Assembly: GCF_029433515.1 (NCBI RefSeq)
Contig: NZ_JAQTIG010000001.1
Coordinates: 372,001-436,000 of the forward strand
Origin: Lactobacillus sp. ESL0679
GTDB lineage: Bacteria > Bacillota > Bacilli > Lactobacillales > Lactobacillaceae
Length of the DNA: 64,000 bases
Reading direction: 5' to 3'
Part shown: positions 1-64,000 of the stretch, one piece after another
Numbering within the stretch: position 1 is the stretch's first letter
How the letters are laid out: each line of letters starts with the position of its first letter
Translations under genes and position numbers: made by a program
The notes under the pieces: generated by a model
Databases searched by the model: none
What the model saw: the letters and a program-made list of their open reading frames with translations, nothing else
What the model was told of the DNA's origin: nothing

Positions 1-727
1 TAAGAAGCAGCAGAAGAGCGAGCCGATCTTAACTAAGAGCCAGGTCATTAACGCCTCACAAAAGATATTCAAAAGTGGGCAGGTTAAGCAAACCGTTACC
101 TTGGGTAATGACACTACTAAACAAATTGTCATCACCAATGCGGCCTTTGGCGGCAAGCCAACTGTCTTCCACGTCAATTACCAAACACAGGCTAAGGGTA
201 AAACCCAAACTTCTGAGCAGTGGGCCGACAACATGAACCACCTCTATCTTAATGGTCAAAGTGCCTGGTACAAAGCTGACCTTGCTAAAATCACGGGCCA
301 CTCGTACGCAGATTTAGTTGACGCTGTCTTTAACAACGCCATGTTAATGAGCCCACCAGCTGCCTTAACCAAGGCTTACAAGATGACGCGCAAAGGTAAC
401 ACTTACAAGCTGACCGCGACAATTAATGACACTAAAATCATGCAAAAAGCCGTTGAGCCAATTTTTACAACCAATACTCAAAGCCCACAGCAGTTAAAGG
501 TCTATCGTAAACTTGAAAAAGCCGGCAAATTCCAAGATATGACTGTTACGCTAGTTGTTAAAAATCGCAAGTTATACTCTTTCAACTACCTTGTTAACAT
601 CAGCTTAGGCAAGGCAATGAAGCTCAGTGCTGGCCAAAGTTATGGCAACATGGGACGACAAGACTTCCTGAAATTGCCAAGCAATGCGTTAAATGCTAAA
701 CCATTACCGAAAAATAATAAGAAATAA
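1..727 (+). CDS. DUF6612-like secreted/lipoprotein family protein, 5' end outside window
   Basis: The reading frame is open from base 2, well before the first internal ATG at 101, so the gene enters from the left edge and only about its last 241 codons are seen. The protein is rich in Lys, Thr and Asn and predicted to be beta-rich. It resembles the next gene in pattern: both have a 'TSEQWADN/TSVEEWVDS' type stretch, a 'W..KADL/W.KDDM' stretch and a late 'V.VT..V.N.KL' strand. I read the pair as tandem paralogues of the DUF6612 type of exported cell-envelope lipoproteins. The function is unknown. The signal peptide cannot be checked because it lies outside the window. Confidence 0.6.
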   Translation, partial: KKQQKSEPILTKSQVINASQKIFKSGQVKQTVTLGNDTTKQIVITNAAFGGKPTVFHVNYQTQAKGKTQTSEQWADNMNHLYLNGQSAWYKADLAKITGHSYADLVDAVFNNAMLMSPPAALTKAYKMTRKGNTYKLTATINDTKIMQKAVEPIFTTNTQSPQQLKVYRKLEKAGKFQDMTVTLVVKNRKLYSFNYLVNISLGKAMKLSAGQSYGNMGRQDFLKLPSNALNAKPLPKNNKK

Positions 728-740
728 TATCAATTCATTC

Positions 741-772
741 AGACCACTTTTATCAGCAAAAGTGGTCTTTTT
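741..772 (+). terminator. Intrinsic terminator
   Basis: The stem AGACCACTTTT / AAAAGTGGTCT is followed by a T run, directly after the first gene. Confidence 0.85.
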
Positions 773-806
773 ATCGTGATTTTTATATCAAATTATAAAT
801 TAATTA

Positions 807-835
807 TTGTCTATCAGAATTTCAACCTGTATAAT
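807..835 (+). promoter_or_regulatory. Promoter of the second DUF6612-like gene
   Basis: TTGTCT at 807-812 and TATAAT at 830-835 are separated by 17 bases, about 70 bases upstream of the start codon at 904. Confidence 0.7.
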
Positions 836-903
836 GCACTTATACATATAGAATAGCGCTAACATGTAGTGCTATTAGGTAACAACATATATGAGGTGAA
901 ATT

Positions 904-1680
904 ATGAAATTCAAGAAAACTGTCATAACATTATTAGCCGCTATTGGCCTTGGTGCTCTTGGCACTACTGCAACACAACCTGTTGCCGCTAGCACAAGCA
1001 AGGCTGACGTCATTAAAGTAACTCAGCAAGATCTAGCCAAAGCTACCGATACTAAGGCAGCCATCAAGTTCGGTATTAAAACTGGTAAAAAGCAACTTAA
1101 ATTCAACGGCACAATGACAATGGGCAACAAGCCAATCGTTGTCCATATGGTTGCTAACAGTAAGCTTTTGCCAACCAGCGTAGAAGAATGGGTTGACAGT
1201 GGCACTGGCAAAGTTTACGTTCTAAGCGGTAAAACTTGGATTAAAGACGATATGTCTAAGGAAGACTTAGCTTCATTTACTGACACCACTCAAGCAGCTA
1301 CCAATCCTGCCTTTTATAAGAAGCTAGCTAAAAAAGCTAAGTTAACTCATTCTGGTGATGCTTATACTGTTAGTGGCAAGATTACCGATCAAAAATGGCT
1401 TTCTAAAATTATGCTTGATACAGCCAAGTCTACAAAGTTGTCCAAGAAAGAACAAAAATCTCTTAAAAAGCAACTGAAAAAGACGAAATTCAAGAACGTT
1501 AGTGTCAAGATGACAATAACTAACGATAAATTAACTGACTACAAGCTATCTGCTAAAGTTGGCTTGAGTAAGAAAATTTCCTTTACTTTCAGCATGGACA
1601 TGTCAGAATTTGGTCAACACAGTGATTTAGCTGTTCCAAGTGACATTGTTAGCTCTGCTACCCAAGCTCCTAAAGATTAA
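904..1680 (+). CDS. DUF6612-like secreted protein, paralogue of preceding gene
   Basis: A 258-residue exported protein. Lys residues at the N terminus and a hydrophobic stretch (about residues 6-25) are followed by an Ala-rich cleavage region near residue 29, so it is probably cleaved and secreted. No clear lipobox Cys is visible. The mature part is Lys/Thr-rich and has a family pattern similar to LppX/LprG-like folds. The start is supported by GAGGTG six bases upstream. The gene has its own promoter and terminator, so it is monocistronic. The function is unknown; the tandem duplication suggests an envelope role that benefits from two versions. Confidence 0.65.
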   Translation: MKFKKTVITLLAAIGLGALGTTATQPVAASTSKADVIKVTQQDLAKATDTKAAIKFGIKTGKKQLKFNGTMTMGNKPIVVHMVANSKLLPTSVEEWVDSGTGKVYVLSGKTWIKDDMSKEDLASFTDTTQAATNPAFYKKLAKKAKLTHSGDAYTVSGKITDQKWLSKIMLDTAKSTKLSKKEQKSLKKQLKKTKFKNVSVKMTITNDKLTDYKLSAKVGLSKKISFTFSMDMSEFGQHSDLAVPSDIVSSATQAPKD

Positions 1681-1685
1681 ATACT

Positions 1686-1715
1686 AAAAAGATGTCTTAA
1701 GTGACATCTTTTTTT
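1686..1715 (+). terminator. Intrinsic terminator
   Basis: AAAAAGATGTC / GACATCTTTTTTT stem right after the stop codon. Confidence 0.85.
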
Positions 1716-1781
1716 ATTGCCTAAATTGAATTATGTTAACATAAAGGTAATTAAAAACGTATTTTAGATGGAGGCTTATCT

Positions 1782-2744
1782 ATGAAATTAGGAATTGTCG
1801 TAATCGGCAAAATTGTCCACGACTTTTTAACAACAGCAAATAAAATTGCTAAATTGGAACTGGCTGCAATTTCAACGACTCAGCGCAGTCAGCAGGTTGC
1901 ACGCGATTTAGCTAAACAATATGGCATCAAGAAAGTCTTTGCCGATAATGACCAACTTTATCATGATGCCAATGTCGACACGGTTTATGTAGCTGTCCCT
2001 AACTCCTTGCATTACGAGGTAGTTAAAAAGGCACTTGAAGCTGGCAAAAACGTAATTTGTGAAAAACCATACATGGCAACAACCGCTCAGGCTCAGGAAC
2101 TCAAGCAAATTGCAGACGAACATCATGTAATTATCGTTGAGGCAATTACCAACATTCATTTGCCCAACTACAAGGCAATCAAGCGTATCTTGCCTAAGAT
2201 TGGACCAGTTCATATTGTTGCGCTCAATTACACCCAGTATTCAAGTCGCTATGACAACTTCCTAAAAGGTATCATTGAGCCAGTCTTTGATCCAGCAAAA
2301 GATGGCGGTACCTTGAAGGACCTAAATATTTATAACATTCACCTCGCCGTTGGCTTATTCGGCAAGCCCGACCACGTTCAATATTACCCAGTAATGCAGA
2401 AAAACATTGACACTTCCGGAATTTTGAACCTGACATACGCGGACAAACAGGCAACCTTGGTCGCAGCCAAGGACTGTTATACGACGCCGCGGTCATTCAT
2501 CGAGGGCGAAAAGGGTTCAATCTACTTCGATGGTTCAACTGGAGTGATTGACAACTTCACCATTGAGTTACGCACCGGTGAAACGAAGAAAGTTAATTTA
2601 AACGAATTCGATCATAGAATGGCCAGTGAATTTACTGATTTTGTCAATATTATTGACAATCACGACGTAGATACTGCCAACGAATTATACGACCACAGCA
2701 TGACCGTTATGGATGTGTTGGCTGCCGCCGTTAAGTCAGTTTAA
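1782..2744 (+). CDS. Gfo/Idh/MocA family NAD(P)-dependent oxidoreductase
   Basis: A 320-residue protein with an N-terminal Rossmann fold (1-120). It carries the family motif CEKP at residues 93-96, whose Lys is the usual catalytic residue of sugar or dihydrodiol dehydrogenases in this family. The C-terminal alpha/beta domain (about 125-320) would bind the substrate. The glycine motif at the start is atypical (GIVVIGKI instead of GxGxxA), so cofactor use may differ. GGAGG lies nine bases before the ATG. The gene stands alone between terminators. The substrate cannot be told from sequence. Confidence 0.85.
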   Translation: MKLGIVVIGKIVHDFLTTANKIAKLELAAISTTQRSQQVARDLAKQYGIKKVFADNDQLYHDANVDTVYVAVPNSLHYEVVKKALEAGKNVICEKPYMATTAQAQELKQIADEHHVIIVEAITNIHLPNYKAIKRILPKIGPVHIVALNYTQYSSRYDNFLKGIIEPVFDPAKDGGTLKDLNIYNIHLAVGLFGKPDHVQYYPVMQKNIDTSGILNLTYADKQATLVAAKDCYTTPRSFIEGEKGSIYFDGSTGVIDNFTIELRTGETKKVNLNEFDHRMASEFTDFVNIIDNHDVDTANELYDHSMTVMDVLAAAVKSV

Positions 2745-2753
2745 TAATCAAAT

Positions 2754-2793
2754 AAAGCTGCAGTTAACCACTAATGGGTTAACTGCAGCTTTT
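2754..2793. terminator. Bidirectional terminator between convergent genes
   Basis: A 16-pair perfect stem (AAAGCTGCAGTTAACC and its complement) is followed by T-rich DNA on both strands. It separates the oxidoreductase from the kinase on the other strand. Confidence 0.85.
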
Positions 2794-3643
2794 ATTTTGT
2801 CTTCGTTTGTGCGATTAAATATGCTAATGCTGGACTGATGTCCATCCCATAGCGTAGTTCTTCCTGCTTCTCAGTCTTATTAGCTGCAATTGCCAGATGT
2901 GTGGCAGTCACGGCTGTCTTAATGGCAGCAGGTAACGTCCACCCTAAATTAAGTAACCCGGCCAAACTAGCCGCAAACAAGTCACCGGCACCATAAAAAT
3001 GCCCTGCAGCATATTCCTGACCATAATAGTGCAGTTGCCCCTGCATTAACCAGCAGCAGCCGATCTGTTCACCACGGCGAACACCAGTTACTACCACTTG
3101 TAAATGATGCTTGCTTTGCCCCTCAACTGCCTTAATTGCCTGCACCAACTCTGCATCACTAGCCGTTGCGCGCAACTTATATTTAGTTCCAGATAAAAAA
3201 TTTAATTCAGTTAAGTTTGGCGTTGTCACGGTCGCAGTCGTTACTAGTTCCTTGACCGCCGCAATATCTGCTGGCACTAATTCGGGATAAAGTTCGCCGT
3301 CATCCCCCAACACCGGATCAACAACTACCTGCTTAAACTGACCCTTACGACATTCTTCAGCCAGCAATTTACAAGTTGTTCGACTACCAAGATACCCCGT
3401 TAATATTGTTGCAAAGTCCAGGTCAGTAATCTGCCGCCAATGTGTAAATACTTGTGGGATAAACGTTGTTAAATCAGCTATCTGCGGAGCGCCAAAGCCC
3501 TCAGTTTGCGTTGATAAAACCTGCGTCGGCAGACTGCCATACCTAATGCCCAATGCACTCATGACACTAATTGCCGTTGTCGTAGAAATGCCACCAATTG
3601 CCGAATAATCTTCTACGAGTAATAATTTCCGCTTTGTTTTCAT
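2792..3643 (-). CDS. pdxK: Pyridoxal/pyridoxamine kinase (PfkB/ribokinase superfamily)
   Basis: A 283-residue ATP-dependent kinase of the ribokinase fold that would phosphorylate B6 vitamers in the salvage route to pyridoxal phosphate. Visible motifs are a phosphate-binding DPVLGDDG (109-116), which matches the DPVxGDxG signature of PdxY/PdxK enzymes, TPNLTELNFL (141-150), and the ribokinase anion-hole motif GAGD (218-221). The Asp of that motif is the catalytic base. Length fits the family. It is a single gene. Assignment to pdxY rather than pdxK is uncertain. Confidence 0.8.
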   Translation of the reverse strand: MKTKRKLLLVEDYSAIGGISTTTAISVMSALGIRYGSLPTQVLSTQTEGFGAPQIADLTTFIPQVFTHWRQITDLDFATILTGYLGSRTTCKLLAEECRKGQFKQVVVDPVLGDDGELYPELVPADIAAVKELVTTATVTTPNLTELNFLSGTKYKLRATASDAELVQAIKAVEGQSKHHLQVVVTGVRRGEQIGCCWLMQGQLHYYGQEYAAGHFYGAGDLFAASLAGLLNLGWTLPAAIKTAVTATHLAIAANKTEKQEELRYGMDISPALAYLIAQTKTK

Positions 3644-3727
3644 ATTTTCACTTCATTCAGTAATTTAAATTTACTTACATTATAAACTCATGAGGCAACC
3701 ACTGCAGAACATTTTAAGACTAACGAA

Positions 3728-3768
3728 AAAATCACTTTAGGAATAAGCTAAACTCCTAAAGTGATTTT
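3728..3768. terminator. Terminator of the amidase gene
   Basis: AAAATCACTTTAGGA pairs with TCCTAAAGTGATTTT around an 11-base loop, just downstream of the amidase stop. Confidence 0.85.
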
Positions 3769-3770
3769 AT

Positions 3771-4913
3771 TTAATTAAAATTTGTGGCTTTCACAAATTC
3801 AGTAGTATTAATTTGGTAGTAGATCATGCCATTAATCACAACTTTGCCACCGTAAGTACGAACACGACTGCCGCGATGAAGCTTGACACCGTTCGTTCTC
3901 TTACCAGCCGTATCATAAACATAGGCATTATGACTCAGTTTTCGTGTCTTACCAATAATGTTGCTGGCAACGACATATTCGTCAGTACCAATTTGTAAGT
4001 ACTTTTTACCATTGATAGTTTTAGAATTACCGACCGTTACCTTAGTACCAGCAGTCTTCAAAGCTGCATTAGTGCACTCACCTTGTCCATTATAAGTATA
4101 GGCATCGTGCATCAAGGTCTGCTTGCCAGTTGGTGCTTGCGAAACTGTTGTTGCTGTATCAGCGGTTGTTCCATCGGTTGTGGAAGTATCAGTATCGGTC
4201 GCACTCACATCAGTGTCAGCACCCTGCAAGTTGTAGTAATACTTGATTAAGGAGTAAAACTTGCTCATCGAGTAGCCCCACTTGCTAAAGTAGCCGTCGG
4301 GATCCGTATGATTGGTGCCGCCTAAATATTTAGAAACAGCATGGTGCGACCAGATTGTCCCTTTACCGCTGTTAACTGCATTACTTGGCGTTAAATCATA
4401 GCGGTGCAAAATCTTGGCTGCATAAATCGCATCGTTGTTCACACTCTTAGCAAAGTTATCCCGCGTGTTTTCCTCAGCTAATTCAATCTGGAAAAAGCGG
4501 TTGTTGGCAACTGCACCGGCACCCCAAACACCGTACTTAGGGGTCATCATCTGAATAACTTGCTTGTGATCAACAAAGGCGTGAACATAAGCGTACATCT
4601 TCATCCATTCACGGTTGAAGTAAATGGCTTCGTTATAAGCAGTCGCGTTAGGCGTTGCTGTCTCGTGGATAACTATCCCTTCAGGCTTACCGTAGCGATA
4701 CTTAATCTTATTACCGTCAGCATAAAATTTATTATACTTAATCCCCTCTGTCTGGAGCAATTTGTATAGGTAGGTCACACCCACATAATCGTTCTCTTTC
4801 GCAAGCGAATTAATCGAGGCAGCCTCCGTTGTCTCACTTTGACTCATTCCAAAAACAGGCGCAACTAAACCTACTCCGATAGCAATAGTAGTTATTAGTT
4901 TCTTTATCTTCAT
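3771..4913 (-). CDS. Secreted N-acetylmuramoyl-L-alanine amidase with SLAP domains
   Basis: 380 residues. A signal peptide (1-32, ending AAS) is followed by an Amidase_2/PGRP-like domain (about 75-225). Its zinc ligands are visible as IVIHETA (His83), SHH (190-191) and NHTDP (His202, Asp204). It should cleave the lactyl-amide bond of peptidoglycan. A Thr/Asp linker (230-262) leads to two SLAP domains (about 263-380; N.K..NGKKYLQIG and related repeats), which bind wall polymers non-covalently. It lies head to tail with a second SLAP hydrolase, 28 bases downstream of it, so they may be coexpressed. Role: wall turnover or cell separation. Confidence 0.88.
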   Translation of the reverse strand: MKIKKLITTIAIGVGLVAPVFGMSQSETTEAASINSLAKENDYVGVTYLYKLLQTEGIKYNKFYADGNKIKYRYGKPEGIVIHETATPNATAYNEAIYFNREWMKMYAYVHAFVDHKQVIQMMTPKYGVWGAGAVANNRFFQIELAEENTRDNFAKSVNNDAIYAAKILHRYDLTPSNAVNSGKGTIWSHHAVSKYLGGTNHTDPDGYFSKWGYSMSKFYSLIKYYYNLQGADTDVSATDTDTSTTDGTTADTATTVSQAPTGKQTLMHDAYTYNGQGECTNAALKTAGTKVTVGNSKTINGKKYLQIGTDEYVVASNIIGKTRKLSHNAYVYDTAGKRTNGVKLHRGSRVRTYGGKVVINGMIYYQINTTEFVKATNFN

Positions 4914-4941
4914 CTAAAATTTCATTCCTTATTACTATGAT

Positions 4942-6162
4942 TTATTTAAAATTACCGGCTTTGACATATTGATGGATACCAATACGGTAATATTTTTGGC
5001 CAACAATCGTGTAGGTAGAACCGTAAGTAGCTACGGCTGTACCCTTCTTTTCTGTCGTTTCATTATCACGATTGCCATAATCATTGTAAACATAGGCATT
5101 ATGCTTCAAAATGCGCATTGTACCATCAATATTGCCGGCAGCAACATATTGATCGTCTCCGATCCGGTAATACTTCTTACCGTTGATCTTCTTGGTACCA
5201 TAAGTGGCAATGACCTTGCCTTCGCTACCCGCCTTAAGAGCTTTCATGCCCTTAACGCGAGTTAGTTTTGAAGTGTAAACATAAGCATTGTGCATCAAGG
5301 TCTTCTTAACCTTGGTTTCACCCTTAGGAGCTTGAGAAGCTGGCGGCAAAGCACTGCCGAGATTTAGACTGGCGCCATTAACCCAGCCTTTACCTGCAAT
5401 GTACATTCTCTTTTTACCGTTATAAAATGTGATGGTCTTAGTAACGGTAACGTTATCGCCCTTAGTAATTGAGTTGGTCTTTGCGGAAACCGAATGGTCT
5501 GTCGGCCAAGCATAAGTTGCACCGGACTTCTTAACCGTGTAGGCAGCACTAGCGTTAGAAATCTTAGGGTCATATTGCGTTAGGTTATAGGTTGTAATCT
5601 GACGGTTCAAAGTTGTGTTGTAATTAGGATCAGTGGCATAAGTTCCCGTCAGAGCCTTAGTGGCAGCGCCGTAACTAGCCGCATTCTCAAGCCAAGTACC
5701 CTGGTAGCGATCTGGCTGCCAGCTGACACCTTCACGCAGCTTCATTCCATTATCATCAAATGAACCTTGATAGCTTGAATATTTTCTAAATTTGGCAGTT
5801 TCATAATAGCTCTTGCCGTTCTTATCGACCTCGCGCGTCTTACTGCTGTAGACATCGCCTGTCCAGCTATCGTCGGCCTTCATCCCGAACAGGTTGTTGG
5901 CATTAACAGACAGCCCTGATTGGCCCCAGTTAGACTCAATGATTGCCTGCGCAATCATTACTGATGGGTACAAACCATACTTCTTAGCGACCTTCTTTGC
6001 TTGTGAAGCAGCAGTAGCTAAGAACGCACTTTGATTATCCGTAGCAGCCTTGACCTTCTCAGCCTTGGCTGGAGAAGTAGCAATTAAGTTGTTGGTAACT
6101 GGTATAACGGCTGACGATAATAAAGCCGCGGCAGCAAAACCAGTGATAAATTTATTTTTCAT
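4942..6162 (-). CDS. Secreted endo-beta-N-acetylglucosaminidase with SLAP domains
   Basis: 406 residues from the ATG at 6162, chosen because AAGGAGG precedes it and the protein then starts with a proper signal peptide (MKNKFITGFA). The frame is open 28 codons further up but without a ribosome site. A glucosaminidase (GH73-like) domain spans about 45-200; AIIESNWGQSGL (73-84) holds the likely catalytic Glu76. SH3/SLAP-type repeats follow, ending with two SLAP domains (about 285-406) very similar to those of the neighbouring amidase. It cleaves the glycan strand of peptidoglycan, probably for daughter-cell separation. Confidence 0.87.
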   Translation of the reverse strand: MKNKFITGFAAAALLSSAVIPVTNNLIATSPAKAEKVKAATDNQSAFLATAASQAKKVAKKYGLYPSVMIAQAIIESNWGQSGLSVNANNLFGMKADDSWTGDVYSSKTREVDKNGKSYYETAKFRKYSSYQGSFDDNGMKLREGVSWQPDRYQGTWLENAASYGAATKALTGTYATDPNYNTTLNRQITTYNLTQYDPKISNASAAYTVKKSGATYAWPTDHSVSAKTNSITKGDNVTVTKTITFYNGKKRMYIAGKGWVNGASLNLGSALPPASQAPKGETKVKKTLMHNAYVYTSKLTRVKGMKALKAGSEGKVIATYGTKKINGKKYYRIGDDQYVAAGNIDGTMRILKHNAYVYNDYGNRDNETTEKKGTAVATYGSTYTIVGQKYYRIGIHQYVKAGNFK

Positions 6163-6193
6163 AAAGTATGTGTCCTCCTTAATCGACATCTTT

Positions 6194-6222
6194 ATTGTAT
6201 CGGGCAAACCTCGACTAGACAA
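6194..6222 (-). promoter_or_regulatory. Promoter of the glucosaminidase gene
   Basis: On the minus strand, TTGTCT (6217-6222) and TACAAT (6194-6199) have a 17-base spacer, about 30 bases upstream of the start codon. Confidence 0.7.
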
Positions 6223-6270
6223 TAGTTTCCATTTAATTGTAGTCAAAAAGTAATATTGCCCGTCATTTTA

Positions 6271-6777
6271 TTACAAATTAGTAATCTGCACATCCAAAAC
6301 TTGACGCAGATGAGCCAATAATTGACGCTTAATCCGTTGCAACTGTACCCGCGTGACGCGCGCCTCTTGGGCTAACGCACTGATTGGTTCGCCAGCAATT
6401 AGATTGTGAAAAAATAACAGTTGTTCTAATTCTGACATCTGTGCAACTTCTCTTTCTAAAATCAGATAGTTGTCCCAGTTATTTATCATGCCCAAATCAT
6501 ATGCTTGTTCAAGTTCGGCCTGCCGCTCACTTGTCTTTTGTTCCTTGCGCAGCTGGTCAATCGTGTGCCAGATAATCTTGCGAAAGCTCCACCGATCAAC
6601 TTCTTCTGGCGATAAACTCCCAGGCTGATCTAACATTTGTGCGTAAACGCAAATTCCTTCTTGCAACAGGTCATCATAATTAGTATAGTCCTGTCTAACG
6701 TGGGCGGCTTTTAATGCGCCCCGAACTAATCTTTGATTCTCCCATGCGGCTATAAAAGCCTCTTTACTAATCTTCAT
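6271..6777 (-). CDS. Small sigma-70-like factor (ComX/SigH type)
   Basis: About 168 residues. It contains YDDLLQEGICVY, which matches the core-binding region 2 of sigma factors of the ComX/SigH type, then a region resembling 2.4, and a C-terminal helix-turn-helix (LAQEARVTRVQLQRIKRQL) like region 4. It has no region 1 or 3, so it is a compact alternative sigma. In lactobacilli such factors are suspected competence sigmas. The start is uncertain: ATGs at 6786 and 6777 are both possible, and GAGG sits too close to the first. The next gene upstream is ComK-like, which supports a regulatory role for both. Confidence 0.65.
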   Translation of the reverse strand: MKISKEAFIAAWENQRLVRGALKAAHVRQDYTNYDDLLQEGICVYAQMLDQPGSLSPEEVDRWSFRKIIWHTIDQLRKEQKTSERQAELEQAYDLGMINNWDNYLILEREVAQMSELEQLLFFHNLIAGEPISALAQEARVTRVQLQRIKRQLLAHLRQVLDVQITNL

Positions 6778-6806
6778 GTGTGACATTTCCTCGGTTTCGA
6801 TATTGT

Positions 6807-6820
6807 CACAAGCGCTTGTG
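6807..6820. promoter_or_regulatory. Perfect 14-base palindrome upstream of the sigma gene
   Basis: CACAAGCGCTTGTG lies about 30 bases upstream of the sigma-like start, where an operator would be. It does not fit the CcpA cre consensus. The binding protein is unknown. Confidence 0.4.
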
Positions 6821-6980
6821 CACTATTAGATTAGCAAGATTGAGCAATGATTAAAAAGCAGATGAAGTAAGCGATAACAATTGATAAATAAAGCATGCAA
6901 ATTATGAGAATTTACGTGACCTAAGAATAACTATCATCTAATCAGCTCTTACTTTTGGGTGAAAAAAGGCAGAAAAAAAG

Positions 6981-7002
6981 CACGAATTAGTTAATTCGTG
7001 CA
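6981..7002 (-). terminator. Terminator of the ComK-like gene
   Basis: GCACGAATTA / TAATTCGTGC stem with a T run on the minus strand, directly after the stop codon. Confidence 0.8.
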
Positions 7003-7008
7003 GTGCAA

Positions 7009-7848
7009 TTAAAACAATGTATTCGGCCGTCTACTCGAAAGATAGACAGTATGGTGGTCATCTTGAATTAATGGCTGCTCAAGGAGCTTGGCCAAACACT
7101 TACCATAGCGCGCATGACTCTTATCCAAGACAGCCTGATAAATATCCTTGAGAGACGATGTATTTAACGTTGGATGCGGATGAAAGTAGGCACGCTTATC
7201 AAGTAGTGACTTGCCCTGCGATCGCCGCACCTGCCAACCTAAAGAACACTCCAAGTGACTACTGCCAAGCTTGTACATGGCATGGTTGTAATACAAGCTG
7301 CTGTAGACCTGCGTACTGATATAACGCGTACAGTCTGTAAACGTAAAAGTGTACGTCATCCCTTGGCACGTCACCGTATTAAAGGCAATAGTTGACTTGC
7401 CAAGGGAACGAAAATTAGCCATGTGATGCAACGCCACCCAGTCAGTATCGCCTGTTGTGTAGCCATGCATCGAAAAATAGGCACGTTTGCCAGTCGCAAT
7501 CACATAATGTGATCTCTGGTTAAGCCAATTAGCAAACTCACGTTGAAACTCCAGCCCACCTAATAGGTTATTTTGTGTAAAAGCGTTAATCAACGACCGA
7601 CTGCTGCTGGTGCACAAAACAATCCCTTTTTGTAGGTCAAAAATCACACTTTTATACTTATTTAACAGCGGCTGTTTTTGAAATTGGTAAATGGCAAGAG
7701 TATTCTCGTTCACACGATATTTGGCATCATCCACCAGATACCCGCTTAATTCCGGCGATTGCACCTCCTTTTGCAACTTAGCCTTCGACCAGTTAAGGTA
7801 TTTCTTAGCAGTTGGTAAACACCAACCTTGATTTGTCGTTTCAGGCAA
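7009..7848 (-). CDS. ComK-like competence transcription factor
   Basis: About 279 residues. YRVNENTLAIY (near 50-60 of the longest frame) resembles the N-terminal motif of ComK (VNENTMAI-type). The central part has the ComK pattern of a gapped Ser/Cys stretch, 'GKRAYFSMHGYT' and 'DWVALHHMANFR', then beta strands that would bind DNA. It is longer than Bacillus ComK (about 190), with about 45 extra N-terminal residues and a longer tail. The start is odd: the ATG at 7863 overlaps the GGAGG site, and a TTG at 7848 lies eight bases after it, so I chose TTG. It sits beside the small sigma gene. Family assignment is by pattern only. Confidence 0.55.
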   Translation of the reverse strand: MPETTNQGWCLPTAKKYLNWSKAKLQKEVQSPELSGYLVDDAKYRVNENTLAIYQFQKQPLLNKYKSVIFDLQKGIVLCTSSSRSLINAFTQNNLLGGLEFQREFANWLNQRSHYVIATGKRAYFSMHGYTTGDTDWVALHHMANFRSLGKSTIAFNTVTCQGMTYTFTFTDCTRYISTQVYSSLYYNHAMYKLGSSHLECSLGWQVRRSQGKSLLDKRAYFHPHPTLNTSSLKDIYQAVLDKSHARYGKCLAKLLEQPLIQDDHHTVYLSSRRPNTLF

Positions 7849-7941
7849 ATTTCTGTCCTCCATAATAATATATTTTAGTATTTGTATACTTATATAAGTA
7901 TACTAAAAATGTTATCGCTTTCATAGAGCAAAATAAAAAAT

Positions 7942-8033
7942 AGCCAAAGTTTTTATGCTTTGGCTTATTAAGTCTCAATAAAAAGGGCTGTGCACTTTAT
8001 CCTGTTAATGATACCTTGTAGTATTCATTAACA
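7942..8033. repeat. Two hairpin-forming sequences in a gene-free stretch
   Basis: AGCCAAAG/CTTTGGCT (7942-7968) has a T-rich tail on the minus strand and looks like a terminator. CTGTTAATGA/TCATTAACAG (8001-8033) is a 10-pair perfect stem with further pairing inside and no T run. No gene is seen between 7864 and 8135. Confidence 0.45.
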
Positions 8034-8135
8034 GAAAATTCTTAAAGCAAAATATAGAAGCAATAACTCAAGAAAGATTAGAATTTAGTCACTATAATTC
8101 CCCACCAAAAAAGGCAGCGACCAAATCACTGCCTA

Positions 8136-9305
8136 TTATCTAAAGCTATTAAGATATATCAAATTAGAATCATTTACACTAACCCGATTAAAATACTGTT
8201 CAAAAAATTGCTTATCCAAGTTAAATAATTGTAGTAAAAACTCTAATGAGATATGAAATTGCTCCAAAACATTTTGCAAACTAATTAAATCATGATCAAG
8301 TGTAAATTTAAACAGAGATAAAATTTTACTTGGTCGTATCGGTACTAATTTATCATCCAGCGGCTCAAATGTTTTATACCCCTTGTTAGTAAGTAATGCA
8401 AAGAAATGACTCTTATCATCCTTTGACAATAAGCCCAAGTTATAAGCTCTCATTGCCAATGTTTGTAATGCAACCTGATACTTTTTCTTCATCAATATAT
8501 ACGAATCTGGATTCCAAGGATTACTAATTTTACTAAAATCTGCGACAAATTTAGTTCGTGGTAACAAAAATGCTGCAGCAAACCTGTTAGCTTCCTTCTC
8601 AACAGCTTTTAAATTAGTATCTGATAACTTAGTCATATCAATATTAGTATGCAAAAAATAATGCCCTAACTCATGTGCAAGATCAAAATTCCTTCTTACT
8701 GCTGATTTCTTCTCCATACCCAAAACAATAAAAAAGAAACCATCTTTAGTTACTGCACTGTATGCATCAGTTTTATGCCCTAAGTCTTTTTCAAGTACAT
8801 AAATACCACTGTTTTCTATTATGTACATCAAATCGTGATTATCTTGAAACTGTAATTCTTGACGAACAAACTCTGCTATTTGCTCAATTGAAGTGGTAGC
8901 AATATTATTAAATATCATACTATTACACTTATCTTTAATAAGACTAATTTTAGCCGCAGGTACAATCACATGTTGCTCAAAATAATTTATAAAGTAATCC
9001 GCATAATTTAAAAAGACATGATCGTAATTTGTGTTTTTTTCTAGCCGTTTATCTGTAGAGCGATAAGCTATTTGTCTATCCGAAAAATTGTCCTTAAGAT
9101 ACTCCGCCGATAAAAAATATTTTGGTTTAACATGAAATAAATCGCTCAATCCTTTTAAAGTTTGAGTACTTGGTAAGATATTATTATTCTCATATTCAAC
9201 AATTTGCTTAGGTAAAATTCTTAAATAATTAGCTAATTCTTCATTAGAGAGGCCAGCTAATTTACGTAAATTACTTAGCTTCTCACCATAAAACATTTCT
9301 TTCAC
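8136..9305 (-). CDS. XRE-type regulator fused to ImmA/IrrE metallopeptidase
   Basis: 389 residues. An N-terminal XRE helix-turn-helix (about 7-62; LAGLSNEELANYL...IVEYENNN) is followed by a linker and an ImmA/IrrE (DUF955) zinc protease domain with AHELGHYFLH (His211, Glu212, His215) and a downstream EKEANRFAAAFLLP that carries the third ligand. A C-terminal helical extension covers about 295-389. Such fusions bind DNA and cleave a repressor or partner on a signal. The start is GTG at 9305 or ATG at 9296. It follows the 254-residue gene by 12 bases in one operon. It is AT-rich compared with its neighbours, which suggests transfer. Confidence 0.85.
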   Translation of the reverse strand: MKEMFYGEKLSNLRKLAGLSNEELANYLRILPKQIVEYENNNILPSTQTLKGLSDLFHVKPKYFLSAEYLKDNFSDRQIAYRSTDKRLEKNTNYDHVFLNYADYFINYFEQHVIVPAAKISLIKDKCNSMIFNNIATTSIEQIAEFVRQELQFQDNHDLMYIIENSGIYVLEKDLGHKTDAYSAVTKDGFFFIVLGMEKKSAVRRNFDLAHELGHYFLHTNIDMTKLSDTNLKAVEKEANRFAAAFLLPRTKFVADFSKISNPWNPDSYILMKKKYQVALQTLAMRAYNLGLLSKDDKSHFFALLTNKGYKTFEPLDDKLVPIRPSKILSLFKFTLDHDLISLQNVLEQFHISLEFLLQLFNLDKQFFEQYFNRVSVNDSNLIYLNSFR

Positions 9306-9317
9306 ATCTCTCTAATC

Positions 9318-10082
9318 TTATTTATCTGTATCTTCCTGACTCTTTTTAGGCTTCTCATAACCAAATGTACTAATTTGTTCAGGATACTCCTCATTAGGAA
9401 ATTTGTCATCTTTGGCAATTTCTAATTCATCATCATTGATAATAACCTTACTATTAGCAATTAGTGGCGTTAAGTCATCTATTTCATGTAATACCATCTC
9501 TTGACTTGGCATACACAAAGTTATTCGCTTTATTCTCTGAGTATTTTTATCAATTTCATAAGTCACCACATAAAAGCGATCATAATTCTTTAAATCTTCT
9601 TCAGCTTTATTCTTATCAGAATCATCAGCAAATTCAGGGATGGTCATTTGGATAAACGTATTATGTGGCAATTTTTCCTTATTCCGAATATCGTCATTAA
9701 ACTTATTATTAATTCCCGCATACCCATAAAGATAATTATTTTTCTTCTTTTTATCAACTTTACCATTAAAAATTTTATCTTTAATACTACTGTTTTTGAT
9801 AATTAGCATATATTTTTCAGATAAATTTTTGAGATAAAATTGAATATACTCCCAAGATGTACCAGCTATTTTAACTTCGCTAGAAAACATTTCATTATTA
9901 GAACATTCCTTATTAACACTAGAATCAATATGGTTACCTTTGATCCATGAATATGCAGAACTAACTTTTAAATCATACTTTTCAACTGCTGAACGTCTAA
10001 CCTCTAAATAGTCTTTATAGCCTTGTTGAATCCCATCCACAATTAATCTATTAATATTTTCGTGTAATTTTAAATCTGTCAT
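9318..10082 (-). CDS. Uncharacterised 254-residue protein, operon partner of HTH-ImmA
   Basis: I do not recognise the family. The N-terminal 45 residues are helical with an SSAYSWIKG turn that could be part of a DNA-binding fold. The middle (about 75-200) is mixed alpha/beta, with a Lys-rich segment at 110-116. The last 30 residues are acidic and Lys/Pro-rich, probably disordered. No signal peptide or membrane segment is present. GAGGAA precedes the ATG at a good distance. It lies immediately upstream of the HTH-ImmA gene and is cotranscribed with it. It could be the protease substrate or an effector; this is inferred from position only. Confidence 0.6.
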   Translation of the reverse strand: MTDLKLHENINRLIVDGIQQGYKDYLEVRRSAVEKYDLKVSSAYSWIKGNHIDSSVNKECSNNEMFSSEVKIAGTSWEYIQFYLKNLSEKYMLIIKNSSIKDKIFNGKVDKKKKNNYLYGYAGINNKFNDDIRNKEKLPHNTFIQMTIPEFADDSDKNKAEEDLKNYDRFYVVTYEIDKNTQRIKRITLCMPSQEMVLHEIDDLTPLIANSKVIINDDELEIAKDDKFPNEEYPEQISTFGYEKPKKSQEDTDK

Positions 10083-10189
10083 TCTTACTTTTCCTCAAAC
10101 ATGAAAATTTAAGTGTAATTATCGAAACTCTTATTTAAAATAATTATATTTAAAAATTATTCTAAATTCAATTTAATTTTTTCATCTAA

Positions 10190-10310
10190 AAAAGACAGCG
10201 ACTAAATCGCTGCTTATTGCTTAATGAAATAACAACAATACTTACTTCAATAAAACTAATCTGAACCATAAATACAATTACATGTTGCTCAAAAAATTTA
10301 TAAAGACAAC
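10190..10310 (-). pseudogene. Remnant of a second HTH-ImmA gene
   Basis: About 50 bases at 10255-10305 closely match the interior of the HTH-ImmA gene (8941-8996). The preceding hairpin region (10192-10212) matches that gene's terminator (8105-8135). This suggests a duplicated copy collapsed by an internal deletion, with its edge now forming the left border of the first small-peptide repeat. Confidence 0.45.
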
Positions 10311-10323
10311 TAAACCATCAGTT

Positions 10324-10332
10324 TGCTATAAT
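10324..10332 (+). promoter_or_regulatory. Extended -10 promoter, peptide unit 1
   Basis: TGCTATAAT; the equivalent in unit 2 is TGTTATAAT at 10795-10803. Transcription would start near 10339, giving a leader of about 107 bases. A weak AAGACA lies 18 bases upstream. Confidence 0.65.
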
Positions 10333-10446
10333 GTTTAGGACGTAGAAAGTTAAAAGACGGTTTACTACCTGTGAGTGAAAGGACTGATGCTTATGAGCAT
10401 GAGTGGATTCATACTCCAATCTATTGTAAGAAAGGAGGACAGGTAG

Positions 10447-10602
10447 TTGGAAATCATTTTAGCCTTAGTGGTGATCTTTGCTATTAGTTTAGTAGGATTA
10501 GCCTTTAAGCTTGCTGAAATGAAGCAGAATATGCTACTAGCGGTAATGATAATAAATCTGTTGCCACTAGTAGTTGAACTGTTAACAAGTTTGTTCAATT
10601 AA
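10447..10602 (+). CDS. Small hydrophobic peptide, candidate type I toxin (family 1, copy 1)
   Basis: 51 residues starting with TTG. AAGGAGG ends eight bases before it and no ATG is available. It is predicted to form a membrane hairpin: a helix at 2-20, a short charged turn (KLAEMKQN) and a second helix at 28-48. The leader begins GACGGTTTACTACCTGT. Its ACTACCTGT (10364-10372) is a perfect complement of ACAGGTAGT (10439-10447), which reaches the first base of the start codon, so the mRNA can close its own start. Small size, duplication, membrane helices and start occlusion fit a type I toxin. I do not know a named family for it. Confidence 0.7.
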   Translation: MEIILALVVIFAISLVGLAFKLAEMKQNMLLAVMIINLLPLVVELLTSLFN

Positions 10603-10609
10603 TTTTGGC

Positions 10610-10735
10610 TAAACTAAAACCGTCTTGATCTATCAGGAAAAGGACGGTTTAGTAAAACCCATAATTTTCAGGTAGTAAGCCACTTTTAGTGGAACTACGT
10701 CAAGGAGTTGTGTTACCAGCACAGCTCCTTTTTTA
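10610..10735. terminator. 3' structures of peptide unit 1
   Basis: AAACCGTC/GACGGTTT (10617-10650) forms a hairpin that ends in a T-rich tract on the minus strand. AAGGAGTTGTG/CACAGCTCCTT (10702-10730) with T7 terminates the plus strand. Between them CAGGTAGT (10669-10676) repeats the start-site sequence (10440-10447), so a minus-strand RNA made here would pair with the peptide start. Confidence 0.55.
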
Positions 10736-10917
10736 TTACACATGTAAGTGTAACACGAAAGCCCAAAAATTTAAAGACAACTGAACAATCAGTTTGTTAT
10801 AATATTCAAGACGTAGAAAGTTAAAAGACGGTTTACTACCTGTGAGTGAAAGGTCTGATGCTTATGAGCATGAGTGGATTCATACTCCAATCTATTGTAC
10901 GAAGGGAGGACAGGTAG

Positions 10918-11073
10918 TTGGAAATCATTTTAGCCTTAGTGGTGATCTTTGCTATTAGTTTAGTAGGATTAGCATTTAAGCTAGCTAAGATGAAGCAGAA
11001 TACGCTACTAGCGGTAGTGATAATAAATCTGTTGCCACTAGTAGTTGAACTGCTAAGAAGTTTGCTCAATTAA
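10918..11073 (+). CDS. Small hydrophobic peptide, candidate type I toxin (family 1, copy 2)
   Basis: 51 residues with a TTG start, the same ribosome site and leader as copy 1. It differs from copy 1 at six residues only (for example E24 to K and T47 to R). Both helices and the turn are kept and nearly all substitutions are conservative, which suggests that the peptide is under selection and not decaying. The leader-start pairing (ACTACCTGT with ACAGGTAGT) is unchanged. The downstream repeat is CGGGTAGT here instead of CAGGTAGT. Confidence 0.7.
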   Translation: MEIILALVVIFAISLVGLAFKLAKMKQNTLLAVVIINLLPLVVELLRSLLN

Positions 11074-11293
11074 TTTTGAGCAAGCAAAAAACCGTCTGAT
11101 CTACCAAGAAAAGGACGGTTGCTTGTCAACAAATAATTTTCGGGTAGTAAACCACTTTTAGTGGAACTACGTCAGGGAGTTGTGTTACAGCACAGCTCCT
11201 TTTTATTACAAAAATAGTTTAACACGAAAGCAGGAAAATTTAAAGACAAGACTAACCTTACTTTCAACAAATGCAATATCAGAAGTTTGTAAC

Positions 11294-11437
11294 TTATTCT
11301 TCACTCTCGTTAATCCAATCTTCTAATTCCTGATCCGTATTTATATCTTTTGCTGGTAATCCTTTAAAAGCATTAGTTAAAGCAAGATGACGATCAACTT
11401 GAACTTGGATTCTCTTTTTATCAGTCGTTGCCCGCAT
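11294..11437 (-). CDS. Small 47-residue protein, possible orphan antitoxin-like regulator
   Basis: AAAGGAG precedes the ATG at an ideal distance. The protein starts MRATTDKKRIQVQVD, which is like the N-terminal strand of ribbon-helix-helix antitoxins. It ends in an acidic Trp-containing tail (LEDWINESEE) like the toxin-binding part of RelB/DinJ proteins. It has no partner toxin next to it in phase. It lies 90 bases downstream of the YafQ gene on the same strand, so it might be cotranscribed. The family is not certain. Confidence 0.5.
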   Translation of the reverse strand: MRATTDKKRIQVQVDRHLALTNAFKGLPAKDINTDQELEDWINESEE

Positions 11438-11524
11438 ATACTTTCTCCTTTCGATTAATATTCAATAAAAATCCTAAATAAATAATCGTAATAAAAAGCG
11501 ATGAAAAATCATCACCAAATCAAC

Positions 11525-11806
11525 TTACTTGAATAAATCTGAATGTGTACCAGTATTAATAAAATCTACATACTCACCATCATATTTATAAATTAACAAC
11601 CAGTCTGGCTTGATATGTAAGTCTCGTTCCGGTCTACGGTTAATTAGCGGGTGGTCATTATATCTTGCTTCTAACGGTTCATTACATAATAATTTGCGAT
11701 AAACTCGCTCAAAATCCTTAGCTTGATATTTACCACCTTTTAACATCTTCTTGTAATGCTTTTTGAACTGACTTTCAAAAGCAGGTTTATAGACAGAATT
11801 ACTCAT
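11525..11806 (-). CDS. YafQ/RelE-family mRNA interferase toxin
   Basis: 93 residues of the RelE/ParE superfamily, YafQ branch. FKKHYKKMLKGGK near the N terminus, YNDHPLINRRPERDLHIKPDWLLIYKY in two short blocks with the conserved His/Arg/Asp residues, and a final THSDLF match the YafQ pattern where the late His is catalytic. It would cleave mRNA on the ribosome. It overlaps the antitoxin by eight bases (antitoxin first), the usual layout for translational coupling. Confidence 0.88.
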   Translation of the reverse strand: MSNSVYKPAFESQFKKHYKKMLKGGKYQAKDFERVYRKLLCNEPLEARYNDHPLINRRPERDLHIKPDWLLIYKYDGEYVDFINTGTHSDLFK

Positions 11807-12041
11807 TTAGCCACTTAAGCCCTGCTTCTGGATCATCAAAGTCAACATAATCACGACTTTTAATTGAACGCTGAAGTTCTGGAGTTGGCTCAGTTACTTC
11901 AAACGGAATGCCTCCAGCTTCAATAGATTTTTTTGCAAAAATTCTAAAGGCCTCGCCTGGTGTTAAACCTATATTTTTGAGAACTACTTCAAATTTGGCC
12001 TTATCTTCAGAATCCATTCTGAAATGCACTTGACTCGTCAT
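11799..12041 (-). CDS. RelB/DinJ-family antitoxin
   Basis: 80 residues. The N-terminal ribbon-helix-helix (QVHFRMDSEDKAKFE...GLTPGEAFRIFAKKS) binds DNA and the C-terminal acidic part (VDFDDPEAGLKWL) wraps the toxin. The start has a usable ribosome site. It autoregulates in known systems, and palindromes lie just upstream (12059-12080). Toxin and antitoxin look intact here, unlike the decayed relative at 14.75 kb. Confidence 0.9.
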   Translation of the reverse strand: MTSQVHFRMDSEDKAKFEVVLKNIGLTPGEAFRIFAKKSIEAGGIPFEVTEPTPELQRSIKSRDYVDFDDPEAGLKWLNE

Positions 12042-12058
12042 TTAATCACCTCTAGTAC

Positions 12059-12080
12059 ATGGTACCATTTGATACCATAT
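12059..12080. promoter_or_regulatory. Likely autoregulatory operator of the RelB/YafQ operon
   Basis: The palindrome ATGGTACCAT (12059-12068) is followed two bases later by a half-related GATACCATAT (12071-12080). This gives repeated GGTA/TACC half sites 20-40 bases before the antitoxin start, as expected for a ribbon-helix-helix dimer array. Confidence 0.55.
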
Positions 12081-12204
12081 CAAACAAGTAATTGATTTTA
12101 TGACTATATTCAATTATCTGAATATCTAACATTGATCTGCTTAACTTTACATCAAAAAAAACAGCGACTAAATCGCTGTCTTGATATAATGTAATCTTAT
12201 TTAA

Positions 12205-14406
12205 TTATTTTAGGTTATTTAACCAAATAAAATCACCATTTTGTAAACTGTTATAAATGTCCTTCAAATTTTGAATTTGAGTTGGATCTTGGGCAACTTT
12301 TTGGTTCAAATCTTCAAGACTATGTAAAACATTTACAAGTTGAGTCTTAATACCTTTACCCTCAAGGTTAGAAGCAACTGCCCGCAAATCTTTGTAAATA
12401 GCTTTAACAGCGTCTAATTCTGGAGAATTTTGTCCTGTTAAATGTGCGATAGCAACATTACTTAAGAAGTCGTTTGATGATGGTAAGTTTTCAATCTTAC
12501 CAAGTGCATCATTTATTGCAGTATTAATTGCAGCAGTATCAATTTGAGCTGTTGTTAATGCATCAAGTGCATGATAAATATTTACTAAGTCAGTGTGAGT
12601 TAAAACGGCAAGTCCTTTAGCTTTATTAATGGTTTCGTCTGTACCAGAGTAGTTTTCTAAGCACTTATCTAAGTCCTTCAAATCATTGAATAATTTAGAC
12701 TCATCAGCCTTTAACGTAGTATTAATATGTGCAGTATCAGCCAACAACTTTTCTAGATTAGTTTTGACACCTTTACCTTGCAGTTTAGTAGCAATATCCT
12801 TAGTAGCAGTATAAATTGTGCTAAAGTTACCTAACAAACTTTGAACATCATCGTCTCCGATATGATCAACATCATTTAATTTTGACCAATCAAAGTTAGA
12901 AGGCATTGCCTTAGTACCACTGATAATATCTTTAATATCATTCTTGATACTTTGATAATCAGCTGGTGAAACTTCACTCTTAATAGCTTCTAGATCATGA
13001 TAGACATTTGATAAATCTGGATGCAAGCCCTGTGCAAGTTCTTTAATATCTTTACGAACTTTACTTGTTCCTGCGTCAATATTTTCTAATGCAGAATAAA
13101 CATTCTTAAGGTTTTGAATTTGACCTGGATCTAATTGTTGATCTACCTTTTCAAGTCCATGTAAAACAGTTACAAGGTCAGTCTTCACACCAGCTCCCTC
13201 AAGCTTCTTAGCAATATCTAATGCATCATTCAAAATCGGTGTTACCTGTGTAATCATATCATTAGTATTTGTCCAAGTAGTTGGTAAAGCCTTAATCTTA
13301 GCTAATACGTCCTTAATTTCATCTTTTATAGCTTGATATTTAGGATCCCTTAATTTACTACTTAAATCATTTAAGCCATGATAAATCTCTGTCATACCTG
13401 GACGAACAGCGCTAGCTACAGAAGCAGCTGAAGTAGATGTTTTCTTCACTACGTATACAGTAATTGTCTGGGCTTTGTCTGTGTATCTTAAGTTATCAAA
13501 GCCTTGCTTCTTGTCGCCTAATTCTGCTGCTGTTGCTAGTCTATATTGTCCTCTTGAGTTTACGCCCACTGTTGTGTCAAATATACTGCTGTCTACACTG
13601 TCGTTAACTTCATGACCATCAGCTTTAATAGTACCATTAAATGAAACATCTTTGCCTGCAGGATTCTTGATAGTTGCGTCTTTATCATCTAAAGTCTTGT
13701 AATTTACTGTAATATCTTTAGCGGTTACTGGAGTTGGGGTTGGCGTACTTGATCCACCAGTAGACGAACCTGTTGAACCTGACCCACTAGTTGAATTACC
13801 GGTACCTGGATTTGGAGTAGGAGCTGGGGTCGGTACTTTAGGAGTATCTACATTAGCTGCAACAACATACTTGCCGTTACCTAAATAATAGTACTTCTTA
13901 CCTTTAATGGTCTTAGTTCCATAGGTCTTAATTCTCTTACCCTTTTTCAGAATTTTCTTGCCAACACGTTTACCTTTGCTATTGTAAATATATGAGTTCT
14001 TCTTAAGAGTTGCAGTCGTAGCAACAATAACATTCTTAGCTAAAATGTAACAGCCTTTGCCCAGTTTATAGTACTTCTTACCTTTAATAGTCTTTGTACC
14101 ATAGACTTTGACAATTTTACCTTTCTTAATTCTTGCTCTAGTCTTCTTGCCCTTTTTGCTGTAAACAGCAGAAATTCTTCTCACTACAACTGAGCTGGCT
14201 TTAACAACCTTCTTTTTAGTAGCTCTAGCTTCAACAACTGTATTAACAGCACTCGGATTAACATTAGAAACTAATGATAACCCACCTAAAACACTACCAG
14301 TAGCAATTGTTGTTACCAGCAAATTACGAGCAGATTTATGAAACTTTCCACTTTTTAAAGCTTTGGAAATATCTTTTTGTAATTTCCGCTTACTATCAAA
14401 ATTCAA
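12205..14406 (-). CDS. Large secreted SLAP protein with three 140-residue helical repeats
   Basis: 733 residues. A long N-terminal signal sequence (charged 1-26, hydrophobic 28-48) is followed by two SLAP domains (about 66-126 and 129-186). A Pro/Thr/Gly/Ser linker (188-228) leads to a beta domain (228-323). Then come three helical repeats with a marker LEGxGVKTxLVxVLHxL near 402, 542 and 681, spaced 139-140 residues. The last repeat stops abruptly after about 50 residues beyond the marker. Having SLAP domains at the N terminus is unusual beside the C-terminal SLAPs of its neighbours; it would leave the repeats projecting outward. Function unknown; a surface adhesin or scaffold is plausible. 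Confidence 0.75.
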   Translation of the reverse strand: MNFDSKRKLQKDISKALKSGKFHKSARNLLVTTIATGSVLGGLSLVSNVNPSAVNTVVEARATKKKVVKASSVVVRRISAVYSKKGKKTRARIKKGKIVKVYGTKTIKGKKYYKLGKGCYILAKNVIVATTATLKKNSYIYNSKGKRVGKKILKKGKRIKTYGTKTIKGKKYYYLGNGKYVVAANVDTPKVPTPAPTPNPGTGNSTSGSGSTGSSTGGSSTPTPTPVTAKDITVNYKTLDDKDATIKNPAGKDVSFNGTIKADGHEVNDSVDSSIFDTTVGVNSRGQYRLATAAELGDKKQGFDNLRYTDKAQTITVYVVKKTSTSAASVASAVRPGMTEIYHGLNDLSSKLRDPKYQAIKDEIKDVLAKIKALPTTWTNTNDMITQVTPILNDALDIAKKLEGAGVKTDLVTVLHGLEKVDQQLDPGQIQNLKNVYSALENIDAGTSKVRKDIKELAQGLHPDLSNVYHDLEAIKSEVSPADYQSIKNDIKDIISGTKAMPSNFDWSKLNDVDHIGDDDVQSLLGNFSTIYTATKDIATKLQGKGVKTNLEKLLADTAHINTTLKADESKLFNDLKDLDKCLENYSGTDETINKAKGLAVLTHTDLVNIYHALDALTTAQIDTAAINTAINDALGKIENLPSSNDFLSNVAIAHLTGQNSPELDAVKAIYKDLRAVASNLEGKGIKTQLVNVLHSLEDLNQKVAQDPTQIQNLKDIYNSLQNGDFIWLNNLK

Positions 14407-14742
14407 TCTTAAAAACCTCCATTTTATGATTTTTTAAATAAATATTAAACTTGACATTACTACATGTTAATCATAGTACATTCTAATCAAAAATCAAGAC
14501 TGCTTTTTCATTTAATAATAAATTTTTGTTATTTAATTTTAATATATCGGTCTAAATATAGCTTATTTTTAAACAGTTATGCAAACATATTAGGTTACTT
14601 ATTTTATACATAAAGTTATTTAATTTATTTGGCAAATTAAGTTGTAGTCTAAAAAAATATCTTACCAATAAATAATTGCAACAAAAAAGCGATGAAAATC
14701 ATCGCCTTTTTCTTAATTGAATAAATAAAATGTAAACTCACT
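14407..14742. other. Gene-free AT-rich stretch
   Basis: This contains the upstream region of the SLAP repeat gene, which reads leftwards, and a terminator-like AAGCGATGA/TCATCGC hairpin (14693-14716). That hairpin resembles the ones near 11495 and 15345. I see no gene. Confidence 0.5.
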
Positions 14743-14878
14743 CATTTAATCACTTAAGCCCTGCTTCCAAGTCATCAAAGTTGATATAATCTCGACTTCT
14801 AATTGAACACTGAAGTTCTGGACTTGGCACAATTAATCTAAATTTAGCCTATATCCAGAGTTCATATCACAATATTGG
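14743..14878 (-). pseudogene. Decayed RelB/DinJ antitoxin copy
   Basis: The minus strand reads VPSPELQCSIRSRDYINFDDLEAGLK, stop, LNE (split here: the Trp codon is now TGA), which closely matches the C terminus of the intact antitoxin at 11799. The bases before it match the intact gene's start region after an internal deletion of the middle. No toxin gene remains next to it. Confidence 0.7.
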
Positions 14879-14990
14879 AATGCTGATTTAATTACATCAT
14901 TCAACTTGAATTTTGAGGTTTATGGCTAATAACCAATGACTATAGTCAATCACACTAATTCTTGACTTTTTAATCATATTTATAACTTCT

Positions 14991-15308
14991 TTACGACTCT
15001 TTAGAGCCGAAGCATTCTCTTCTGAATGGTATTTTAGAATTTTCTAATTTATGTCTTCTTTGGGCATGTTGACAGTATATTGGACCTACACCCAATCGCT
15101 CTAATTCTGCTATCGCTTGCCGCTTTTTATTAGGTTGCCACAACCAATAAGTAACGTAATAAGTTGATTTTTGCCCTGTACTTTTAGTCAAAACTCTACT
15201 TCTGATTTTTATATTATAGTTCTTTTTTGCATCAGAAATCATAGCTATAACTAAAACCAAAATTAGTACTACTAATATACTAACTATAGTAATTACATTA
15301 ATTTTCAT
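14991..15308 (-). CDS. Small membrane-anchored protein of unknown function
   Basis: 105 residues. One N-terminal membrane helix (about 5-25) is followed by a basic soluble part with STYYVTYWLWQP and a Cys/His/Arg-rich tail (IYCQHAQRRHKL). The ribosome site is weak (TTGAGAA). No family is recognised. It lies between the decayed antitoxin and the S-layer gene terminator, in AT-rich DNA. Confidence 0.45.
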   Translation of the reverse strand: MKINVITIVSILVVLILVLVIAMISDAKKNYNIKIRSRVLTKSTGQKSTYYVTYWLWQPNKKRQAIAELERLGVGPIYCQHAQRRHKLENSKIPFRRECFGSKES

Positions 15309-15339
15309 AAATTTTATTTTCTCAATTCATCTTCGAATA

Positions 15340-15367
15340 AAAAAGCGATGATTTTCATCGCTTTTTC
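15340..15367. terminator. Terminator of the S-layer gene
   Basis: AAAAAGCGATGA / TCATCGCTTTTT perfect stem with a 3-base loop just beyond the S-layer stop codon. Confidence 0.85.
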
Positions 15368-15390
15368 TTAGATTGGATTCAATAAATAAA

Positions 15391-17316
15391 TTATTTAACG
15401 ATATCAGCGTTAACAACCTTGATGTATTGACCCTTAGCAATTCTGTAGTACTTTTGACCATTCTTGAAAGTGAATGAAGAACCGTAAACAGTTACAGTTG
15501 AACCCTTCAATAACTTCTTGTGGTTAGCACGTTTCTTGCTTGTCTTGTAAATGTATGAGTTGTGGTTCAAAGTTACCTTGTAACCATCAACGTTACCAGC
15601 ATCGATGTATTGACCATCACCGACTTGGTAAGCTTCAGTACCATCATTAAGTTTAGTCTTGTCACCGTAAACAGTAGTATTAGTGTATGAACTAATCTTC
15701 TTAGTACCTATGCGCTTGTGATCCTTGTCGTAAATGTAAGCATTGTGCATAACAGTTACAGTAGATTGTTTTGCAGGCTTGAAAGTACCATCAACGTATT
15801 GTGATTCAATGTATTGATTTGAATCAGCACTGTTAATACGTACGTACTTAGTACCATTTACAGTAGTTGAACCATAAGTTGCAACTTGTGTTCCGTTTGC
15901 AATAGTAGTATCTGTCTTAGCTACATTGTTACCATCAATAGTGTAAACAGTAATGTCGCTGTCACTTTGAACAGTCTTATATGAAGCATCTGGATCACCA
16001 ACAACAATGTTGTATGAAGCAGTAATAGTGTATCCATTAGGGTTAGTAGCAGTCAAAGTTACAGGGTACAAACCAGCAACCTTAGTGTTAACCTTACTTG
16101 AATCAACCTTCAAATCAATAGCATTAGATGAAATGTTTGAAACTGAAGCAGTAAATGCACCTTTAATTGCACTTTCATCAACATTACCATTAACTGGAAT
16201 ATGACCAACACCTAACTTGTTTTTGTTAGCCTTAGTTAATTCAAATACTTTATTAGCACTGTCAGCGGTTACTTGTTTAGTACCATCAGCTGGTACAATA
16301 CTTGTACCAGAAACACTAGCATCAGTAGCACCATTTTGTGAAATTATTGGGTAGAATGACTTGTCACCAGCATTAGATTTAAGAACAACAGTCATAGTAT
16401 TAGTCTTGTTGTTACTTGCAGTAACTGTAAATTTAACACTTACATCTCCTGCAGGCATATCAAATGCTGAACCCTTAACAGTAACATTTGCTGACTTAAG
16501 TGCATTAACCAAAATAGGTTTAATATGCTTAGCATCCCAAATAGTTACAACTTTAGCGCTGTCATTAGCACTACTACCAGTAGCATCTACCTTAGTACCA
16601 ATCTTACTTGCAAGTTCATTAGCAATAGTATCAACATTCAAATTAGTTGAAGTTAACTTATAGTTATAAGTACTTAAAACTTTTTGATTTGCATCATCGA
16701 TTGAATAGAACATTGGTGTCCCGAATTTCTTATCCGGAACAGTAAATGGGTCACTAATAATGTTGTGAGCTTCACCCATTTCCTTACTTGTAATGTTACC
16801 ATATTCACTTGCTACAATATTACTCTTACCAAATAAATTGTATTTTTTACCAGCTGTCAAGCCACTAACAGTAACGTTTGGAGTTACTGCTACATAACTT
16901 TCACCAGATGAAAGATTCTTAACAGCATTGTCTTTAGTGTATTGTCCATAACCAATAACAGCACCATCTTTACCAACAGTTTGACCATTAGCATTAATCT
17001 TAAAGATGTAAGTTGGACCATTATCAACCTTTGGAGTACCAACAGTTGAGGTAATAGTTGCCTTAACAGTTGAAGCATCAGCACCATCAGTTAAACCGCT
17101 AGCATCGATAGTTGAAGTAAATACGATATCATTTGCTTGAGCTTCATTTGCGTTTGCAACACTACCATTTGTACCAGTAACCGAAATAGCACCAGTAGAT
17201 GCATTTGCAGTACTTGTTGTATCAGCGAATACTGGTGAAACAGCACCAGCAACAACTGGAGCTACAGTTAATAATGCAGCAGCAGCAGCGCTAACAAATC
17301 TATAATTTTTCTTCAT
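15391..17316 (-). CDS. slp: S-layer protein with C-terminal SLAP domains
   Basis: 641 residues from the ATG at 17316, which AAGGAGG precedes. The classic signal peptide ends near ...VSPVFADT (about residue 32). The central part (33-440) is Thr/Ser/Val/Ala-rich with beta-type repeats, as in self-assembling S-layer proteins. The last 190 residues hold three SLAP repeats (for example NHNSYIYKTSKKRANHKK and KNGQKYYRIAKGQYIK), which bind wall teichoic acid. It is Cys-free in the mature part. Codon choice is strongly biased to common codons and the leader is long and structured, both signs of very high expression. It forms the outer protein lattice. Confidence 0.88.
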   Translation of the reverse strand: MKKNYRFVSAAAAALLTVAPVVAGAVSPVFADTTSTANASTGAISVTGTNGSVANANEAQANDIVFTSTIDASGLTDGADASTVKATITSTVGTPKVDNGPTYIFKINANGQTVGKDGAVIGYGQYTKDNAVKNLSSGESYVAVTPNVTVSGLTAGKKYNLFGKSNIVASEYGNITSKEMGEAHNIISDPFTVPDKKFGTPMFYSIDDANQKVLSTYNYKLTSTNLNVDTIANELASKIGTKVDATGSSANDSAKVVTIWDAKHIKPILVNALKSANVTVKGSAFDMPAGDVSVKFTVTASNNKTNTMTVVLKSNAGDKSFYPIISQNGATDASVSGTSIVPADGTKQVTADSANKVFELTKANKNKLGVGHIPVNGNVDESAIKGAFTASVSNISSNAIDLKVDSSKVNTKVAGLYPVTLTATNPNGYTITASYNIVVGDPDASYKTVQSDSDITVYTIDGNNVAKTDTTIANGTQVATYGSTTVNGTKYVRINSADSNQYIESQYVDGTFKPAKQSTVTVMHNAYIYDKDHKRIGTKKISSYTNTTVYGDKTKLNDGTEAYQVGDGQYIDAGNVDGYKVTLNHNSYIYKTSKKRANHKKLLKGSTVTVYGSSFTFKNGQKYYRIAKGQYIKVVNADIVK

Positions 17317-17540
17317 GTGGTCTTCCTCCTTGTGTATATACAAAATCGTAATAGACTATAGGTTCAGTCGCATTGAGCCTACATTGTTACAACATTCTTC
17401 AAGTCAAAATCATAAGTTTATAACTCTTATGAGGTAGCTTATCTGACTGAAGAACCCGCATGCGTACAGGTTTGCGAACCTGAAGCATAGCTATTACTTA
17501 CCACGCTTCATATTGTACTAACCTTTTAACGAAAATGCAA
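17317..17540 (-). promoter_or_regulatory. S-layer promoter and long structured 5' leader
   Basis: On the minus strand TTGCAT (17535-17540) and TACAAT (17512-17517) have a 17-base spacer. The RNA would start near 17505, giving a leader of about 190 bases. It contains a strong hairpin around 17467-17483 (CAGGTT/AACCTG) with flanking pairing. Lactobacillus S-layer genes are known for such stabilising leaders. Confidence 0.7.
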
Positions 17541-17792
17541 GGCGTTAAGCAATTTTACACACTTTTGTAATAAACGCTTTCACTAACTTTTTGAAAGTGT
17601 AATTTTATCACAAACAGTAAAACCTTATTTAGCAATGTATTTAGCGTGTTTTCTCACTATTCTTCACATAAGAAATCTCTAGTTTTGCATAAATTTTACA
17701 AAATAATAACAAAATTATTTGAAAATCATTCGTTTATGTAATTGACCAGTTAAGTTAAACTGTCGGATCATTTCCTATTGTAATGCAAACAG

Positions 17793-17959
17793 AAAAGAAC
17801 ACTGCTCATTAAAGCAGTGCTCTTTTATATGTATATGGATGACCCCGAAGTTAGTTGTATAAGATAAACTGTTAGAGAAGGTTGTACTACTCAAGCGAGA
17901 TCATCCCAAAGTGCTAGAAAAGAAAATTTATGAGTAGCATAACCATGTATATTATAGCA
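17793..17959 (-). ncRNA. Candidate structured small RNA
   Basis: A minus-strand extended -10 (TGCTATAAT, 17951-17959) lies about 120 bases before a strong hairpin terminator (17793-17826, AGAGCACTGCT/AGCAGTGTTCT). Between them GGATGA (17834 region) and TCATCC (17905 region) can close a larger fold. There is no credible open reading frame (longest 10 codons). I do not recognise the RNA family. Confidence 0.35.
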
Positions 17960-18060
17960 TTATTTGCTGAATAAACCAGTTCATTTTAAATAATTGCAGA
18001 CCGAATTTAGACATGTAAAAAGCCATATCAAGATTACAGCTTGATATGGCCTTTTAGTTA

Positions 18061-18159
18061 CAAGTTGCGATTGCAGTTCTGACTAAATTGACTATTCAAT
18101 TGGTCAATCTGTTAGTAGACAAAATTATATGCTATCTGCAAAATCACAATAAGCGATGA
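18061..18159 (+). pseudogene. Start-less remnant of family 3 small peptide (copy 0)
   Basis: 33 codons in frame match residues 7 onward of the intact peptide at 18647 with only a few changes. The first six codons, ribosome site and promoter are gone. A copy of the family terminator (18017-18055) is fused directly in front, so a deletion removed the antisense RNA and the start of this unit. Confidence 0.75.
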
Positions 18160-18235
18160 CACTTAGATTATAACACGAAATATTCAAAAATAAATATTTA
18201 TTTGCTAATTTCATATATCAATCAATAACTTATTT

Positions 18236-18244
18236 TGGTATAAT
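18236..18244 (+). promoter_or_regulatory. Extended -10 promoter of family 3 copy 1
   Basis: TGGTATAAT. Copy 2 has TGATATAAT at 18593-18601 in the same context. No clear -35 is seen. The leader is about 40 bases. Confidence 0.65.
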
Positions 18245-18289
18245 TTTGTTTCTCATCGCACTTCCTTAACATGAAGGGAGGTGAGGAAA

Positions 18290-18406
18290 ATGCGAAAAAT
18301 ATTCGCACAAATTGCGATCGCAGTTTTAACTCAATTGATTATTCAATTGGTTAACAAACTGGTAGATAAAATTGTATGCATTCTACGAGATCGCATCAAG
18401 CGATGA
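18290..18406 (+). CDS. Small membrane peptide, candidate par/Fst-like type I toxin (family 3, copy 1)
   Basis: 38 residues: MRKIFAQ, a hydrophobic amphipathic helix (8-31) and a basic tail (RDRIKR). This is the charge pattern of Fst/Ldr-like membrane toxins. GGGAGG precedes the ATG but is held in a leader hairpin: CACTTCC (18259-18265) pairs with GGAGGTG (18277-18283). Bases 18282-18306 across the ribosome site and start are repeated at 18487-18512, inside a convergent minus-strand RNA, so that RNA is complementary to the start region. It shares a terminator hairpin with that RNA. Confidence 0.78.
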   Translation: MRKIFAQIAIAVLTQLIIQLVNKLVDKIVCILRDRIKR

Positions 18407-18434
18407 TAGCATAACCCAAACGCTTCTTTAAGTG

Positions 18435-18530
18435 AAAAAAAGCCATATCAAGTCGCACCTTGATATGGCTTTTTGGGTTACCCCAATGAGGAATAACACG
18501 GAAAATATTCGCTATGAGTTCATTATAACA
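18435..18530 (-). ncRNA. Candidate antitoxin RNA for family 3 copy 1
   Basis: A minus-strand extended -10 (TGTTATAAT, 18522-18530) would start an RNA of about 80 bases. It contains GCGAATATTTT and neighbouring bases complementary to the peptide start region (18282-18306). It ends at the hairpin AAGCCATATCAAG/CTTGATATGGCTT (18435-18475), which has T runs on both strands and so also ends the peptide mRNA. This is the layout of par RNA II. Confidence 0.65.
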
Positions 18531-18646
18531 TGGTTTATTCAAAAAGGAACAAATTTATTTGCTAATTTCATATATCAATCAATAACTTATTTTGATATAA
18601 TCTTATTTGTCATCGCACCTCCTTAACATGAAGGGAGGTGAGGAAG

Positions 18647-18763
18647 ATGCGCAAAATTATCGCGCAAGTTGCGATTGCAGTTTTGACCAAATTGATTATT
18701 CAATTGGTTAATCTGTTAGTAGACAAAGTTATATGCTATCTACGTAATCGCAATAAGCGATGA
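18647..18763 (+). CDS. Small membrane peptide, candidate par/Fst-like type I toxin (family 3, copy 2)
   Basis: 38 residues, 27 identical to copy 1; the hydrophobic core (IQLVN.LVDK) and basic tail are kept. The ribosome site is locked in a perfect hairpin, CACCTCC (18616-18622) with GGAGGTG (18634-18640). Bases 18639-18663 at the start are repeated at 18851-18876 within the downstream antisense RNA. That repeat matches this copy's version (CGCAAAAT.ATCGC) and not copy 1's (AAAATATTCGC). Confidence 0.78.
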   Translation: MRKIIAQVAIAVLTKLIIQLVNLLVDKVICYLRNRNKR

Positions 18764-18796
18764 CGTAAGTCATATAACCCAAACGCTTCTTTAAGT

Positions 18797-18894
18797 GAAA
18801 AAAAGCCATATCAAGGTTCCAGCTTGATATGGCTTTTTGGGTTACCCCAATGAGGAATAACACGCAAAATAATCGCTATGAGTTTATTATAACA
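18797..18894 (-). ncRNA. Candidate antitoxin RNA for family 3 copy 2
   Basis: Minus-strand TGTTATAAT (18886-18894), the start-complementary segment (18851-18876) and the shared bidirectional terminator (18797-18838) repeat the layout of copy 1. Confidence 0.65.
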
Positions 18895-18932
18895 TGGTTT
18901 ATTCAAAAAAGAACAAATTTATAGATAAAATT

Positions 18933-18972
18933 AAAGAGGCATGCATCCCTCAATGGAATCCATGCCTCCTTT
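18933..18972. terminator. Terminator of the DUF1659/DUF2922 operon
   Basis: AAAGAGGCATG pairs with CATGCCTCCTTT around a 17-base loop, downstream of the DUF2922 gene. Confidence 0.7.
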
Positions 18973-19014
18973 AATCTCTATCTGTTAAAGAACTGCCTAA
19001 TTGTCCTAATTATC

Positions 19015-19290
19015 TTAGCCAACTTGACTAGGATTAGCAGGCTGTTCTGGCTTACTTGCAGCATCGTCAAACATATCAGTAACAGTTCGTTCAATATATG
19101 CAGCAGATTGAGGAATCTTATACAGATCAACTCCATCCTTTTGGAAGGCATCAGCCTTAACGATTGCATCCATTGCTGCCTTGACTGTAGCTGGCTCTAA
19201 GTCATTTGCCGCGTCAGGCAGAGATAAGCTGGAACGCTTATTTGCACCATTTAAAAATACCAATTGTAGAGTCTTTGTTGTCTTAGTCAT
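19015..19290 (-). CDS. DUF2922 family protein
   Basis: 91 residues. It starts with a beta strand (KTLQLVFLNGANKRSSLSLPDA) and then the family helix (TVKAAMDAIVKADAFQ), the DUF2922 pattern. An extra C-terminal tail (about 70-91) is Ala/Pro-rich and probably disordered. It follows the DUF1659 gene by 42 bases in one operon, the pairing usual for these two short Firmicutes families. No biochemical role is established to my knowledge. Confidence 0.8.
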   Translation of the reverse strand: MTKTTKTLQLVFLNGANKRSSLSLPDAANDLEPATVKAAMDAIVKADAFQKDGVDLYKIPQSAAYIERTVTDMFDDAASKPEQPANPSQVG

Positions 19291-19332
19291 AATTATTTAC
19301 CCCTATTCTTTTCGATAATTGCTTTACTTTTC

Positions 19333-19545
19333 TTAGTCTGCCAACGGTACAATTTGCTTTTGAATTAAAGTCGCCGCGCCAAGTGTGTCACCTTGCAATG
19401 TTGATAAGGCTGCCCCGACATCTGCTAGACCAGCTGCCGTTACGCCCTCCTTCACATTGTTTAAGATGCGGCTTTTGGCACCGCCGGTGTATTTTTCATT
19501 CAAAAAAGTATATTGGATTGATTGGTCTGATAATTCAAAGTTCAT
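19333..19545 (-). CDS. DUF1659 family protein
   Basis: 70 residues. QSIQYTFLNEKYTGGAKSRILNNVKEGVTAAGLADVGAALSTLQ (seen in parts) has the DUF1659 strand-strand-helix pattern. An ATG with AAGGAG upstream supports the start. It is the first gene of the two-gene operon with DUF2922. Function is unknown. Confidence 0.8.
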   Translation of the reverse strand: MNFELSDQSIQYTFLNEKYTGGAKSRILNNVKEGVTAAGLADVGAALSTLQGDTLGAATLIQKQIVPLAD

Positions 19546-19947
19546 AATTGTTACTCCTTAGTAATTAATAATTGCGTTTGTGTAATCGACCTGCGCGCTA
19601 GATGTCTTACACTATTACTAACGAATTGAAATCGCCAAGTGTAACATTTTTATTTAAAATAGGGCAAAATTTTGCGAGATACCAAAAGACTACTGCAGTG
19701 CAGTAGTCCTTTAGTAGTATATTTATTGTTTATCCAAGCAGCCAAAGTTTTTGACTGCCAATAACATTTTTTCATTATAACTTTCTGCTGCTCGCACCTG
19801 CTCTCGTATCTTTTAGGCAAAGCAATAATTGTGGTACTTGGACCATGTCAATTAATTGTATTGCCTAACTAATACACTATTCTATATTAGACAAAAAGTC
19901 AACAGCAGCTAAAGAAAAAAGGACCATATCACAATAGTCCTCGTTAG
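19546..19947. other. Intergenic region with hairpins
   Basis: This holds the promoter area of the DUF1659 operon and a strong hairpin GACTACTG/CAGTAGTC (19688-19708). An imperfect inverted repeat, GGCAAAGCAAT...ATTGTATTGCC, spans about 19814-19866. There is also the end of the nuclease gene transcript on the minus strand. No gene is visible. Confidence 0.5.
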
Positions 19948-20808
19948 TTATTCAATTACCTGTAACTCGTGGTTAACCTTGGCGCGACCATTGGCGTAAT
20001 CAAAGATATAGTCTGGCTGCACGTTAAACAGATACACGTTAAAGTCCAGACTACCGTCAGTTGCTACAGCCTGCAGGTTAATCCCGCGTGCCATTAGCTC
20101 ATCATCACGAAAAATCGGCGTTGCTTGATAAATCACCCGCTTGTTAGCCCGCAATGCTGCCCTAATTTTGCTTTCAAAGATCGTTTGGATCTTTTGATTA
20201 GAAAAAGCCGTCTGGGTAAAGAGATTCTTCGGATTATTTTGGTCGCCGGATTTATTACCGGGATTATAATTTCCCTCCTGATCAATCCCAGCTGACACGG
20301 AATAAGCGATCATATGCCCGCGATTGTAAAGTTGCGTGCTGCCGCGATGATTATAATGCCACGCTGTTGGCTCAACGACCTGCCGCACACGCAAGCTATC
20401 ATTAGCCACGTTCCGCTTTTCTAAAAATGCCGTATTGGAATGCGACGTGCGGTTCAAATTGTCCAAATCTGAATAAATTACGCGGTTGACCTTCCATGCG
20501 TTCTTAATCAACGTGGAATGGTCGTGATTGACCGTAATATAGGCTTTACTGCCACTCTTAAAGTTCAATTGCGCCAACTTTTGATAGTCCTTTTGAGCAA
20601 GGCCGCCATAAACTTTTGCCGCTCTTTGCGCCTTACCCACATCAGTAGTCTGCGGCTTTTTGCCAGTTAACTGGTCGACCAAATGATTGCCACTGGAGTC
20701 ACTGCCGCCTTTAGTCGAGACGCCCCACACGAGGGCAATCAAAATAATCACAACTGACCAAAAGTTGCTGCTTTTCTTGCTAGTTCGTTTACTTCGCTTG
20801 CGCGCCAT
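19948..20808 (-). CDS. Membrane-anchored DNA/RNA non-specific endonuclease
   Basis: 286 residues. A basic N terminus and one membrane helix (about 15-31) place the rest outside the cell. The nuclease domain (about 85-285) has YNRGHMIAYS (His165 as general base, NRGH in place of DRGH as in streptococcal EndA and streptodornase) and NPKNLFTQTAFSNQ with the Mg-binding Asn. It degrades extracellular DNA for nutrition, biofilm control or DNA uptake. Given the ComX/ComK-like genes in the window, a DNA-entry role is possible but not shown. AAGGAG precedes the ATG. Confidence 0.85.
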   Translation of the reverse strand: MARKRSKRTSKKSSNFWSVVIILIALVWGVSTKGGSDSSGNHLVDQLTGKKPQTTDVGKAQRAAKVYGGLAQKDYQKLAQLNFKSGSKAYITVNHDHSTLIKNAWKVNRVIYSDLDNLNRTSHSNTAFLEKRNVANDSLRVRQVVEPTAWHYNHRGSTQLYNRGHMIAYSVSAGIDQEGNYNPGNKSGDQNNPKNLFTQTAFSNQKIQTIFESKIRAALRANKRVIYQATPIFRDDELMARGINLQAVATDGSLDFNVYLFNVQPDYIFDYANGRAKVNHELQVIE

Positions 20809-20905
20809 AAAATTGCTCCTTAAATAATATCAATTAAGTATAACTAATCGAACTGTTGTTTGCAATATGCGCAATAAAAAAGCGCGATTGTTATCGTGCT
20901 TAGTT

Positions 20906-21859
20906 TTAACTTCTTGCCCACTCATCGAGCATGTTGAGGAAGAACTTTTCTGACCAGCGTTTAATTTTACTGCCAGCGTGATTAAACTCCTCAGCCTTGA
21001 GCCTTGCCGCATTATTTTTATCAAAGAAGTCATGGTCGCCCATAATCAAATAATCGGTATCTGGGGTAACTTCAGTTTGAGCTTGGCCGCCGAGATTATT
21101 AACCAGCTGCATTGCTTCCTCATGAGCCATCCCCAAGTTGCCCGCAAAGACAATCTTCTTATTATTAATAGGATTGCGAAAGCCCAACTGCCAGGATTCC
21201 AGTTCATCTGCCAGTAAATCCAGATTCTTCACCTTGTCCTTAGCCTGTTGCAGTAATTCAGCAGTAAAGTGCTCGCGAAAATCATCGTAGACCTTTTTCG
21301 TATCAATCGAGTCAGCCAAGCCGTGGTGCTGCTCAATTTGTGCAATCCCAGCACGCTGAATGCAGTCGAGCAAGCGATTACGTTGGCGGGGATAATACAC
21401 CCGCGCTAGTCGCAAGACATCAACATAGTCATTGTTCAACTCATCCAGCTTGAACTTTTTAGTTAAATCATACAAAAAGTTCAGGTCAAAATTAACATTG
21501 TAGCCGATAATCACATCATCCCCGATAAAGTCGCGAAATTCGGGCATTGCCTGTCTCACAGGGACACCTTCATCAAGCAGCTGCTGCTCTGTAATCCCAT
21601 TTAGCTTAGTGATAAAGGCCGGCACCTTATTAGACCCAGGATAAGTTACCAAGTTGCTATACTGAGCGACAATTTCGTTATTCCGCACCTTCACGCCGCC
21701 AAGTTCCGTCACGTGATCGCGATAAGGACTAAGACCCGTCGTTTCAATATCCAGCATTGTGTAGTCGGGCAAAAAGCTCGGCAGTTCCTGTCCCTTGCCG
21801 CGCAATTTATTTTGGGCACCAGAAACGTGCAGCACCCCATTTTTAATAAAAATACTCAT
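20906..21859 (-). CDS. DnaQ-like 3'-5' exonuclease with C-terminal BRCT domain
   Basis: 317 residues. A DEDD exonuclease domain (about 30-195) has LDIETTGL (Asp37, Glu39), GYNVNFDLNFL (second Asp) and HHGLADSIDTKKVY (His and last Asp, DEDDh type). The BRCT domain is about 228-312 (NKKIVFAGNLGM...LVNNLGGQAQTEVTPDTDYLI). An N-terminal 28 residues form a small strand region. Nuclease-BRCT fusions act in DNA repair or processing. It follows the Sir2-like gene by 12 bases, so they form an operon. Confidence 0.85.
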   Translation of the reverse strand: MSIFIKNGVLHVSGAQNKLRGKGQELPSFLPDYTMLDIETTGLSPYRDHVTELGGVKVRNNEIVAQYSNLVTYPGSNKVPAFITKLNGITEQQLLDEGVPVRQAMPEFRDFIGDDVIIGYNVNFDLNFLYDLTKKFKLDELNNDYVDVLRLARVYYPRQRNRLLDCIQRAGIAQIEQHHGLADSIDTKKVYDDFREHFTAELLQQAKDKVKNLDLLADELESWQLGFRNPINNKKIVFAGNLGMAHEEAMQLVNNLGGQAQTEVTPDTDYLIMGDHDFFDKNNAARLKAEEFNHAGSKIKRWSEKFFLNMLDEWARS

Positions 21860-21871
21860 TCTTACTTCCCA

Positions 21872-22693
21872 CTATTTTTGTACTAAACCAGCAATTAATG
21901 CCGTAGTGCCACTCCCAGTTGCCGCACTACGCCTTTGTAAATCATCCGGCAACATCTCCTGCGTTAAGTCGGCTGCCACGTACGACCATTGCGGAAACTG
22001 CTGGACTAAATGCACGATCGGATCAAGTAGCTGCGGACTTGTCGCGTCAACGCTGAGTTCCAAGAAGACCACATGCTTGTCCTCGTTCCCTGTTAAAAAC
22101 CAGCGAAACCGAGTATTCGCATCAGTATCGGGATAAAAATGCGCATTTAACGGCATGTGCAACTCCATTGGCTGCTGGCAAATTTTACATTTAGGCACCA
22201 TTTCCGCTGTAACCTGGTCAATTTTCTTAGTCGCCAATTTAGCAACAATTGTGCGATTATCCTCTAGGCCATGGTTAATGCCACTTGAACATTGCATCTT
22301 GGTCCAGTCGCCAAAGGCATTGAAAATCCGGTTTTCATTAAAGCCCGCTGTTTCAAAGAAATGCCCAAAAGTCGATGTGGCAATAAAGTACTGCTTCTGA
22401 CCAATCAATTGCTTTAATTGTCGCATTGTCTTGCTCGGCTGATAAGCCAGCGTATACTTTTGCACTAATTTACTCCAAAACAGCCACTGCTCCTGCCATG
22501 ATTCAAATTTCTTACCCAGAGCATCCCCAATTGTATGCACATCATACTTTTGCGCAATTTCTGGGAAATCTTGGTCAAACGTCCCTTGAGCCAGAATGTC
22601 CAGCCCCTCAACTTGCGCCATGCCATTGCCTGCAGTCACGATGACTACCTCAGCATCTGCTAACAACTGCTTTGCCTTGTCTAAATTTTCCAT
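21872..22693 (-). CDS. Sir2-like NAD-dependent protein with divergent active site
   Basis: 273 residues. VVIVTAGNGMAQVEG (16-30) matches the NAD-binding GAGMS loop of sirtuins, and KCKICQQPM carries one zinc CxxC knuckle. The usual TQNxDxLHExAG motif is here TSTFGHFFETAGF, so the Asn/Asp/His pattern of deacetylases is not kept. This resembles the SirTM branch that ADP-ribosylates proteins, but no macrodomain or lipoyl partner is next to it. It is cotranscribed with the exonuclease-BRCT gene. Actual activity is unknown. Confidence 0.7.
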   Translation of the reverse strand: MENLDKAKQLLADAEVVIVTAGNGMAQVEGLDILAQGTFDQDFPEIAQKYDVHTIGDALGKKFESWQEQWLFWSKLVQKYTLAYQPSKTMRQLKQLIGQKQYFIATSTFGHFFETAGFNENRIFNAFGDWTKMQCSSGINHGLEDNRTIVAKLATKKIDQVTAEMVPKCKICQQPMELHMPLNAHFYPDTDANTRFRWFLTGNEDKHVVFLELSVDATSPQLLDPIVHLVQQFPQWSYVAADLTQEMLPDDLQRRSAATGSGTTALIAGLVQK

Positions 22694-22704
22694 AGTTTCC
22701 TTTT

Positions 22705-23340
22705 CTAATTATCATGATAACCCGTAAACGATAGCTTGCCATGATTAAAATCAGCTAAAAAGACATCACTCACGTTCTTGAAGCCGGCTTTTCGGGCTTC
22801 TTCTGTAAGCCATTCATTATCCTTATGAATTAATTCAAGCACATCTTGATTAACTTGACCATCATTAATAATAGGAAAGCGGACATTTGTCTCATCTTTT
22901 TGAATGACAGTTAATTGACCATTCTTTTCAAAAATACAATTTTTGACATTTTCAACCGAATAAATCCCCTGACTGCGCAATTTAAACATCAACTCATTGG
23001 CAGAAATTCCAGCAGTTAAGCAGTTGCGCACAAGCACCTTACCCTCTTTAATTACCTGAATTGGCTTACCATCAATCACGTTGCGCACCCAATTATTGTG
23101 CTCACGCGCATATTTAAGAATGAAAACGACCAGCGTCCAAACAATCAGTACCAGCAAAAACTGCAAGACAGAAATATTGGCATTGTAAATCACGCCGCCG
23201 ATAATGCCACCCAGAACATAATTCTGTAATTGGTCCAGAGCCGTCGTCGGTGCCAAGTTGCTTTTGCCAAAGACATTAATCTGAAAAATCAGGGTTAACA
23301 CACCAAGGGCAAATTTAATAAAAAGTTGCAAATAATCCAT
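22705..23340 (-). CDS. DUF421 family membrane protein (YetF-like)
   Basis: 211 residues. Three N-terminal membrane helices (about 5-22, 42-58, 60-78) precede a cytoplasmic alpha/beta DUF421 domain (about 85-200; PIQVIKEGKVLVRNCL...ELMFKLRSQGI). It forms a two-gene unit with the DUF3290 gene 12 bases upstream. This pair is common in Firmicutes and function is not settled. Confidence 0.85.
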   Translation of the reverse strand: MDYLQLFIKFALGVLTLIFQINVFGKSNLAPTTALDQLQNYVLGGIIGGVIYNANISVLQFLLVLIVWTLVVFILKYAREHNNWVRNVIDGKPIQVIKEGKVLVRNCLTAGISANELMFKLRSQGIYSVENVKNCIFEKNGQLTVIQKDETNVRFPIINDGQVNQDVLELIHKDNEWLTEEARKAGFKNVSDVFLADFNHGKLSFTGYHDN

Positions 23341-23351
23341 GAGACTGCCTC

Positions 23352-23801
23352 CTAATTCTTCACATTAACATCATGATTGATAACATGAGCTTTACCCAAG
23401 GTATAACTGTTATTATCCTCATTTAAGTTAAGTTGATAATCGGTGTCTTTAGAATTAATGCGCACAATTATGCCATTCTGCAGCGTTGTCGAATTAACCA
23501 GAACATCGGATGTCGTCACGCCTTGATCACGCGCAATTGACTTGATAAACGGCACAATCTGAACCGACTGCGACTTTACCAGCGTTGTTTCCACGTATTT
23601 TTCGTACTGCGTACCCACAAACAATAGTAAAAACAGCAACGCAATAATCCCCAAATCGCGATAGCGCGTATCAAACCGGTGGCGCAAATACAAAATCGCA
23701 AACACAATCATCGTTAGCGCCGCTGCCGCGATTAGCACATAAAGTATTGTTTTGCTCGTGTTTTGATTTTGCTCAATATATTTAAGTGTATAAAAAGTCA
23801 T
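23352..23801 (-). CDS. DUF3290 family membrane protein
   Basis: 149 residues from ATG 23801; a GTG three bases earlier is also open. AAAGGA lies ten bases upstream. Two membrane helices (about 18-40 and 48-66) precede a small extracytoplasmic or cytoplasmic beta domain. It is the usual partner of DUF421 proteins and is the first gene of the operon. Confidence 0.82.
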   Translation of the reverse strand: MTFYTLKYIEQNQNTSKTILYVLIAAAALTMIVFAILYLRHRFDTRYRDLGIIALLFLLLFVGTQYEKYVETTLVKSQSVQIVPFIKSIARDQGVTTSDVLVNSTTLQNGIIVRINSKDTDYQLNLNEDNNSYTLGKAHVINHDVNVKN

Positions 23802-23900
23802 CACATTGTCATCCTTTATCCTAACAAATTCAAGTTACAATCTATGCTTTTAGTATAACAAAAAGTGGCCAACTATTAGTTGACCACCACTTAGTGATTT

Positions 23901-24653
23901 TTAATTTTCAGAAGCACCGCTAGCTGTATCAGTTGTTGGCTCTGGCTCTGCAGGTTTTTCTTCTTTTGCGGCTTCTGCCTTAGTAGAAGCACCGGTTTTG
24001 GCATCAGGATCAGAATTACGTCTGAAGGTTGCACCAGTTGTTGCATCTTCATCAATCACCAGCTTTTGACCAGTAGTTTCACAGAAGTATTTTACCAATG
24101 GGTACAAGTCTTGAACCCATTCATAAATACCTGCATAGTTACCTTCATCATCAACTACGCGCTTGTAGTAATGAAGCACCATTTCCTTCAAGTTACCAGT
24201 AGGAACTGGCATGTAAACATCATCGTGACCAGCTTGTCTTGTGCGCAAAGCATGGACAACCTTCTTGGTCTCCTGAATGACGTCGGCAACATGCGGGTGA
24301 ACATCGTTCATTGTGTTACCAACTTGTTCAGGAACACGTTTAGCCTTCATCTTGGCGTTCGGGTCAACTGGACGGTTGTACCACAAGAATTGGTTATTGT
24401 CATCGACAAACGATAATTCACCAATCGTGTCGCGCAACATCCAGTTAATTTGATTAACTGTTAACAAACCACTGTCAAGTTTAACGTAATCGTCACCTTC
24501 AGCAGCATGGACCTTCTTAGCAGCTTGATCTAACCAGTCGGGGTCTTCCTTATTAATTCCCGTAACTGTATAGCGGCTCTTGCCTGTCGCATCAAAGTCT
24601 TCTTGCATATATTCATCAGGATTCATGTCCTTCAGCCATTGTGGTTCTGCCAT
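23901..24653 (-). CDS. PAS-domain protein (DUF438 C-terminal type)
   Basis: 250 residues. LDSGLLTVNQINWMLRDT...LSFVDDNNQFLWYNRP (about 58-95), HPHVADVIQETKKVVHALR and NYAGIYEWVQDLYPL match the PAS_10 sensory domain of the DUF438 family, without its hemerythrin half. The C terminus (205-250) is Ala/Glu/Pro-rich and disordered. Such PAS domains may sense redox or a ligand. It is monocistronic with AAGGAG before the ATG. Confidence 0.8.
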   Translation of the reverse strand: MAEPQWLKDMNPDEYMQEDFDATGKSRYTVTGINKEDPDWLDQAAKKVHAAEGDDYVKLDSGLLTVNQINWMLRDTIGELSFVDDNNQFLWYNRPVDPNAKMKAKRVPEQVGNTMNDVHPHVADVIQETKKVVHALRTRQAGHDDVYMPVPTGNLKEMVLHYYKRVVDDEGNYAGIYEWVQDLYPLVKYFCETTGQKLVIDEDATTGATFRRNSDPDAKTGASTKAEAAKEEKPAEPEPTTDTASGASEN

Positions 24654-24765
24654 TCGTATTCTCCTTGTTCAATAAATAACTTACTAATAGTATAATTGTA
24701 TTATAAAAGCGCTTAATTTGCACTAGCAATTAAAAAATATTTTTTTGCCGCGTTAACAATATAAA

Positions 24766-25011
24766 AAGCAGTTAAACCATGATGGCTTAACTGCTTCACT
24801 AAATGTCAAATCCGTGCTATTATTACCTTGATGGTAAAGATAGTAATAGTGAGACGAAGCTATTAGATTAGACTTAGGCACTGCGTCTCAAGGTACATGC
24901 CAGTGTGCCCCATAGCCAGTGCCAAACACCAAAAGGTTTGTCAAAATAAGACTTCCTTTCATTGTGAACTTTGGGGTACATGATTTCTCATGTACTTTTT
25001 TTATTATATCA
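24766..25011 (-). ncRNA. Minus-strand member of an overlapping antisense RNA pair, with a 24-codon frame
   Basis: An extended -10 (TGATATAAT on the minus strand, 25003-25011) and a hairpin terminator (GCAGTTAAGCC/GGTTTAACTGC with T run, 24766-24796) bound an RNA of about 230 bases. It can encode a 24-residue hydrophobic peptide (24888-24962, MKGSLILTNLLVFGTG start) but has no ribosome site before that ATG; a TTG seven codons in does have AAAGGA. Whether it is translated is open. Confidence 0.4.
24815..25002 (+). ncRNA. Plus-strand member of the antisense RNA pair
   Basis: TGCTATTAT (24815-24823) is an extended -10 with a TTCACT 17 bases upstream. The hairpin GTACATGA/TCATGTAC with T7 (24976-25002) is a clear terminator. 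The RNA of about 170 bases has internal pairing (GAGACG/CGTCTC and GGCACTG/CAGTGCC) and covers the minus-strand RNA almost completely. I looked for 6S RNA or a riboswitch and could not establish either. Confidence 0.45.
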
Positions 25012-25166
25012 GAAGTAAGCGATATCTTTTAATGCAAATTGCTACTAAGATAGTGATATTCGCAATCTCAATAAACAAAAAAATATTTTTTACCGCGTTT
25101 GTAATTTTTCTTTCATATAGATATGAGCTAAAATGAGAGTGTAATTATTACATTAAAGGAGAAAAT

Positions 25167-26081
25167 ATGAAAACTGGTACTAAAATTATTACTTTAGACA
25201 ACGGTTACCATTTATGGACCAACACTCAAGGCCACGGCGACATTCACCTTTTGGCTTTGCACGGCGGCCCTGGAGGCAACCACGAATATTGGGAAGATAC
25301 TGCTGAACAATTAAAGAAGCAGGGCTTGGACGTTCAAGTAACAATGTACGACCAACTTGGGTCCCTTTATTCTGACCAACCTGATTATTCTGACCCCGAA
25401 ATTGCTAAAAAGTATTTGACTTACGAATACTTTTTAGATGAAGTTGACGAGGTTCGGGCTAAATTAGGTCTGGATAACATTTATTTAATCGGCCAAAGTT
25501 GGGGCGGCCTCTTGGTCCAAGAATATGCCGTTAAATATGGTCAACACTTGAAGGGGGCCATCATTTCTTCAATGGTTGACGAAATTGACGAATACGTTGC
25601 GTCCGTTAACCGCCGCCGGCAAGAAGTCCTCCCACAAACCGAGATTGACTTCATGCACGAATGTGAAGCCAATAACGATTACGACAATGACCGCTACCAA
25701 GCTGACGTTAACATCTTGAACATTAACTTTGTCGATCGTAAGCAGCCATCTAAGCTGTACCACCTAAAAGACATTGGCGGCACTGCTGTTTACAATGCCT
25801 TCCAAGGTGACAATGAGTTTGTAATCACCGGTAAGTTGAAGGATTGGCACTTTAGAGATCAACTCAAGAACATTAAGGTGCCAACGCTGTTGACTTTTGG
25901 CGAAAACGAAACCATGCCGATTGCAACCGCAAAGACAATGCAAAAAGAAATCCCTAACTCACGTCTTGTTACAACGCCAGATGGCGGTCACCACCACATG
26001 GTTGACAACTCTGCCGTTTACTACAAGCACTTGGCTGACTTCATCAAGCAAGTTGAAGCTGGCACTTTCAAGGGTGAATAA
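25167..26081 (+). CDS. pepI: Proline iminopeptidase
   Basis: 304 residues, alpha/beta hydrolase. HGGPGG (32-37) forms the oxyanion hole, GQSWGG (109-114) carries the Ser111 nucleophile, and the late GGHHH holds the catalytic His. The family cap domain lies at about 135-220. It removes N-terminal proline from peptides as part of the casein/peptide use pathway. AAAGGAG lies seven bases before the ATG. It is monocistronic and follows the antisense RNA pair by 165 bases. Confidence 0.92.
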   Translation: MKTGTKIITLDNGYHLWTNTQGHGDIHLLALHGGPGGNHEYWEDTAEQLKKQGLDVQVTMYDQLGSLYSDQPDYSDPEIAKKYLTYEYFLDEVDEVRAKLGLDNIYLIGQSWGGLLVQEYAVKYGQHLKGAIISSMVDEIDEYVASVNRRRQEVLPQTEIDFMHECEANNDYDNDRYQADVNILNINFVDRKQPSKLYHLKDIGGTAVYNAFQGDNEFVITGKLKDWHFRDQLKNIKVPTLLTFGENETMPIATAKTMQKEIPNSRLVTTPDGGHHHMVDNSAVYYKHLADFIKQVEAGTFKGE

Positions 26082-26082
26082 A

Positions 26083-26117
26083 ATAAAAGAGCAACTCGAC
26101 TGCGAGTTGCTCTTTTG
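26083..26117. terminator. Bidirectional terminator between convergent genes
   Basis: AAAAGAGCAACTCG / CGAGTTGCTCTTTT perfect stem serves pepI and the amidotransferase gene. Confidence 0.9.
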
Positions 26118-26121
26118 TTTA

Positions 26122-26787
26122 CTATTCGGTAATGTAATCTAACAATTTGAACATGACCTCCTTGTTCTCTTGCGGAACAGCTTGGCGTAAAATATCGTCT
26201 GCCGACTGCTTTAAGATTGACCCCTTAATATAAGGAAAATCATTAACGACCATTTCGCGAACATTATTAGCCTTAGGCTCAAAGTGAAATTGCAGACCAA
26301 GCACACGGTGACCGATGACAAAGCCCTGATTTTGGTGGTACTTACTTGAAAATAATAATTGGCTCCCCTGCGGCAATTCAAACATTTCCTCGTGCCAGTG
26401 CAGAGCAAGCAATTCAGTTGGCAAATCAGGAATTGCAGTTGTTTCCAAATGAACAGGGGCCCAGCCCACTTCCTTGACTGCCGCCTTTTTAATAGTAGCA
26501 CCCAGCGTTTTAGCAATTTGTTGAGCACCAAAGCAGGCACCAAAAATCGGCTTATCTTGCGCCAGCAGTGTTTTAATTAGCTGGCGCTCTTGCTTAATCC
26601 ACGGCAAGTCATCATTGGGGCTCATTGGTCCACCCAGAATAATCAACATCTCTGTCTCGTCTGCAGTTGGCAAATAGCCAAACTGATAGGGATGATACGT
26701 ATAAACTTCATGATGGCGACTCTCAGCCCAATCGATGATTGAGCCCGGACCTTCATTAGGTGTATGTTGCAGAATATTAACGCGCAT
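26122..26787 (-). CDS. Class I glutamine amidotransferase (GMP-synthase-like GATase domain)
   Basis: 222 residues from ATG 26787, which AGAAGG precedes; the longer TTG-start frame lacks a site. IFGACFGAQQIA (81-92) has the Cys85 nucleophile, LALHWHEEMF a mid-domain His/Glu stretch, and GLQFHFE the late catalytic His and Glu. The stand-alone GATase type is annotated as GMP synthase-like but lacks the synthase domain. The substrate may be a gamma-glutamyl compound. Confidence 0.8.
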   Translation of the reverse strand: MRVNILQHTPNEGPGSIIDWAESRHHEVYTYHPYQFGYLPTADETEMLIILGGPMSPNDDLPWIKQERQLIKTLLAQDKPIFGACFGAQQIAKTLGATIKKAAVKEVGWAPVHLETTAIPDLPTELLALHWHEEMFELPQGSQLLFSSKYHQNQGFVIGHRVLGLQFHFEPKANNVREMVVNDFPYIKGSILKQSADDILRQAVPQENKEVMFKLLDYITE

Positions 26788-26973
26788 AACGTAGCCTTCT
26801 TTCAAAATGCTTTACTAATTTTAATCATACAGTAATCTTACACTTTTTGTGTTTAAATAAATTGAATAATCAACTTAGAGAGTTGTTTTTTATTTAAGAA
26901 AGCACCAACAGTAGTCAAATATGCCCTAAGCAATTATAATTAGAGTAAGTTAATAAGGAGGATTTTTCCTATT

Positions 26974-27822
26974 ATGAAAAAAACTACGATTTGGACAATT
27001 GTGGCAGTTGTAATCATTGTGCTTGGTGGGAGTACCATTTATGGTACCCAGAAGGCCAGCAACAATCAGGTCAACGCCGCATATACTGAGGCGATGGATA
27101 ACGGCAAAGACGCGGTAATGGACAAGGACTATGTCCGTGCCAGCAGCAATTTTGCTAAAGCCATCAAGCTCAAGAATACGGCAACAGCTAAGGCATATAA
27201 AGACCAAGCTGACAAGATGCTGACTGCTATTTCTGCCACTAAAGACGGCGAATATACTAACGCGTTGAACAATGTTAATAACGTGATTAATGCAAATAAC
27301 GGCTATACTCTACTTGCTAAGCAAGGGCAAAAGCTGCAGGCAACGATTAAAGACGTCAAAGACAATTACGAACACGAATTGAAGCCGCTCTTTGACCAAG
27401 CCAAGAAGGCCGAGCAAGATAAGCAATACCAGCAAGCTGTTGACCACTACCAAAAAATTCTTGACCTGCCTTACATTGAAGACAAATATTATGCTAAATA
27501 TAAGGAACAAGCTCAAAAAGGCATCGCTAATAACAAAGACGCCGCTAAAGAAAAAGGCACTAGTGTAACTACCGCTAAAGATTCTACTGGTGACACTGGC
27601 AATGCTGGTAAAACCGGTGAAGGTGCAATGGGCAACCATAGGGTTAATGGCAAGACCGTTGGTACCAGCCAAATTTCACAATTACGCAAAAAATTGCAGA
27701 GCTTAGGCTTTGACTCAATGTCATGGAGTCCGCAGGACTTAATTGACATGTACAGAAGTACTGGCCACACTAGCCCAAGCCAAATTACCAAGCAAGATGT
27801 ACAAAAATACTTAAAGCCATAA
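26974..27822 (+). CDS. Membrane-anchored repeat protein with TPR-like segments
   Basis: 282 residues. One N-terminal membrane helix (about 5-23) is followed by an extracellular helical region with repeated motifs (YTEAMDNGKDAVMDKDY, FDQAKKAEQDKQYQQAVDHY) like tetratricopeptide repeats. A Thr/Gly/Asp linker (185-218) precedes a C-terminal helical domain that looks conserved (SQISQLRKKLQSLGF). AAGGAGG supports the start. Function unknown; an envelope-associated role is likely. Confidence 0.65.
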   Translation: MKKTTIWTIVAVVIIVLGGSTIYGTQKASNNQVNAAYTEAMDNGKDAVMDKDYVRASSNFAKAIKLKNTATAKAYKDQADKMLTAISATKDGEYTNALNNVNNVINANNGYTLLAKQGQKLQATIKDVKDNYEHELKPLFDQAKKAEQDKQYQQAVDHYQKILDLPYIEDKYYAKYKEQAQKGIANNKDAAKEKGTSVTTAKDSTGDTGNAGKTGEGAMGNHRVNGKTVGTSQISQLRKKLQSLGFDSMSWSPQDLIDMYRSTGHTSPSQITKQDVQKYLKP

Positions 27823-27844
27823 CTTTTAAGACAATTAATTCTCG

Positions 27845-27876
27845 GCTCGTCCTCTTATTACAAGGACGAGCTTTAT
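27845..27876 (+). terminator. Intrinsic terminator
   Basis: GCTCGTCCT / AGGACGAGC with TTTAT downstream, after the repeat-protein gene. Confidence 0.75.
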
Positions 27877-28034
27877 CTTGCTAGTCCAATTTAATAGTAA
27901 AAACATGATATAATTAATAGATAACATCAACTATATTTAACGTAAATTATCGCAATAGTTGCTTTTACCGCTTAAACTCGGTAAAATGACTATTGACTTT
28001 CACGTTTCCTATTTTTATTAAAGGAGTGTCCGCA

Positions 28035-28457
28035 TTGACTGAACAAGAAAATAACACTAAAGATACTGAACAAGAAAATGATGAACTTAAAGTTGTCATG
28101 CCAGATGCCGATTGGTCTACCATGACACAAGAAGAATTTGCTGAGCAGCCTGACTACTTGCAAGTCTTCACCGACTTCTACATTTCTCAATTCAATCAAC
28201 GTGATTTAGAAATTATGGACAGATATGACACCAGCGCAAACATGGTTGACATTAACCACTACTTGCTTGATAACATCAAATTTTCACGTAAAGAATTAAT
28301 CAGACACGTTTTACAATATCACGCAGCCAACTTCCAAAGTTTAATTGACGAAATTGCCAAGAAGGACGAAGTTGACCCAAGTAAAATGACAGCTTACATT
28401 GACTGGGACAATTGGTATGAAGACCGTCGCAGTAAAATCGAAAATTCTTTGTCATAA
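28035..28457 (+). CDS. Conserved hypothetical acidic protein
   Basis: 140 residues. The start is TTG at 28035 because AAAGGAG lies eight bases before it; an upstream ATG at 27993 has no site. Acidic and soluble: a Glu/Asp-rich N terminus, then helices with FTDFYISQFNQRDLEIMDRY and IDWDNWYEDRR. No domain recognised. It is followed by a terminator (AGAATG/CATTCT, 28502-28530) and then the Kup gene. Confidence 0.6.
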   Translation: MTEQENNTKDTEQENDELKVVMPDADWSTMTQEEFAEQPDYLQVFTDFYISQFNQRDLEIMDRYDTSANMVDINHYLLDNIKFSRKELIRHVLQYHAANFQSLIDEIAKKDEVDPSKMTAYIDWDNWYEDRRSKIENSLS

Positions 28458-28501
28458 TTTACTTGTACTACCAACGAAAAAAGAACAAAATAGATACTTA
28501 A

Positions 28502-28530
28502 AGAGAATGCCTTGTTGGACATTCTTTTTT
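28502..28530 (+). terminator. Intrinsic terminator
   Basis: AGAATGCC / GGACATTCT hairpin with T6, 45 bases after the stop. Confidence 0.7.
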
Positions 28531-28575
28531 ACTTAAAAGCAAATATTATTTTAGTCTATGGGAGTATTTATAACT

Positions 28576-30603
28576 ATGGATCAAAAGAAGAAGCGCATTT
28601 CAGCCGCTGGAATGCTAATTACAATTGGAATTGTTTACGGTGATATTGGGACAAGTCCTCTTTACGTAATGAAATCAATCCTAACCGGTAATGGCGGACT
28701 GGCAAGTGCTAATCGCGAATTAATTTTGGGTTCAATCTCGTTGATTTTCTGGACGGTTACTTTACTAACCACTGTTAAATACGTAATAGTGGCACTTAAC
28801 GCAACTAACCGCGGCGAAGGTGGTATCTTCGCCCTTTACGCGCTAGTGCGCAAGCGTGCCAAGTGGTTGGTCATTCCTGCCTTAGTCGGTGGCGCAGCGC
28901 TACTTGCCGATGGAACACTAACGCCAGCCGTAACAGTTACCACCTCAATTGAAGGGTTAAAAAATATGCGGTTTGGCTCTAGTATCCCCGTCCCCAGTCA
29001 GACAATGGTCATCATCATTACTATTGTGATTTTGCTGCTGCTATTTTCAATTCAAATGCTCGGCACCAGCAGTATTGGTAAGGCTTTTGGCCCTATTATG
29101 CTTGTCTGGTTTACCTTCTTAGGTGCAATCGGCGTATTAAACATGGCACACGACTGGTCGATTTTAGCAGCGCTTAATCCATTTTGGGCAATTAAAATTT
29201 TGTTCAGTCCTGCCAACAAGGTTGGTATTTTTATCCTTGGGTCAATTTTCCTAGCAACTACTGGTGCTGAAGCCCTATATTCAGATGTTGGGCACGTTGG
29301 TAAGGGTAACATTCGCGGTTCTTGGCCGTATGTCTTCATCTGTTTATCACTTAATTACCTAGGACAGGGAGTATGGATTTTACAAAATCCTAATTACCAA
29401 ACTCACGGTACTGAATTAAACCCCTTCTTTGAAGCTGTGCCAGCCAATTTACGACTGTTTGCCATTATTTTGGCAACTATCGCCGCAATTATTGCTTCGC
29501 AAGCCTTAATAACTGGGTCCTTTACCCTAGTTTCTGAAGCCAGTGGGTTAAAATTCCTGCCGCGAATGAATATTGACTATCCAACTACTGAACACGGACA
29601 AATTTACATCCCATCAGTGAACAAAATGCTCTGTGTGGCAACCATTGCCATTGTCATGTTCTTCCAGACATCTGAGCACATGGAGGCTGCTTACGGTCTG
29701 TCAATCACAGTAACAATGCTGATGACTACATTGTTATTATTTGAATATTTGGGCACTAAAAAGAGCCCACTGATTTTAAGATTGAGCTTTCTGTTAGTCT
29801 TTGGCTTTATCGAAAGCATGTTTTTGATTTCCAGTTTAACCAAATTCATGCGCGGTGGTTATGTGACTGTCTTAATCGCCGGCTTTATCGGTGTTGTCAT
29901 GTTCATCTGGTACTTTGGTAATAAGGTGCGCGACAAACACGAAGGTGCCAACACCTATGTGCGTCTTGACGAGTTTACCGATATGTTAACCGACTTGAGC
30001 CATGACGATGACTTCCCAGTCTACGCCACCAACTTGGTTTATATGGCGAAAGTTAAATACAATAAATTTATCAAGCGGGAAATTTTATACTCAATTCTGG
30101 ACAAGCGTCCTAAGCGGGCACATGCCTATTGGTTCGTTTCCGTTAACATTACTAACGAGCCATTCACGGCCAAGTACGCCGTTAATACTTATGACACCAA
30201 GAACGTGATTAACGTCCAGTTGTTCCTCGGCTTTAAAAAGCAGACTAGCGTTAACGTCTACTTGCGGCAAATCGTCCACGATCTAATCAAAGACGGGACG
30301 ATTGAGGCCCAGCCACAAGAATACACTACAATGCCTGGACGTGAAGTCGGTGATTTTTCCTTCGTTATCGTTAACGATGTTGTCAGTCCACTAACTAAGC
30401 TTAAGGGCTTTGAAAAATGGATTGTTCAAGCTCGGGTTTGGCTGCAAAACTTGTCGTCCAACCCAGCAACATGGTTTGGTCTTGAATACACAGACACTGT
30501 TGTCGAACGCGTACCGCTGATCTTAGGTAAACCTGAACGCAACTTGCATATTAAGCGAGTTGCAGCACGCGATTATTCTAATTTAAAGAATGAAGAAAAT
30601 TAA
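28576..30603 (+). CDS. kup: Kup-family potassium uptake protein
   Basis: 675 residues from ATG 28576 (GGGAG upstream; the ATG at 28558 has none). The N-terminal motif VYGDIGTSPLYV is the KUP/HAK/KT signature. About 12 membrane helices follow up to residue 460, then a large cytoplasmic domain (about 465-675). It takes up K+ with H+. In lactic acid bacteria Kup proteins respond to cyclic di-AMP; no riboswitch is visible upstream here. Monocistronic. Confidence 0.93.
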   Translation: MDQKKKRISAAGMLITIGIVYGDIGTSPLYVMKSILTGNGGLASANRELILGSISLIFWTVTLLTTVKYVIVALNATNRGEGGIFALYALVRKRAKWLVIPALVGGAALLADGTLTPAVTVTTSIEGLKNMRFGSSIPVPSQTMVIIITIVILLLLFSIQMLGTSSIGKAFGPIMLVWFTFLGAIGVLNMAHDWSILAALNPFWAIKILFSPANKVGIFILGSIFLATTGAEALYSDVGHVGKGNIRGSWPYVFICLSLNYLGQGVWILQNPNYQTHGTELNPFFEAVPANLRLFAIILATIAAIIASQALITGSFTLVSEASGLKFLPRMNIDYPTTEHGQIYIPSVNKMLCVATIAIVMFFQTSEHMEAAYGLSITVTMLMTTLLLFEYLGTKKSPLILRLSFLLVFGFIESMFLISSLTKFMRGGYVTVLIAGFIGVVMFIWYFGNKVRDKHEGANTYVRLDEFTDMLTDLSHDDDFPVYATNLVYMAKVKYNKFIKREILYSILDKRPKRAHAYWFVSVNITNEPFTAKYAVNTYDTKNVINVQLFLGFKKQTSVNVYLRQIVHDLIKDGTIEAQPQEYTTMPGREVGDFSFVIVNDVVSPLTKLKGFEKWIVQARVWLQNLSSNPATWFGLEYTDTVVERVPLILGKPERNLHIKRVAARDYSNLKNEEN

Positions 30604-30615
30604 AAATAGACATCA

Positions 30616-30690
30616 AAAGAGCGTTTGGATTATAATCCAAACGCTCTTTATTTAGGAGTTGCGCAGTAGCACTGCTCCTTTTTTATTACG
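30616..30690 (+). terminator. Two successive terminators after kup
   Basis: AGAGCGTTTGGATT/AATCCAAACGCTCT (30616-30650) is a perfect palindrome. AGGAGTTGCGCAG/CACTGCTCCT with T6 (30653-30686) resembles the last hairpin of the family 1 peptide units (10702-10735). Confidence 0.8.
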
Positions 30691-30701
30691 TAAATTCACA
30701 A

Positions 30702-32651
30702 TTACCAAATATGAACTCGCTTGTCTGGATCAAGCCACATTCCATCAGTAGGCTTGACATTAAAGACATCATAGAAGTCATCTTGACATTGAATTTGGAC
30801 ATTTGCCCGTTCAGGACCCGGCGCATGAACATCAACAGCAGTTTGCGTCTTGATTGATTCGGTCAATTGCTTGTTAGCCCAAATCCGAGCAAAGTTTTCA
30901 AACAGTTTTCTTAAATCATCGCCTTCATTCTTAGCAGCTTCAACTGCGGCTGTCAGACCACCTTGATCGGCAATATTTTCGGAAACAATCTGCTTACCGT
31001 TCAATTTAACTGGGCCATATTCAATCCCGTCAAAAATGTCAATTTCATCTTGGGTCCGCTTCTTGAATTCGGCGTAATCTGCATCAGTCCACCAATTAGT
31101 CATGTTACCAAACTCGTCAAATTGCGCACCGTTGTTATCAAAGGCATGGGAAACTTCGTGAGCAATTACTGAACCAATCCCACCAAAGTTAGTTGCACGG
31201 TCCTGTTTCAAATCATAAAATGGTGCCTGCAAAATGGCAGCTGGGAACGTCAAATCGTTTCTTTGTGGATCATAACACGCATTAACCAAATTACCCGGCA
31301 TTGCCCAGATTGTCCGGTCGACTTCCTTGTGCAATTGTTCAATGTTATACTTTTGTTCCTCAACAGCAAAGGCGCGACTATTTGAATACAAACTGCCACC
31401 CTGGCTAGCTGGGGTAACTTGTAAACGATTGTAAATTTCTTCAATCTTATCTGGATAGCCAATCTTTAATTCCAAAGCTTCCAGCTTAACGATTGCCTTC
31501 TTCTTAGTTGCTTCTGACAACCAAGTATTGTTGTGCAAGCGTTCCTCATAAACAGCCAGCATCCGGTGAATCATGTCTTCAACGTCTTTTTTGGCATCAA
31601 CGCCAAAGTAAGTTTGACCATAATAAACGCCAACAACTTCACTAAAAGCACCATTAGCAATATGGTATGCTTGCTTTTCACCAGATTGCAGTTTTGGTTG
31701 ACCTGACAAAGCCTGACTAAACGGAAAGGCAGCTTCCCGAAATTCTTGTGATAAGTCCGAAGCAGCATCATTGATAAAGTTAACAATCATCCAGCCCTTG
31801 ATCTCATCAAAGTTATCTTCATTGATAATTTCGTTAACGTGGTCAAGGTAACGTGGCTCCTCAACAATAATTCGATCGGGTTCCTCGCCGATGACTTCCT
31901 TTAAGTAGTATGCAATCTTAAAGTCTTTGAATTTTGCTTCAAAGTCTGCAATCTTCATTGGGTTGTAACAAGCTGGATAATCAGCCCATTCTTCAGCTGA
32001 CTTAACTACTTTAGCAAGCTTGGCATCAAACTTAATTGCATCTGCAGCATACTTTTCAGCTTCAGCAGTTTCAATTCCTGCCATTTCCAGTAACTTAACT
32101 GACTGTTTTTGCAAAATTGCCAATAACTTGGCAGCATCCGGCGTCTCATAGGTTGTTGTATCTGGTAAGAAAGTTCCTGGCCCAGCAAAGTTCAACACAT
32201 TAACCTTGGTATTTTTCATATCTGGTTCAACACTCAAGCCGAATGGAATTGAAGCAAAAGTAGCTAGGTCTGGTGCGTTTAAATTATAATCAGAAAAGTC
32301 TCTGATGCCAGTTAACAGCTCTAAGTCTGGCTTAATTGGTGCAGCACCATCCTCGTTACGCTTAGCAAAGTCCTTAGCCAATTTATATAATTCGACAGCC
32401 TTAGCCATGTTTGGTACATCAGGAATATCCTTTTTACCCGCCGCAAAGTCCGCAAAGTCAGCCATTAAGTGCTTCTCAACGTTAACATCAATGCCATCAA
32501 ACGATGCCATCCGCGAACGATCGGATGGAATTTCAGTTTTTTCTAACCATTCAGAGTTAACAGCTAAATACATGTTGTCCTGTGGTCTAGTGCCCACCTT
32601 AGGCTCAATTATATTACCGCTGCCGCCTCGAACCGCAATAAATTTTTTCAT
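30702..32651 (-). CDS. pepO: Neutral endopeptidase, M13 family
   Basis: 649 residues. HEVSH (498-502) and ENIAD (558-562) are the zinc motifs of the neprilysin family; the Glu of the first is the catalytic base. It has no signal peptide, so it is cytoplasmic like other lactobacillal PepO enzymes, where it trims oligopeptides taken up from milk or host proteins. AGGAGG precedes the ATG. Monocistronic. Confidence 0.93.
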   Translation of the reverse strand: MKKFIAVRGGSGNIIEPKVGTRPQDNMYLAVNSEWLEKTEIPSDRSRMASFDGIDVNVEKHLMADFADFAAGKKDIPDVPNMAKAVELYKLAKDFAKRNEDGAAPIKPDLELLTGIRDFSDYNLNAPDLATFASIPFGLSVEPDMKNTKVNVLNFAGPGTFLPDTTTYETPDAAKLLAILQKQSVKLLEMAGIETAEAEKYAADAIKFDAKLAKVVKSAEEWADYPACYNPMKIADFEAKFKDFKIAYYLKEVIGEEPDRIIVEEPRYLDHVNEIINEDNFDEIKGWMIVNFINDAASDLSQEFREAAFPFSQALSGQPKLQSGEKQAYHIANGAFSEVVGVYYGQTYFGVDAKKDVEDMIHRMLAVYEERLHNNTWLSEATKKKAIVKLEALELKIGYPDKIEEIYNRLQVTPASQGGSLYSNSRAFAVEEQKYNIEQLHKEVDRTIWAMPGNLVNACYDPQRNDLTFPAAILQAPFYDLKQDRATNFGGIGSVIAHEVSHAFDNNGAQFDEFGNMTNWWTDADYAEFKKRTQDEIDIFDGIEYGPVKLNGKQIVSENIADQGGLTAAVEAAKNEGDDLRKLFENFARIWANKQLTESIKTQTAVDVHAPGPERANVQIQCQDDFYDVFNVKPTDGMWLDPDKRVHIW

Positions 32652-32740
32652 TAAAATCCTCCTCTAATATTAGATTAAAATAAGTTAAATTAATCATATC
32701 ATTTTAATTAAATAACTATTATTAAAAAATATTTACAAAA

Positions 32741-33961
32741 TCACTTGTACAGTGTCAGATGCTTGCGCATTTTTGCATGCAATGGGATTAGCAAAACTAC
32801 CATTAAGAAAATTCCGATAGCCGCAACGATAAAAAACGGAATATAACCAGAACGATCAATAACTAAGCCACCAAACAATGGGCCAAATGCCTGCCCAATC
32901 CCGCGAGCCATATTGATTAACCCCTGATACTTTCCCTTACTCGATAACGGCGACAAGTCATTAATGTAAGCTGGTACGGCTGGAAAAGCTGTAGCTTCGC
33001 CAAAAGTCAGAATTAACATTGACACGGCAAAGTGAGCAAAATCGCGAGCAAAAATTAGTGTCACAAAGGAAATAGCAAACATCAATGTTCCAAAGATAAT
33101 CTGATGAAACAGGTTCTTAAACAAGTGCGGATAACGCGCCAAGATCACTTGGATAATCACGATTACCGCGCCGTTTAGTGTCCAGAGCAAACTGTACATA
33201 TGGAATGGAATCCCCAATGAAACCATATAAACGGATAGGTTGGACTCCCAGTTCATATACATTAACCAAGTTACAGCTAGGGATGTTAAAAAGCCAACAG
33301 TGAGCATCATATTATATTTCGGCATCGGTTGTGCCTTTGGCTGCTCACCAGCTGCTACCGTTTTAGCTTGGCGTTTTTTATGAAAGTTAATAATTGGCCG
33401 GTAATTAATTGCGGCATTGATTGCAGCAATCGCAAACAAGCTAGCAGCCAAAATAAACAGGAATTCAATTGAGAAGTCATATAGATAACCAACTAATAAT
33501 GTACCTGTAACTGTCCCCACATTTTGAGCAAAATAAATCAAATTAAAAACGTAGCGTCCCGGATATTTACGCAGACTAGTCGCAATCGAATTAATCATCG
33601 TACCATTCCAGCCGCTAATCAATCCGGTTAACGTTAGCCAGATCCAGTAGGCTGGCCAGCCATGGAAAAAGGCCATCAAGAATAAGATAATTGCATCAAG
33701 AGCTAGTCCTATCACAATTAAGGGATACGGATTATAGCGGTCATAAAAGCGACCAGCCACAAGCGATCCCAAAACGTTGCTTGCACAATTGCAAAATAAG
33801 ACAACCCCAATCATTGAAAGGCTGATGTGCAATTGCTTGTTTAAATAGACAGACGTCAATGGCCAAACAAAGCTTGACCCAATCCACGTGGCTAATTCAC
33901 CTAGCAGCAACCAACGTAATTTAACTTCTGTTTCATTATTAGATCCATGTGTAAGTTTCAT
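32741..33961 (-). CDS. Major facilitator superfamily transporter
   Basis: 406 residues with about 12 membrane helices. Features are the early RWLLLGELATWIGSSFVWP helix 1, the loop 2-3 motif AGRFYDRYNP, a central basic loop at about 195-212, and a repeat of this pattern in the second half (GKYQGLINMARGIGQAFGP). It resembles drug or metabolite efflux proteins of the MdtH/YttB type. Substrate unknown. Confidence 0.8.
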   Translation of the reverse strand: MKLTHGSNNETEVKLRWLLLGELATWIGSSFVWPLTSVYLNKQLHISLSMIGVVLFCNCASNVLGSLVAGRFYDRYNPYPLIVIGLALDAIILFLMAFFHGWPAYWIWLTLTGLISGWNGTMINSIATSLRKYPGRYVFNLIYFAQNVGTVTGTLLVGYLYDFSIEFLFILAASLFAIAAINAAINYRPIINFHKKRQAKTVAAGEQPKAQPMPKYNMMLTVGFLTSLAVTWLMYMNWESNLSVYMVSLGIPFHMYSLLWTLNGAVIVIIQVILARYPHLFKNLFHQIIFGTLMFAISFVTLIFARDFAHFAVSMLILTFGEATAFPAVPAYINDLSPLSSKGKYQGLINMARGIGQAFGPLFGGLVIDRSGYIPFFIVAAIGIFLMVVLLIPLHAKMRKHLTLYK

Positions 33962-34010
33962 TTATTCAGTCCTTCCCATTTAAGTTCCAATTACCAGTGT
34001 AGCAAGAAGT

Positions 34011-34040
34011 ATCAAAAAAGAACACCCCTTAGCAAAGTGG
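34011..34040. terminator. Terminator between the MFS gene and the ImmA module
   Basis: GAACACC / GGTGTTC stem with A/T runs on both sides, after the two-helix protein gene. Confidence 0.65.
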
Positions 34041-34052
34041 TGTTCCAAAAAG

Positions 34053-34595
34053 TTATTTTTCATTATTTTTATGATGATTTTTTTCGATCAATTTTATTAA
34101 CAAATCATACAATTCTTTACTAGATGAAAAAATATATTTAAATACAATAGCAAACAAACCTATTAAATTTACAAAAAATCCACCAATTAAAGTACTTTTA
34201 ACACTATCAGAAAAATTATTCAATAGTACGTAAGCTGTAAAACCTGTAACAAGCAAAAAATATATTGTAAGTCCTATAGTGAACCATTTTTTAGCAATTT
34301 CTTTTTCTCTATATTCTTTCTCAACAAAATCATCTATGTGGGTTATTAAATGACTAGTTTTTATTTTCTCGGCTTCTAAAGCTTCTTCAAAAGTATCACG
34401 TTCACTATATGAAGTTTCTTCACTAACACTATTTAATTGTTCTGTTGAAGGTGCTGTAGTTTTTCGAATATTTTGTTGATAATTCCTATAAGCCTCGTCA
34501 AAACCTAACGTACTCCGCCCATCACTTTTTATGCTTTCAGATATTTCTTGTAATATCTTTTTAGCTTCTTCTTTAGATTTATCATCTACCGTCAT
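34053..34595 (-). CDS. Two-transmembrane-helix protein, putative effector of an ImmA module
   Basis: 180 residues. The N-terminal cytoplasmic part (1-100) is charged and helical with a likely coiled coil (64-103). Two membrane helices (about 104-125 and 134-156) with a short loop follow, then a basic tail (KLIEKNHHKNNEK). It resembles two-helix effector domains of defence systems in layout only; no family can be named. It overlaps the ImmA gene by four bases (ATGA), so the two are translationally coupled. AT-rich and Lys/Asn/Ser-rich compared with the flanking genes, which suggests recent gain. Confidence 0.6.
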   Translation of the reverse strand: MTVDDKSKEEAKKILQEISESIKSDGRSTLGFDEAYRNYQQNIRKTTAPSTEQLNSVSEETSYSERDTFEEALEAEKIKTSHLITHIDDFVEKEYREKEIAKKWFTIGLTIYFLLVTGFTAYVLLNNFSDSVKSTLIGGFFVNLIGLFAIVFKYIFSSSKELYDLLIKLIEKNHHKNNEK

Positions 34596-35158
34596 CCAAC
34601 AAAATTCTCCAAATAATGTTTTACTCTAAATCTAGCAGTAGGAGTAGATACTTTATATTTTCTCGCAACATCATTAATTAATTGATCTCCACTTTGCTTA
34701 TTATCTATTGCCTCTTGAACCATAATCTTAAGCCCTGAAATAGGGATCAAAAACGAAGCAGCAAATTTATTCGCTTCTCTTTCTTTAGCATACTCTTCTT
34801 TCGTATATTTAGCTTTTCCACGATAAGCTAATGTATTCAATACATTCTTATTTTGTAATTTTAACTCAGCAGCATCATTATTTGCTCCTGGTATCCAATC
34901 ATGTTCTAAAATCAAATGTCCTAATTCATGCGCCATAGTAAATCTTTGACGTACTAAAGCATTATTAGAAATACTTACTGTAATAACAGGGCATCCTTCA
35001 TTTTGATCCCATCTTAAATAGCCATCTAAAGCAGGATTACTTACATACCTAACATCTATACCCTGTTGCTCTAAATAAAATTCTAAGTCTTCATAATTTA
35101 TTGAATCACCAAAAACTATTTTATTAATTCTTTCAGCATATTTTTCAATGTTTTGCAT
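34592..35158 (-). CDS. Stand-alone ImmA/IrrE-family metallopeptidase
   Basis: 188 residues from ATG 35158 (AAGGGTG upstream; the GTG at 35167 is less likely). AHELGHLILEHD has the HELGH zinc motif (His77, Glu78, His81), and EREANKFAASFLIP (126-139) has the third ligand. There is no fused helix-turn-helix, though a C-terminal KYKVSTPTARFRVKHYL helix pair could recognise partners. ImmA-type proteases usually cleave a repressor or a toxin; here the only candidate partner is the coupled two-helix protein. Confidence 0.85.
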   Translation of the reverse strand: MQNIEKYAERINKIVFGDSINYEDLEFYLEQQGIDVRYVSNPALDGYLRWDQNEGCPVITVSISNNALVRQRFTMAHELGHLILEHDWIPGANNDAAELKLQNKNVLNTLAYRGKAKYTKEEYAKEREANKFAASFLIPISGLKIMVQEAIDNKQSGDQLINDVARKYKVSTPTARFRVKHYLENFVG

Positions 35159-35245
35159 GTTAATCACCCTTTTCTAAAGTAATTTTATCAAAAAAATCAA
35201 AATTATCCTATTATTCTTCAAAATATTTTTACAACACAAATAACT

Positions 35246-36520
35246 TTATTTTTGTGGTTTCTTCTCAAAGAATTGACCCTTGTTCACCTGATAAAACTTC
35301 TTATAACGGTCATAATAATTATGGAACATATACTTCATTAACAGCCAGCGCTTAAAATTGCGATCCTTATCATAAAAGACAGTGGTACCATAGCGACCCT
35401 CATGAATTAATTCTTCGGCAGCCTCTTTAGCTTCATTGTCATAAGCATATTCTTTAAAAATCTTAACCGGAACGCCCAGCCATAGAACATGCTTGGACTT
35501 TAATTTATTACCGTAAACCGTCGGCTTTTCCTTCAAATCATCATTAACATAATCGTCAACATACCACTTAGCCAAATTATAGCCATTCAAAGTTACATAA
35601 AAACTCGACCGGCCCTGACGCAAGTTAATTTCAAAAAACTTGTATTGGCCATCACGTTCATCGTACTTAATGTCAAAGTTAGCCATCCCAGTATAATTGA
35701 GTTTTTCCAAAAAGGCTTCAACTTGCTCGTATAATTTTTCGTTATATTCCGGCAAAATCGCCATGTAATTACCAATCGATTGCGGCGTCGGGTCTTCTAG
35801 TAAAGGATGACCCATACACATCATCTTAACGTGGTGATCCTTATCAACATAGGCATTTAACACTCGCATGTTAGAGTCATCCCCGGGAATAAAGTCCTGC
35901 AAAATCAGGTCGGCTTCGTAGCCATTACCGTAGATTTTACCAACAATATCTGTTAATTCAGCTTCATCATGAATCGTGAAAGCTTTTTTGCGCCCCTCAA
36001 AGTGAACATCAAGCCAAGAAACAGGATCTTCCGGCTTTAATTCAACTGGATAATCGAACGGCAGCTGCAAATAATTTTCAGCCTGAAAGTCAGCCTTAGT
36101 AATAATCTTGGTCTTAGGATATGGCAAGCCATATTCTTCAGCAATTTGATAGAAGCCTTCCTTAGAAATCAATTTTTCAAGCAAGTCATAATCAATATAC
36201 GGAACAACAAATACGTCTTGTAGTTCGTCCTTGTGTTTAGCAAGCAGCTCTGCATAGCCATCGCCACAAGCAATCAGAATCACTGGTTCTTGATGGTCTT
36301 GATAGATTTTCATCTGCTCACGCATCACCGTCATAAAAGTTGGATCTTCGCTAAAGCCCTGATGCAACTCAACTTCGATTATTTTTGAATAACGCGTTGC
36401 TGCAAGCTGACTGTCAGCCAGCGCCTTCACCTTAATACCATAAGTTTGATTAAACGAGCGTGCCATACCATAGACATTAATATCGCTACCCAATAAAATT
36501 GGCGTAAAATCTTGATTCAT
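35246..36520 (-). CDS. ATP-grasp ligase, probably D-aspartate ligase of the peptidoglycan cross-bridge
   Basis: 424 residues with an N-terminal pre-ATP-grasp fold, an ATP-grasp core (about 115-330; VELKPEDPVSW, ILQDFIPGDDSNMRV and FEINLRQGRSS as metal and nucleotide site) and a C-terminal extension. Length and motifs fit the AslA/Aslfm family, which activates D-Asp and adds it to the Lys of the stem peptide. Lactobacilli of this group have D-Asp/D-Asn cross-bridges, and the next gene upstream is a GATase asparagine synthase, as needed to amidate that D-Asp. 14 bases separate them. Identity is inferred from context and motifs. Confidence 0.65.
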   Translation of the reverse strand: MNQDFTPILLGSDINVYGMARSFNQTYGIKVKALADSQLAATRYSKIIEVELHQGFSEDPTFMTVMREQMKIYQDHQEPVILIACGDGYAELLAKHKDELQDVFVVPYIDYDLLEKLISKEGFYQIAEEYGLPYPKTKIITKADFQAENYLQLPFDYPVELKPEDPVSWLDVHFEGRKKAFTIHDEAELTDIVGKIYGNGYEADLILQDFIPGDDSNMRVLNAYVDKDHHVKMMCMGHPLLEDPTPQSIGNYMAILPEYNEKLYEQVEAFLEKLNYTGMANFDIKYDERDGQYKFFEINLRQGRSSFYVTLNGYNLAKWYVDDYVNDDLKEKPTVYGNKLKSKHVLWLGVPVKIFKEYAYDNEAKEAAEELIHEGRYGTTVFYDKDRNFKRWLLMKYMFHNYYDRYKKFYQVNKGQFFEKKPQK

Positions 36521-36533
36521 TATCTTGCTCCTA

Positions 36534-38483
36534 TTAAACTAGCTTGCCTTGTTCAATCAAGCTAGCTACTTCCGGCTGCACGTGTTGGTACTTGGCAACG
36601 GTGCCCTCATAATCAACAAAGAATAATTTGTACCAAACAAGGAAGGTATAGATTGTCCAAATTTGACGTCGATGAGAACCATCGCCATTGAAGTTTTCAT
36701 CAAGTAATTGCAAAATTTTGTCTTGCTCAAAAATATCGCTGACAAAGTCTTCGCTAAACATTTCTCGTACTTGCTTATCAAAGCGTGGCTCTTGCAGCCA
36801 TTCTTTAATTGGCGTTGGGAAGCCTAATTTTGGCCTTTTAGCCCATTCATCCGGCAAAACTCTTTCAGAAGCCTTACGCAGAGCATACTTGGTGTCATGC
36901 TTATTAACTAAATATTCAGTTGGAATCGCGTTTGCGCGCTCAGCAATCTTGCGGTCAAGATATGGCACCCGTAATTCCAATGAGTGTGCCATTGAAATCT
37001 TATCCGCCTTTTGCTCAATATCATTCAGCATAAAGTGGTGCAAGTCAATGTATTGCATTTGGCGAACATTATCGAGGTCCTTGACCTTCTTAAAGTCAGA
37101 CTGGTAAATACTGTTAACCGTCAACTTATTGCGGTATGACGGCTTCAAAATGCTGTTGGCATCTTCGGAAGTAAAGATTGTCGGGTAATCCATATCATAA
37201 ATAACGGATTGACCAACGTAAAACTCACTTGGCTCGGCTAAATTAGTGTACAGATGCACTTTCCCTGGGAAGTTTGGCATCTTCTTAATTGTGTGTGCCA
37301 ACTTAACCTTGGTCTTCTTCGGCAATTTGGTTAATTGTGATGTAAAGACCTTAATAATGTTGTTATGCGTGTGCATCCCGTAATTGACATAACCAGCAAA
37401 TAACTCATCGGCACCTTCACCTGATAGAGCAACTGTCACGTGCTTACGCGCCATTTTACACAAGTACCAAAGCGGAATAATTGATGGGTTCGCATCCGGC
37501 TCATCCATGTGATACTGCATTTCGGGGAAGTCATGCATTGCTTCATCCGACTTTACTTTATCGGAGAAGAACTTCCATCCCTTAATGTCAGCCAAGGCCT
37601 TTGCCTTCGATGCCTCATCATAAGTTGCATCATCAAATGAAATTGAAAAAACATCGTCGGGATCCAAAATACTGGTAATATAACTGGAATCTACACCTTC
37701 TGATAAAAAGGCACCAACTGGCACATCAGCAATTCTGTACAAGTCAACCGTTTCTTTAAGATCGTCATCAATCTTTTTAACAGTTTCTTCAAAGCTCAAA
37801 TTGTTAGCCTTGTATTCGGCATCCCAATATTGATGGGTCGTCATCTTGCCGTCCTTGTATTCAAACCAGTGACCTGCTGGGAAGCGGTGAACTCCCTTAA
37901 AGAAGGTTTCCTCGAGGTCATTATATTGGTTCATTAAATATGGTTTAACTGCTTCTGTATTTAACCGCCGTTTAAAACCCGGGAAAGCAAAGAAGCTCTT
38001 CAGTTCTGAACCCATGAGCAAATGTCCGTTTTCGTCACTGTAATAGAGTGGCTTAATTCCGAAAAAGTCCCGCGCACCATACATTGTTTGAGTATTATCA
38101 TCCCAGATAATGAAGGCGAACATTCCGCGCACACGCTTGAGCAAACCATCCATTCCCCATTCTTCAAAACCATGCAGTAATACTTCTGTATCAGTTTCAG
38201 TGGTGAAGGTGTGTCCAGCATCAATCAGTTCTTTTCTTAATGGTTGGAAATTGTAAATTTCCCCGTTAAAAATAATTGCTCGTGTATTATCTTCATTAAA
38301 AATTGGCTGACTACCACAGCGTAAATCAATAATTGATAATCTTCTAAAGCCCAGTGCAACCTTGTCATTAGTATACATTCCGTCAGAATCCGGACCTCTG
38401 TGTTTAATCGTTGCCATCATTTTACCAATGGCTTTTTGTTTGTCATTTATTTCTGGATCATAAAATGCGACAATTCCGCACAT
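36534..38483 (-). CDS. Asparagine synthase (AsnB/AsnH type), likely D-Asp cross-bridge amidation
   Basis: 649 residues. MCGIVAFYD exposes Cys2, the glutaminase nucleophile, and the N-terminal domain keeps RGPDSDG and FNGEIYN. The synthetase domain from about 235 has FLSEGVDSSY (PP-loop; the usual SGGxDS is SEGVDS) and LSGEGADELFAGY. In Lactococcus the AsnH enzyme amidates D-Asp of peptidoglycan, and the adjacent ATP-grasp gene suggests the same role here; free asparagine synthesis is the alternative. First gene of the operon, with AAGGGAAG before the ATG. Confidence 0.8.
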   Translation of the reverse strand: MCGIVAFYDPEINDKQKAIGKMMATIKHRGPDSDGMYTNDKVALGFRRLSIIDLRCGSQPIFNEDNTRAIIFNGEIYNFQPLRKELIDAGHTFTTETDTEVLLHGFEEWGMDGLLKRVRGMFAFIIWDDNTQTMYGARDFFGIKPLYYSDENGHLLMGSELKSFFAFPGFKRRLNTEAVKPYLMNQYNDLEETFFKGVHRFPAGHWFEYKDGKMTTHQYWDAEYKANNLSFEETVKKIDDDLKETVDLYRIADVPVGAFLSEGVDSSYITSILDPDDVFSISFDDATYDEASKAKALADIKGWKFFSDKVKSDEAMHDFPEMQYHMDEPDANPSIIPLWYLCKMARKHVTVALSGEGADELFAGYVNYGMHTHNNIIKVFTSQLTKLPKKTKVKLAHTIKKMPNFPGKVHLYTNLAEPSEFYVGQSVIYDMDYPTIFTSEDANSILKPSYRNKLTVNSIYQSDFKKVKDLDNVRQMQYIDLHHFMLNDIEQKADKISMAHSLELRVPYLDRKIAERANAIPTEYLVNKHDTKYALRKASERVLPDEWAKRPKLGFPTPIKEWLQEPRFDKQVREMFSEDFVSDIFEQDKILQLLDENFNGDGSHRRQIWTIYTFLVWYKLFFVDYEGTVAKYQHVQPEVASLIEQGKLV

Positions 38484-38591
38484 AGTTTATCTTCCCTTAA
38501 TTAGTTTTCTTAATCTATTAAATTCTTTATTTTAACTGTTTTATTATATGCTAAAAGCCGGACGATTACCAAGATGTCCGGCTCAATTTTA

Positions 38592-39989
38592 CTAAATATA
38601 AAAGATTCTGCGTTTAGATGCAGCACCATAACCAAATACTTGGATAGCATGGCGGTGCAAGTCAATATTTACAATATAACCAGCAAATTCAGTATGGTGG
38701 TCAATCTGGCGATTCCAATTCTTGTTGTACTTGGTCGTCAGCACGTGGTTCGGCCCCATTAAAGCCGAGCAGTTAAACAAAATATACTGAATGCCGTTGA
38801 TGCGATATTGGTCTTCACGGTGGCGGTGACCACAGAAGTAGGCAATAATTCGCGCATTCTTAATATTGGTAAAGTCAAAATCATTTGCCAAGCGAAATTC
38901 TGGTGGTATTCCGCGACTAGAATGCATCTGTCCTTTTTCACATTGATTAAACGCAACAAGAAGCTCATGCAGCGAGCGACCATTGTACTTTAAAGCATTA
39001 GTCCCCTTACGGTTAATCGGATTAGCATGGCTCATCAAAATTATTTTTTTATTTGATGATTGCTCTAAAATTTCAATAATTTCTTCAATCTGGTCTTCTC
39101 TAACTGCTAGCGTTATTTTAGTATCATACTTCTTTTGCCCCTGGGCATCGAGCTCATAAGGAACATCCGAAGTATTAACGGAAATAAAGCGCAAATCATC
39201 AACATCGTAGTAGCAGACGCCATGCTGGTGCGAAATAAAATGAATGTCCTGTTGGGCATACATTTTGGGCCACATAATACTTTCAAATTCATTTTCGGGA
39301 AAAGATGCCTTTAAATCATGATGTTCATCATACTTATCGTTTTCGTCATGATTGCCCTTAATCATGATTGATGGAACTTTGTTAGATATAAAGGAATCAC
39401 GCAGCCTAATCAGCTCACTCTCACTTAAAAAACCTGTGTCTGAGCCATCAATCCAATCACCCAGATGAACTTTGAGGTCAAGCATGCCAGAATCATCCAG
39501 ATAAGAAAATTCATTAACATGGGTTAATCCGTTCCAACCATAAAAATCACTGCTATTGCGATCCTTATAGTGGGTATCAGAAATCACACTAACATTAACG
39601 GAATTCTTACCCTGACGCACGTGATCGTGAACTCGAGTAATAAATTCGTCAAGGTACTGTTCCGTCACATAGCGCCGCCCAGTCTTACGATTAGCAAACG
39701 CGCGATAGCGACCCAACTCTTGATTAAACTCCCGCACGTATTCCGGCGCCAATTTTTCCGTACTCTCTAAGCTGAGTGCCTGATGTAAAACGCCGTTCTC
39801 ATCCTTATAAACAGTCAAGTTATACGGCTGACCTCCCGGCGTCCCCTGCTCGCCATCAACGAGATACTCGCCAACCGTCATATACTCCTGCATTGGATCA
39901 AGTTCTGTACTTTTATTCTTAAAAGCCGCCCGCTTTTTAACACCAATTAAACGATCAAATAATCCTTCTGCATGCCTAAACACATTCAT
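38592..39989 (-). CDS. Calcineurin-like metallophosphoesterase
   Basis: 465 residues from ATG 39989 (AGGGG upstream). The metal motifs are in order: ISDTHYKDR, HLGDWIDG, IKGNHDEND, LMSHANP and GHRHRED. It therefore has the two-metal phosphoesterase core (about 140-425). About 135 N-terminal residues are of no recognised type, and a C-terminal beta extension follows. The substrate may be a nucleotide or a surface polymer phosphate. It follows the 161-residue gene with a hairpin between them. Confidence 0.75.
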   Translation of the reverse strand: MNVFRHAEGLFDRLIGVKKRAAFKNKSTELDPMQEYMTVGEYLVDGEQGTPGGQPYNLTVYKDENGVLHQALSLESTEKLAPEYVREFNQELGRYRAFANRKTGRRYVTEQYLDEFITRVHDHVRQGKNSVNVSVISDTHYKDRNSSDFYGWNGLTHVNEFSYLDDSGMLDLKVHLGDWIDGSDTGFLSESELIRLRDSFISNKVPSIMIKGNHDENDKYDEHHDLKASFPENEFESIMWPKMYAQQDIHFISHQHGVCYYDVDDLRFISVNTSDVPYELDAQGQKKYDTKITLAVREDQIEEIIEILEQSSNKKIILMSHANPINRKGTNALKYNGRSLHELLVAFNQCEKGQMHSSRGIPPEFRLANDFDFTNIKNARIIAYFCGHRHREDQYRINGIQYILFNCSALMGPNHVLTTKYNKNWNRQIDHHTEFAGYIVNIDLHRHAIQVFGYGAASKRRIFYI

Positions 39990-40041
39990 GATTTTGGCCC
40001 CTAACAAAAAAAGCTGAACCAATAATAGTCCAGCTTAAAAA

Positions 40042-40527
40042 TTATGCATTTTCTGCTAAAGCATGTGCTGCCAAGCCAATTGACAAAACCGCATCCTTTG
40101 ACAATACCCCTTGTAAGTCCTTAAAGGCGATTGCTTGAACCGCACTAATTACCTTAAGACTATATGCGACAACATGATAATCAACTGTACTGTTATAAAA
40201 ATTATCCTCATAAGGATCTTCATGATTATAAGTCAGATTAATTTCATCCTTATCCACAAAACCATCCACATGATTAGTTAAAATCCGATCGTGCAAGTCT
40301 GTTAGCTTCTCTGACAATTTAATCAAGGTCAGCTTATGATCACTTTCAGTCTCGTAATATTGCTCTTGCGTCATATCAAAGTAGTCTTTAAGCGGCTTGT
40401 TTAAAATATGCAAGCTATCAACTGCACGATAAACAGCATCTGCATCAAACGCTATTTCCTTATTCAAAATCTTTTCTTGGTTCGCGGCCAAGTCATCGGC
40501 CAAAGTCATTGTCTCTAACTTATCCAT
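40042..40527 (-). CDS. Conserved hypothetical helical protein
   Basis: 161 residues, soluble and largely helical (AVDSLHILNKPLKDYFDMTQ, LIKLSEKLTDLHDRI), ending in a hydrophobic helix AVLSIGLAAHALAEN. No family recognised. AGGAGG supports the start. The promoter is close, so the leader is only about 20 bases. It reads towards the phosphoesterase gene. Confidence 0.6.
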   Translation of the reverse strand: MDKLETMTLADDLAANQEKILNKEIAFDADAVYRAVDSLHILNKPLKDYFDMTQEQYYETESDHKLTLIKLSEKLTDLHDRILTNHVDGFVDKDEINLTYNHEDPYEDNFYNSTVDYHVVAYSLKVISAVQAIAFKDLQGVLSKDAVLSIGLAAHALAENA

Positions 40528-40878
40528 GGTATCCTCCTAAAGTTCAACTTATATTATACCAAAAATAGTTATTAAACTAGCCCCTTTATCACTTCTCAAC
40601 GATAAATTCTTTAATTTTATTTCAAATTGGTAAATATCTATCAAGAACCAATTTTTATTAAAAAATTTATCATCGTAAGAAGCCTGCTTTTGCTCGTTTT
40701 GACAAATATAAATTCTAATTTTAGCAATCATCAGTTTATCACATTGCAATAATTTTTCGGTAGTATTCTTAACTTATTTTGACTTGGCCAAAAACAGCCT
40801 TAAAATTTCAATACTTTGGCTTCAGCTGGCAGCTTGCATTGCTCTTATTAACAGCCTACGTATTGTGCATAAATAGCG
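40528..40878. other. Gene-free stretch with one promoter
   Basis: The minus-strand extended -10 TGGTATAAT (40553-40561) drives the 161-residue gene. The rest is AT-rich without a credible gene, terminator or repeat; the frames that exist lack ribosome sites. Confidence 0.5.
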
Positions 40879-41925
40879 TTATTTTTCATAGCTTAAATTA
40901 TACTTTATTGTATATGACTTTTCTTCGCCCTTTTTCAATTCGATTGCAGAAAAGTCTTGCGCACTGCCAGCTTTAGACAAGGTTTGCGGCTCAAGAGCAA
41001 TCCCTTCATATGGTCGGCCCACACCATTAGTTCTAATTAAATTCATCTCATCTTTAGTAAATGAATTAGCCGTGAACATTACCAAGCCGTTTCTATCGGA
41101 TTCAATACCCACGCTAGTGTTAGTTTCTGGGTCTACTAGCTTGGCAATCAAATTGTCATCGTCAGGCTTAACTGCAAAAATATCATCAAAACCCTTTTCA
41201 GCAGTATCACTCATCCCTGCAATTGCTTTACCTAGACTTGTTGGTTGTTGAAAATCAAACGGTGTATGTTGAACTAGAATTTGCTTACCAGTTGGAATCT
41301 TGTCCTTGTCTAACTCCTGAATTTGCGCCGCATTTACCTTCAGCACTTGCTTGGCAATTGTATCATCAGTACCTAAATTGAAGTAAACATGCTGTGTTGG
41401 GTTAAAGACAGTGTCGGCCGTGCTCGTGGCAGTATAATTGATGCCAACAACATCATCAGATGATAGAGTGTAAACAATCTTAACCTGCAACTCACCTGGG
41501 TAACCATCATCTTTTTGCAAATGACTCATTTCAATTGCATCACCTTCGGCAGTTGAAATAATTTTACCCTGCCAAATCTGACTATTAAAGCCTGTTGGCC
41601 CACCATGCAAGGTTGTTGTCCCCTCATTTTGCGGTAATTGTGTCGTCTGACCATCAAGGATAATTTGCCCATTCATAATTCGCCCAGCTGTCCGACCAAT
41701 CGCCATGCAAACATAAAATGGATTGGCAAGATAGTCTTGACTGCGATAATAATTTAAAACTATATTGTGTGCGCCGTTCTTACCTGGTACCCTGATTTCA
41801 TAAATTGTTGAGCCTAAAGTTAACAGTGATAATGTCACCCCGTTAGCATTTGTCAAACTCAACTCTTGAATTTTGTGACCCTGATATTCGTCAAATTCGC
41901 TAATTGTTCCATGTACGTTTTTCAT
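40879..41925 (-). CDS. galM: Galactose mutarotase (aldose 1-epimerase)
   Basis: 348 residues, beta-supersandwich fold. AIGRTAGRIMNGQ and the HGGPTGFNSQIW motif, the HVYFNLG motif with the catalytic His, and VGRPYEGIALEPQ with the catalytic Glu are all visible. It interconverts alpha and beta galactose before the Leloir pathway. GGGAGG precedes the ATG. No other gal genes are nearby. Confidence 0.9.
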   Translation of the reverse strand: MKNVHGTISEFDEYQGHKIQELSLTNANGVTLSLLTLGSTIYEIRVPGKNGAHNIVLNYYRSQDYLANPFYVCMAIGRTAGRIMNGQIILDGQTTQLPQNEGTTTLHGGPTGFNSQIWQGKIISTAEGDAIEMSHLQKDDGYPGELQVKIVYTLSSDDVVGINYTATSTADTVFNPTQHVYFNLGTDDTIAKQVLKVNAAQIQELDKDKIPTGKQILVQHTPFDFQQPTSLGKAIAGMSDTAEKGFDDIFAVKPDDDNLIAKLVDPETNTSVGIESDRNGLVMFTANSFTKDEMNLIRTNGVGRPYEGIALEPQTLSKAGSAQDFSAIELKKGEEKSYTIKYNLSYEK

Positions 41926-42093
41926 TTTTGTCCTCCCAAAGTTTACTCACTGTATTCGCTTACATTAATATATTACTTTTACTACCCAATGGCAAATTAA
42001 TTGTTAGTACCATAAAATCCGCGTTATTATTTCCACTATTTTTTGCGTACTTAATATTAAGCAAGTAAAATAAAATTTAAAGGAGCTATTAAT

Positions 42094-42660
42094 ATGGAAG
42101 AACATTTACGCTGTCCATGGGGCGACAGCCAAGACAATTTAATGCAGCAATATCACGACCATGAGTGGGGTAAACTTAATTTAGACGAGCAATATCTCTA
42201 CGAGATGTTGATTTTGGAACTATTTCAATCTGGACTTAACTGGTCTGTTGTCTTGCACAAACGGGAAAATTTTCGACGTGCCTTTAAAAACTTTGTTCCT
42301 GAAGAAGTTGCCCAAATGACCGACGAAGACGTCGCAACTCTAATGCAAGATAAGTCCATTATTCGTAACCGCCAGAAAATCACTGCTGCCATTAAAAATG
42401 CAAAGGCAATTCTAATTGTCGAAGCAAAATATGGCAGCTTTGGCCGCTATTTACAGGAGTTTATCAAGACGCCACTAATCCACCACCCTCAAGCAATGAC
42501 CGATATACCAACAACTAATGACGTTGCTAAGCAACTTGCCAAACAATTAAAAAAGAACGGCTTTTCCTTTGTTGGTCCTGTTGTAATTTATTCTTACTTA
42601 CAAGGCATTGGTCTGATTAATGACCATTTAGAAACCTGTCCGTTTAAGTATCACGGGTAA
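42094..42660 (+). CDS. tag: DNA-3-methyladenine glycosylase I
   Basis: 188 residues. RCPWGD near the N terminus and the DHLETCPFKYH tail supply the zinc-binding Cys/His residues of Tag, and YHDHEWG has the conserved Glu. The helix-hairpin-helix part (FQSGLNWSVVLHKRENFRRAF) binds DNA. It removes 3-methyladenine. AAAGGAG precedes the ATG. Monocistronic. Confidence 0.92.
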   Translation: MEEHLRCPWGDSQDNLMQQYHDHEWGKLNLDEQYLYEMLILELFQSGLNWSVVLHKRENFRRAFKNFVPEEVAQMTDEDVATLMQDKSIIRNRQKITAAIKNAKAILIVEAKYGSFGRYLQEFIKTPLIHHPQAMTDIPTTNDVAKQLAKQLKKNGFSFVGPVVIYSYLQGIGLINDHLETCPFKYHG

Positions 42661-42739
42661 AATTTTTAACTACCAATTGACATTCAAGTTACAGATACGC
42701 TTTTACTTATTTTTAATATTTTTAAAAAAAGTAATCTTA

Positions 42740-43402
42740 TTAGGCAATAACAATTTTTCCTGTAATCACATTTAAAGTCCAGATTGGGACACCAGGAAGA
42801 CTTTGTACAAGGCTGTTGTTTAGTTTCTGCCCTTGATATTTGAACAGGCCAATAGTAACGGCCACATTATAACTGGCGTTAGTGACATTATTGATAAAAA
42901 TACCACCAGTCATCACGTTAAGTGAACTATCACCAGTTAACGTGCTATCTGTAATTTCGGCACTACCTGCTGTCAGCTGGGCTGTCAAAGTTTGGCGACA
43001 ATTTTTAATAGCTAAATTACCAGACCGCAAATTAACATTAAAGTTTGCAAGCATAGCATTATTTGCTCTAACTGTACCTGCTGTTAAGGTCACAGCAGCA
43101 TTTGGAATTATTACGTTATTAATGTCAATCGTACCTGCTTGTCCAGTAACGACAAGTTTGGTTATGTCAGACTTATCTGGAACAGTAAGGTAAATTTGAG
43201 GAGAGTAGTAAATCTTCTTTGTTTTAACCTTCTTTTCGGTAATTAGCAGATTGTCCTTGTTGTTTTGAACAGAAATTGGGTTCTTTTTCGTGTATTTAAT
43301 CTTAGCCTGAAACTTTTCTCCTGTTTGGATATGCAAACTAGCTGCTTTTAGCTTGGCATTAACCTGATTAAATTGGTTAACAACATCTTTTTTAGTGTGC
43401 AC
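42740..43402 (-). pseudogene. DUF4097-like adhesin/LiaG-type gene, 5' end lost
   Basis: The frame of 220 codons (GTG at 43402) encodes a beta-helix-like repeat protein of the DUF4097 family (alternating IDINN.IIPNAAV / VNLRSGNLAIKNC strands). It has no ribosome site. The 13 codons upstream (..QATPVEASNHAK) look like the end of a signal peptide, but a TGA then stops the frame at about 43446. Upstream, the DNA is a copy of the family 1 peptide leader. So recombination replaced the promoter and signal sequence; the gene is unlikely to give a secreted product now. Confidence 0.7.
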
Positions 43403-43434
43403 TTTAGCATGGTTGCTAGCTTCAACCGGCGTTG

Positions 43435-43540
43435 CCTGTAATCAATTGGAGTATGAACCCACTAACGCACATCGGCATCAATCTCTTCACTCACAGATAG
43501 TAAACCGTCTTTTAACTTTTCTACGCCTTGAATATTATAC
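43435..43540 (-). repeat. Third copy of the family 1 peptide leader and promoter
   Basis: The minus strand has TATAAT (43534-43539), then GCGTAGAAAAGTTAAAAG, GACGGTTTACTATCTGTGAG and GGGTTCATACTCCAAT. These blocks are the same, in the same order and spacing, as those at 10324-10425 and 10795-10896. It stops just before the ribosome site and runs into the DUF4097 remnant. Confidence 0.8.
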
Positions 43541-43597
43541 AAAAAAGATCCTACCAAAGATACTATTTTCAAAGAGTTATCATTCATTCAAAATAAC

Positions 43598-43632
43598 AAA
43601 AAAGCAGTGAATAAATATTTTTTCACTACTCT
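43598..43632 (-). terminator. Terminator of the phn operon
   Basis: TAGTGAAAAAA / TTCACTGC-type stem followed by T-rich minus-strand DNA, after the last phnE. Confidence 0.7.
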
Positions 43633-43647
43633 TTTAGTATCTTTTTA

Positions 43648-44460
43648 TTAAACTAGCTTCTTGCGAATCATCCCGGAAATCCAATCAATCACAATTACCA
43701 TGATAATAATTCCGAGCAAGATAATGCCGACACGGTTCCATTGCCGATATTGCAATGCAATAATTAGCGGATAACCGATACCACCGGCACCAACCAAACC
43801 AAGGATTGAAGCCGACCGAATTGAAACATCAAACCGATACAAAGTATTAGAAATCAAAGCTGGCATTAAGTTAGGCAAAGTTGAAAACATTGTAATGTTA
43901 GTTTTTGAACCACCTACAGCCGTTACAGCTTCGTTAGGACCATCATCCAAGTTCTCAATTGCTTCTGAGAACAGTTTAGCAAGCATCCCAACTGAGTGAA
44001 ATCCTAACGCCAAAACACCGGCGGCAGAGCCTGGGCCAACTGCCTTAATAAACATCAAAGCCAAGACAATTTCAGGGAATGACCGAATGATTGCCAAGAC
44101 AATCTTTCCAGTCCGTGAAACATACCACTTTTTATGTTTGGTGTGAGCTGCCCAAAAGGCAAATGGCAATGAAATAATTGCAGAAATAAACGTACCTAAG
44201 AAGGCAATACATACAGTTTGCCATAACTGCGATACTAGGTCTTCACCACTGCCGTTATAGATATACGACCAATCTGGGTGAAAAATCCCGTTAAAAATCG
44301 CACCGGCAATCTGACCAGCGGTTGCTTTAATACCGCCAAAATCCATTCCCGTGCATGACCAAGCAATAAGAGCAATAGTAATGATGGCTAAGCCCCAATG
44401 CAAAATTCGCTTTTGCATATCAACTGGGCGAGGAGGTAATTTTTTCATATTAGTATCCAT
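43648..44460 (-). CDS. phnE: Phosphonate-type ABC transporter permease (second)
   Basis: 270 residues with about six membrane helices and the permease EAA-type loop (FSEAIENLDDGPNEAVTAVGGSK). It pairs with the other PhnE as a heterodimeric channel. Its start ATG overlaps the last base of the preceding stop (TAATG). It is the final gene of the operon. Confidence 0.88.
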   Translation of the reverse strand: MDTNMKKLPPRPVDMQKRILHWGLAIITIALIAWSCTGMDFGGIKATAGQIAGAIFNGIFHPDWSYIYNGSGEDLVSQLWQTVCIAFLGTFISAIISLPFAFWAAHTKHKKWYVSRTGKIVLAIIRSFPEIVLALMFIKAVGPGSAAGVLALGFHSVGMLAKLFSEAIENLDDGPNEAVTAVGGSKTNITMFSTLPNLMPALISNTLYRFDVSIRSASILGLVGAGGIGYPLIIALQYRQWNRVGIILLGIIIMVIVIDWISGMIRKKLV

Positions 44461-45263
44461 TATTTCATCAACGCCTCCCGTGATTTAGACGAAACATAGT
44501 CGATTAAAACTACGACCACAATGATAACTAAGATAATCGTCCCCGTCTTAGCGTAGTCAAAGACTTGCAAAGTCTGTTGCAGGTAAAGGCCGATACCACC
44601 AGCACCGATATACCCCAAAACAGTTGAAGCCCGAACGTTAATTTCAAATGCATACAAGCAATAAGAAATAAAGTAAGTAATGACTTGCGGTAAAACAGCA
44701 AAAACAATGATTTGCAATTTATTGGCACCAACAGCAGTCAGAGCCTCGATTGGACCCGGATCAATTGTTTCGATTGCTTCATAAAAGAGCTTAACAACAA
44801 TCCCAAAAGTACAAATAGCTAAGGCCAAGATACCAGCAACAGGACCAATTCCGACAATTGCAACAAAGATTGCCCCTAATAATAGGTCTGGCACTGTTCT
44901 GACAACATTCATAATTACCCGCAAAATACCGGTAACTGCCTTGTTCTTAACAATATTACGCGCAATTAACAGCGAATAGATGAAGGCCAAGATAGAACCA
45001 ATTACCGTTCCCAAGATTGCCATCTTAATTGTTTCAAGCAATAATGGCATAATCGGTCCAAGGTATGCCCAATCTGGATGCAACATTTGCAAAAAGATGT
45101 CAGTAAATTGACTAAAGTTAGCAAATAAAGCGCCAAGATCGGTATGAGTAACATCTGTTGAAATAAATAATCCAGCAATAAAGACAATTACCCAAATCAA
45201 GTTCCAAAACTTAAACTTTTTCTTAGGTAAAGTCATGAGTGCTTCCTTATCAGTGTTACTCAT
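44460..45263 (-). CDS. phnE: Phosphonate-type ABC transporter permease (first)
   Basis: 267 residues from ATG 45263, which lies inside the end of phnC (coupled translation); a GTG 12 bases earlier is open too. It has six membrane helices and [23 protein letters not shown] as the ATPase-binding loop. About a third of residues match the second permease, so they are paralogues. Confidence 0.88.
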
Positions 45264-46029
45264 CTTGCTCACCACCGTTGTAGATCTTGGTAAAGGTTGA
45301 CTCTGGCGTTTCGCTCATCTTACCATCATAGATAATTTCACCAGCACGAACGCCAATAACTCGCTTGCCAAATTCTTTGGCTAATTCCACACTGTGCAGG
45401 TTAATTACAACTGTCATACCATGCTTTTCGTTTAACATCTTAAGGTCTTGCATTACCCGACGTGAAGTCTGGGGGTCAAGTGAGGCAGTTGGCTCATCAG
45501 CCAAAATAATGTCTGGATTTTGAGTCAAAACTCGCGCAATCGCTACCCGCTGCTGCTGTCCACCTGATAACTCATCAGCACGTGAATAAACCTTATCAGC
45601 TAGGTCAACTTGTTGCAAAGCCTCGTAAGCGCGTTGCTTATCTTCCTTAGTAAATAGATTAAGTGTGCTCTTCCAAGTAGAATAATAGCCCACGCGCCCT
45701 GTTAAAACATTGCGCAAAACGCTAGAACGCTTAACCAAATTAAAGCTCTGGAAAATCATCCCAATATTGCGCCGCAGAGTCCGCAGCTCTTTGCCTCTAG
45801 CCTTGGTAATTGACTCACCATTGATTAAAATATCACCATCAGTAATGTCAATCAGGCGGTTAACGGAGCGCAAAAGTGTCGACTTCCCAGCACCAGAGAG
45901 ACCAACAATAACGACAAATTCGCCCTTATTGATAGTTAAATTGACATCCTTTAAACCAACAACGTCTTTGCCATAAATTTTTTTAACGTTTTTTAATTCA
46001 ATAACTGGCTTAACTGAAGAATCTGCCAT
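45256..46029 (-). CDS. phnC: Phosphonate-type ABC transporter ATPase
   Basis: 257 residues. Walker [10 protein letters not shown], signature LSGGQQQR, Walker [13 protein letters not shown] and the switch His (VINLHSVE) are all present. It powers uptake through the two PhnE permeases. 21 bases separate it from the first PhnD gene. No C-P lyase genes are in the window, so the natural substrate may not be a phosphonate used as a phosphate source. Confidence 0.92.
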
Positions 46030-46050
46030 TATATACTTCCTTTATATATC

Positions 46051-46977
46051 TTACTTTTTAGTTGACTCAATAATCTTTTCATATTTACGAACGACGGCAA
46101 AGTCACTATCTTTGGCAGGAACGTAACCTTCATGAGTGTAAATACTTTCGATAATCTTCTTACCCTTCTTAGATTTACCAATATCAATAAAGGCATTAGC
46201 TAACTTTTTACGGAATGCCTTTGGCATGCTTGGAACTACAGAAATCGTGTCATTAGGAATATTTTTAGTAAAGTAAATTGGCACAACTTGGCTCATAATC
46301 TTGGGGTTGTCTTTTTGAACGATTGTCCGCGCATCTTCAAAGACAAAAGCAGCATCAGTATCATCGTTTAAAACGTTTAGGACTGCTTGGTCTTGACCAG
46401 TAACAGTAACTAACTTACAACTCTTAGGTACATCTAAGCCCTTTTCCTTTAATTCAGCAATTGGGAAAACATATCCTGCTGAAGAAGTTGGACTTTGAAT
46501 TGAAATTGACTTACCCTTTAAATCTTTCCAACTCTTAATCTTTGAGTCTTTTCTAACTAAAATTTCTGCCCGGTAAAAGTTAACGAGGTTTTTAGTTGGT
46601 TTCCCGCCCGGTTGCTTAACACCATATCTTTGGGCTTGCAATAAAACATCAGCAGCACCTTGCTTGTGTGCCAAAATATAACCGTTTGGTGGCAAAAAGC
46701 CAACATCAACCTTCTTAGACTTCATGGCTTCAACAACAGTGTTGTAGTCTGTTGACATTGAAACATGAACCGGAATGCCTAAACGATCAGAAAGCATCTT
46801 TTCTAACGGCTTAGCCCGCGCTTGCAGCTTAGTTGCAGCTTGACTGGGGACAAATTGAACGTTCAAAGATTTTGGGGTGGAACTTTCTTGACTCTTACTC
46901 TTACCTGAGCAAGCAGTTGCCATCAACGCTACTAAAAAAACGGCAGCACCAGCTAGCACTTTCTTAAATTTCTTCAT
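46051..46977 (-). CDS. phnD: PhnD-type substrate-binding lipoprotein 1
   Basis: 308 residues. The signal with lipobox MATACSG (Cys23) anchors it in the membrane. The binding fold has VSMSTDYNTVVEAMKSKKVDVGFLPPNGY, split as conserved blocks, and a ligand-loop IQSPTSSAGY and DDTDAAFVFEDAR. It is directly before phnC, so it is the standard subunit of this transporter. It has a leader with a hairpin and a leader peptide gene (46994-47152). Confidence 0.9.
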   Translation of the reverse strand: MKKFKKVLAGAAVFLVALMATACSGKSKSQESSTPKSLNVQFVPSQAATKLQARAKPLEKMLSDRLGIPVHVSMSTDYNTVVEAMKSKKVDVGFLPPNGYILAHKQGAADVLLQAQRYGVKQPGGKPTKNLVNFYRAEILVRKDSKIKSWKDLKGKSISIQSPTSSAGYVFPIAELKEKGLDVPKSCKLVTVTGQDQAVLNVLNDDTDAAFVFEDARTIVQKDNPKIMSQVVPIYFTKNIPNDTISVVPSMPKAFRKKLANAFIDIGKSKKGKKIIESIYTHEGYVPAKDSDFAVVRKYEKIIESTKK

Positions 46978-47204
46978 TATGTCCTCCTAGACATCAAAAA
47001 AGACTTAATGTAACAGCACAAACGGGAATTATATTAAGTCTTTCAATAACTTTTTTGGTTAAAAAACGAACAATACAACTATTTACGAGAAAGCAAAAAG
47101 TCTTAACTGCAAAAACACCAATGAACGCTACGCGTCGTTCATCTTTTTGCATGACCTTCACTCCCCTTTCAACCGTATTGCATTCATTCTATTAAATAAT
47201 AGCA
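46978..47204 (-). promoter_or_regulatory. Attenuator-like leader of PhnD 1
   Basis: Extended -10 TGCTATTAT (minus strand, 47196-47204). A stem AGACTTAAT/ATTAAGTCT (47001-47041) followed by T6 ends 20 bases before the start codon, just ahead of the AGGAGG site. This is a terminator placed so that it would stop transcription unless refolded. Confidence 0.55.
46994..47152 (-). CDS. Possible leader peptide of PhnD 1
   Basis: 52 codons with a good site (GGGGAG then 8 bases to ATG). The peptide has MQKDERRVAFIGVFAVK and several Cys residues, and its last codons overlap the terminator hairpin. It resembles the leader peptide of PhnD 4 (Arg-Arg plus a hydrophobic helix). It may be an attenuation peptide or a real small membrane protein. 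Confidence 0.4.
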   Translation of the reverse strand: MQKDERRVAFIGVFAVKTFCFLVNSCIVRFLTKKVIERLNIIPVCAVTLSLF

Positions 47205-47294
47205 GAAATTAGTTGTTTAGAAAAGAAAATTATTTTAAAAAAACTATTTTCAACCTAAAAATTACTAGCTATTTCCTCAGTGAATGGATTATTT

Positions 47295-48218
47295 TTACTG
47301 CTTAGTTGACGCTACAATCTTATTATATTGCCGGATAATGTCGTAATCACTATCTTTAGCTGGGGCATACCCCTCATGATTGTAGACACTTTCGATAATC
47401 TTTTTGCCTTCCTTAGACTTGCTAATTGCAATAAATGCCTTGGATAACTTCTCTTGGAAAGACTTAGGCAAACTTGGAATAACCGAAATTGTGTCGTTAG
47501 GAATCCGCTTAGTAAAGTAAATTGGCACTACCTTACTCATAATCTGCGGTTCGTCTTTTAGCACATCATTACGTGCATCTTCAAAAACAAAGGCAGCATC
47601 AGTATCGCCGTTTAAGACATCAAGAACAGCTTGATCAGACCCAGTAACAGTAACTAATTTACATTTCTTAGTAACATCTAGTCCTTTTTGCTTTAATTCA
47701 GCTACAGGAAAGACATAGCCAGAGTCAGAAGTAGGATTTTGAACTGAAATTGATTTTTCTTTTAAATCTTTCCAATTCTTAATTGTAGAATTCTTTTTAA
47801 CGACAATCTCACCGCGATAAGACTTAACTAGCTGCTTAGTCTGCTTACCATTCGGCTGCTTAATACCGTAACGTTCTGCCTGAAGTAACAAGTTAGCGGC
47901 CTTTTGTTTATGCGCCATGATATAAGCATCAGATGGTAAAAAACCAACTTGAACTTTTTTAGACTTCATGGCTTCAACTAAACCATTGTAGTCAGTTGAC
48001 ATTGAAACATGAACGGGAATACCTAATTGCTTAGATAACAGCTTTTCCATCGGTTTTGCGCGCGCTTCCAGTTTATTAGCAGCCACACTTGGAACAAATT
48101 GCACGTTAATTGATTTAGGTTCCTCGCTTTTACTCGTACTCTTATTTGAGCAGGCTGTTAGCCCAACTGCCAAGACCATTAATACTAAACCCATCAACAC
48201 TTGCTTCAGTTTCTTCAT
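47295..48218 (-). CDS. phnD: PhnD-type substrate-binding lipoprotein 2
   Basis: 307 residues from ATG 48218 (GGGAGG upstream; the longer frame starts inside the leader). Lipobox GLTACSN, ligand loop IKNWKDLK..ISVQNPTSDSGY and NGDTDAAFVFEDAR. It has the same fold as PhnD 1, with changes in the binding loop (SSAGY is SDSGY here). It has no phnC/phnE of its own, so it would share the transporter. Confidence 0.85.
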   Translation of the reverse strand: MKKLKQVLMGLVLMVLAVGLTACSNKSTSKSEEPKSINVQFVPSVAANKLEARAKPMEKLLSKQLGIPVHVSMSTDYNGLVEAMKSKKVQVGFLPSDAYIMAHKQKAANLLLQAERYGIKQPNGKQTKQLVKSYRGEIVVKKNSTIKNWKDLKEKSISVQNPTSDSGYVFPVAELKQKGLDVTKKCKLVTVTGSDQAVLDVLNGDTDAAFVFEDARNDVLKDEPQIMSKVVPIYFTKRIPNDTISVIPSLPKSFQEKLSKAFIAISKSKEGKKIIESVYNHEGYAPAKDSDYDIIRQYNKIVASTKQ

Positions 48219-48346
48219 CAGTACCTCCCAAAAATACAAAAGGGCATAGTATGACTCATTCATACTATGCCCTTGAATATTGTTAATAAAACGCAGCGAT
48301 CACGGCGCCTAAATAAAATCATGATCGTTATGTAAGAATAGTAACA
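48219..48346 (-). promoter_or_regulatory. Attenuator-like leader of PhnD 2
   Basis: Extended -10 TGTTACTAT (minus, 48338-48346). The 15-pair perfect stem AAGGGCATAGTATGA and its complement (48240-48274) with T4GTATTTTT follows, directly before the GGGAGG site. An upstream hairpin (AACGATCA/TGATCG) could be a sensing domain. Confidence 0.55.
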
Positions 48347-48435
48347 CAAATATTCGGATTATTGCAAGAGATTAGGTAACTTTTTATTAACAAAAAAGTC
48401 AAGTGGAATTAATCCAACTTAACTTTAATTAATAA

Positions 48436-49371
48436 CTATTTTTGCATATCTTTAACGATCTTTTCGTACTTACGGACCGTATCAAAGTCGCTATCTTTAG
48501 CGGGAACATAGCCTTCATGAGCATAAACTTTCTCAATCAAAGCGTGCCCCTTTTTTGTCTTACTAATATCAATAAAGGCATTAGCAAGTTTCTTTCTAAA
48601 CTTCTTTGACATGTTTGGAACTACTGACACAGTATCGTTCGGAATTCTGGCCTTAGTAAAGTAAATCGGTACAACTTGGCTCATGATTTTAGGATAGTCC
48701 TTTAAGACCTTGTTACGCGCATCTTCAAAGACAAAAGCCGCATCTGTGTCACCATTTAACACATTCAAAACAGCTTGGTCATGACCGGTAACAGTGACTA
48801 ACTTACAACTCTTAGGAACGTCCAAGCCTTTTTCCTTTAATTCGGCAATTGGATAAATGTAACCCGAAGTTGAAGTCGGTGACTGAATTGAAATTGACTT
48901 ACCTTTCAAATCTTTCCAACTTTTAATCTTTGAATCCTTCTTAGCAACAATTTCCGCTCTAAATGACTTGGTCAGAGTTTTGGCCCAACGACCACCGGGT
49001 TGCTTAATATCAAAACGTTCAGATTGTAGTAAAACATCAGCTGCTCCTTGCTTATGAGCAACAACATAACCATCTGGTGGTAAAAAGCCAACATCGACCT
49101 TCTTAGACTTCATTGCCTCCATTAAGGCATTGTCACTGGTTGACACTAACACGTGAACTGGAATGCCAAGTTTGGCTGACAACAGTTTTTCCAAAGGTTT
49201 AGCTCGACCTTCCAGCTTGTTGGCTGCAATACTTGGAACAAATTCAACCGTTAATGATTTGGGCGTATAGTCTTTGCTATTAGCACCTGTACTTTTATTC
49301 GAACAAGCCGTTGCTACTACTGCAACTAGCATTACGGCTATACCCAACAACACCTGTTTTAATTTTTTCAT
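48436..49371 (-). CDS. phnD: PhnD-type substrate-binding lipoprotein 3
   Basis: 311 residues from ATG 49371 (GGAGGG upstream; a 45-codon upstream extension passes through the leader hairpin and is not coding). Lipobox VATACSN. Binding blocks match the others but the first loop reads VSTSDNALMEAM and the second IQSPTSTSGY, so specificity may differ. Confidence 0.87.
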   Translation of the reverse strand: MKKLKQVLLGIAVMLVAVVATACSNKSTGANSKDYTPKSLTVEFVPSIAANKLEGRAKPLEKLLSAKLGIPVHVLVSTSDNALMEAMKSKKVDVGFLPPDGYVVAHKQGAADVLLQSERFDIKQPGGRWAKTLTKSFRAEIVAKKDSKIKSWKDLKGKSISIQSPTSTSGYIYPIAELKEKGLDVPKSCKLVTVTGHDQAVLNVLNGDTDAAFVFEDARNKVLKDYPKIMSQVVPIYFTKARIPNDTVSVVPNMSKKFRKKLANAFIDISKTKKGHALIEKVYAHEGYVPAKDSDFDTVRKYEKIVKDMQK

Positions 49372-49505
49372 CTTGCCCTCCACGGCTAAAACTAACTGAA
49401 TATAAAAGGGCATAATGCGTCCACACCACATCATGCCCTTGTTAATATTCCTGAATAAAAGCGAACAGCCATCATATACTGTGCTCGTTATATGAAAGCA
49501 TAACA
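49372..49505 (-). promoter_or_regulatory. Attenuator-like leader of PhnD 3
   Basis: Extended -10 with TATGCT (minus, 49497-49505), an upstream hairpin (AACGAGCA/TGTTCG) as in PhnD 2, and the stem AAGGGCATGATG/CATTATGCCCTT (49406-49441) about 35 bases before the start. The T run is weaker here (TTTTATATT). Confidence 0.5.
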
Positions 49506-49625
49506 CAAAAAACGAGTTCCGCCAAAAAAATTTGATAATACTTTTATGAGAATATCATAAAATTAACGGCTGATTATATTGAATAAAAAAGCACCTAGAG
49601 CTTCGGGTGCCTCAATAGTAAATCA

Positions 49626-50555
49626 CTACTTCTTCAGTGATTGTGCAATTTTATTGTATTTACGAACAATATTGTAGTCACTATCTTTAGCAGAGTGATA
49701 GCCATATTGGTCATACATCTTTTGAATTAACTTTTGACCATCTTTAGTCTTACTAATGTCCATAAAGGCCTTGGCCAACTTCTTCCGGAATGCTTGTGGA
49801 ATACCTGGACGAACTGAAATCGTATCGTTAGGAATTGGTGTTGTAAAGTAAATTGGCACTACCTTTTCCTTGATATTTGGTACATCATGCAGAACCTTGT
49901 TTCTTGCATCTTCAAACACAAAGGCAGCATCAGTATCACCACTTAAAACATTTAGCACGGCGGCATCATGACCGTTAACCGTTACCAACTTACAGTCTTT
50001 AGTAACGTCTAAGCCCTTTTGCTTTAATTCTGCAACTGGGGTAATGTAGCCTAATGTCGAAGTTGGACTTTGAATCGAAATTGACTTACCCTTTAAATCT
50101 TTCCATGATTTGATGTTTGACTTTTTACGGACAACAATTTCAGCACGCAAAGTGTGAACCAGCTTCTTAGTCCAAGTACCACCTGGCTCTTTAATCCCAT
50201 AACGTTCTGATTGCAAAATAACGTCGGCGGCTTTTTGTTGGTGAGCTTGAACATAAGCACCAGCTGCTAAGAAGCCAACATCAACTTTTTTAGACTTCAT
50301 TGCCTCAATTTCAGCGTTATTGTCAGTTGAAGTTGTTACGTGGACAGGAATTCCCAGTCTCTTAGAAAGCATCTTTTCAAGTGGCTTACCTTCACCGCCC
50401 ATTCGGCCAGAGGCATCACTAGGAACAAACTGCACATTCAGTGATTTCGGCATATTATTGCTGCTCTTAGTTTCTTTTTTATTTGAACAAGCAGTCAATG
50501 CAAACATTCCCATCACGGCCACTGCACCAACTAATACTTTTTTAAATTTCTTCAT
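49626..50555 (-). CDS. phnD: PhnD-type substrate-binding lipoprotein 4
   Basis: 309 residues. Lipobox ALTACSN (Cys23), VTTSTDNNAEIEAMKSKKVDVGFLAAGAY in blocks, loop IQSPTSTLGY and SGDTDAAFVFEDAR. It is the most divergent copy, with ASGRMGGEGKP before the first ligand segment where the others have KLQARAKP-like. It is the first gene of the array. Confidence 0.87.
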   Translation of the reverse strand: MKKFKKVLVGAVAVMGMFALTACSNKKETKSSNNMPKSLNVQFVPSDASGRMGGEGKPLEKMLSKRLGIPVHVTTSTDNNAEIEAMKSKKVDVGFLAAGAYVQAHQQKAADVILQSERYGIKEPGGTWTKKLVHTLRAEIVVRKKSNIKSWKDLKGKSISIQSPTSTLGYITPVAELKQKGLDVTKDCKLVTVNGHDAAVLNVLSGDTDAAFVFEDARNKVLHDVPNIKEKVVPIYFTTPIPNDTISVRPGIPQAFRKKLAKAFMDISKTKDGQKLIQKMYDQYGYHSAKDSDYNIVRKYNKIAQSLKK

Positions 50556-50776
50556 GATTACCTCCTATAAGTGTCATGAATAAAAAAGACTTAACGTTAA
50601 TTACAAACGTAACTAACGCTAAGCCTCATAAGCATACTATGTAAATGAATGAATTTTCCCTGTAAAAGAGCTCCCGTAAACACAAATAACGCTAAACTAA
50701 TCCGTCTTGTCATAGAATTACCTTGCATCATGTGTCGCCCTCTTTCACCTAAAATTAATTCATAAAAATAATAGCA
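50556..50776 (-). promoter_or_regulatory. Attenuator-like leader of PhnD 4
   Basis: Same start as PhnD 1: TGCTATTAT (minus, 50768-50776) in an identical CTGCTATTAT context. The stem around GACTTAACGTTAATTAC (50587-50632) with T6 lies about 25 bases before the start codon, ahead of AGGAGG. Confidence 0.55.
50597..50731 (-). CDS. Possible leader peptide of PhnD 4
   Basis: 44 codons with GAGGG before the ATG pair. Contains TRRISLALFVFTGALL and ends (..VCN stop) inside the terminator hairpin, like the leader peptide of PhnD 1. A transcription start near 50760 would make it the first frame on the mRNA. Confidence 0.4.
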   Translation of the reverse strand: MMQGNSMTRRISLALFVFTGALLQGKFIHLHSMLMRLSVSYVCN

Positions 50777-50828
50777 GAAATTTAAGCAAAATAAAAGCGT
50801 AACCATTAAAAGATTATCTAACAACCCG

Positions 50829-51308
50829 TTATTTTTGCCTAATTGGGTTGTTGTCAATATCAGTGCGAACAATTAACACATCAGCCAGCGCATGCTGGTT
50901 AACATATTCGGTAACTGACCCCATCAACATTCTCTCAACTGCATTCAAGCCAGTTGCACCCATAATGATTAAATTATCGTGGTGATCCTTGATAAAGTCA
51001 TAGGAAATAACTGCCTTCGGACTACCATAACGAATATGATAATCAATATCATCAAAGTCAAAGTTATCATGTGCCCATTGCTTCAAACTCTTTAAATATT
51101 TACCAGTGTCTTGCGTCATCTGGTAAACAGTATCGCCTGAAATTAGCGTATCCTGCATCTCACCCAAAAACTGCCTAGTGTCAATCACGTTCAAAACATC
51201 AATATGAGCATTTTCCGTCATTGCAATCTTAACTGCTTTATCAAAAGATCTTTCAGCTGATTCTGAACCATCAACTGGAACTAAAATACTGTCTTTTTTC
51301 GTACTCAT
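50829..51308 (-). CDS. Universal stress protein A family
   Basis: 159 residues. SILVPVDGSESAERSFDKA opens the fold, and GATGLNAVERMLMGSVTEYV carries the ATP-binding GxxG(x9)GS motif, so it probably binds ATP. Cytoplasmic. AAGGTGAG precedes the ATG. Monocistronic and convergent with nothing; it reads towards the PhnD 4 leader. Confidence 0.9.
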   Translation of the reverse strand: MSTKKDSILVPVDGSESAERSFDKAVKIAMTENAHIDVLNVIDTRQFLGEMQDTLISGDTVYQMTQDTGKYLKSLKQWAHDNFDFDDIDYHIRYGSPKAVISYDFIKDHHDNLIIMGATGLNAVERMLMGSVTEYVNQHALADVLIVRTDIDNNPIRQK

Positions 51309-51451
51309 GTACTCACCTTCTAGAAATATATTATTTTATTTAACACTAATTTTAACATATTTTCGATAGTAATTACTTTTTTTATAATTGTTTACGCCTT
51401 AGTTTATTGCTAAAATAGAACGTAAATGTCAAAAGATAAAGGGTGGAATTT

Positions 51452-52252
51452 ATGACAGAAAATTTAACTAATCAATTAATCGGCGTTAAAAGCGGCCGCA
51501 ACTTCCGTGAACTTGGTGGCTACAAAACTACTGATGGTAAAACCGTTAAAATGCACAAGTTATTAAGAACTGCTAACTTGGGTACTTTAGATGCAACTGA
51601 CCTTAAGTTCTTACACGACTACGGCGTTAAATACATCGTTGATTTCAGAAGTCAAGCCGAAGTTGACCATGAACCTGACCGCATCCCTGAAGGTGCAGAA
51701 TACGATTATGATCCTGTCTTCAGCGAGGACTTAACCAATGCTTCTAGAAGTATTGAAGACGTCATGAAGCAGGGGCAAAAGAATCCTCATGCAGGCTTTG
51801 AACACATGTTGTTTGCTTATGACGACATGATTACCAGTAAAGCTGCTCAAAAAGCTTACCGCCACTTCTTTGACTTATTATTAGCAAACGATGAAGACGG
51901 CAAGAGCTTGATCTTCCACTGTACTGCCGGTAAAGACAGAACTGGGGTTGGTGCACTGCTTATCTTAACTGTTCTTGGTGTTCCGCTTGACACTATCAAA
52001 AAGGATTATTTATTAACTAATATTGCAACTGCCGACTTCGTTAAAGGCTTTTTAGAAAAAGCTAAGGAAGATGGCGCCGACGATGCAACATTAAATATTT
52101 TAAAAGACTTCCAAACCGTTCACGTAGAGTACATTGAACATGTCTTGACAACTATTAATGAAAAATACGGTAGCGTGAATAACTACTTACGTGATATTAT
52201 GAAATTAACTGATGCGGAAATCAGTAAGTTACGTAAAATTTACTTAAAATAA
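51452..52252 (+). CDS. Tyrosine protein phosphatase (Tyr_phosphatase3/DSP-like)
   Basis: 266 residues from ATG 51452 (AAGGG upstream; a GTG nine bases earlier is in frame). SGRNFRELGGYKT opens the domain and FHCTAGKDRTGVGA (HCxxGxxRTG) is the Cys-based P loop. The family acts on phosphotyrosine proteins, phosphoinositides or sugars. It lies 19 bases ahead of the ntd gene, so they are probably one operon. Confidence 0.88.
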   Translation: MTENLTNQLIGVKSGRNFRELGGYKTTDGKTVKMHKLLRTANLGTLDATDLKFLHDYGVKYIVDFRSQAEVDHEPDRIPEGAEYDYDPVFSEDLTNASRSIEDVMKQGQKNPHAGFEHMLFAYDDMITSKAAQKAYRHFFDLLLANDEDGKSLIFHCTAGKDRTGVGALLILTVLGVPLDTIKKDYLLTNIATADFVKGFLEKAKEDGADDATLNILKDFQTVHVEYIEHVLTTINEKYGSVNNYLRDIMKLTDAEISKLRKIYLK

Positions 52253-52271
52253 TAGTTAAAGGAGACCTTTT

Positions 52272-52748
52272 ATGACTAAAACAAAGACCGTTTACTTTGG
52301 TGCAGGCTGGTTTAACGAAAAGCAAAACAACGCTTATCAGGCAGCAATGAAAGCCTTAGCTGCCAACCCAACCATTGACCTTGAAAACAGTTATGTTCCA
52401 TTGGACCACCAATACAAAGGCATCAATGTTGAAGAACATCCAGAATATCTGCATGATCGCGAATGGGCAACTGCAACTTATCATGGTGACTTAATTGGTA
52501 TTAAAGCCAGTGACGTCATGATAGGTGTTTACTTGCCAGAAGAAGAAGACGTTGGCTTGGGAATGGAACTGGGCTACGCTTTGAGTCAAGGCAAATATAT
52601 TTTATTGGTTATTCCTGATGAAGATTATGGTAAGCCAATCAACTTAATGAGCTGGGGTGTTTGCGACAACGCCATTAAGCTCAGCGAACTAGAAGATTAC
52701 GACTTTAATAAACCACGCTTCAACTTTTATGACGGTGCTGTTTACTAA
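52272..52748 (+). CDS. ntd: Nucleoside 2-deoxyribosyltransferase (type II)
   Basis: 158 residues, very close in pattern to L. leichmannii NDT: VYFGAGWFNEKQNNAY, LENSYVPLDHQYKG, and VGLGMELGYALSQGKY with the nucleophile Glu in GMELG. It swaps bases between deoxynucleosides in salvage. AAGGAG precedes the ATG. Second gene of the operon with the phosphatase. Confidence 0.95.
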   Translation: MTKTKTVYFGAGWFNEKQNNAYQAAMKALAANPTIDLENSYVPLDHQYKGINVEEHPEYLHDREWATATYHGDLIGIKASDVMIGVYLPEEEDVGLGMELGYALSQGKYILLVIPDEDYGKPINLMSWGVCDNAIKLSELEDYDFNKPRFNFYDGAVY

Positions 52749-52765
52749 AACGCATATTACTAACA

Positions 52766-52795
52766 AAGGATTCTCGACTGAGAATCCTTTTTATC
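52766..52795 (+). terminator. Intrinsic terminator
   Basis: AAAGGATTCTC / GAGAATCCTTTTT stem after ntd. Confidence 0.85.
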
Positions 52796-52807
52796 TTGTT
52801 ATTTAAA

Positions 52808-53962
52808 TTATGCCTTGTAGCGTGACTTACCACTTAAGTAAGTTTCGCTCAAAGTCATGTCTGGATTAAGCACGATAAAGTCTGCATCCTTATCTGGTGC
52901 AATTGAACCACACTTATCCAAAATATGAGCACTCTTAGCTGGAACATAAGAGGCCATCATAATTGCCTCTTCAGGAGTTGCCACGTTCCAGTCAACAACG
53001 TTTTTAACGGCTGTCTTTAATTGCAAAATACTGCCGGCTAAATTATCGTTGCTCTTTAACCGAGCCATTCCATCTTGAACATAAACCGGTAATTCACCTA
53101 GCATGTAGTCACCATCAGGCATCATTCCAGCTTCCATACAGTCAGTAACCAGGGCAATATGTTCAGCGCCCTTTAATTGAACTAAAGCGCGCACCATTTC
53201 TTTTTTAACATGGTGACCATCACAAATTAGCTCATCGGTCACATTGTGCATTGCCATTGCCGCATTAGAAATTGATGGCGCATGATGCGACGGATCTGGC
53301 ATCCCGTTAAATGTATGAGTAAACATGGTTGCGCCGTCTTCAATTCCAGCCGCAGCTTGCTCAAAGTTAGCACTTGAGTGTCCTAAAGAAACGACAACGC
53401 CCTCTTTGACCGCACTGCGAATAAATTCTCTAGTGCCCTTACGTTCAGGAGCAAGAGAAATTTTGTTAAGCATGCCATGTGACTCATCCCGCCACTTATT
53501 AAACTGATTAATATCTGGATCAAGCAAATATTTTGGATTTTCAGCACCAGCATGTTCAGCAGTAAAGTAAGGTCCTTCAAAGTGTAAACCTTGGATTTTA
53601 GCACCTGTTTCTTCACCCTGATGGTCGCCAAACATCCGACAAATGCGCATTAGCGTATCAGCACCAGCAGTATAAGTTGTTGGCAGCCAACTGGTAACGC
53701 CAGATTGCAAAAAGCCTTCAGACAAGCGATTAATTCCTGCCCAGTCACTCTTCATCACGTCTTCTTTAAGTGAGCCGTGAACGTGAGTATCAACTAATCC
53801 CGGAGCAATCAACTTGCCAGAATAATCAACAATCTTACCCTCTGGTTTTTCTTGTTCTGAATAATAAAAGCCAAACTGCCCGTTATCTTGGATTTCAAGA
53901 TAGCCTCCTTGGGTAGTTATATTTTCCATAAAAAATTTATCAGCGTGAATATAATAAGACAT
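52808..53962 (-). CDS. nagA: N-acetylglucosamine-6-phosphate deacetylase
   Basis: 384 residues from ATG 53962 (AAGGAGG upstream). The amidohydrolase barrel has APGLVDTHVHG (metal His residues), GLHFEGPYF (Glu metal ligand), SLGHSSANF and THTFNGMPD (His), and LVTDCMEAG (catalytic Asp). It deacetylates GlcNAc-6-P in amino-sugar use. It is divergent from the GH31 gene, which may feed it. Confidence 0.93.
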   Translation of the reverse strand: MSYYIHADKFFMENITTQGGYLEIQDNGQFGFYYSEQEKPEGKIVDYSGKLIAPGLVDTHVHGSLKEDVMKSDWAGINRLSEGFLQSGVTSWLPTTYTAGADTLMRICRMFGDHQGEETGAKIQGLHFEGPYFTAEHAGAENPKYLLDPDINQFNKWRDESHGMLNKISLAPERKGTREFIRSAVKEGVVVSLGHSSANFEQAAAGIEDGATMFTHTFNGMPDPSHHAPSISNAAMAMHNVTDELICDGHHVKKEMVRALVQLKGAEHIALVTDCMEAGMMPDGDYMLGELPVYVQDGMARLKSNDNLAGSILQLKTAVKNVVDWNVATPEEAIMMASYVPAKSAHILDKCGSIAPDKDADFIVLNPDMTLSETYLSGKSRYKA

Positions 53963-54116
53963 TATTTCCTCCTTTTTTACCAAAATTCACTTCGTCATAA
54001 TAAGTTTATTTTAAACCATTAAATTGGTATTAACCAGTTTAATCACAAATACTACAGAAAAACTTGTTTTTTTAGTTATAATAGGTATTAAGCAAATTAA
54101 ATAGGAAGCAAAAATT

Positions 54117-57107
54117 ATGACAGATGATATGCAAACAGGCAAACACCAACTAGGTGCATTAACTGGCGCCAATAGATGTGAAAATTATTATGAATTGCAT
54201 TACGCAACCGGCGAAGTTGCGCAATTTTATGTTTTAGCTGACGGTATTTTTCGCTTTGTGCTTAATCCAAATACCGATTCCGCAGCAGAGCAAACGTCAG
54301 CGCTTCAGCTTAATTTTAGTAATGAATCTTTTGAGCATTCACAAGTACGCGCAACCAGCGACTCACTAATTATCCAAGCGGGCAATTACCAAGTTATTTT
54401 TGCGCAAAAACCAGCTGTGATGAGTATCTTTGATGAAACACTGCACCGCACCCGGATGAAGCAGGCACAACCGCTTGAATTAGCAGCTAACCAAACCCGT
54501 GAATTTTTAAAGCAAAACAAAAACGAATTTTACTTTGGCGGCGGTCTGCAAAATGGTTACTTTAGTCACAAGGGACGTAAAATCGCCATCAAGAGTGATC
54601 ACATTACCGGCAAGGGCGGCGTTATTACTCAAGTGCCGTTTTTCTGGTCCAATGCTGGTTACGGGGAATTGCGCAACACTTATTCAAGCGGCAGCTATGA
54701 CTTTGGCGTGAATAACAGCGGCTTAACCACAATCAGTCACCAAGATCGTATTTTTGATAATTTTTATATTATTGGCGACACGCCGCAAGCTATTTTAGCC
54801 AAATATTATGCGCTAACTGGTAAGCCAATGATGTTACCAAAATATACGTTGGGCTTAGGGCACGTTGGCAACTTCTGTACAACCTTATGGCAGCCTAGTG
54901 AAACCAAAGAACGTAATGCCAGCAAGTTCGGCAACAACTATTACACCCGAACAAGCGACACGGACAAGGCGGCCGGCAGAGCTTCACTTAATGGTGAAGA
55001 AGACTACCACTTTTCAGCGCGGGCCATGCTTGACCGGTACAAAACATTACACTTTCCACTCAGTTGGTTTGTACCGAATTATGGCGTGACCAACCCACCA
55101 GTTGATGCTCTTAACTACTTTAACGAGTATGCGCAAAACCAAGATGTTACGCCCGGATTCTGGCATGATGACAGCTTGTCAGAATTACCAGAGCAGGCTG
55201 CCTTTACTCTAACTGCCAATCACGCAACTAACGACCGTACTCTCTTAAGTAATGCTTTACAACGCAAAAAGCCGCTTGTTTTGCAAAATACTGGTTGCCA
55301 AGGGATGCAAAAGACAGCAGCCCTAGCCTTTGGTGCAATTGGTGGCAATTGGGAAAACATCGCTACGCAAGTTGCCGGCTTTATCGGTAGTAACCTTTCT
55401 GGACAACCGCTTGTTGGTGCTGCCGTTGATGGTACTACTGGCGGTGGTAATGCTCAGATCAGCGTCCGCGATTTTGAGTGGAAGAGTTTTACGCCGCTGC
55501 TATTTAGTCTTGATGATCAAGGCAATTTTAGTAAAACACCGTTTGCTTATAATAAAAGAGTAACGGAAATCAATCGTTCCTATTCAATTCTGCGAGCACA
55601 ATTGCAAAGCTACCTCTATACCCTTAATCATCAAGCTCAGGCTGGTAATCCGATTGTGCAGCCACTATTTATCGCCTTCCCTGATGAGCGCAGTAATTAT
55701 ACTGAACAATTTAGCAGCGAATTTATGCTGGGCAGCAATCTATTAATTGCTCCAATTACTAACGGTCGTGAGGATGAAAACGGCGACTCACGCAAGGACA
55801 ATCTTTACCTACCTGATAGTCGAACCATGTGGCTTGACCTGTTTACTGGCAAAAAGTATGCTGGCGGTCGTGTCTACAATAATCTATCTTATCCAGTTTG
55901 GCACTTGCCCGTCTTTGTTCGTGGTGGCAGTGTATTTGACTTGGGCAAACGTGACTACGTTCTGTATCCACAAGGGCAAAGCAGAACAATTGTTTACGAT
56001 GACGATGATTTGACAGATTTTAATCATAATTATTGTGAAACTAGCATTGATACCAATCAAAATGCCGGGAATTTAGCAATTACTATTAATCCGGTCAAGG
56101 GCAACTATCCTGGATTTGACGTTGAGCAGTCAACTAACTTAGCTATTATGTGTGATGCCTATCCTGACCAAATTGAAGTCAAAATCAATGATCAAATAAT
56201 TAAGCTGCAGGAGTACGGCACCATTGATGCCTTCAACCACGCTCGCGAAGGTATTTTCTTCAATACGAATTACAATCCTGTACCCGAATTCAATCAGTAC
56301 CACGATGCTAAGCAAACAACATTGCAAATTAAGTTGGCGAATCGCGATGTCACTAACAGCAAGATTAAAATTACAATTCACAATTATACTTATGGTGAAA
56401 ATGTTTTAGTTCATGCCATTACCGATGGATTACTGCCCTCACCTAAATTACCGGCTGTTGATCCAAGTAAAATCTCGGCGCATTCGTTTGAACTTGCTTG
56501 GTCCAAACAAGGTGCTGTTCAAATTGAAATCAATGGTCTTTTGTATGAAGGGATTACTGGCAACTGCTTTACTTTCCACGAGTTATTGCCTAATACACGC
56601 TATATTATCCGCATGCGTTATGCGGCAGGTAATAAGGTTTCCGAATGGTCAGACCCGTTTGGCGTGATCACTAAGCATGCGGCAATTGATTACGCCGTTA
56701 GCGACATTCACGTTATCAGCAACTATCCTAGTAATCCTGCACAACCACTCAGCTACCTAACTGACTTAAAGCTGGCAAGTGAATGGCAAATAGCGCAGGC
56801 ACTAACTCCAGAAAAGCCATTGGAATTGACCTTTACCTTTAATCAGATTGAAAAACTAAGCCGAATGGCATTCGTACCTCATAATATTGACCATTGTTGT
56901 GATCCGATTGACATTAGTGTCGCCGTATCAACTGACGGCTTTAATTATGTTACTTATGCCGACCACCTCAAGTGGAAAGCTGATAGCAAAAATAAGGTCA
57001 TCGGCTTACGTGATGTCCGTGCAAAGGCAATTCGACTAATAATTTATCAAGCTTCAGGACCACTAGTTGCCTCTCGTGAAGTAATCTTTTTTAGAGCGAA
57101 GAAGTAA
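54117..57107 (+). CDS. GH31 glycoside hydrolase with FnIII and CBM32-like C-terminal domains
   Basis: 996 residues, no signal peptide. The N-terminal beta domain is at about 20-230. The GH31 barrel (about 250-600) has FWHDD and VRDFEWKSFTPLLF blocks and FIGSNLSGQPLVGAAVDG near the acid/base. A C-terminal beta domain, a fibronectin III-like segment (about 775-852) and a discoidin/CBM32-like domain (about 853-996) follow. This order matches the GH31 alpha-N-acetylgalactosaminidase group from gut bacteria. Being divergent from nagA supports amino-sugar release, but substrate is inferred. Lack of a secretion signal means it would act on imported or intracellular sugar. Confidence 0.72.
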   Translation: MTDDMQTGKHQLGALTGANRCENYYELHYATGEVAQFYVLADGIFRFVLNPNTDSAAEQTSALQLNFSNESFEHSQVRATSDSLIIQAGNYQVIFAQKPAVMSIFDETLHRTRMKQAQPLELAANQTREFLKQNKNEFYFGGGLQNGYFSHKGRKIAIKSDHITGKGGVITQVPFFWSNAGYGELRNTYSSGSYDFGVNNSGLTTISHQDRIFDNFYIIGDTPQAILAKYYALTGKPMMLPKYTLGLGHVGNFCTTLWQPSETKERNASKFGNNYYTRTSDTDKAAGRASLNGEEDYHFSARAMLDRYKTLHFPLSWFVPNYGVTNPPVDALNYFNEYAQNQDVTPGFWHDDSLSELPEQAAFTLTANHATNDRTLLSNALQRKKPLVLQNTGCQGMQKTAALAFGAIGGNWENIATQVAGFIGSNLSGQPLVGAAVDGTTGGGNAQISVRDFEWKSFTPLLFSLDDQGNFSKTPFAYNKRVTEINRSYSILRAQLQSYLYTLNHQAQAGNPIVQPLFIAFPDERSNYTEQFSSEFMLGSNLLIAPITNGREDENGDSRKDNLYLPDSRTMWLDLFTGKKYAGGRVYNNLSYPVWHLPVFVRGGSVFDLGKRDYVLYPQGQSRTIVYDDDDLTDFNHNYCETSIDTNQNAGNLAITINPVKGNYPGFDVEQSTNLAIMCDAYPDQIEVKINDQIIKLQEYGTIDAFNHAREGIFFNTNYNPVPEFNQYHDAKQTTLQIKLANRDVTNSKIKITIHNYTYGENVLVHAITDGLLPSPKLPAVDPSKISAHSFELAWSKQGAVQIEINGLLYEGITGNCFTFHELLPNTRYIIRMRYAAGNKVSEWSDPFGVITKHAAIDYAVSDIHVISNYPSNPAQPLSYLTDLKLASEWQIAQALTPEKPLELTFTFNQIEKLSRMAFVPHNIDHCCDPIDISVAVSTDGFNYVTYADHLKWKADSKNKVIGLRDVRAKAIRLIIYQASGPLVASREVIFFRAKK

Positions 57108-57136
57108 ATAATACTTAAATAAATTACATCTCAACT

Positions 57137-57171
57137 AAAAAATGCACCTGCTAAATTGGAGGTGCATTTTT
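57137..57171. terminator. Bidirectional terminator
   Basis: AAAAATGCACCT / AGGTGCATTTTT stem with 10-base loop, after GH31 and after the small membrane gene on the other strand. Confidence 0.85.
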
Positions 57172-57180
57172 ATGTACAAA

Positions 57181-57423
57181 TTATTTTACAGAAAAATATT
57201 TAATGCTTTTTTGGTAAATCATCTCAAGAACAGTAATGGGAACCAAAAGATAAACAGATCTTATTGCGCGATCTGAAAGCTTGCTAAAGATAGTTATACT
57301 GCGAATTAATTTCAGTATTTGAGTATCAAACACATTTGACAATGACATAATTAGTACAAAGCAAACAAGATATATAAAAAATATAATTCGTTTCATTTTC
57401 TTAGAATTATTTTTATCTTTCAT
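57181..57423 (-). CDS. Small two-helix membrane protein
   Basis: 80 residues from ATG 57423 (GGGGAGAG upstream). Basic start (MKDKNNSKKMKR), helix 1 at about 13-31, a polar stretch, then a helix around 53-68 and a basic tail. No family recognised. It follows the other small membrane gene by 47 bases and both lie just after the Rgg genes on the same strand. Confidence 0.5.
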   Translation of the reverse strand: MKDKNNSKKMKRIIFFIYLVCFVLIMSLSNVFDTQILKLIRSITIFSKLSDRAIRSVYLLVPITVLEMIYQKSIKYFSVK

Positions 57424-57470
57424 AAATATCTCTCCCCTATTTTTACACAATACATAAAAGTTTAGCTATT

Positions 57471-57734
57471 TTATATTCGCTTCAAGAAGTGATGCCAAGC
57501 ATACACAAATGCGCAAAATGCAATTATGTAGTCATAAAGATGAAGAATCTTAGTAAACCCTAGTACAGGTAGAATAAAAACTAGAGCTAAACTAATACTA
57601 AAAAATATCGGAATTATAATTTCCAAATTACATTTTGCTAACCAATTTTCAATCGGTAATACTTCTAAAGCCAGAATGATAATTAAAAATATACTCAATC
57701 TTTTCCCCTTCTCAATCATTCTTACTGTTTCCAT
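57471..57734 (-). CDS. Small multi-helix membrane protein
   Basis: 87 residues. A short charged start (METVRMIEKGKR) precedes three predicted helices (about 13-30, 36-56, 62-82). AAAGGA sits very close to the ATG, so the start is uncertain. No family recognised. Its position between the Rgg genes and the end of the GH31 gene suggests a target of the Rgg regulator, though it is not shown. Confidence 0.45.
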   Translation of the reverse strand: METVRMIEKGKRLSIFLIIILALEVLPIENWLAKCNLEIIIPIFFSISLALVFILPVLGFTKILHLYDYIIAFCAFVYAWHHFLKRI

Positions 57735-57788
57735 AATCCTTTATCACTTACATTCTTAGTATATTAAAGAAAATCAATTTAAATAAAA

Positions 57789-57827
57789 AAATGGCAAATT
57801 TGACAATTTTAGTCATATTCGCCATTT
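57789..57827 (-). terminator. Terminator of the first Rgg gene
   Basis: AAATGGCGAATATGAC / GTCAAATTTGCCATTT-type stem with a T7 tract on the minus strand. Confidence 0.7.
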
Positions 57828-57910
57828 ATTTATATTCTTCAACAAAATATTCTTGCATTCTAAAAAGAAACTATCTATCATGACCTGAAAATAAGTGCGT
57901 AATGCTTTCT

Positions 57911-58752
57911 TTAGTTATTTGCAAACTCTTCAAGCTCCTTACCATACTCTGGCATGCCAGCGATCTTAATAGTTTCAGCGATTACTTTTACTTCATCAAG
58001 ATACTGCTCATTCTGATCGAAATGATACTTGATGATGTCTTCAAAGGCTGGAGCAATAGCCTTATAAAAGAATATATCTGGTTTAGTTTTTATTTGCTGC
58101 TCACTATTAATAAAAAATTCTGTTTCATCAAATCTTTTGTTACGAATACATAAAATCATCATATTAATAATTACAGCTAAGACCAATTTTTGAACTCTTA
58201 TACTACTTGATCCAATAAATTGCTTTACTAGTCTTTTTGAAATTACCAAGTTACTATCTAAATCATAAAAACTCATAAGATTGCAATACATATTTAAATT
58301 GTCAGAACTAAAATGCGAAATATTAAAAGTTTTTTCTTTCATTTTATCTATAATGTTTTTATCTATACTAGAAAGATCTTTATTAAGCATTGCAATTAAA
58401 ATATCGATTGTATTTAACTTATCTTCTTTATTTGGAAATTTGCTTTCAGCAACAAAATTCCGTACTTGTTGTAAATCATGGACAGAATCTTGAAAATAGG
58501 CTTCGTCAATCATTTTATCAATTTCTTGATTTTCATCGTGGACAGATTGATCCTGATAATTTAATTTACCAAAAAAATCAATTAATGGAACTTTATTAGC
58601 ATGCAATAAATCAACCAAATCTTCCGCCGAGATTCTGCTTATTTTTTTTCGACTTTAGCATAAAATGATGGACTTATTATATTTCTAGCCCATTCTTTTT
58701 GCGTTTTCTTTTGTTGAATACGGTAATCCTTAAGTAATTCGCCAATTGTCAC
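57911..58752 (-). pseudogene. Rgg/GadR/MutR-family regulator, frameshifted (possibly phase variable)
   Basis: The start is GTG 58752 after GGAGG at a good distance, giving an N-terminal helix-turn-helix (TIGELLKDYRIQQKKTQKEW). In a run of eight A (GTCGAAAAAAAATAAGC on the minus strand, near 58647) the frame hits a stop; the neighbour copy has one more base in the same position. Past the run the frame continues 235 codons with a full Rgg helical repeat domain. With one A added the gene would give 281 residues, like its neighbour. Confidence 0.75.
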
Positions 58753-58775
58753 TGTTACTCCTCCATTTTTAATTT

Positions 58776-58789
58776 TGTCAAATATGACA
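58776..58789. promoter_or_regulatory. Inverted repeat TGTCA-N4-TGACA, Rgg box candidate
   Basis: TGTCAAATATGACA lies upstream of the first Rgg gene. The same 14 bases occur at 59764-59777 upstream of the second. Confidence 0.55.
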
Positions 58790-58881
58790 CTTCTAAATTT
58801 TATTATCTATACAAATTCAATTTAAGTTCCAATCACTTTTCACTTTTTGCATAACCTGAGAATGAACGCGTAATACTCTCT

Positions 58882-59724
58882 TTAGTTATTTGTAAACTCT
58901 TCAAGCTCCTTACCATAACTTTCCATTCCAACAATTTTTATAGTCTTTGCTATTTCTTTTACCTCATCAAGATGTTGTTCATTTTGATCGAAATGATACT
59001 TAACGATGTCTTTCAAGGCTGATATTACCATCTTGTAAAAAAATATTTCTGGCTTTATAGTGATCAAATTTGCACTATTAATATAAAATTCAGTTTTTTC
59101 AAATTGCCCATTTCTAATACAAAAAACAAGCATATTCACAATTATACCTAAGATTACTTTTTGTATTTTTTCTTCATTGGTACTTCGAAATTGCTTTATT
59201 ATCTTCTTTGATATAAACAAATTACTATCCAAATCATAAAAGCTCATAAAATTGCAATACACAATTAAGTTTTCTTCATTAAAGTTTGAAATATTAAATA
59301 CTTTTTCCTTTATCTTTTTTATTGTTTTTTTATCTAGACTATCAATACTTTTACTGCCTATTGCGATATATACATCAATTGCAAGTATTTTATCTTCTTT
59401 ATCGGGTAAATCACTTTCCGAAACAATTTTTCGAATTTGCTGTAATTCTTCCTTCGAATTTTGATAATATGCTTCTGTAATAAATTGATCTATTTCTTCT
59501 TCCTGTTGATGTAATGATTGATCTCCCTGATTTAATTTGCTAAAAAAATTAATTAATGGAACTTTATTAGCATGCAGCAAATCCACCAAGTCTTCTGCTG
59601 AAATTCTACTTAAATTTTTTTCCACTTTAGCACAAAATGATGAACTTATTACATCTCCAGCCCATTCCTTTTGCGTTTTCTTTTGCTGAATACGATAATC
59701 CTTAAGCAATTCACCAATTGTCAT
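58882..59724 (-). CDS. Rgg/GadR/MutR-family transcriptional regulator
   Basis: 280 residues. The XRE helix-turn-helix (MTIGELLKDYRIQQKKTQKEWAG) is at 1-60, followed by a helical repeat domain (about 65-280) that in this family binds short peptide pheromones (RRNPP group). It is about 60 percent identical to the frameshifted copy. A GGGAGA site precedes the ATG. No pheromone gene was identified, but small frames nearby are numerous. It is divergent from the efflux gene with shared boxes between. Confidence 0.82.
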   Translation of the reverse strand: MTIGELLKDYRIQQKKTQKEWAGDVISSSFCAKVEKNLSRISAEDLVDLLHANKVPLINFFSKLNQGDQSLHQQEEEIDQFITEAYYQNSKEELQQIRKIVSESDLPDKEDKILAIDVYIAIGSKSIDSLDKKTIKKIKEKVFNISNFNEENLIVYCNFMSFYDLDSNLFISKKIIKQFRSTNEEKIQKVILGIIVNMLVFCIRNGQFEKTEFYINSANLITIKPEIFFYKMVISALKDIVKYHFDQNEQHLDEVKEIAKTIKIVGMESYGKELEEFTNN

Positions 59725-59743
59725 TATTACTTCTCCCTCAAAT

Positions 59744-59777
59744 TGTCAGATATGATTACTTATTGTCAAATATGACA
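59744..59777. promoter_or_regulatory. Rgg box candidates in the divergent promoter region
   Basis: TGTCAGATATGATT (59744-59757, imperfect) and TGTCAAATATGACA (59764-59777, perfect) are spaced 20 bases, two helix turns. They lie upstream of TATAAT (59806-59811), the -10 of the MFS gene. Confidence 0.55.
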
Positions 59778-59841
59778 CTTTTCTCTACTTTTATTATAGC
59801 CAAAATATAATGAATACAAGATTAAATAAAGGAGAAAAATT

Positions 59842-61101
59842 ATGGACATTTTTTTAAAGAACAAAAATTATCGTAAATTCACAATTGCAAGTTGGCTATC
59901 TAGTGCTGGTAACATTCTTTTCTACTTAGCATTAATGACCTATGCTAGTAAACTTAAAAATTACGCCTTAGCTTTGTCATTAATTTCAATTATGGAAGCC
60001 GTTCCTGATTTACTTCAAAGTATCGGCGGCTACTTCGCTGACCGCACTAAAAATAAATTTCAAGTTATTATTCGCTTGGCAATTATCCGCTTTATTCTAT
60101 ATATGATTGTGGGTGCATTATTCGTCACTAACATTGCTGGCTGGAATTTAATATTACTGGTGATCGCTATTAACTTCTTTTCTGATGTTTCTGGCATGTA
60201 TTCCAGTGGCTTGCAAACACCATTAATTGTTGGTTTAGTTGGGGGAAATGAAGTATCCGTAGCAGAAGGATTCACAGGTGGCGTCTCCCAATTAATTTCA
60301 ATGGGTGCACAATTCGTCGGCTCAGCTTTACTGCTATTCATGTCATATTCTTCTCTAGCAATTGTTAACGCCTTAACCTTCTTAGTAGCTGGTTTAATCT
60401 ACGCTAATATTGCTAAAAACATTGAAAAGACACCTGCTAAAGATGAACTACAAACCGTTAACGATCAAAATTTCTTGGCAACTTTTAAATCTTCATTTAA
60501 TCAGGCTAAACAAGCTCATGGCTTGCTAACAATCGTTATAGTAGTTGCATTGCTAAATGGCGTTTTGTCTGCACTAGAACCATTAATTTCAATTTCTTTT
60601 GCAGCTAATAAAAATATGTTAATTGGTACCTTCAGTTTTACCATTGCAATTTTTGGAGCTGTCGTTTCTATTGGTACAGCACTGGGGAGTGCAATCGGTA
60701 CTAAGCTACTAAAGGACACATCATTATTTATTATCATCTTACTTGATACGATTTCAGGTATCCTTATGCTCGGATCAATGCTTATGCAAAATTCAATTGC
60801 CTGCTTCATCTTCGGTGCTATTCTTGGCTTTTTTGCCGGGACTGCTAGTCCAAAATTGTATCAATGGTTAGTACAGTCAGTTGATCGAAAAATTTTAGCA
60901 TCTACTATGGGAGCACTTAGTACTATTCTTGTCATCGCCGGTCCTTTAACAAATGCAATTTTTTCAAGTATTGCTGGTACAGCCGGTCTTAATTATGCCT
61001 TAATAGGTTTAATAGCACTCAGTGCTGTAACATTTTTAATTACATTAGTTGTTATGCTTAAAACTAGAAATAACAAACAAGTTGAGGTAACGGCAGAGTA
61101 A
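59842..61101 (+). CDS. MFS efflux transporter (MefA-like)
   Basis: 419 residues, 12 membrane helices, starting with FLKNKNYRKFTIASWLSSAGNILFYLALM as in macrolide and drug efflux MFS proteins of Firmicutes; the conserved loop has GGYFADRTKNK. AAGGAG precedes the ATG. It is transcribed divergently from the intact Rgg gene and likely under its control. It may export a peptide, drug or metabolite. Confidence 0.83.
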   Translation: MDIFLKNKNYRKFTIASWLSSAGNILFYLALMTYASKLKNYALALSLISIMEAVPDLLQSIGGYFADRTKNKFQVIIRLAIIRFILYMIVGALFVTNIAGWNLILLVIAINFFSDVSGMYSSGLQTPLIVGLVGGNEVSVAEGFTGGVSQLISMGAQFVGSALLLFMSYSSLAIVNALTFLVAGLIYANIAKNIEKTPAKDELQTVNDQNFLATFKSSFNQAKQAHGLLTIVIVVALLNGVLSALEPLISISFAANKNMLIGTFSFTIAIFGAVVSIGTALGSAIGTKLLKDTSLFIIILLDTISGILMLGSMLMQNSIACFIFGAILGFFAGTASPKLYQWLVQSVDRKILASTMGALSTILVIAGPLTNAIFSSIAGTAGLNYALIGLIALSAVTFLITLVVMLKTRNNKQVEVTAE

Positions 61102-61290
61102 ATTAAATAAATTGTCCATAAATAGTGTTCATCAAAAAATAATTATAAATATACTTGATTTTAATATAGCAAATAATAATATATTTATACATAAAAGAAA
61201 GTAGTACCTAATGTACTGAAGAAGTGCCTAACAAATGGCATCTTCCAGAGACATTCTATTAATAAAATGAAAAAACCAATAAGGAAGCCA

Positions 61291-61467
61291 ATGAAATTAT
61301 ACAAAAAAATAACTGGTGAAAAAATCTTTTTAGTCATATGTGCTATATACACAATAGTAATGTGGTTTTCACTAGTTTTTAATTTTTATGCATTTGTTAT
61401 TGAGCTTAAATTAGCAGTATTAATAGCATTAGCTTTTTATCTTATAAATTGGCTTTTTATAAAATAA
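61291..61467 (+). CDS. Possible small membrane protein
   Basis: 58 residues from ATG 61291, which AAGGAAG precedes; a longer frame from 61267 has no site. Two hydrophobic helices separated by a short loop (about 12-31 and 35-56). No family. It could be a leftover of an adjacent small-protein operon. Confidence 0.35.
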   Translation: MKLYKKITGEKIFLVICAIYTIVMWFSLVFNFYAFVIELKLAVLIALAFYLINWLFIK

Positions 61468-61544
61468 AAACAATTTATACTTTGAAGTGTCTCATAATAG
61501 TTAGATATAAACTAGTTACGGAGCATTTTTCAATTAGCTAGTTA

Positions 61545-61778
61545 AAATTACTGCAAGCTTTAGGACCTGGTATTAGACCACCACAATCTAAGGTTCTTAA
61601 GGGCTATAAATATCCCATTATGGAGTTGCGTCTTTTGCCGGATAGAATTTTTTATGCGAGTTACGATGTAAATAAATTTATCTTGTTAACCCACTATACA
61701 AAAAAGCAGAATAAAGCTGATAAGAAGCAAGTTGAACGAGCAATTAGTCTTTTAGAAAATTGGCTAGAAAGGCAGTGA
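61545..61778 (+). pseudogene. HigB/Gp49-like toxin lacking its N terminus
   Basis: 77 codons: ...LGPGIRPPQSKVLKG, ELRLLPDRIFYASY, FILLTHYTKKQNKADKKQVERA. This is the core and C terminus of a HigB-type mRNA interferase (phage Gp49-like). A stop lies just in front and the first third is missing. It is followed four bases later by the HigA gene. Confidence 0.7.
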
Positions 61779-61782
61779 TTAG

Positions 61783-62016
61783 ATGAAACTTAATGATATT
61801 GAGAGTAGTTTTTCGTCTATTTCAGAAGATGAAAAGGTAATTATTGACACGTTAGCTAAACTTTGTGCTGAAAGGATTAAGCGTAATATTCCACAAACAG
61901 TATTTGCGGAAAGAATTGGCATGAAGCAGCCACAATTAGCTAAATTGGAAATGTTAGATTCTGTACCAACATTAGTAACATTAAATCGGTATGCAAATGG
62001 ATTGGTTTCAGCTTAA
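61783..62016 (+). CDS. HigA-type XRE antitoxin
   Basis: 77 residues with a helix-turn-helix (FAERIGMKQPQLAKLEMLDSVPTLVTLNRYA), the usual late gene of a higBA operon. It appears intact while its toxin is broken, so it may persist as an orphan repressor. The ribosome site is poor (GTGATTAG), consistent with coupling to the toxin stop. Confidence 0.75.
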   Translation: MKLNDIESSFSSISEDEKVIIDTLAKLCAERIKRNIPQTVFAERIGMKQPQLAKLEMLDSVPTLVTLNRYANGLVSA

Positions 62017-62043
62017 TCAATCGAAAAAAGCAGACCAAAATTA

Positions 62044-62080
62044 AAAACAAAAATAGCCCAGGAAAACCTGAGCTATTTTG
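62044..62080 (-). terminator. Terminator of family 2 copy A
   Basis: AATAGCTCAGG / CCTGGGCTATT stem with a T-rich minus-strand tail, directly after the peptide gene; the equivalents for copies B and C are at about 62514-62536 and 62872-62900. Confidence 0.75.
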
Positions 62081-62086
62081 TTTGTT

Positions 62087-62242
62087 TTACTTGAAAATCC
62101 GTAGAATTTCTTTGAGTAAATCAGCTATTTTGTCGAGCAAATTCGCTAATTTATCCAAATCCGCACCTAAAGCCCGCAAAGCAGGCGTTAGCTCCGTTAG
62201 TAGTAAACAAATAAGAATTATAGAAAGCACGTTTTTTATCAT
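62087..62242 (-). CDS. Small amphipathic peptide, candidate type I toxin (family 2, copy A)
   Basis: 51 residues: a hydrophobic start helix (VLSIILICLLL) and a long amphipathic helix ending in Lys-rich ...LLKEILRIFK. AAGGAGG is nine bases from the ATG but is in a perfect 6-pair hairpin: CCTCCT (62260-62265 as read on minus) with AGGAGG (62250-62255), loop TGAA. The promoter on the minus strand is TGTTAAAAT followed by TAATTTGTACG. The divergent small RNA (62306-62419) carries 11 bases complementary to the mRNA 5' end. Confidence 0.75.
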   Translation of the reverse strand: MIKNVLSIILICLLLTELTPALRALGADLDKLANLLDKIADLLKEILRIFK

Positions 62243-62305
62243 GTTTTCACCTCCTTTCAAGGAGGATCAAAAACGTACAAATTAATTTTAACATATCTCA
62301 ATTAG

Positions 62306-62419
62306 TGTTATACTTAATTTAAGAATTATAGAAGTACATATTTATCATGTACAAAAACGTGCTCTGCAAGTTAATTGCTTGCAAGCCGGCTGAGCGATCC
62401 CAACGGATCGCTTTTTTTT
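62306..62419 (+). ncRNA. Divergent small RNA, candidate antitoxin of family 2 copy A
   Basis: Extended -10 TGTTATACT (62306-62314), about 98 bases of RNA, and the terminator GCGATCC/GGATCGC with T8 (62394-62419). CAAAAACGTGC (62352-62362) is complementary to bases 62268-62278 of the peptide mRNA with 11 consecutive pairs including one G-U. The 3' half (GCAAGCCGGCTGAGCGATCC) is identical in copy B. Confidence 0.6.
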
Positions 62420-62545
62420 ATCTGCTAAATTATTATTAATTACCTAGTTTTCTAAAAATTATATGACTTCCAATATTAATATGACTACTACAATATAATT
62501 AAACCAATTAAAAAAAGCGCAAGAAATCTTGCGCCTTTTCCTATA

Positions 62546-62650
62546 CTACTTGAGTAGTTTGTCGAGTATGGCAAGAATGTCATTCAACATCTGCTCAGCT
62601 TTTGAAAGCACAGCGTATAGTAAGAATAGTAGTACGATCTGACTAATCAT
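62546..62650 (-). CDS. Small amphipathic peptide, candidate type I toxin (family 2, copy B)
   Basis: 34 residues from ATG 62650 (AAGGAGG eight bases upstream). IVLLFLLYAVL is followed by an amphipathic helix ending LAILDKLLK, like copy A but without the Pro-containing middle. The ribosome site pairs with CACCTTCTT 25 bases upstream. The promoter is TGATAAAAT on the minus strand with the same TAATTTGTACG after it. Confidence 0.75.
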   Translation of the reverse strand: MISQIVLLFLLYAVLSKAEQMLNDILAILDKLLK

Positions 62651-62742
62651 CTTCTTCACCTCCTTAACTTGAAAGATAATCAGTCCTTCAAGAAGGTGCG
62701 CCAAAAGCGTACAAATTAATTTTATCAAAATCAAGCAGTATA

Positions 62743-62852
62743 TGATATAATGAAATTAAGAATAGTAGTGCATGGCTAATCATCCATGTAAGCGTGCATG
62801 CGACCTAATCAATCGCAAGCCGGCTGAGCGATCCCAACGGATCGCTTTTTTA
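62743..62852 (+). ncRNA. Divergent small RNA, candidate antitoxin of family 2 copy B
   Basis: Extended -10 TGATATAAT (62743-62751) and the same terminator GCGATCC/GGATCGC with T6 (62827-62852). AAGCGTGC (62790-62797) is complementary to the peptide mRNA 5' end (62705-62712) over eight bases. Here one A-U pair of copy A is a G-C pair: both sides changed together. Confidence 0.6.
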
Positions 62853-62904
62853 TTTTTAATTTTATACAAAAACAGCCCAGGTTTCCCTGAGTTGCTTTGA
62901 TGTT

Positions 62905-62973
62905 CTACTTGAGTAAATTCTCGAAAAATTCAATGAGTTTTTCGAGAATGTGCTCTGTCTTAGTCAAGAGGCA
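62905..62973 (-). pseudogene. Truncated family 2 peptide (copy C)
   Basis: The minus strand has the last 21 codons (LTKTEHILEKLIEFFENLLK) in frame and its terminator, but the start, ribosome site, promoter and divergent RNA are gone. The sequence beyond 62973 is unrelated. Confidence 0.7.
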
Positions 62974-63168
62974 TTGATGGACACAGTTGGTCGTCTTTCC
63001 TTATATGAAAATATAGCTTTAATAATTTATTCTCACTATTAGTTAACCGTGCTTTTTGCAATTTTCTTATCCTAAAATAAATTTGTTCATTTGCTAAATA
63101 CAAGATATACTAATTAGGCCAAACAAGAGTTTGCCCACAATTTTATCTTTAGCAAGGAACTGATTACT

Positions 63169-64000
63169 TTGAAACTTTTACTTTTAACAGAAAAAACTAG
63201 TGCGGCGAAGAATTTTGCCAAGGCATTAGGCGGTCTGAGTGGCAGCTTCAATCATGACAGCTACCAAATTGTCCACGCTCACGGCCATCTTTTACAATTC
63301 AAGGAGCCACATGAAATGGTCGCTCAGGATAAAGCCGCCAAATACAGTGACTGGCACGACTTGAGCAATTATCCGTGGAACTTGCTCGACTTCACTTGGG
63401 AAAAAGAGGTCATCCCTGGTATGCAAAAGACCTTGACTAATATTAAACATGCCGCCCAAAAGTGTGATGCGATTGTAATTGCAACTGATGATGATCCGTC
63501 GGGCGAAGGTGACTTGCTAGGCTGGGAAATTGTTAACGCTATTAACTGGCACAAGCAAGTTTTTCGTATTCGTTTTGCTGATGAAACAAGAGCTAACATC
63601 AAAAAGGCCTTGCTACAAAAAATCGACGTCACTAATCAATACCAGCAGGGCGAGTTCTTAGAAGCAACTGGGCGCGAACGTTTCGACTTTGCCTCAATGC
63701 AGCTGTCGCGCATTGCCTTAATTATTGCCAGACAAGCTGGGTTTCAACCCAAGACTTTGCGTTTAGGACGCCTCAAGTCAACAATTGTTAATCAGGTTTA
63801 CCAGCAAGAGACAGCTCGGCAAAATTACGTAAAAAAGTCCTATTACGAAGTACGCTTTCATGATGCCAACCAGAATACTTTTACCCAAGTTAAAAATGCC
63901 AAATTCATGACACCAGAGCAAGCTAAACTAGAATTATTAAATTTCCACGATTCCGCAATTGTTGTTGACGACAAAATTGCCAAACACCAAGCGCCACCAG
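63169..64000 (+). CDS. Type IA DNA topoisomerase (TopB/topoisomerase III-like), 3' end outside window
   Basis: The first 277 codons are seen, starting with TTG 63169 after AAGGA. MKLLLLTEKTSAAKNFAKAL opens the TOPRIM domain, and TDDDPSGEGD (106-115) gives its acidic triad; the region near the window end (KHQAPP) is like the topoisomerase fold preceding the active-site domain. Such stand-alone topo III proteins untangle replicating or transferred DNA. The frame is uninterrupted to the end of the window. Confidence 0.8.
   Translation, partial: MKLLLLTEKTSAAKNFAKALGGLSGSFNHDSYQIVHAHGHLLQFKEPHEMVAQDKAAKYSDWHDLSNYPWNLLDFTWEKEVIPGMQKTLTNIKHAAQKCDAIVIATDDDPSGEGDLLGWEIVNAINWHKQVFRIRFADETRANIKKALLQKIDVTNQYQQGEFLEATGRERFDFASMQLSRIALIIARQAGFQPKTLRLGRLKSTIVNQVYQQETARQNYVKKSYYEVRFHDANQNTFTQVKNAKFMTPEQAKLELLNFHDSAIVVDDKIAKHQAPP

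What the first reader, a model, noticed from the sequence alone, without database searches (positions are those of the whole stretch)
62044..62975. Array of small membrane-peptide genes with divergent small RNAs and a compensatory base change
Three copies of one peptide family lie in 0.9 kb. Copies A and B each have, on the other strand and reading away, a small RNA of about 95 bases with an extended -10 promoter and an identical terminator. Bases of the RNA (62352-62362 and 62790-62797) are complementary to the 5' end of the facing peptide mRNA (62268-62278 and 62705-62712). Between copies, the A-U pair of copy A is a G-C pair in copy B, so both sides changed together. In Gram-negatives (tisB/istR, shoB/ohsC, zorO/orzO) toxins have divergent trans-acting antisense RNAs. 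The Gram-positive type I systems I know (par/Fst, txpA/ratA, bsrG/SR4) are convergent or overlapping. This divergent layout looks new for lactobacilli.
Basis: partly seen in the sequence, partly recalled or inferred. Interest (0 to 1): 0.87.

Follow-up and report, generated by a model that had tools for sequence, protein, structure and literature searches.

The report
Divergent RNA-antitoxin toxin modules in Lactobacillus
These bacteria appear to carry many copies of a tiny toxin-like gene, each probably held in check by its own small RNA, which is transcribed in the opposite direction and matches the gene's start; our literature searches found no such layout in this group of bacteria.

Summary
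The finding is real and larger than described. Copies A and B each pair a short hydrophobic-peptide gene (minus strand) with a divergent ~95-nt plus-strand RNA; copy C is a remnant. The main pairing was missed: the RNA's first ~30 nt are a diverged direct repeat of the antisense strand over the toxin start codon. In 26 intact modules from Lactobacillus genomes, this start-codon pairing ranks first for the RNA's own mRNA in 26 of 26, against mRNAs of modules under 70% alike. Transition differences give G.U rather than A.C pairs 46 to 7. The 5'-end pairing covaries but is less selective. An RNA model finds the sRNA in 23 of 75 Lactobacillus genomes; of 397 family genomes, the 8 with a match are all Lactobacillus. 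Of 42 toxin-like ORFs, 11 read as deletion scars fused through the repeats. Best reading: a new divergent type I toxin-antitoxin variant, with logic like par/Fst (direct repeat over the start codon) but turned inside out and with peptides not matching Fst. Expression, toxicity and neutralisation are not shown.

The parts
62087..62242 (-). Toxin-like peptide A, 51 aa, MIKNVLSIILICLLLTELTPALRALGADLDKLANLLDKIADLLKEILRIFK
   Evidence: ORF; long-type profile A1, 8 clear matches in 75 genus genomes; hydrophobic N-terminal half
62250..62255 (-). Shine-Dalgarno AGGAGG of A, inside a predicted CCUCCU/AGGAGG hairpin
   Evidence: sequence, fold
62285..62290 (-). -10 (TAAAAT) of toxin A promoter; predicted +1 at 62278
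   Evidence: anchored by eye; same 6-nt spacing used for the 26 intact modules; inference, no mapped 5' end
62268..62278 (-). 5' end of toxin A mRNA: predicted to pair in cis with codons 3-6 and in trans with sRNA A segment 2
62050..62079 (-). Terminator of toxin A mRNA
62212..62244 (+). Direct-repeat copy over toxin A start codon (antisense of the initiation region); partner of 62321-62351
   Evidence: (14-nt core)
62309..62314 (+). Extended -10 (TGTTATACT from 62306) of sRNA A; predicted +1 at 62321
   Evidence: inference
62321..62419 (+). sRNA A (99 nt): segment 1 at 62321-62351 antisense to the toxin start, segment 2 at 62352-62362 antisense to the mRNA 5' end, hairpin 62365-62383, palindromic linker 62384-62391, terminator 62392-62413
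62546..62650 (-). Toxin-like peptide B, 34 aa, MISQIVLLFLLYAVLSKAEQMLNDILAILDKLLK
62705..62712 (-). 5' end of toxin B mRNA (predicted +1 at 62712; -10 at 62719-62724)
62510..62541 (-). Terminator of toxin B mRNA
62625..62651 (+). Direct-repeat copy over toxin B start codon; partner of 62758-62784
62746..62751 (+). Extended -10 (TGATATAAT from 62743) of sRNA B; predicted +1 at 62758
62758..62851 (+). sRNA B (94 nt): segment 1 at 62758-62784, segment 2 at 62790-62797 (complementary, but not formed in the predicted complex), hairpin, palindromic linker 62818-62825, terminator 62826-62847
62905..62967 (-). Copy C: 20-aa C-terminal remnant of a short-type peptide, no start region, no sRNA; terminator-like site at 62876-62891

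Best explanation
Each intact module is a type I toxin-antitoxin-like pair with a divergent, non-overlapping antitoxin. A back-to-back promoter pair makes (i) a message for a 27-52 aa hydrophobic peptide and (ii) a ~95-nt RNA that reads away and ends at its own terminator. The RNA's 5' part carries two antisense segments in the right order to clamp the message. Segment 1 (~25-33 nt) pairs with the start codon and first codons. Segment 2 (~8-12 nt) pairs, in most modules, with the very 5' end of the message. The Shine-Dalgarno region is looped out between them. This should block ribosome loading and may expose the message to RNase III. Tentatively, the message alone folds closed, its 5' end against its start region, so it would need opening or processing first. 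The peptide, when made, most likely damages the cell's own membrane, and the module would stabilise the plasmid or segment that carries it. The antisense match is written as a direct repeat, so each module has a private pair. The same repeats let the module delete itself, taking both promoters at once. Shown by sequence: anatomy, conserved and pair-specific complementarity, covariation, deletion scars. Inferred: transcription, repression, toxicity, stabilisation.
For: (1) 26 intact modules with divergent promoters; distance between predicted +1s 41-46 nt in 19, 31 nt in 5, 83-87 nt in 2. (2) Segment 1 duplex energy ranks first for the cognate mRNA in 26 of 26, against modules under 70% alike; 12 representatives mean -31.6 vs -15.7 (sd 1.6) permuted, 0 of 20000 as low. 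(3) sRNA-first test without hand anchors: 23 of 70 sRNA copies have a repeat scoring 15 or more over a start codon with Shine-Dalgarno, vs 1 of 3749 random non-cognate pairings, similar segments skipped. (4) Transition differences from perfect antisense give G.U 46 vs A.C 7 (26 modules); 23 vs 4 in representatives, p=3e-4; 31 more differences are transversions. (5) Segment 2: representatives mean -16.4 vs -11.6 (sd 0.74), 0 of 20000; mRNA positions 6, 7, 8 and 10 exchange pair types. (6) Predicted complexes: segment 1 formed in 26 of 26, segment 2 in 21 of 26. (7) sRNA 3' half: 11 pairs, 8 with both-side changes. (8) Four modules of the window's own genome: cognate best duplexes -38.2 to -43.0, non-cognate -16.5 to -28.2 kcal/mol. 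(9) 11 of 42 toxin-like ORFs are fusions through the repeat; L008 is a clean 108-nt deletion of the A locus. (10) An intact module sits on a plasmid of Lactobacillus sp. ESL0731.
Against: No transcript, toxicity or repression data. Promoters lack clear -35 boxes and were anchored by eye. Segment 2 alone is not very selective: cognate first in 10 of 26, top three in 16 of 26; L013 and L024 pair poorly, and it does not form in 5 of 26 predicted complexes, copy B among them. The closed mRNA fold is weakly supported: the 5' end reaches the start region at P over 0.5 (best of its first 8 nt) in 22 of 26, but in 12 representatives swapped 5' ends do nearly as well (mean 0.58 own vs 0.48 swapped; own higher in 71 of 132), so it may only reflect shared GYRYG/CGUGC cores. 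The modules share ancestry, so counts are not independent; 12 representatives lessen but do not remove this. Long duplexes also suit an RNA-decay mechanism. The range is patchy (23 of 75), so the modules are dispensable. Confidence lowered from 0.80 to 0.78 after the controls.
Confidence: 0.78

Rival explanations
1. Divergent antisense RNA controls a non-toxic small membrane peptide (for example an envelope-stress or signalling peptide), so the pairing is real but it is not a toxin-antitoxin system.
For: No peptide tested matches a known toxin family in Pfam or NCBIfam and toxicity is untested. An Rgg regulator gene lies nearby in the window and Rgg genes lie on the ESL0731 plasmid; recalled: some Rgg proteins are paired with short hydrophobic peptides.
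Against: Pair-specific antisense written into many scattered copies, plasmid carriage, and frequent inactivation (11 of 42 repeat-fusion scars; two loci with an insertion at the toxin +1) are what type I toxins show. I did not look for Rgg genes beside the other modules.
Confidence: 0.16
2. The direct repeats are only a duplication that founded the sRNA (or recent gene conversion), with no RNA pairing function.
For: A repeat arising by duplication would start out identical, and repeats can be homogenised by recombination.
Against: Transition differences between the repeats are biased 46:7 to the direction that keeps a G.U pair, which neither duplication nor conversion predicts. A second, separate segment covaries with the mRNA 5' end. 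By eye, the repeat begins at or within a few nt of the predicted sRNA +1.
Confidence: 0.04
3. It is a rearranged member of the known par/Fst (Lpt) family rather than a separate lineage.
For: Same logic: direct repeat over the start codon, hairpin at the Shine-Dalgarno; par loci occur in lactobacilli (PMC7472228 introduction and passages, PMC5608710 passages).
Against: Promoters are divergent, toxin and sRNA of A and B have separate terminators, A and B lack the P/D/S/TXXXG motif and no Fst match appears in Pfam.
Confidence: 0.08

Closest known systems
par/Fst of pAD1 and Lpt/RNAII of Lacticaseibacillus (type I)
   Same: Small hydrophobic peptide; antitoxin RNA complementary, through DNA direct repeats, to a stretch including the toxin start codon; toxin mRNA structures at the Shine-Dalgarno and 5' end (PMC7472228 introduction read, PMC5608710 passages).
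   Different: There the RNAs converge; in par they share a bidirectional terminator and first meet there. Here they diverge, have separate terminators, and the second contact is the mRNA's 5' end. A and B show no Fst match in Pfam and lack the motif.
tisB/istR-1, shoB/ohsC, zor/orz, dinQ/agrB (E. coli) and timP/timR (Salmonella)
   Same: Divergent antitoxin RNA acting by base pairing (PMC4147584 passages; PMC8167048 passages and PMC11228461 abstract for timP/timR).
   Different: In the four E. coli systems the RNA pairs in a long 5' UTR and does not overlap the initiation site or coding region (PMC4147584). Here it covers the start codon, with a second contact at the 5' end, in a leader of about 36-68 nt, in Lactobacillus.
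aapA/IsoA (Helicobacter) and hok/Sok
   Same: Toxin mRNA held closed by a long-distance self-pairing (PMC6733600 passages); only tentatively so here.
   Different: There the 3' end closes the initiation region, and the IsoA antitoxin is encoded overlapping. Here the candidate partner is the 5' end.
Ibs/Sib (E. coli)
   Same: Recalled, not tested: antitoxin RNA with two target-recognition domains that discriminate paralogues.
   Different: Recalled: Sib RNAs are encoded opposite their targets; these are not.

Membership tests
Type I toxin-antitoxin (general) | Small hydrophobic peptide gene | tested here: met
   26 peptides of 27-52 aa, best 15-residue hydropathy 1.25-3.14
Type I toxin-antitoxin (general) | Antitoxin RNA complementary to the toxin mRNA | tested here: met
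   Sequence level only:
Type I toxin-antitoxin (general) | Peptide is toxic when overexpressed | not testable with these tools
   needs an experiment
Type I toxin-antitoxin (general) | RNA prevents toxin synthesis in the cell | not testable with these tools
   needs an experiment
par/Fst | Convergent promoters | tested here: not met
   Divergent in the 26 intact modules
par/Fst | Shared bidirectional terminator | tested here: not met
   Separate terminators for toxin and sRNA in A and B; not scanned in the other modules
par/Fst | Fst peptide family / P/D/S/TXXXG motif | tested here: not met
   No Fst family among Pfam matches of A and B (E up to 1) or of 17 short-type peptides (E up to 0.1); that Pfam holds an Fst model is recalled. 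Motif checked by eye in A and B only: absent (B has no G)
par/Fst | Direct repeats giving complementarity over the start codon | tested here: met
tisB/istR-like divergent systems | Divergent, non-overlapping antitoxin gene | tested here: met
tisB/istR-like divergent systems | Antitoxin pairs upstream, not at the initiation site or coding region | tested here: not met
   Segment 1 covers the start codon
Known RNA families (Rfam 15) | Match at gathering score | tested here: not met
   0 matches in the whole window

The most novel reading that the evidence does not exclude
A Lactobacillus-restricted radiation of 'inside-out par' type I modules. The antitoxin's 5' half is a drifting direct-repeat copy of the antisense of its toxin's start, plus a second segment against the mRNA's 5' end. 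Each copy thereby has a private, retargetable pair, while the repeats form a built-in deletion switch that removes both promoters at once. The conserved palindromic linker may make the antitoxin act as a dimer.
Probability: 0.5. Interest if true: 0.82.

Novelty: new variant of a known kind. Interest (0 to 1): 0.72.

Why it matters
Reviews state that type I systems of Gram-positives overlap at their 3' ends (all those described by 2014, PMC4147584; 'most', PMC8167048; passages read). A divergent, repeat-written antitoxin would be another way to build one and a simple route by which paralogues gain orthogonal pairs, with many natural examples for reading coevolution of RNA pairs. The deletion scars give a handle on how such modules die. 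Carriers include a strain whose record names the bee Scaptotrigona polysticta as source, with modules on a small plasmid, so plasmid stability and engineering of such symbionts may be affected. None of the 12 features PLSDB lists on that plasmid overlaps the modules at 722-1234 or 8659-9171; its gene table is incomplete.

Tried and rejected
Rejected: an ordinary protein family (no Pfam, NCBIfam or PHROGs match of weight); a known RNA (Rfam 0 matches); phage origin (no phage match for A or B; no viral-contig match to the sRNA core pattern; none confirmed for A; B could not be scanned there); presence elsewhere in the family. For the last: sRNA model, 8 of 397 genomes, all same genus, stricter filters and E 1e-4; short-type profile, 6 of 397, the one outside the genus lies in a 410-aa frame, was not examined further and is taken as chance. 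Long-type profile was not run beyond the genus. The genome-contig scan for names gave 12 stretches; one is Lactobacillus sp. ESL0246 (contig length equals G042:C2), and the other 11, in other bacteria, were not examined and are taken as chance matches to 19 bases. A scan for -35/-10 promoters gave nothing clearly above chance. A contact between sRNA linker and toxin terminator was considered by eye and dropped: B has a different toxin terminator but the same linker as A. In one search several ORFs gave no repeat: the deletion fusions, three toxins without an adjacent sRNA (L026, L069, L088), remnant C and a probably unrelated ORF (L072). L061 also scored poorly there (10, rank 23) but ranked first by energy. 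In one search a fifth own-genome locus (L085) could not be anchored because its toxin promoter differs; its column is void and only 4 x 4 is used. The pair-specific version of the closed-mRNA idea was tested and not supported.

Full report
What was checked. The window lies on contig C1 of a 2.05-Mb genome; the genus is taken as Lactobacillus from named relatives. At 62044-62975 two minus-strand ORFs code for hydrophobic peptides, A (51 aa, 62242-62087) and B (34 aa, 62650-62546). Each faces a divergent plus-strand stretch with an extended -10 and an intrinsic terminator. Copy C is a 20-aa tail without start region, Shine-Dalgarno or sRNA.

The repeat search and a targeted alignment show that the first ~30 nt of each sRNA are a direct repeat of the plus strand over the toxin's start: 62321-62351 repeats 62212-62244, and 62758-62784 repeats 62625-62651. 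A direct repeat of the antisense strand means the sRNA is complementary to the start codon and first codons of the toxin mRNA. In the sRNA this segment 1 precedes segment 2 (the 5'-end match). In the mRNA the partners lie in the matching antiparallel order, so one RNA could clamp both, looping out the Shine-Dalgarno region. Co-folding gives -71.6 kcal/mol for A (-33.0 and -17.8 for the separate RNAs) and -79.2 for B (-33.8 and -23.4). In A both contacts form. In B segment 2 stays in the sRNA's own structure. Over the 26 modules below, segment 1 forms in 26 predicted complexes and segment 2 (6 or more pairs) in 21.

Relatives. BLAST of the region matched 14 of 75 genomes of the genus. Profiles of the long and short peptides matched 10 of 75 at E 0.01 or better (8 clear) and 37 of 75 at E 0.1 or better (many weak ones probably chance). 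From the fetched loci, 42 non-redundant toxin-like ORFs were taken. By reading the upstream DNA I sort them as 26 with promoters, leader and divergent sRNA; 11 in which the coding sequence runs into the sRNA through the repeat (L008, L064, L009 twice, L025, L028, L091, L094, L095, L075, L086); 3 without an adjacent sRNA; window copy C; and 1 probably unrelated (L072). In two of those three (L088, and L026 seen again in L091) an element with a 465/477-aa frame sits at the toxin mRNA start, between 8-bp copies of the target. A few 'intact' modules are decaying: L024 has a stop after its GTG start.

Architecture. The +1 sites were anchored by eye, 6 nt past a -10 on each strand. They are 41-46 nt apart in 19 modules, 31 nt in 5 and 83-87 nt in 2; sRNAs are 76-108 nt.

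Statistics for segment 1. Duplex energy of sRNA nt 1-36 with the start region ranks first for the cognate mRNA in 26 of 26, among mRNAs whose sRNA 5' parts are under 70% identical. For 12 representatives the mean is -31.6 against -15.7 (sd 1.6) for permuted partners, 0 of 20000 as low. A test that starts from sRNA copies found by their 3' half and needs no hand anchors gives 23 of 70 copies with a repeat scoring 15 or more over a start codon with Shine-Dalgarno. The other copies include scars and sRNAs without a toxin, and only 38 of 70 upstream regions hold any such start. Random non-cognate pairings, similar segments skipped, give 1 of 3749. Where segment 1 departs from perfect antisense by a transition, it gives G.U 46 times and A.C 7 times (26 modules), or 23 and 4 (12 representatives, p = 3e-4). 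Thirty-one further differences are transversions. This is the signature of selection for pairing, although the modules are related and the counts are not independent.

Statistics for segment 2. Cognate energies are better on average (representatives -16.4 vs -11.6, sd 0.74, 0 of 20000), but the cognate ranks first in only 10 of 26 and within the top three in 16 of 26. Positions 1-5 (GYRYG) are nearly constant. Positions 6, 7, 8 and 10 of the mRNA vary together with the sRNA: position 6 U-A 14 and C-G 9; position 8 U-A 16, A-U 8 and C-G 1; position 10 U-A 9 and G-C 9 (best window chosen per locus; 2, 3, 1 and 4 of 26 do not pair at positions 6, 7, 8 and 10, and more at 11 and 12).

mRNA folding, a weak point. 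In 22 of 26 leaders the 5' end reaches the start region in cis at P over 0.5, taking the best of its first 8 nt. The exceptions are B (0.43), L087 and L024 (start mis-set or decaying) and L070. A control made afterwards does not support a pair-specific version: in 12 representatives the mean P is 0.58 with the own 5' end and 0.48 with swapped 5' ends, own higher in 71 of 132. Closure may therefore only reflect the shared GYRYG and CGUGC cores.

sRNA 3' half. 11 consensus pairs, 8 with both-side changes. The linker before the terminator holds a palindrome of 6 or more nt in 20 of 26 and of 8 or more in 13 of 26, with at least five different sequences; shuffled linkers give 24% and 6%. Its role is unknown.

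Range. The covariance model finds 68 places in 23 of 75 genomes of the genus. In 397 genomes of the family, 40 genera, it finds 8 genomes, all of this genus; by my count of the listing about 372 genomes of 39 other genera have none (stricter filters, E 1e-4). The window's own genome has 7 sRNA places, and four of its modules are mutually selective: cognate -38.2 to -43.0, non-cognate -16.5 to -28.2 kcal/mol. The ESL0731 plasmid has one intact module and one deletion fusion, each twice, because the record is a 99.7%-identical dimer of 7.9 kb. Window 59110-61124 (part of an Rgg gene and an MFS gene) is 88% identical to the plasmid stretch beside its modules, in the same relative order, which suggests movement between plasmid and chromosome.

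Deletion scars. L008 (genome G052) is the A locus of G049 and G000 with 108 nt missing between the repeat copies: both promoters, the Shine-Dalgarno and the toxin start are gone while the aligned flanks are conserved. L094 and L095 are fused relatives of intact L092, whose peptide is closely similar. Recurrent loss through the repeats is therefore seen; whether it is adaptive is not known.

Mechanism and known systems. The best reading is an antisense-controlled toxin: type I logic, par-like in that a direct repeat covers the start codon (PMC7472228 introduction; PMC5608710 passages), tisB-like only in being divergent (PMC4147584 passages). It fails the par/Fst tests of convergent promoters, shared terminator (A, B) and Fst peptide/motif (A, B). 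It fails the tisB-type feature of pairing away from the start. Peptide toxicity and RNA action are inferred. I did not find this layout described for Gram-positives in the held library (searches; two key papers, on type I candidates and on T1TAdb, are not held). A later review says 'most' Gram-positive systems overlap at 3' ends (PMC8167048 passages), and one says bsrE/bsrH-like systems occur in Lactobacillus (PMC6562991 passages), so absence from print is not proven.

Noticed in passing
sRNA linkers, e.g. window 62384-62391 and 62818-62825: Between the first hairpin and the terminator the sRNAs carry a varying palindrome (AGCCGGCT, AGGCGCCT, AGGTACCT, AGACGTCT, CGCGCG); 6 or more nt in 20 of 26, shuffled linkers 24%. 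Dimer site? Unexplained.
   Followed up: partly
L088 1517-3091; L091 1713-3289: The same kind of transposase-like element (465 and 477 aa frames, similar by eye, family not tested) sits at the toxin mRNA start in two different modules, flanked by 8-bp copies of the target.
   Followed up: partly
window 59110-61124 and L163 (NZ_CP113922): Rgg-MFS block next to the modules is 88% identical to a Lactobacillus sp. ESL0731 plasmid stretch carrying the same kind of modules; that plasmid record is a near-identical 7.9-kb dimer.
   Followed up: partly
L096 (G000:C3, 8577 b): Small contig of the same genome, about 93% identical over 3.5 kb to the ESL0731 plasmid, with an intact module (toxin MREVVILFLLYAVLAKAEQVLSDILAILDRLLK); likely a plasmid.
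   Followed up: partly
window 61620-62016: Short Gp49-like (52 aa, matches only the second half of the profile) and HTH_3 (77 aa) genes just upstream of copy A; looks like a type II toxin-antitoxin pair with a truncated toxin.
   Followed up: no
L053/L121 (G072), L137 (G068): A third, shorter peptide type starting with TTG (DDMTIFLxCVLLHELHLVLRELNNLLDK) with the same divergent sRNA design.
   Followed up: partly
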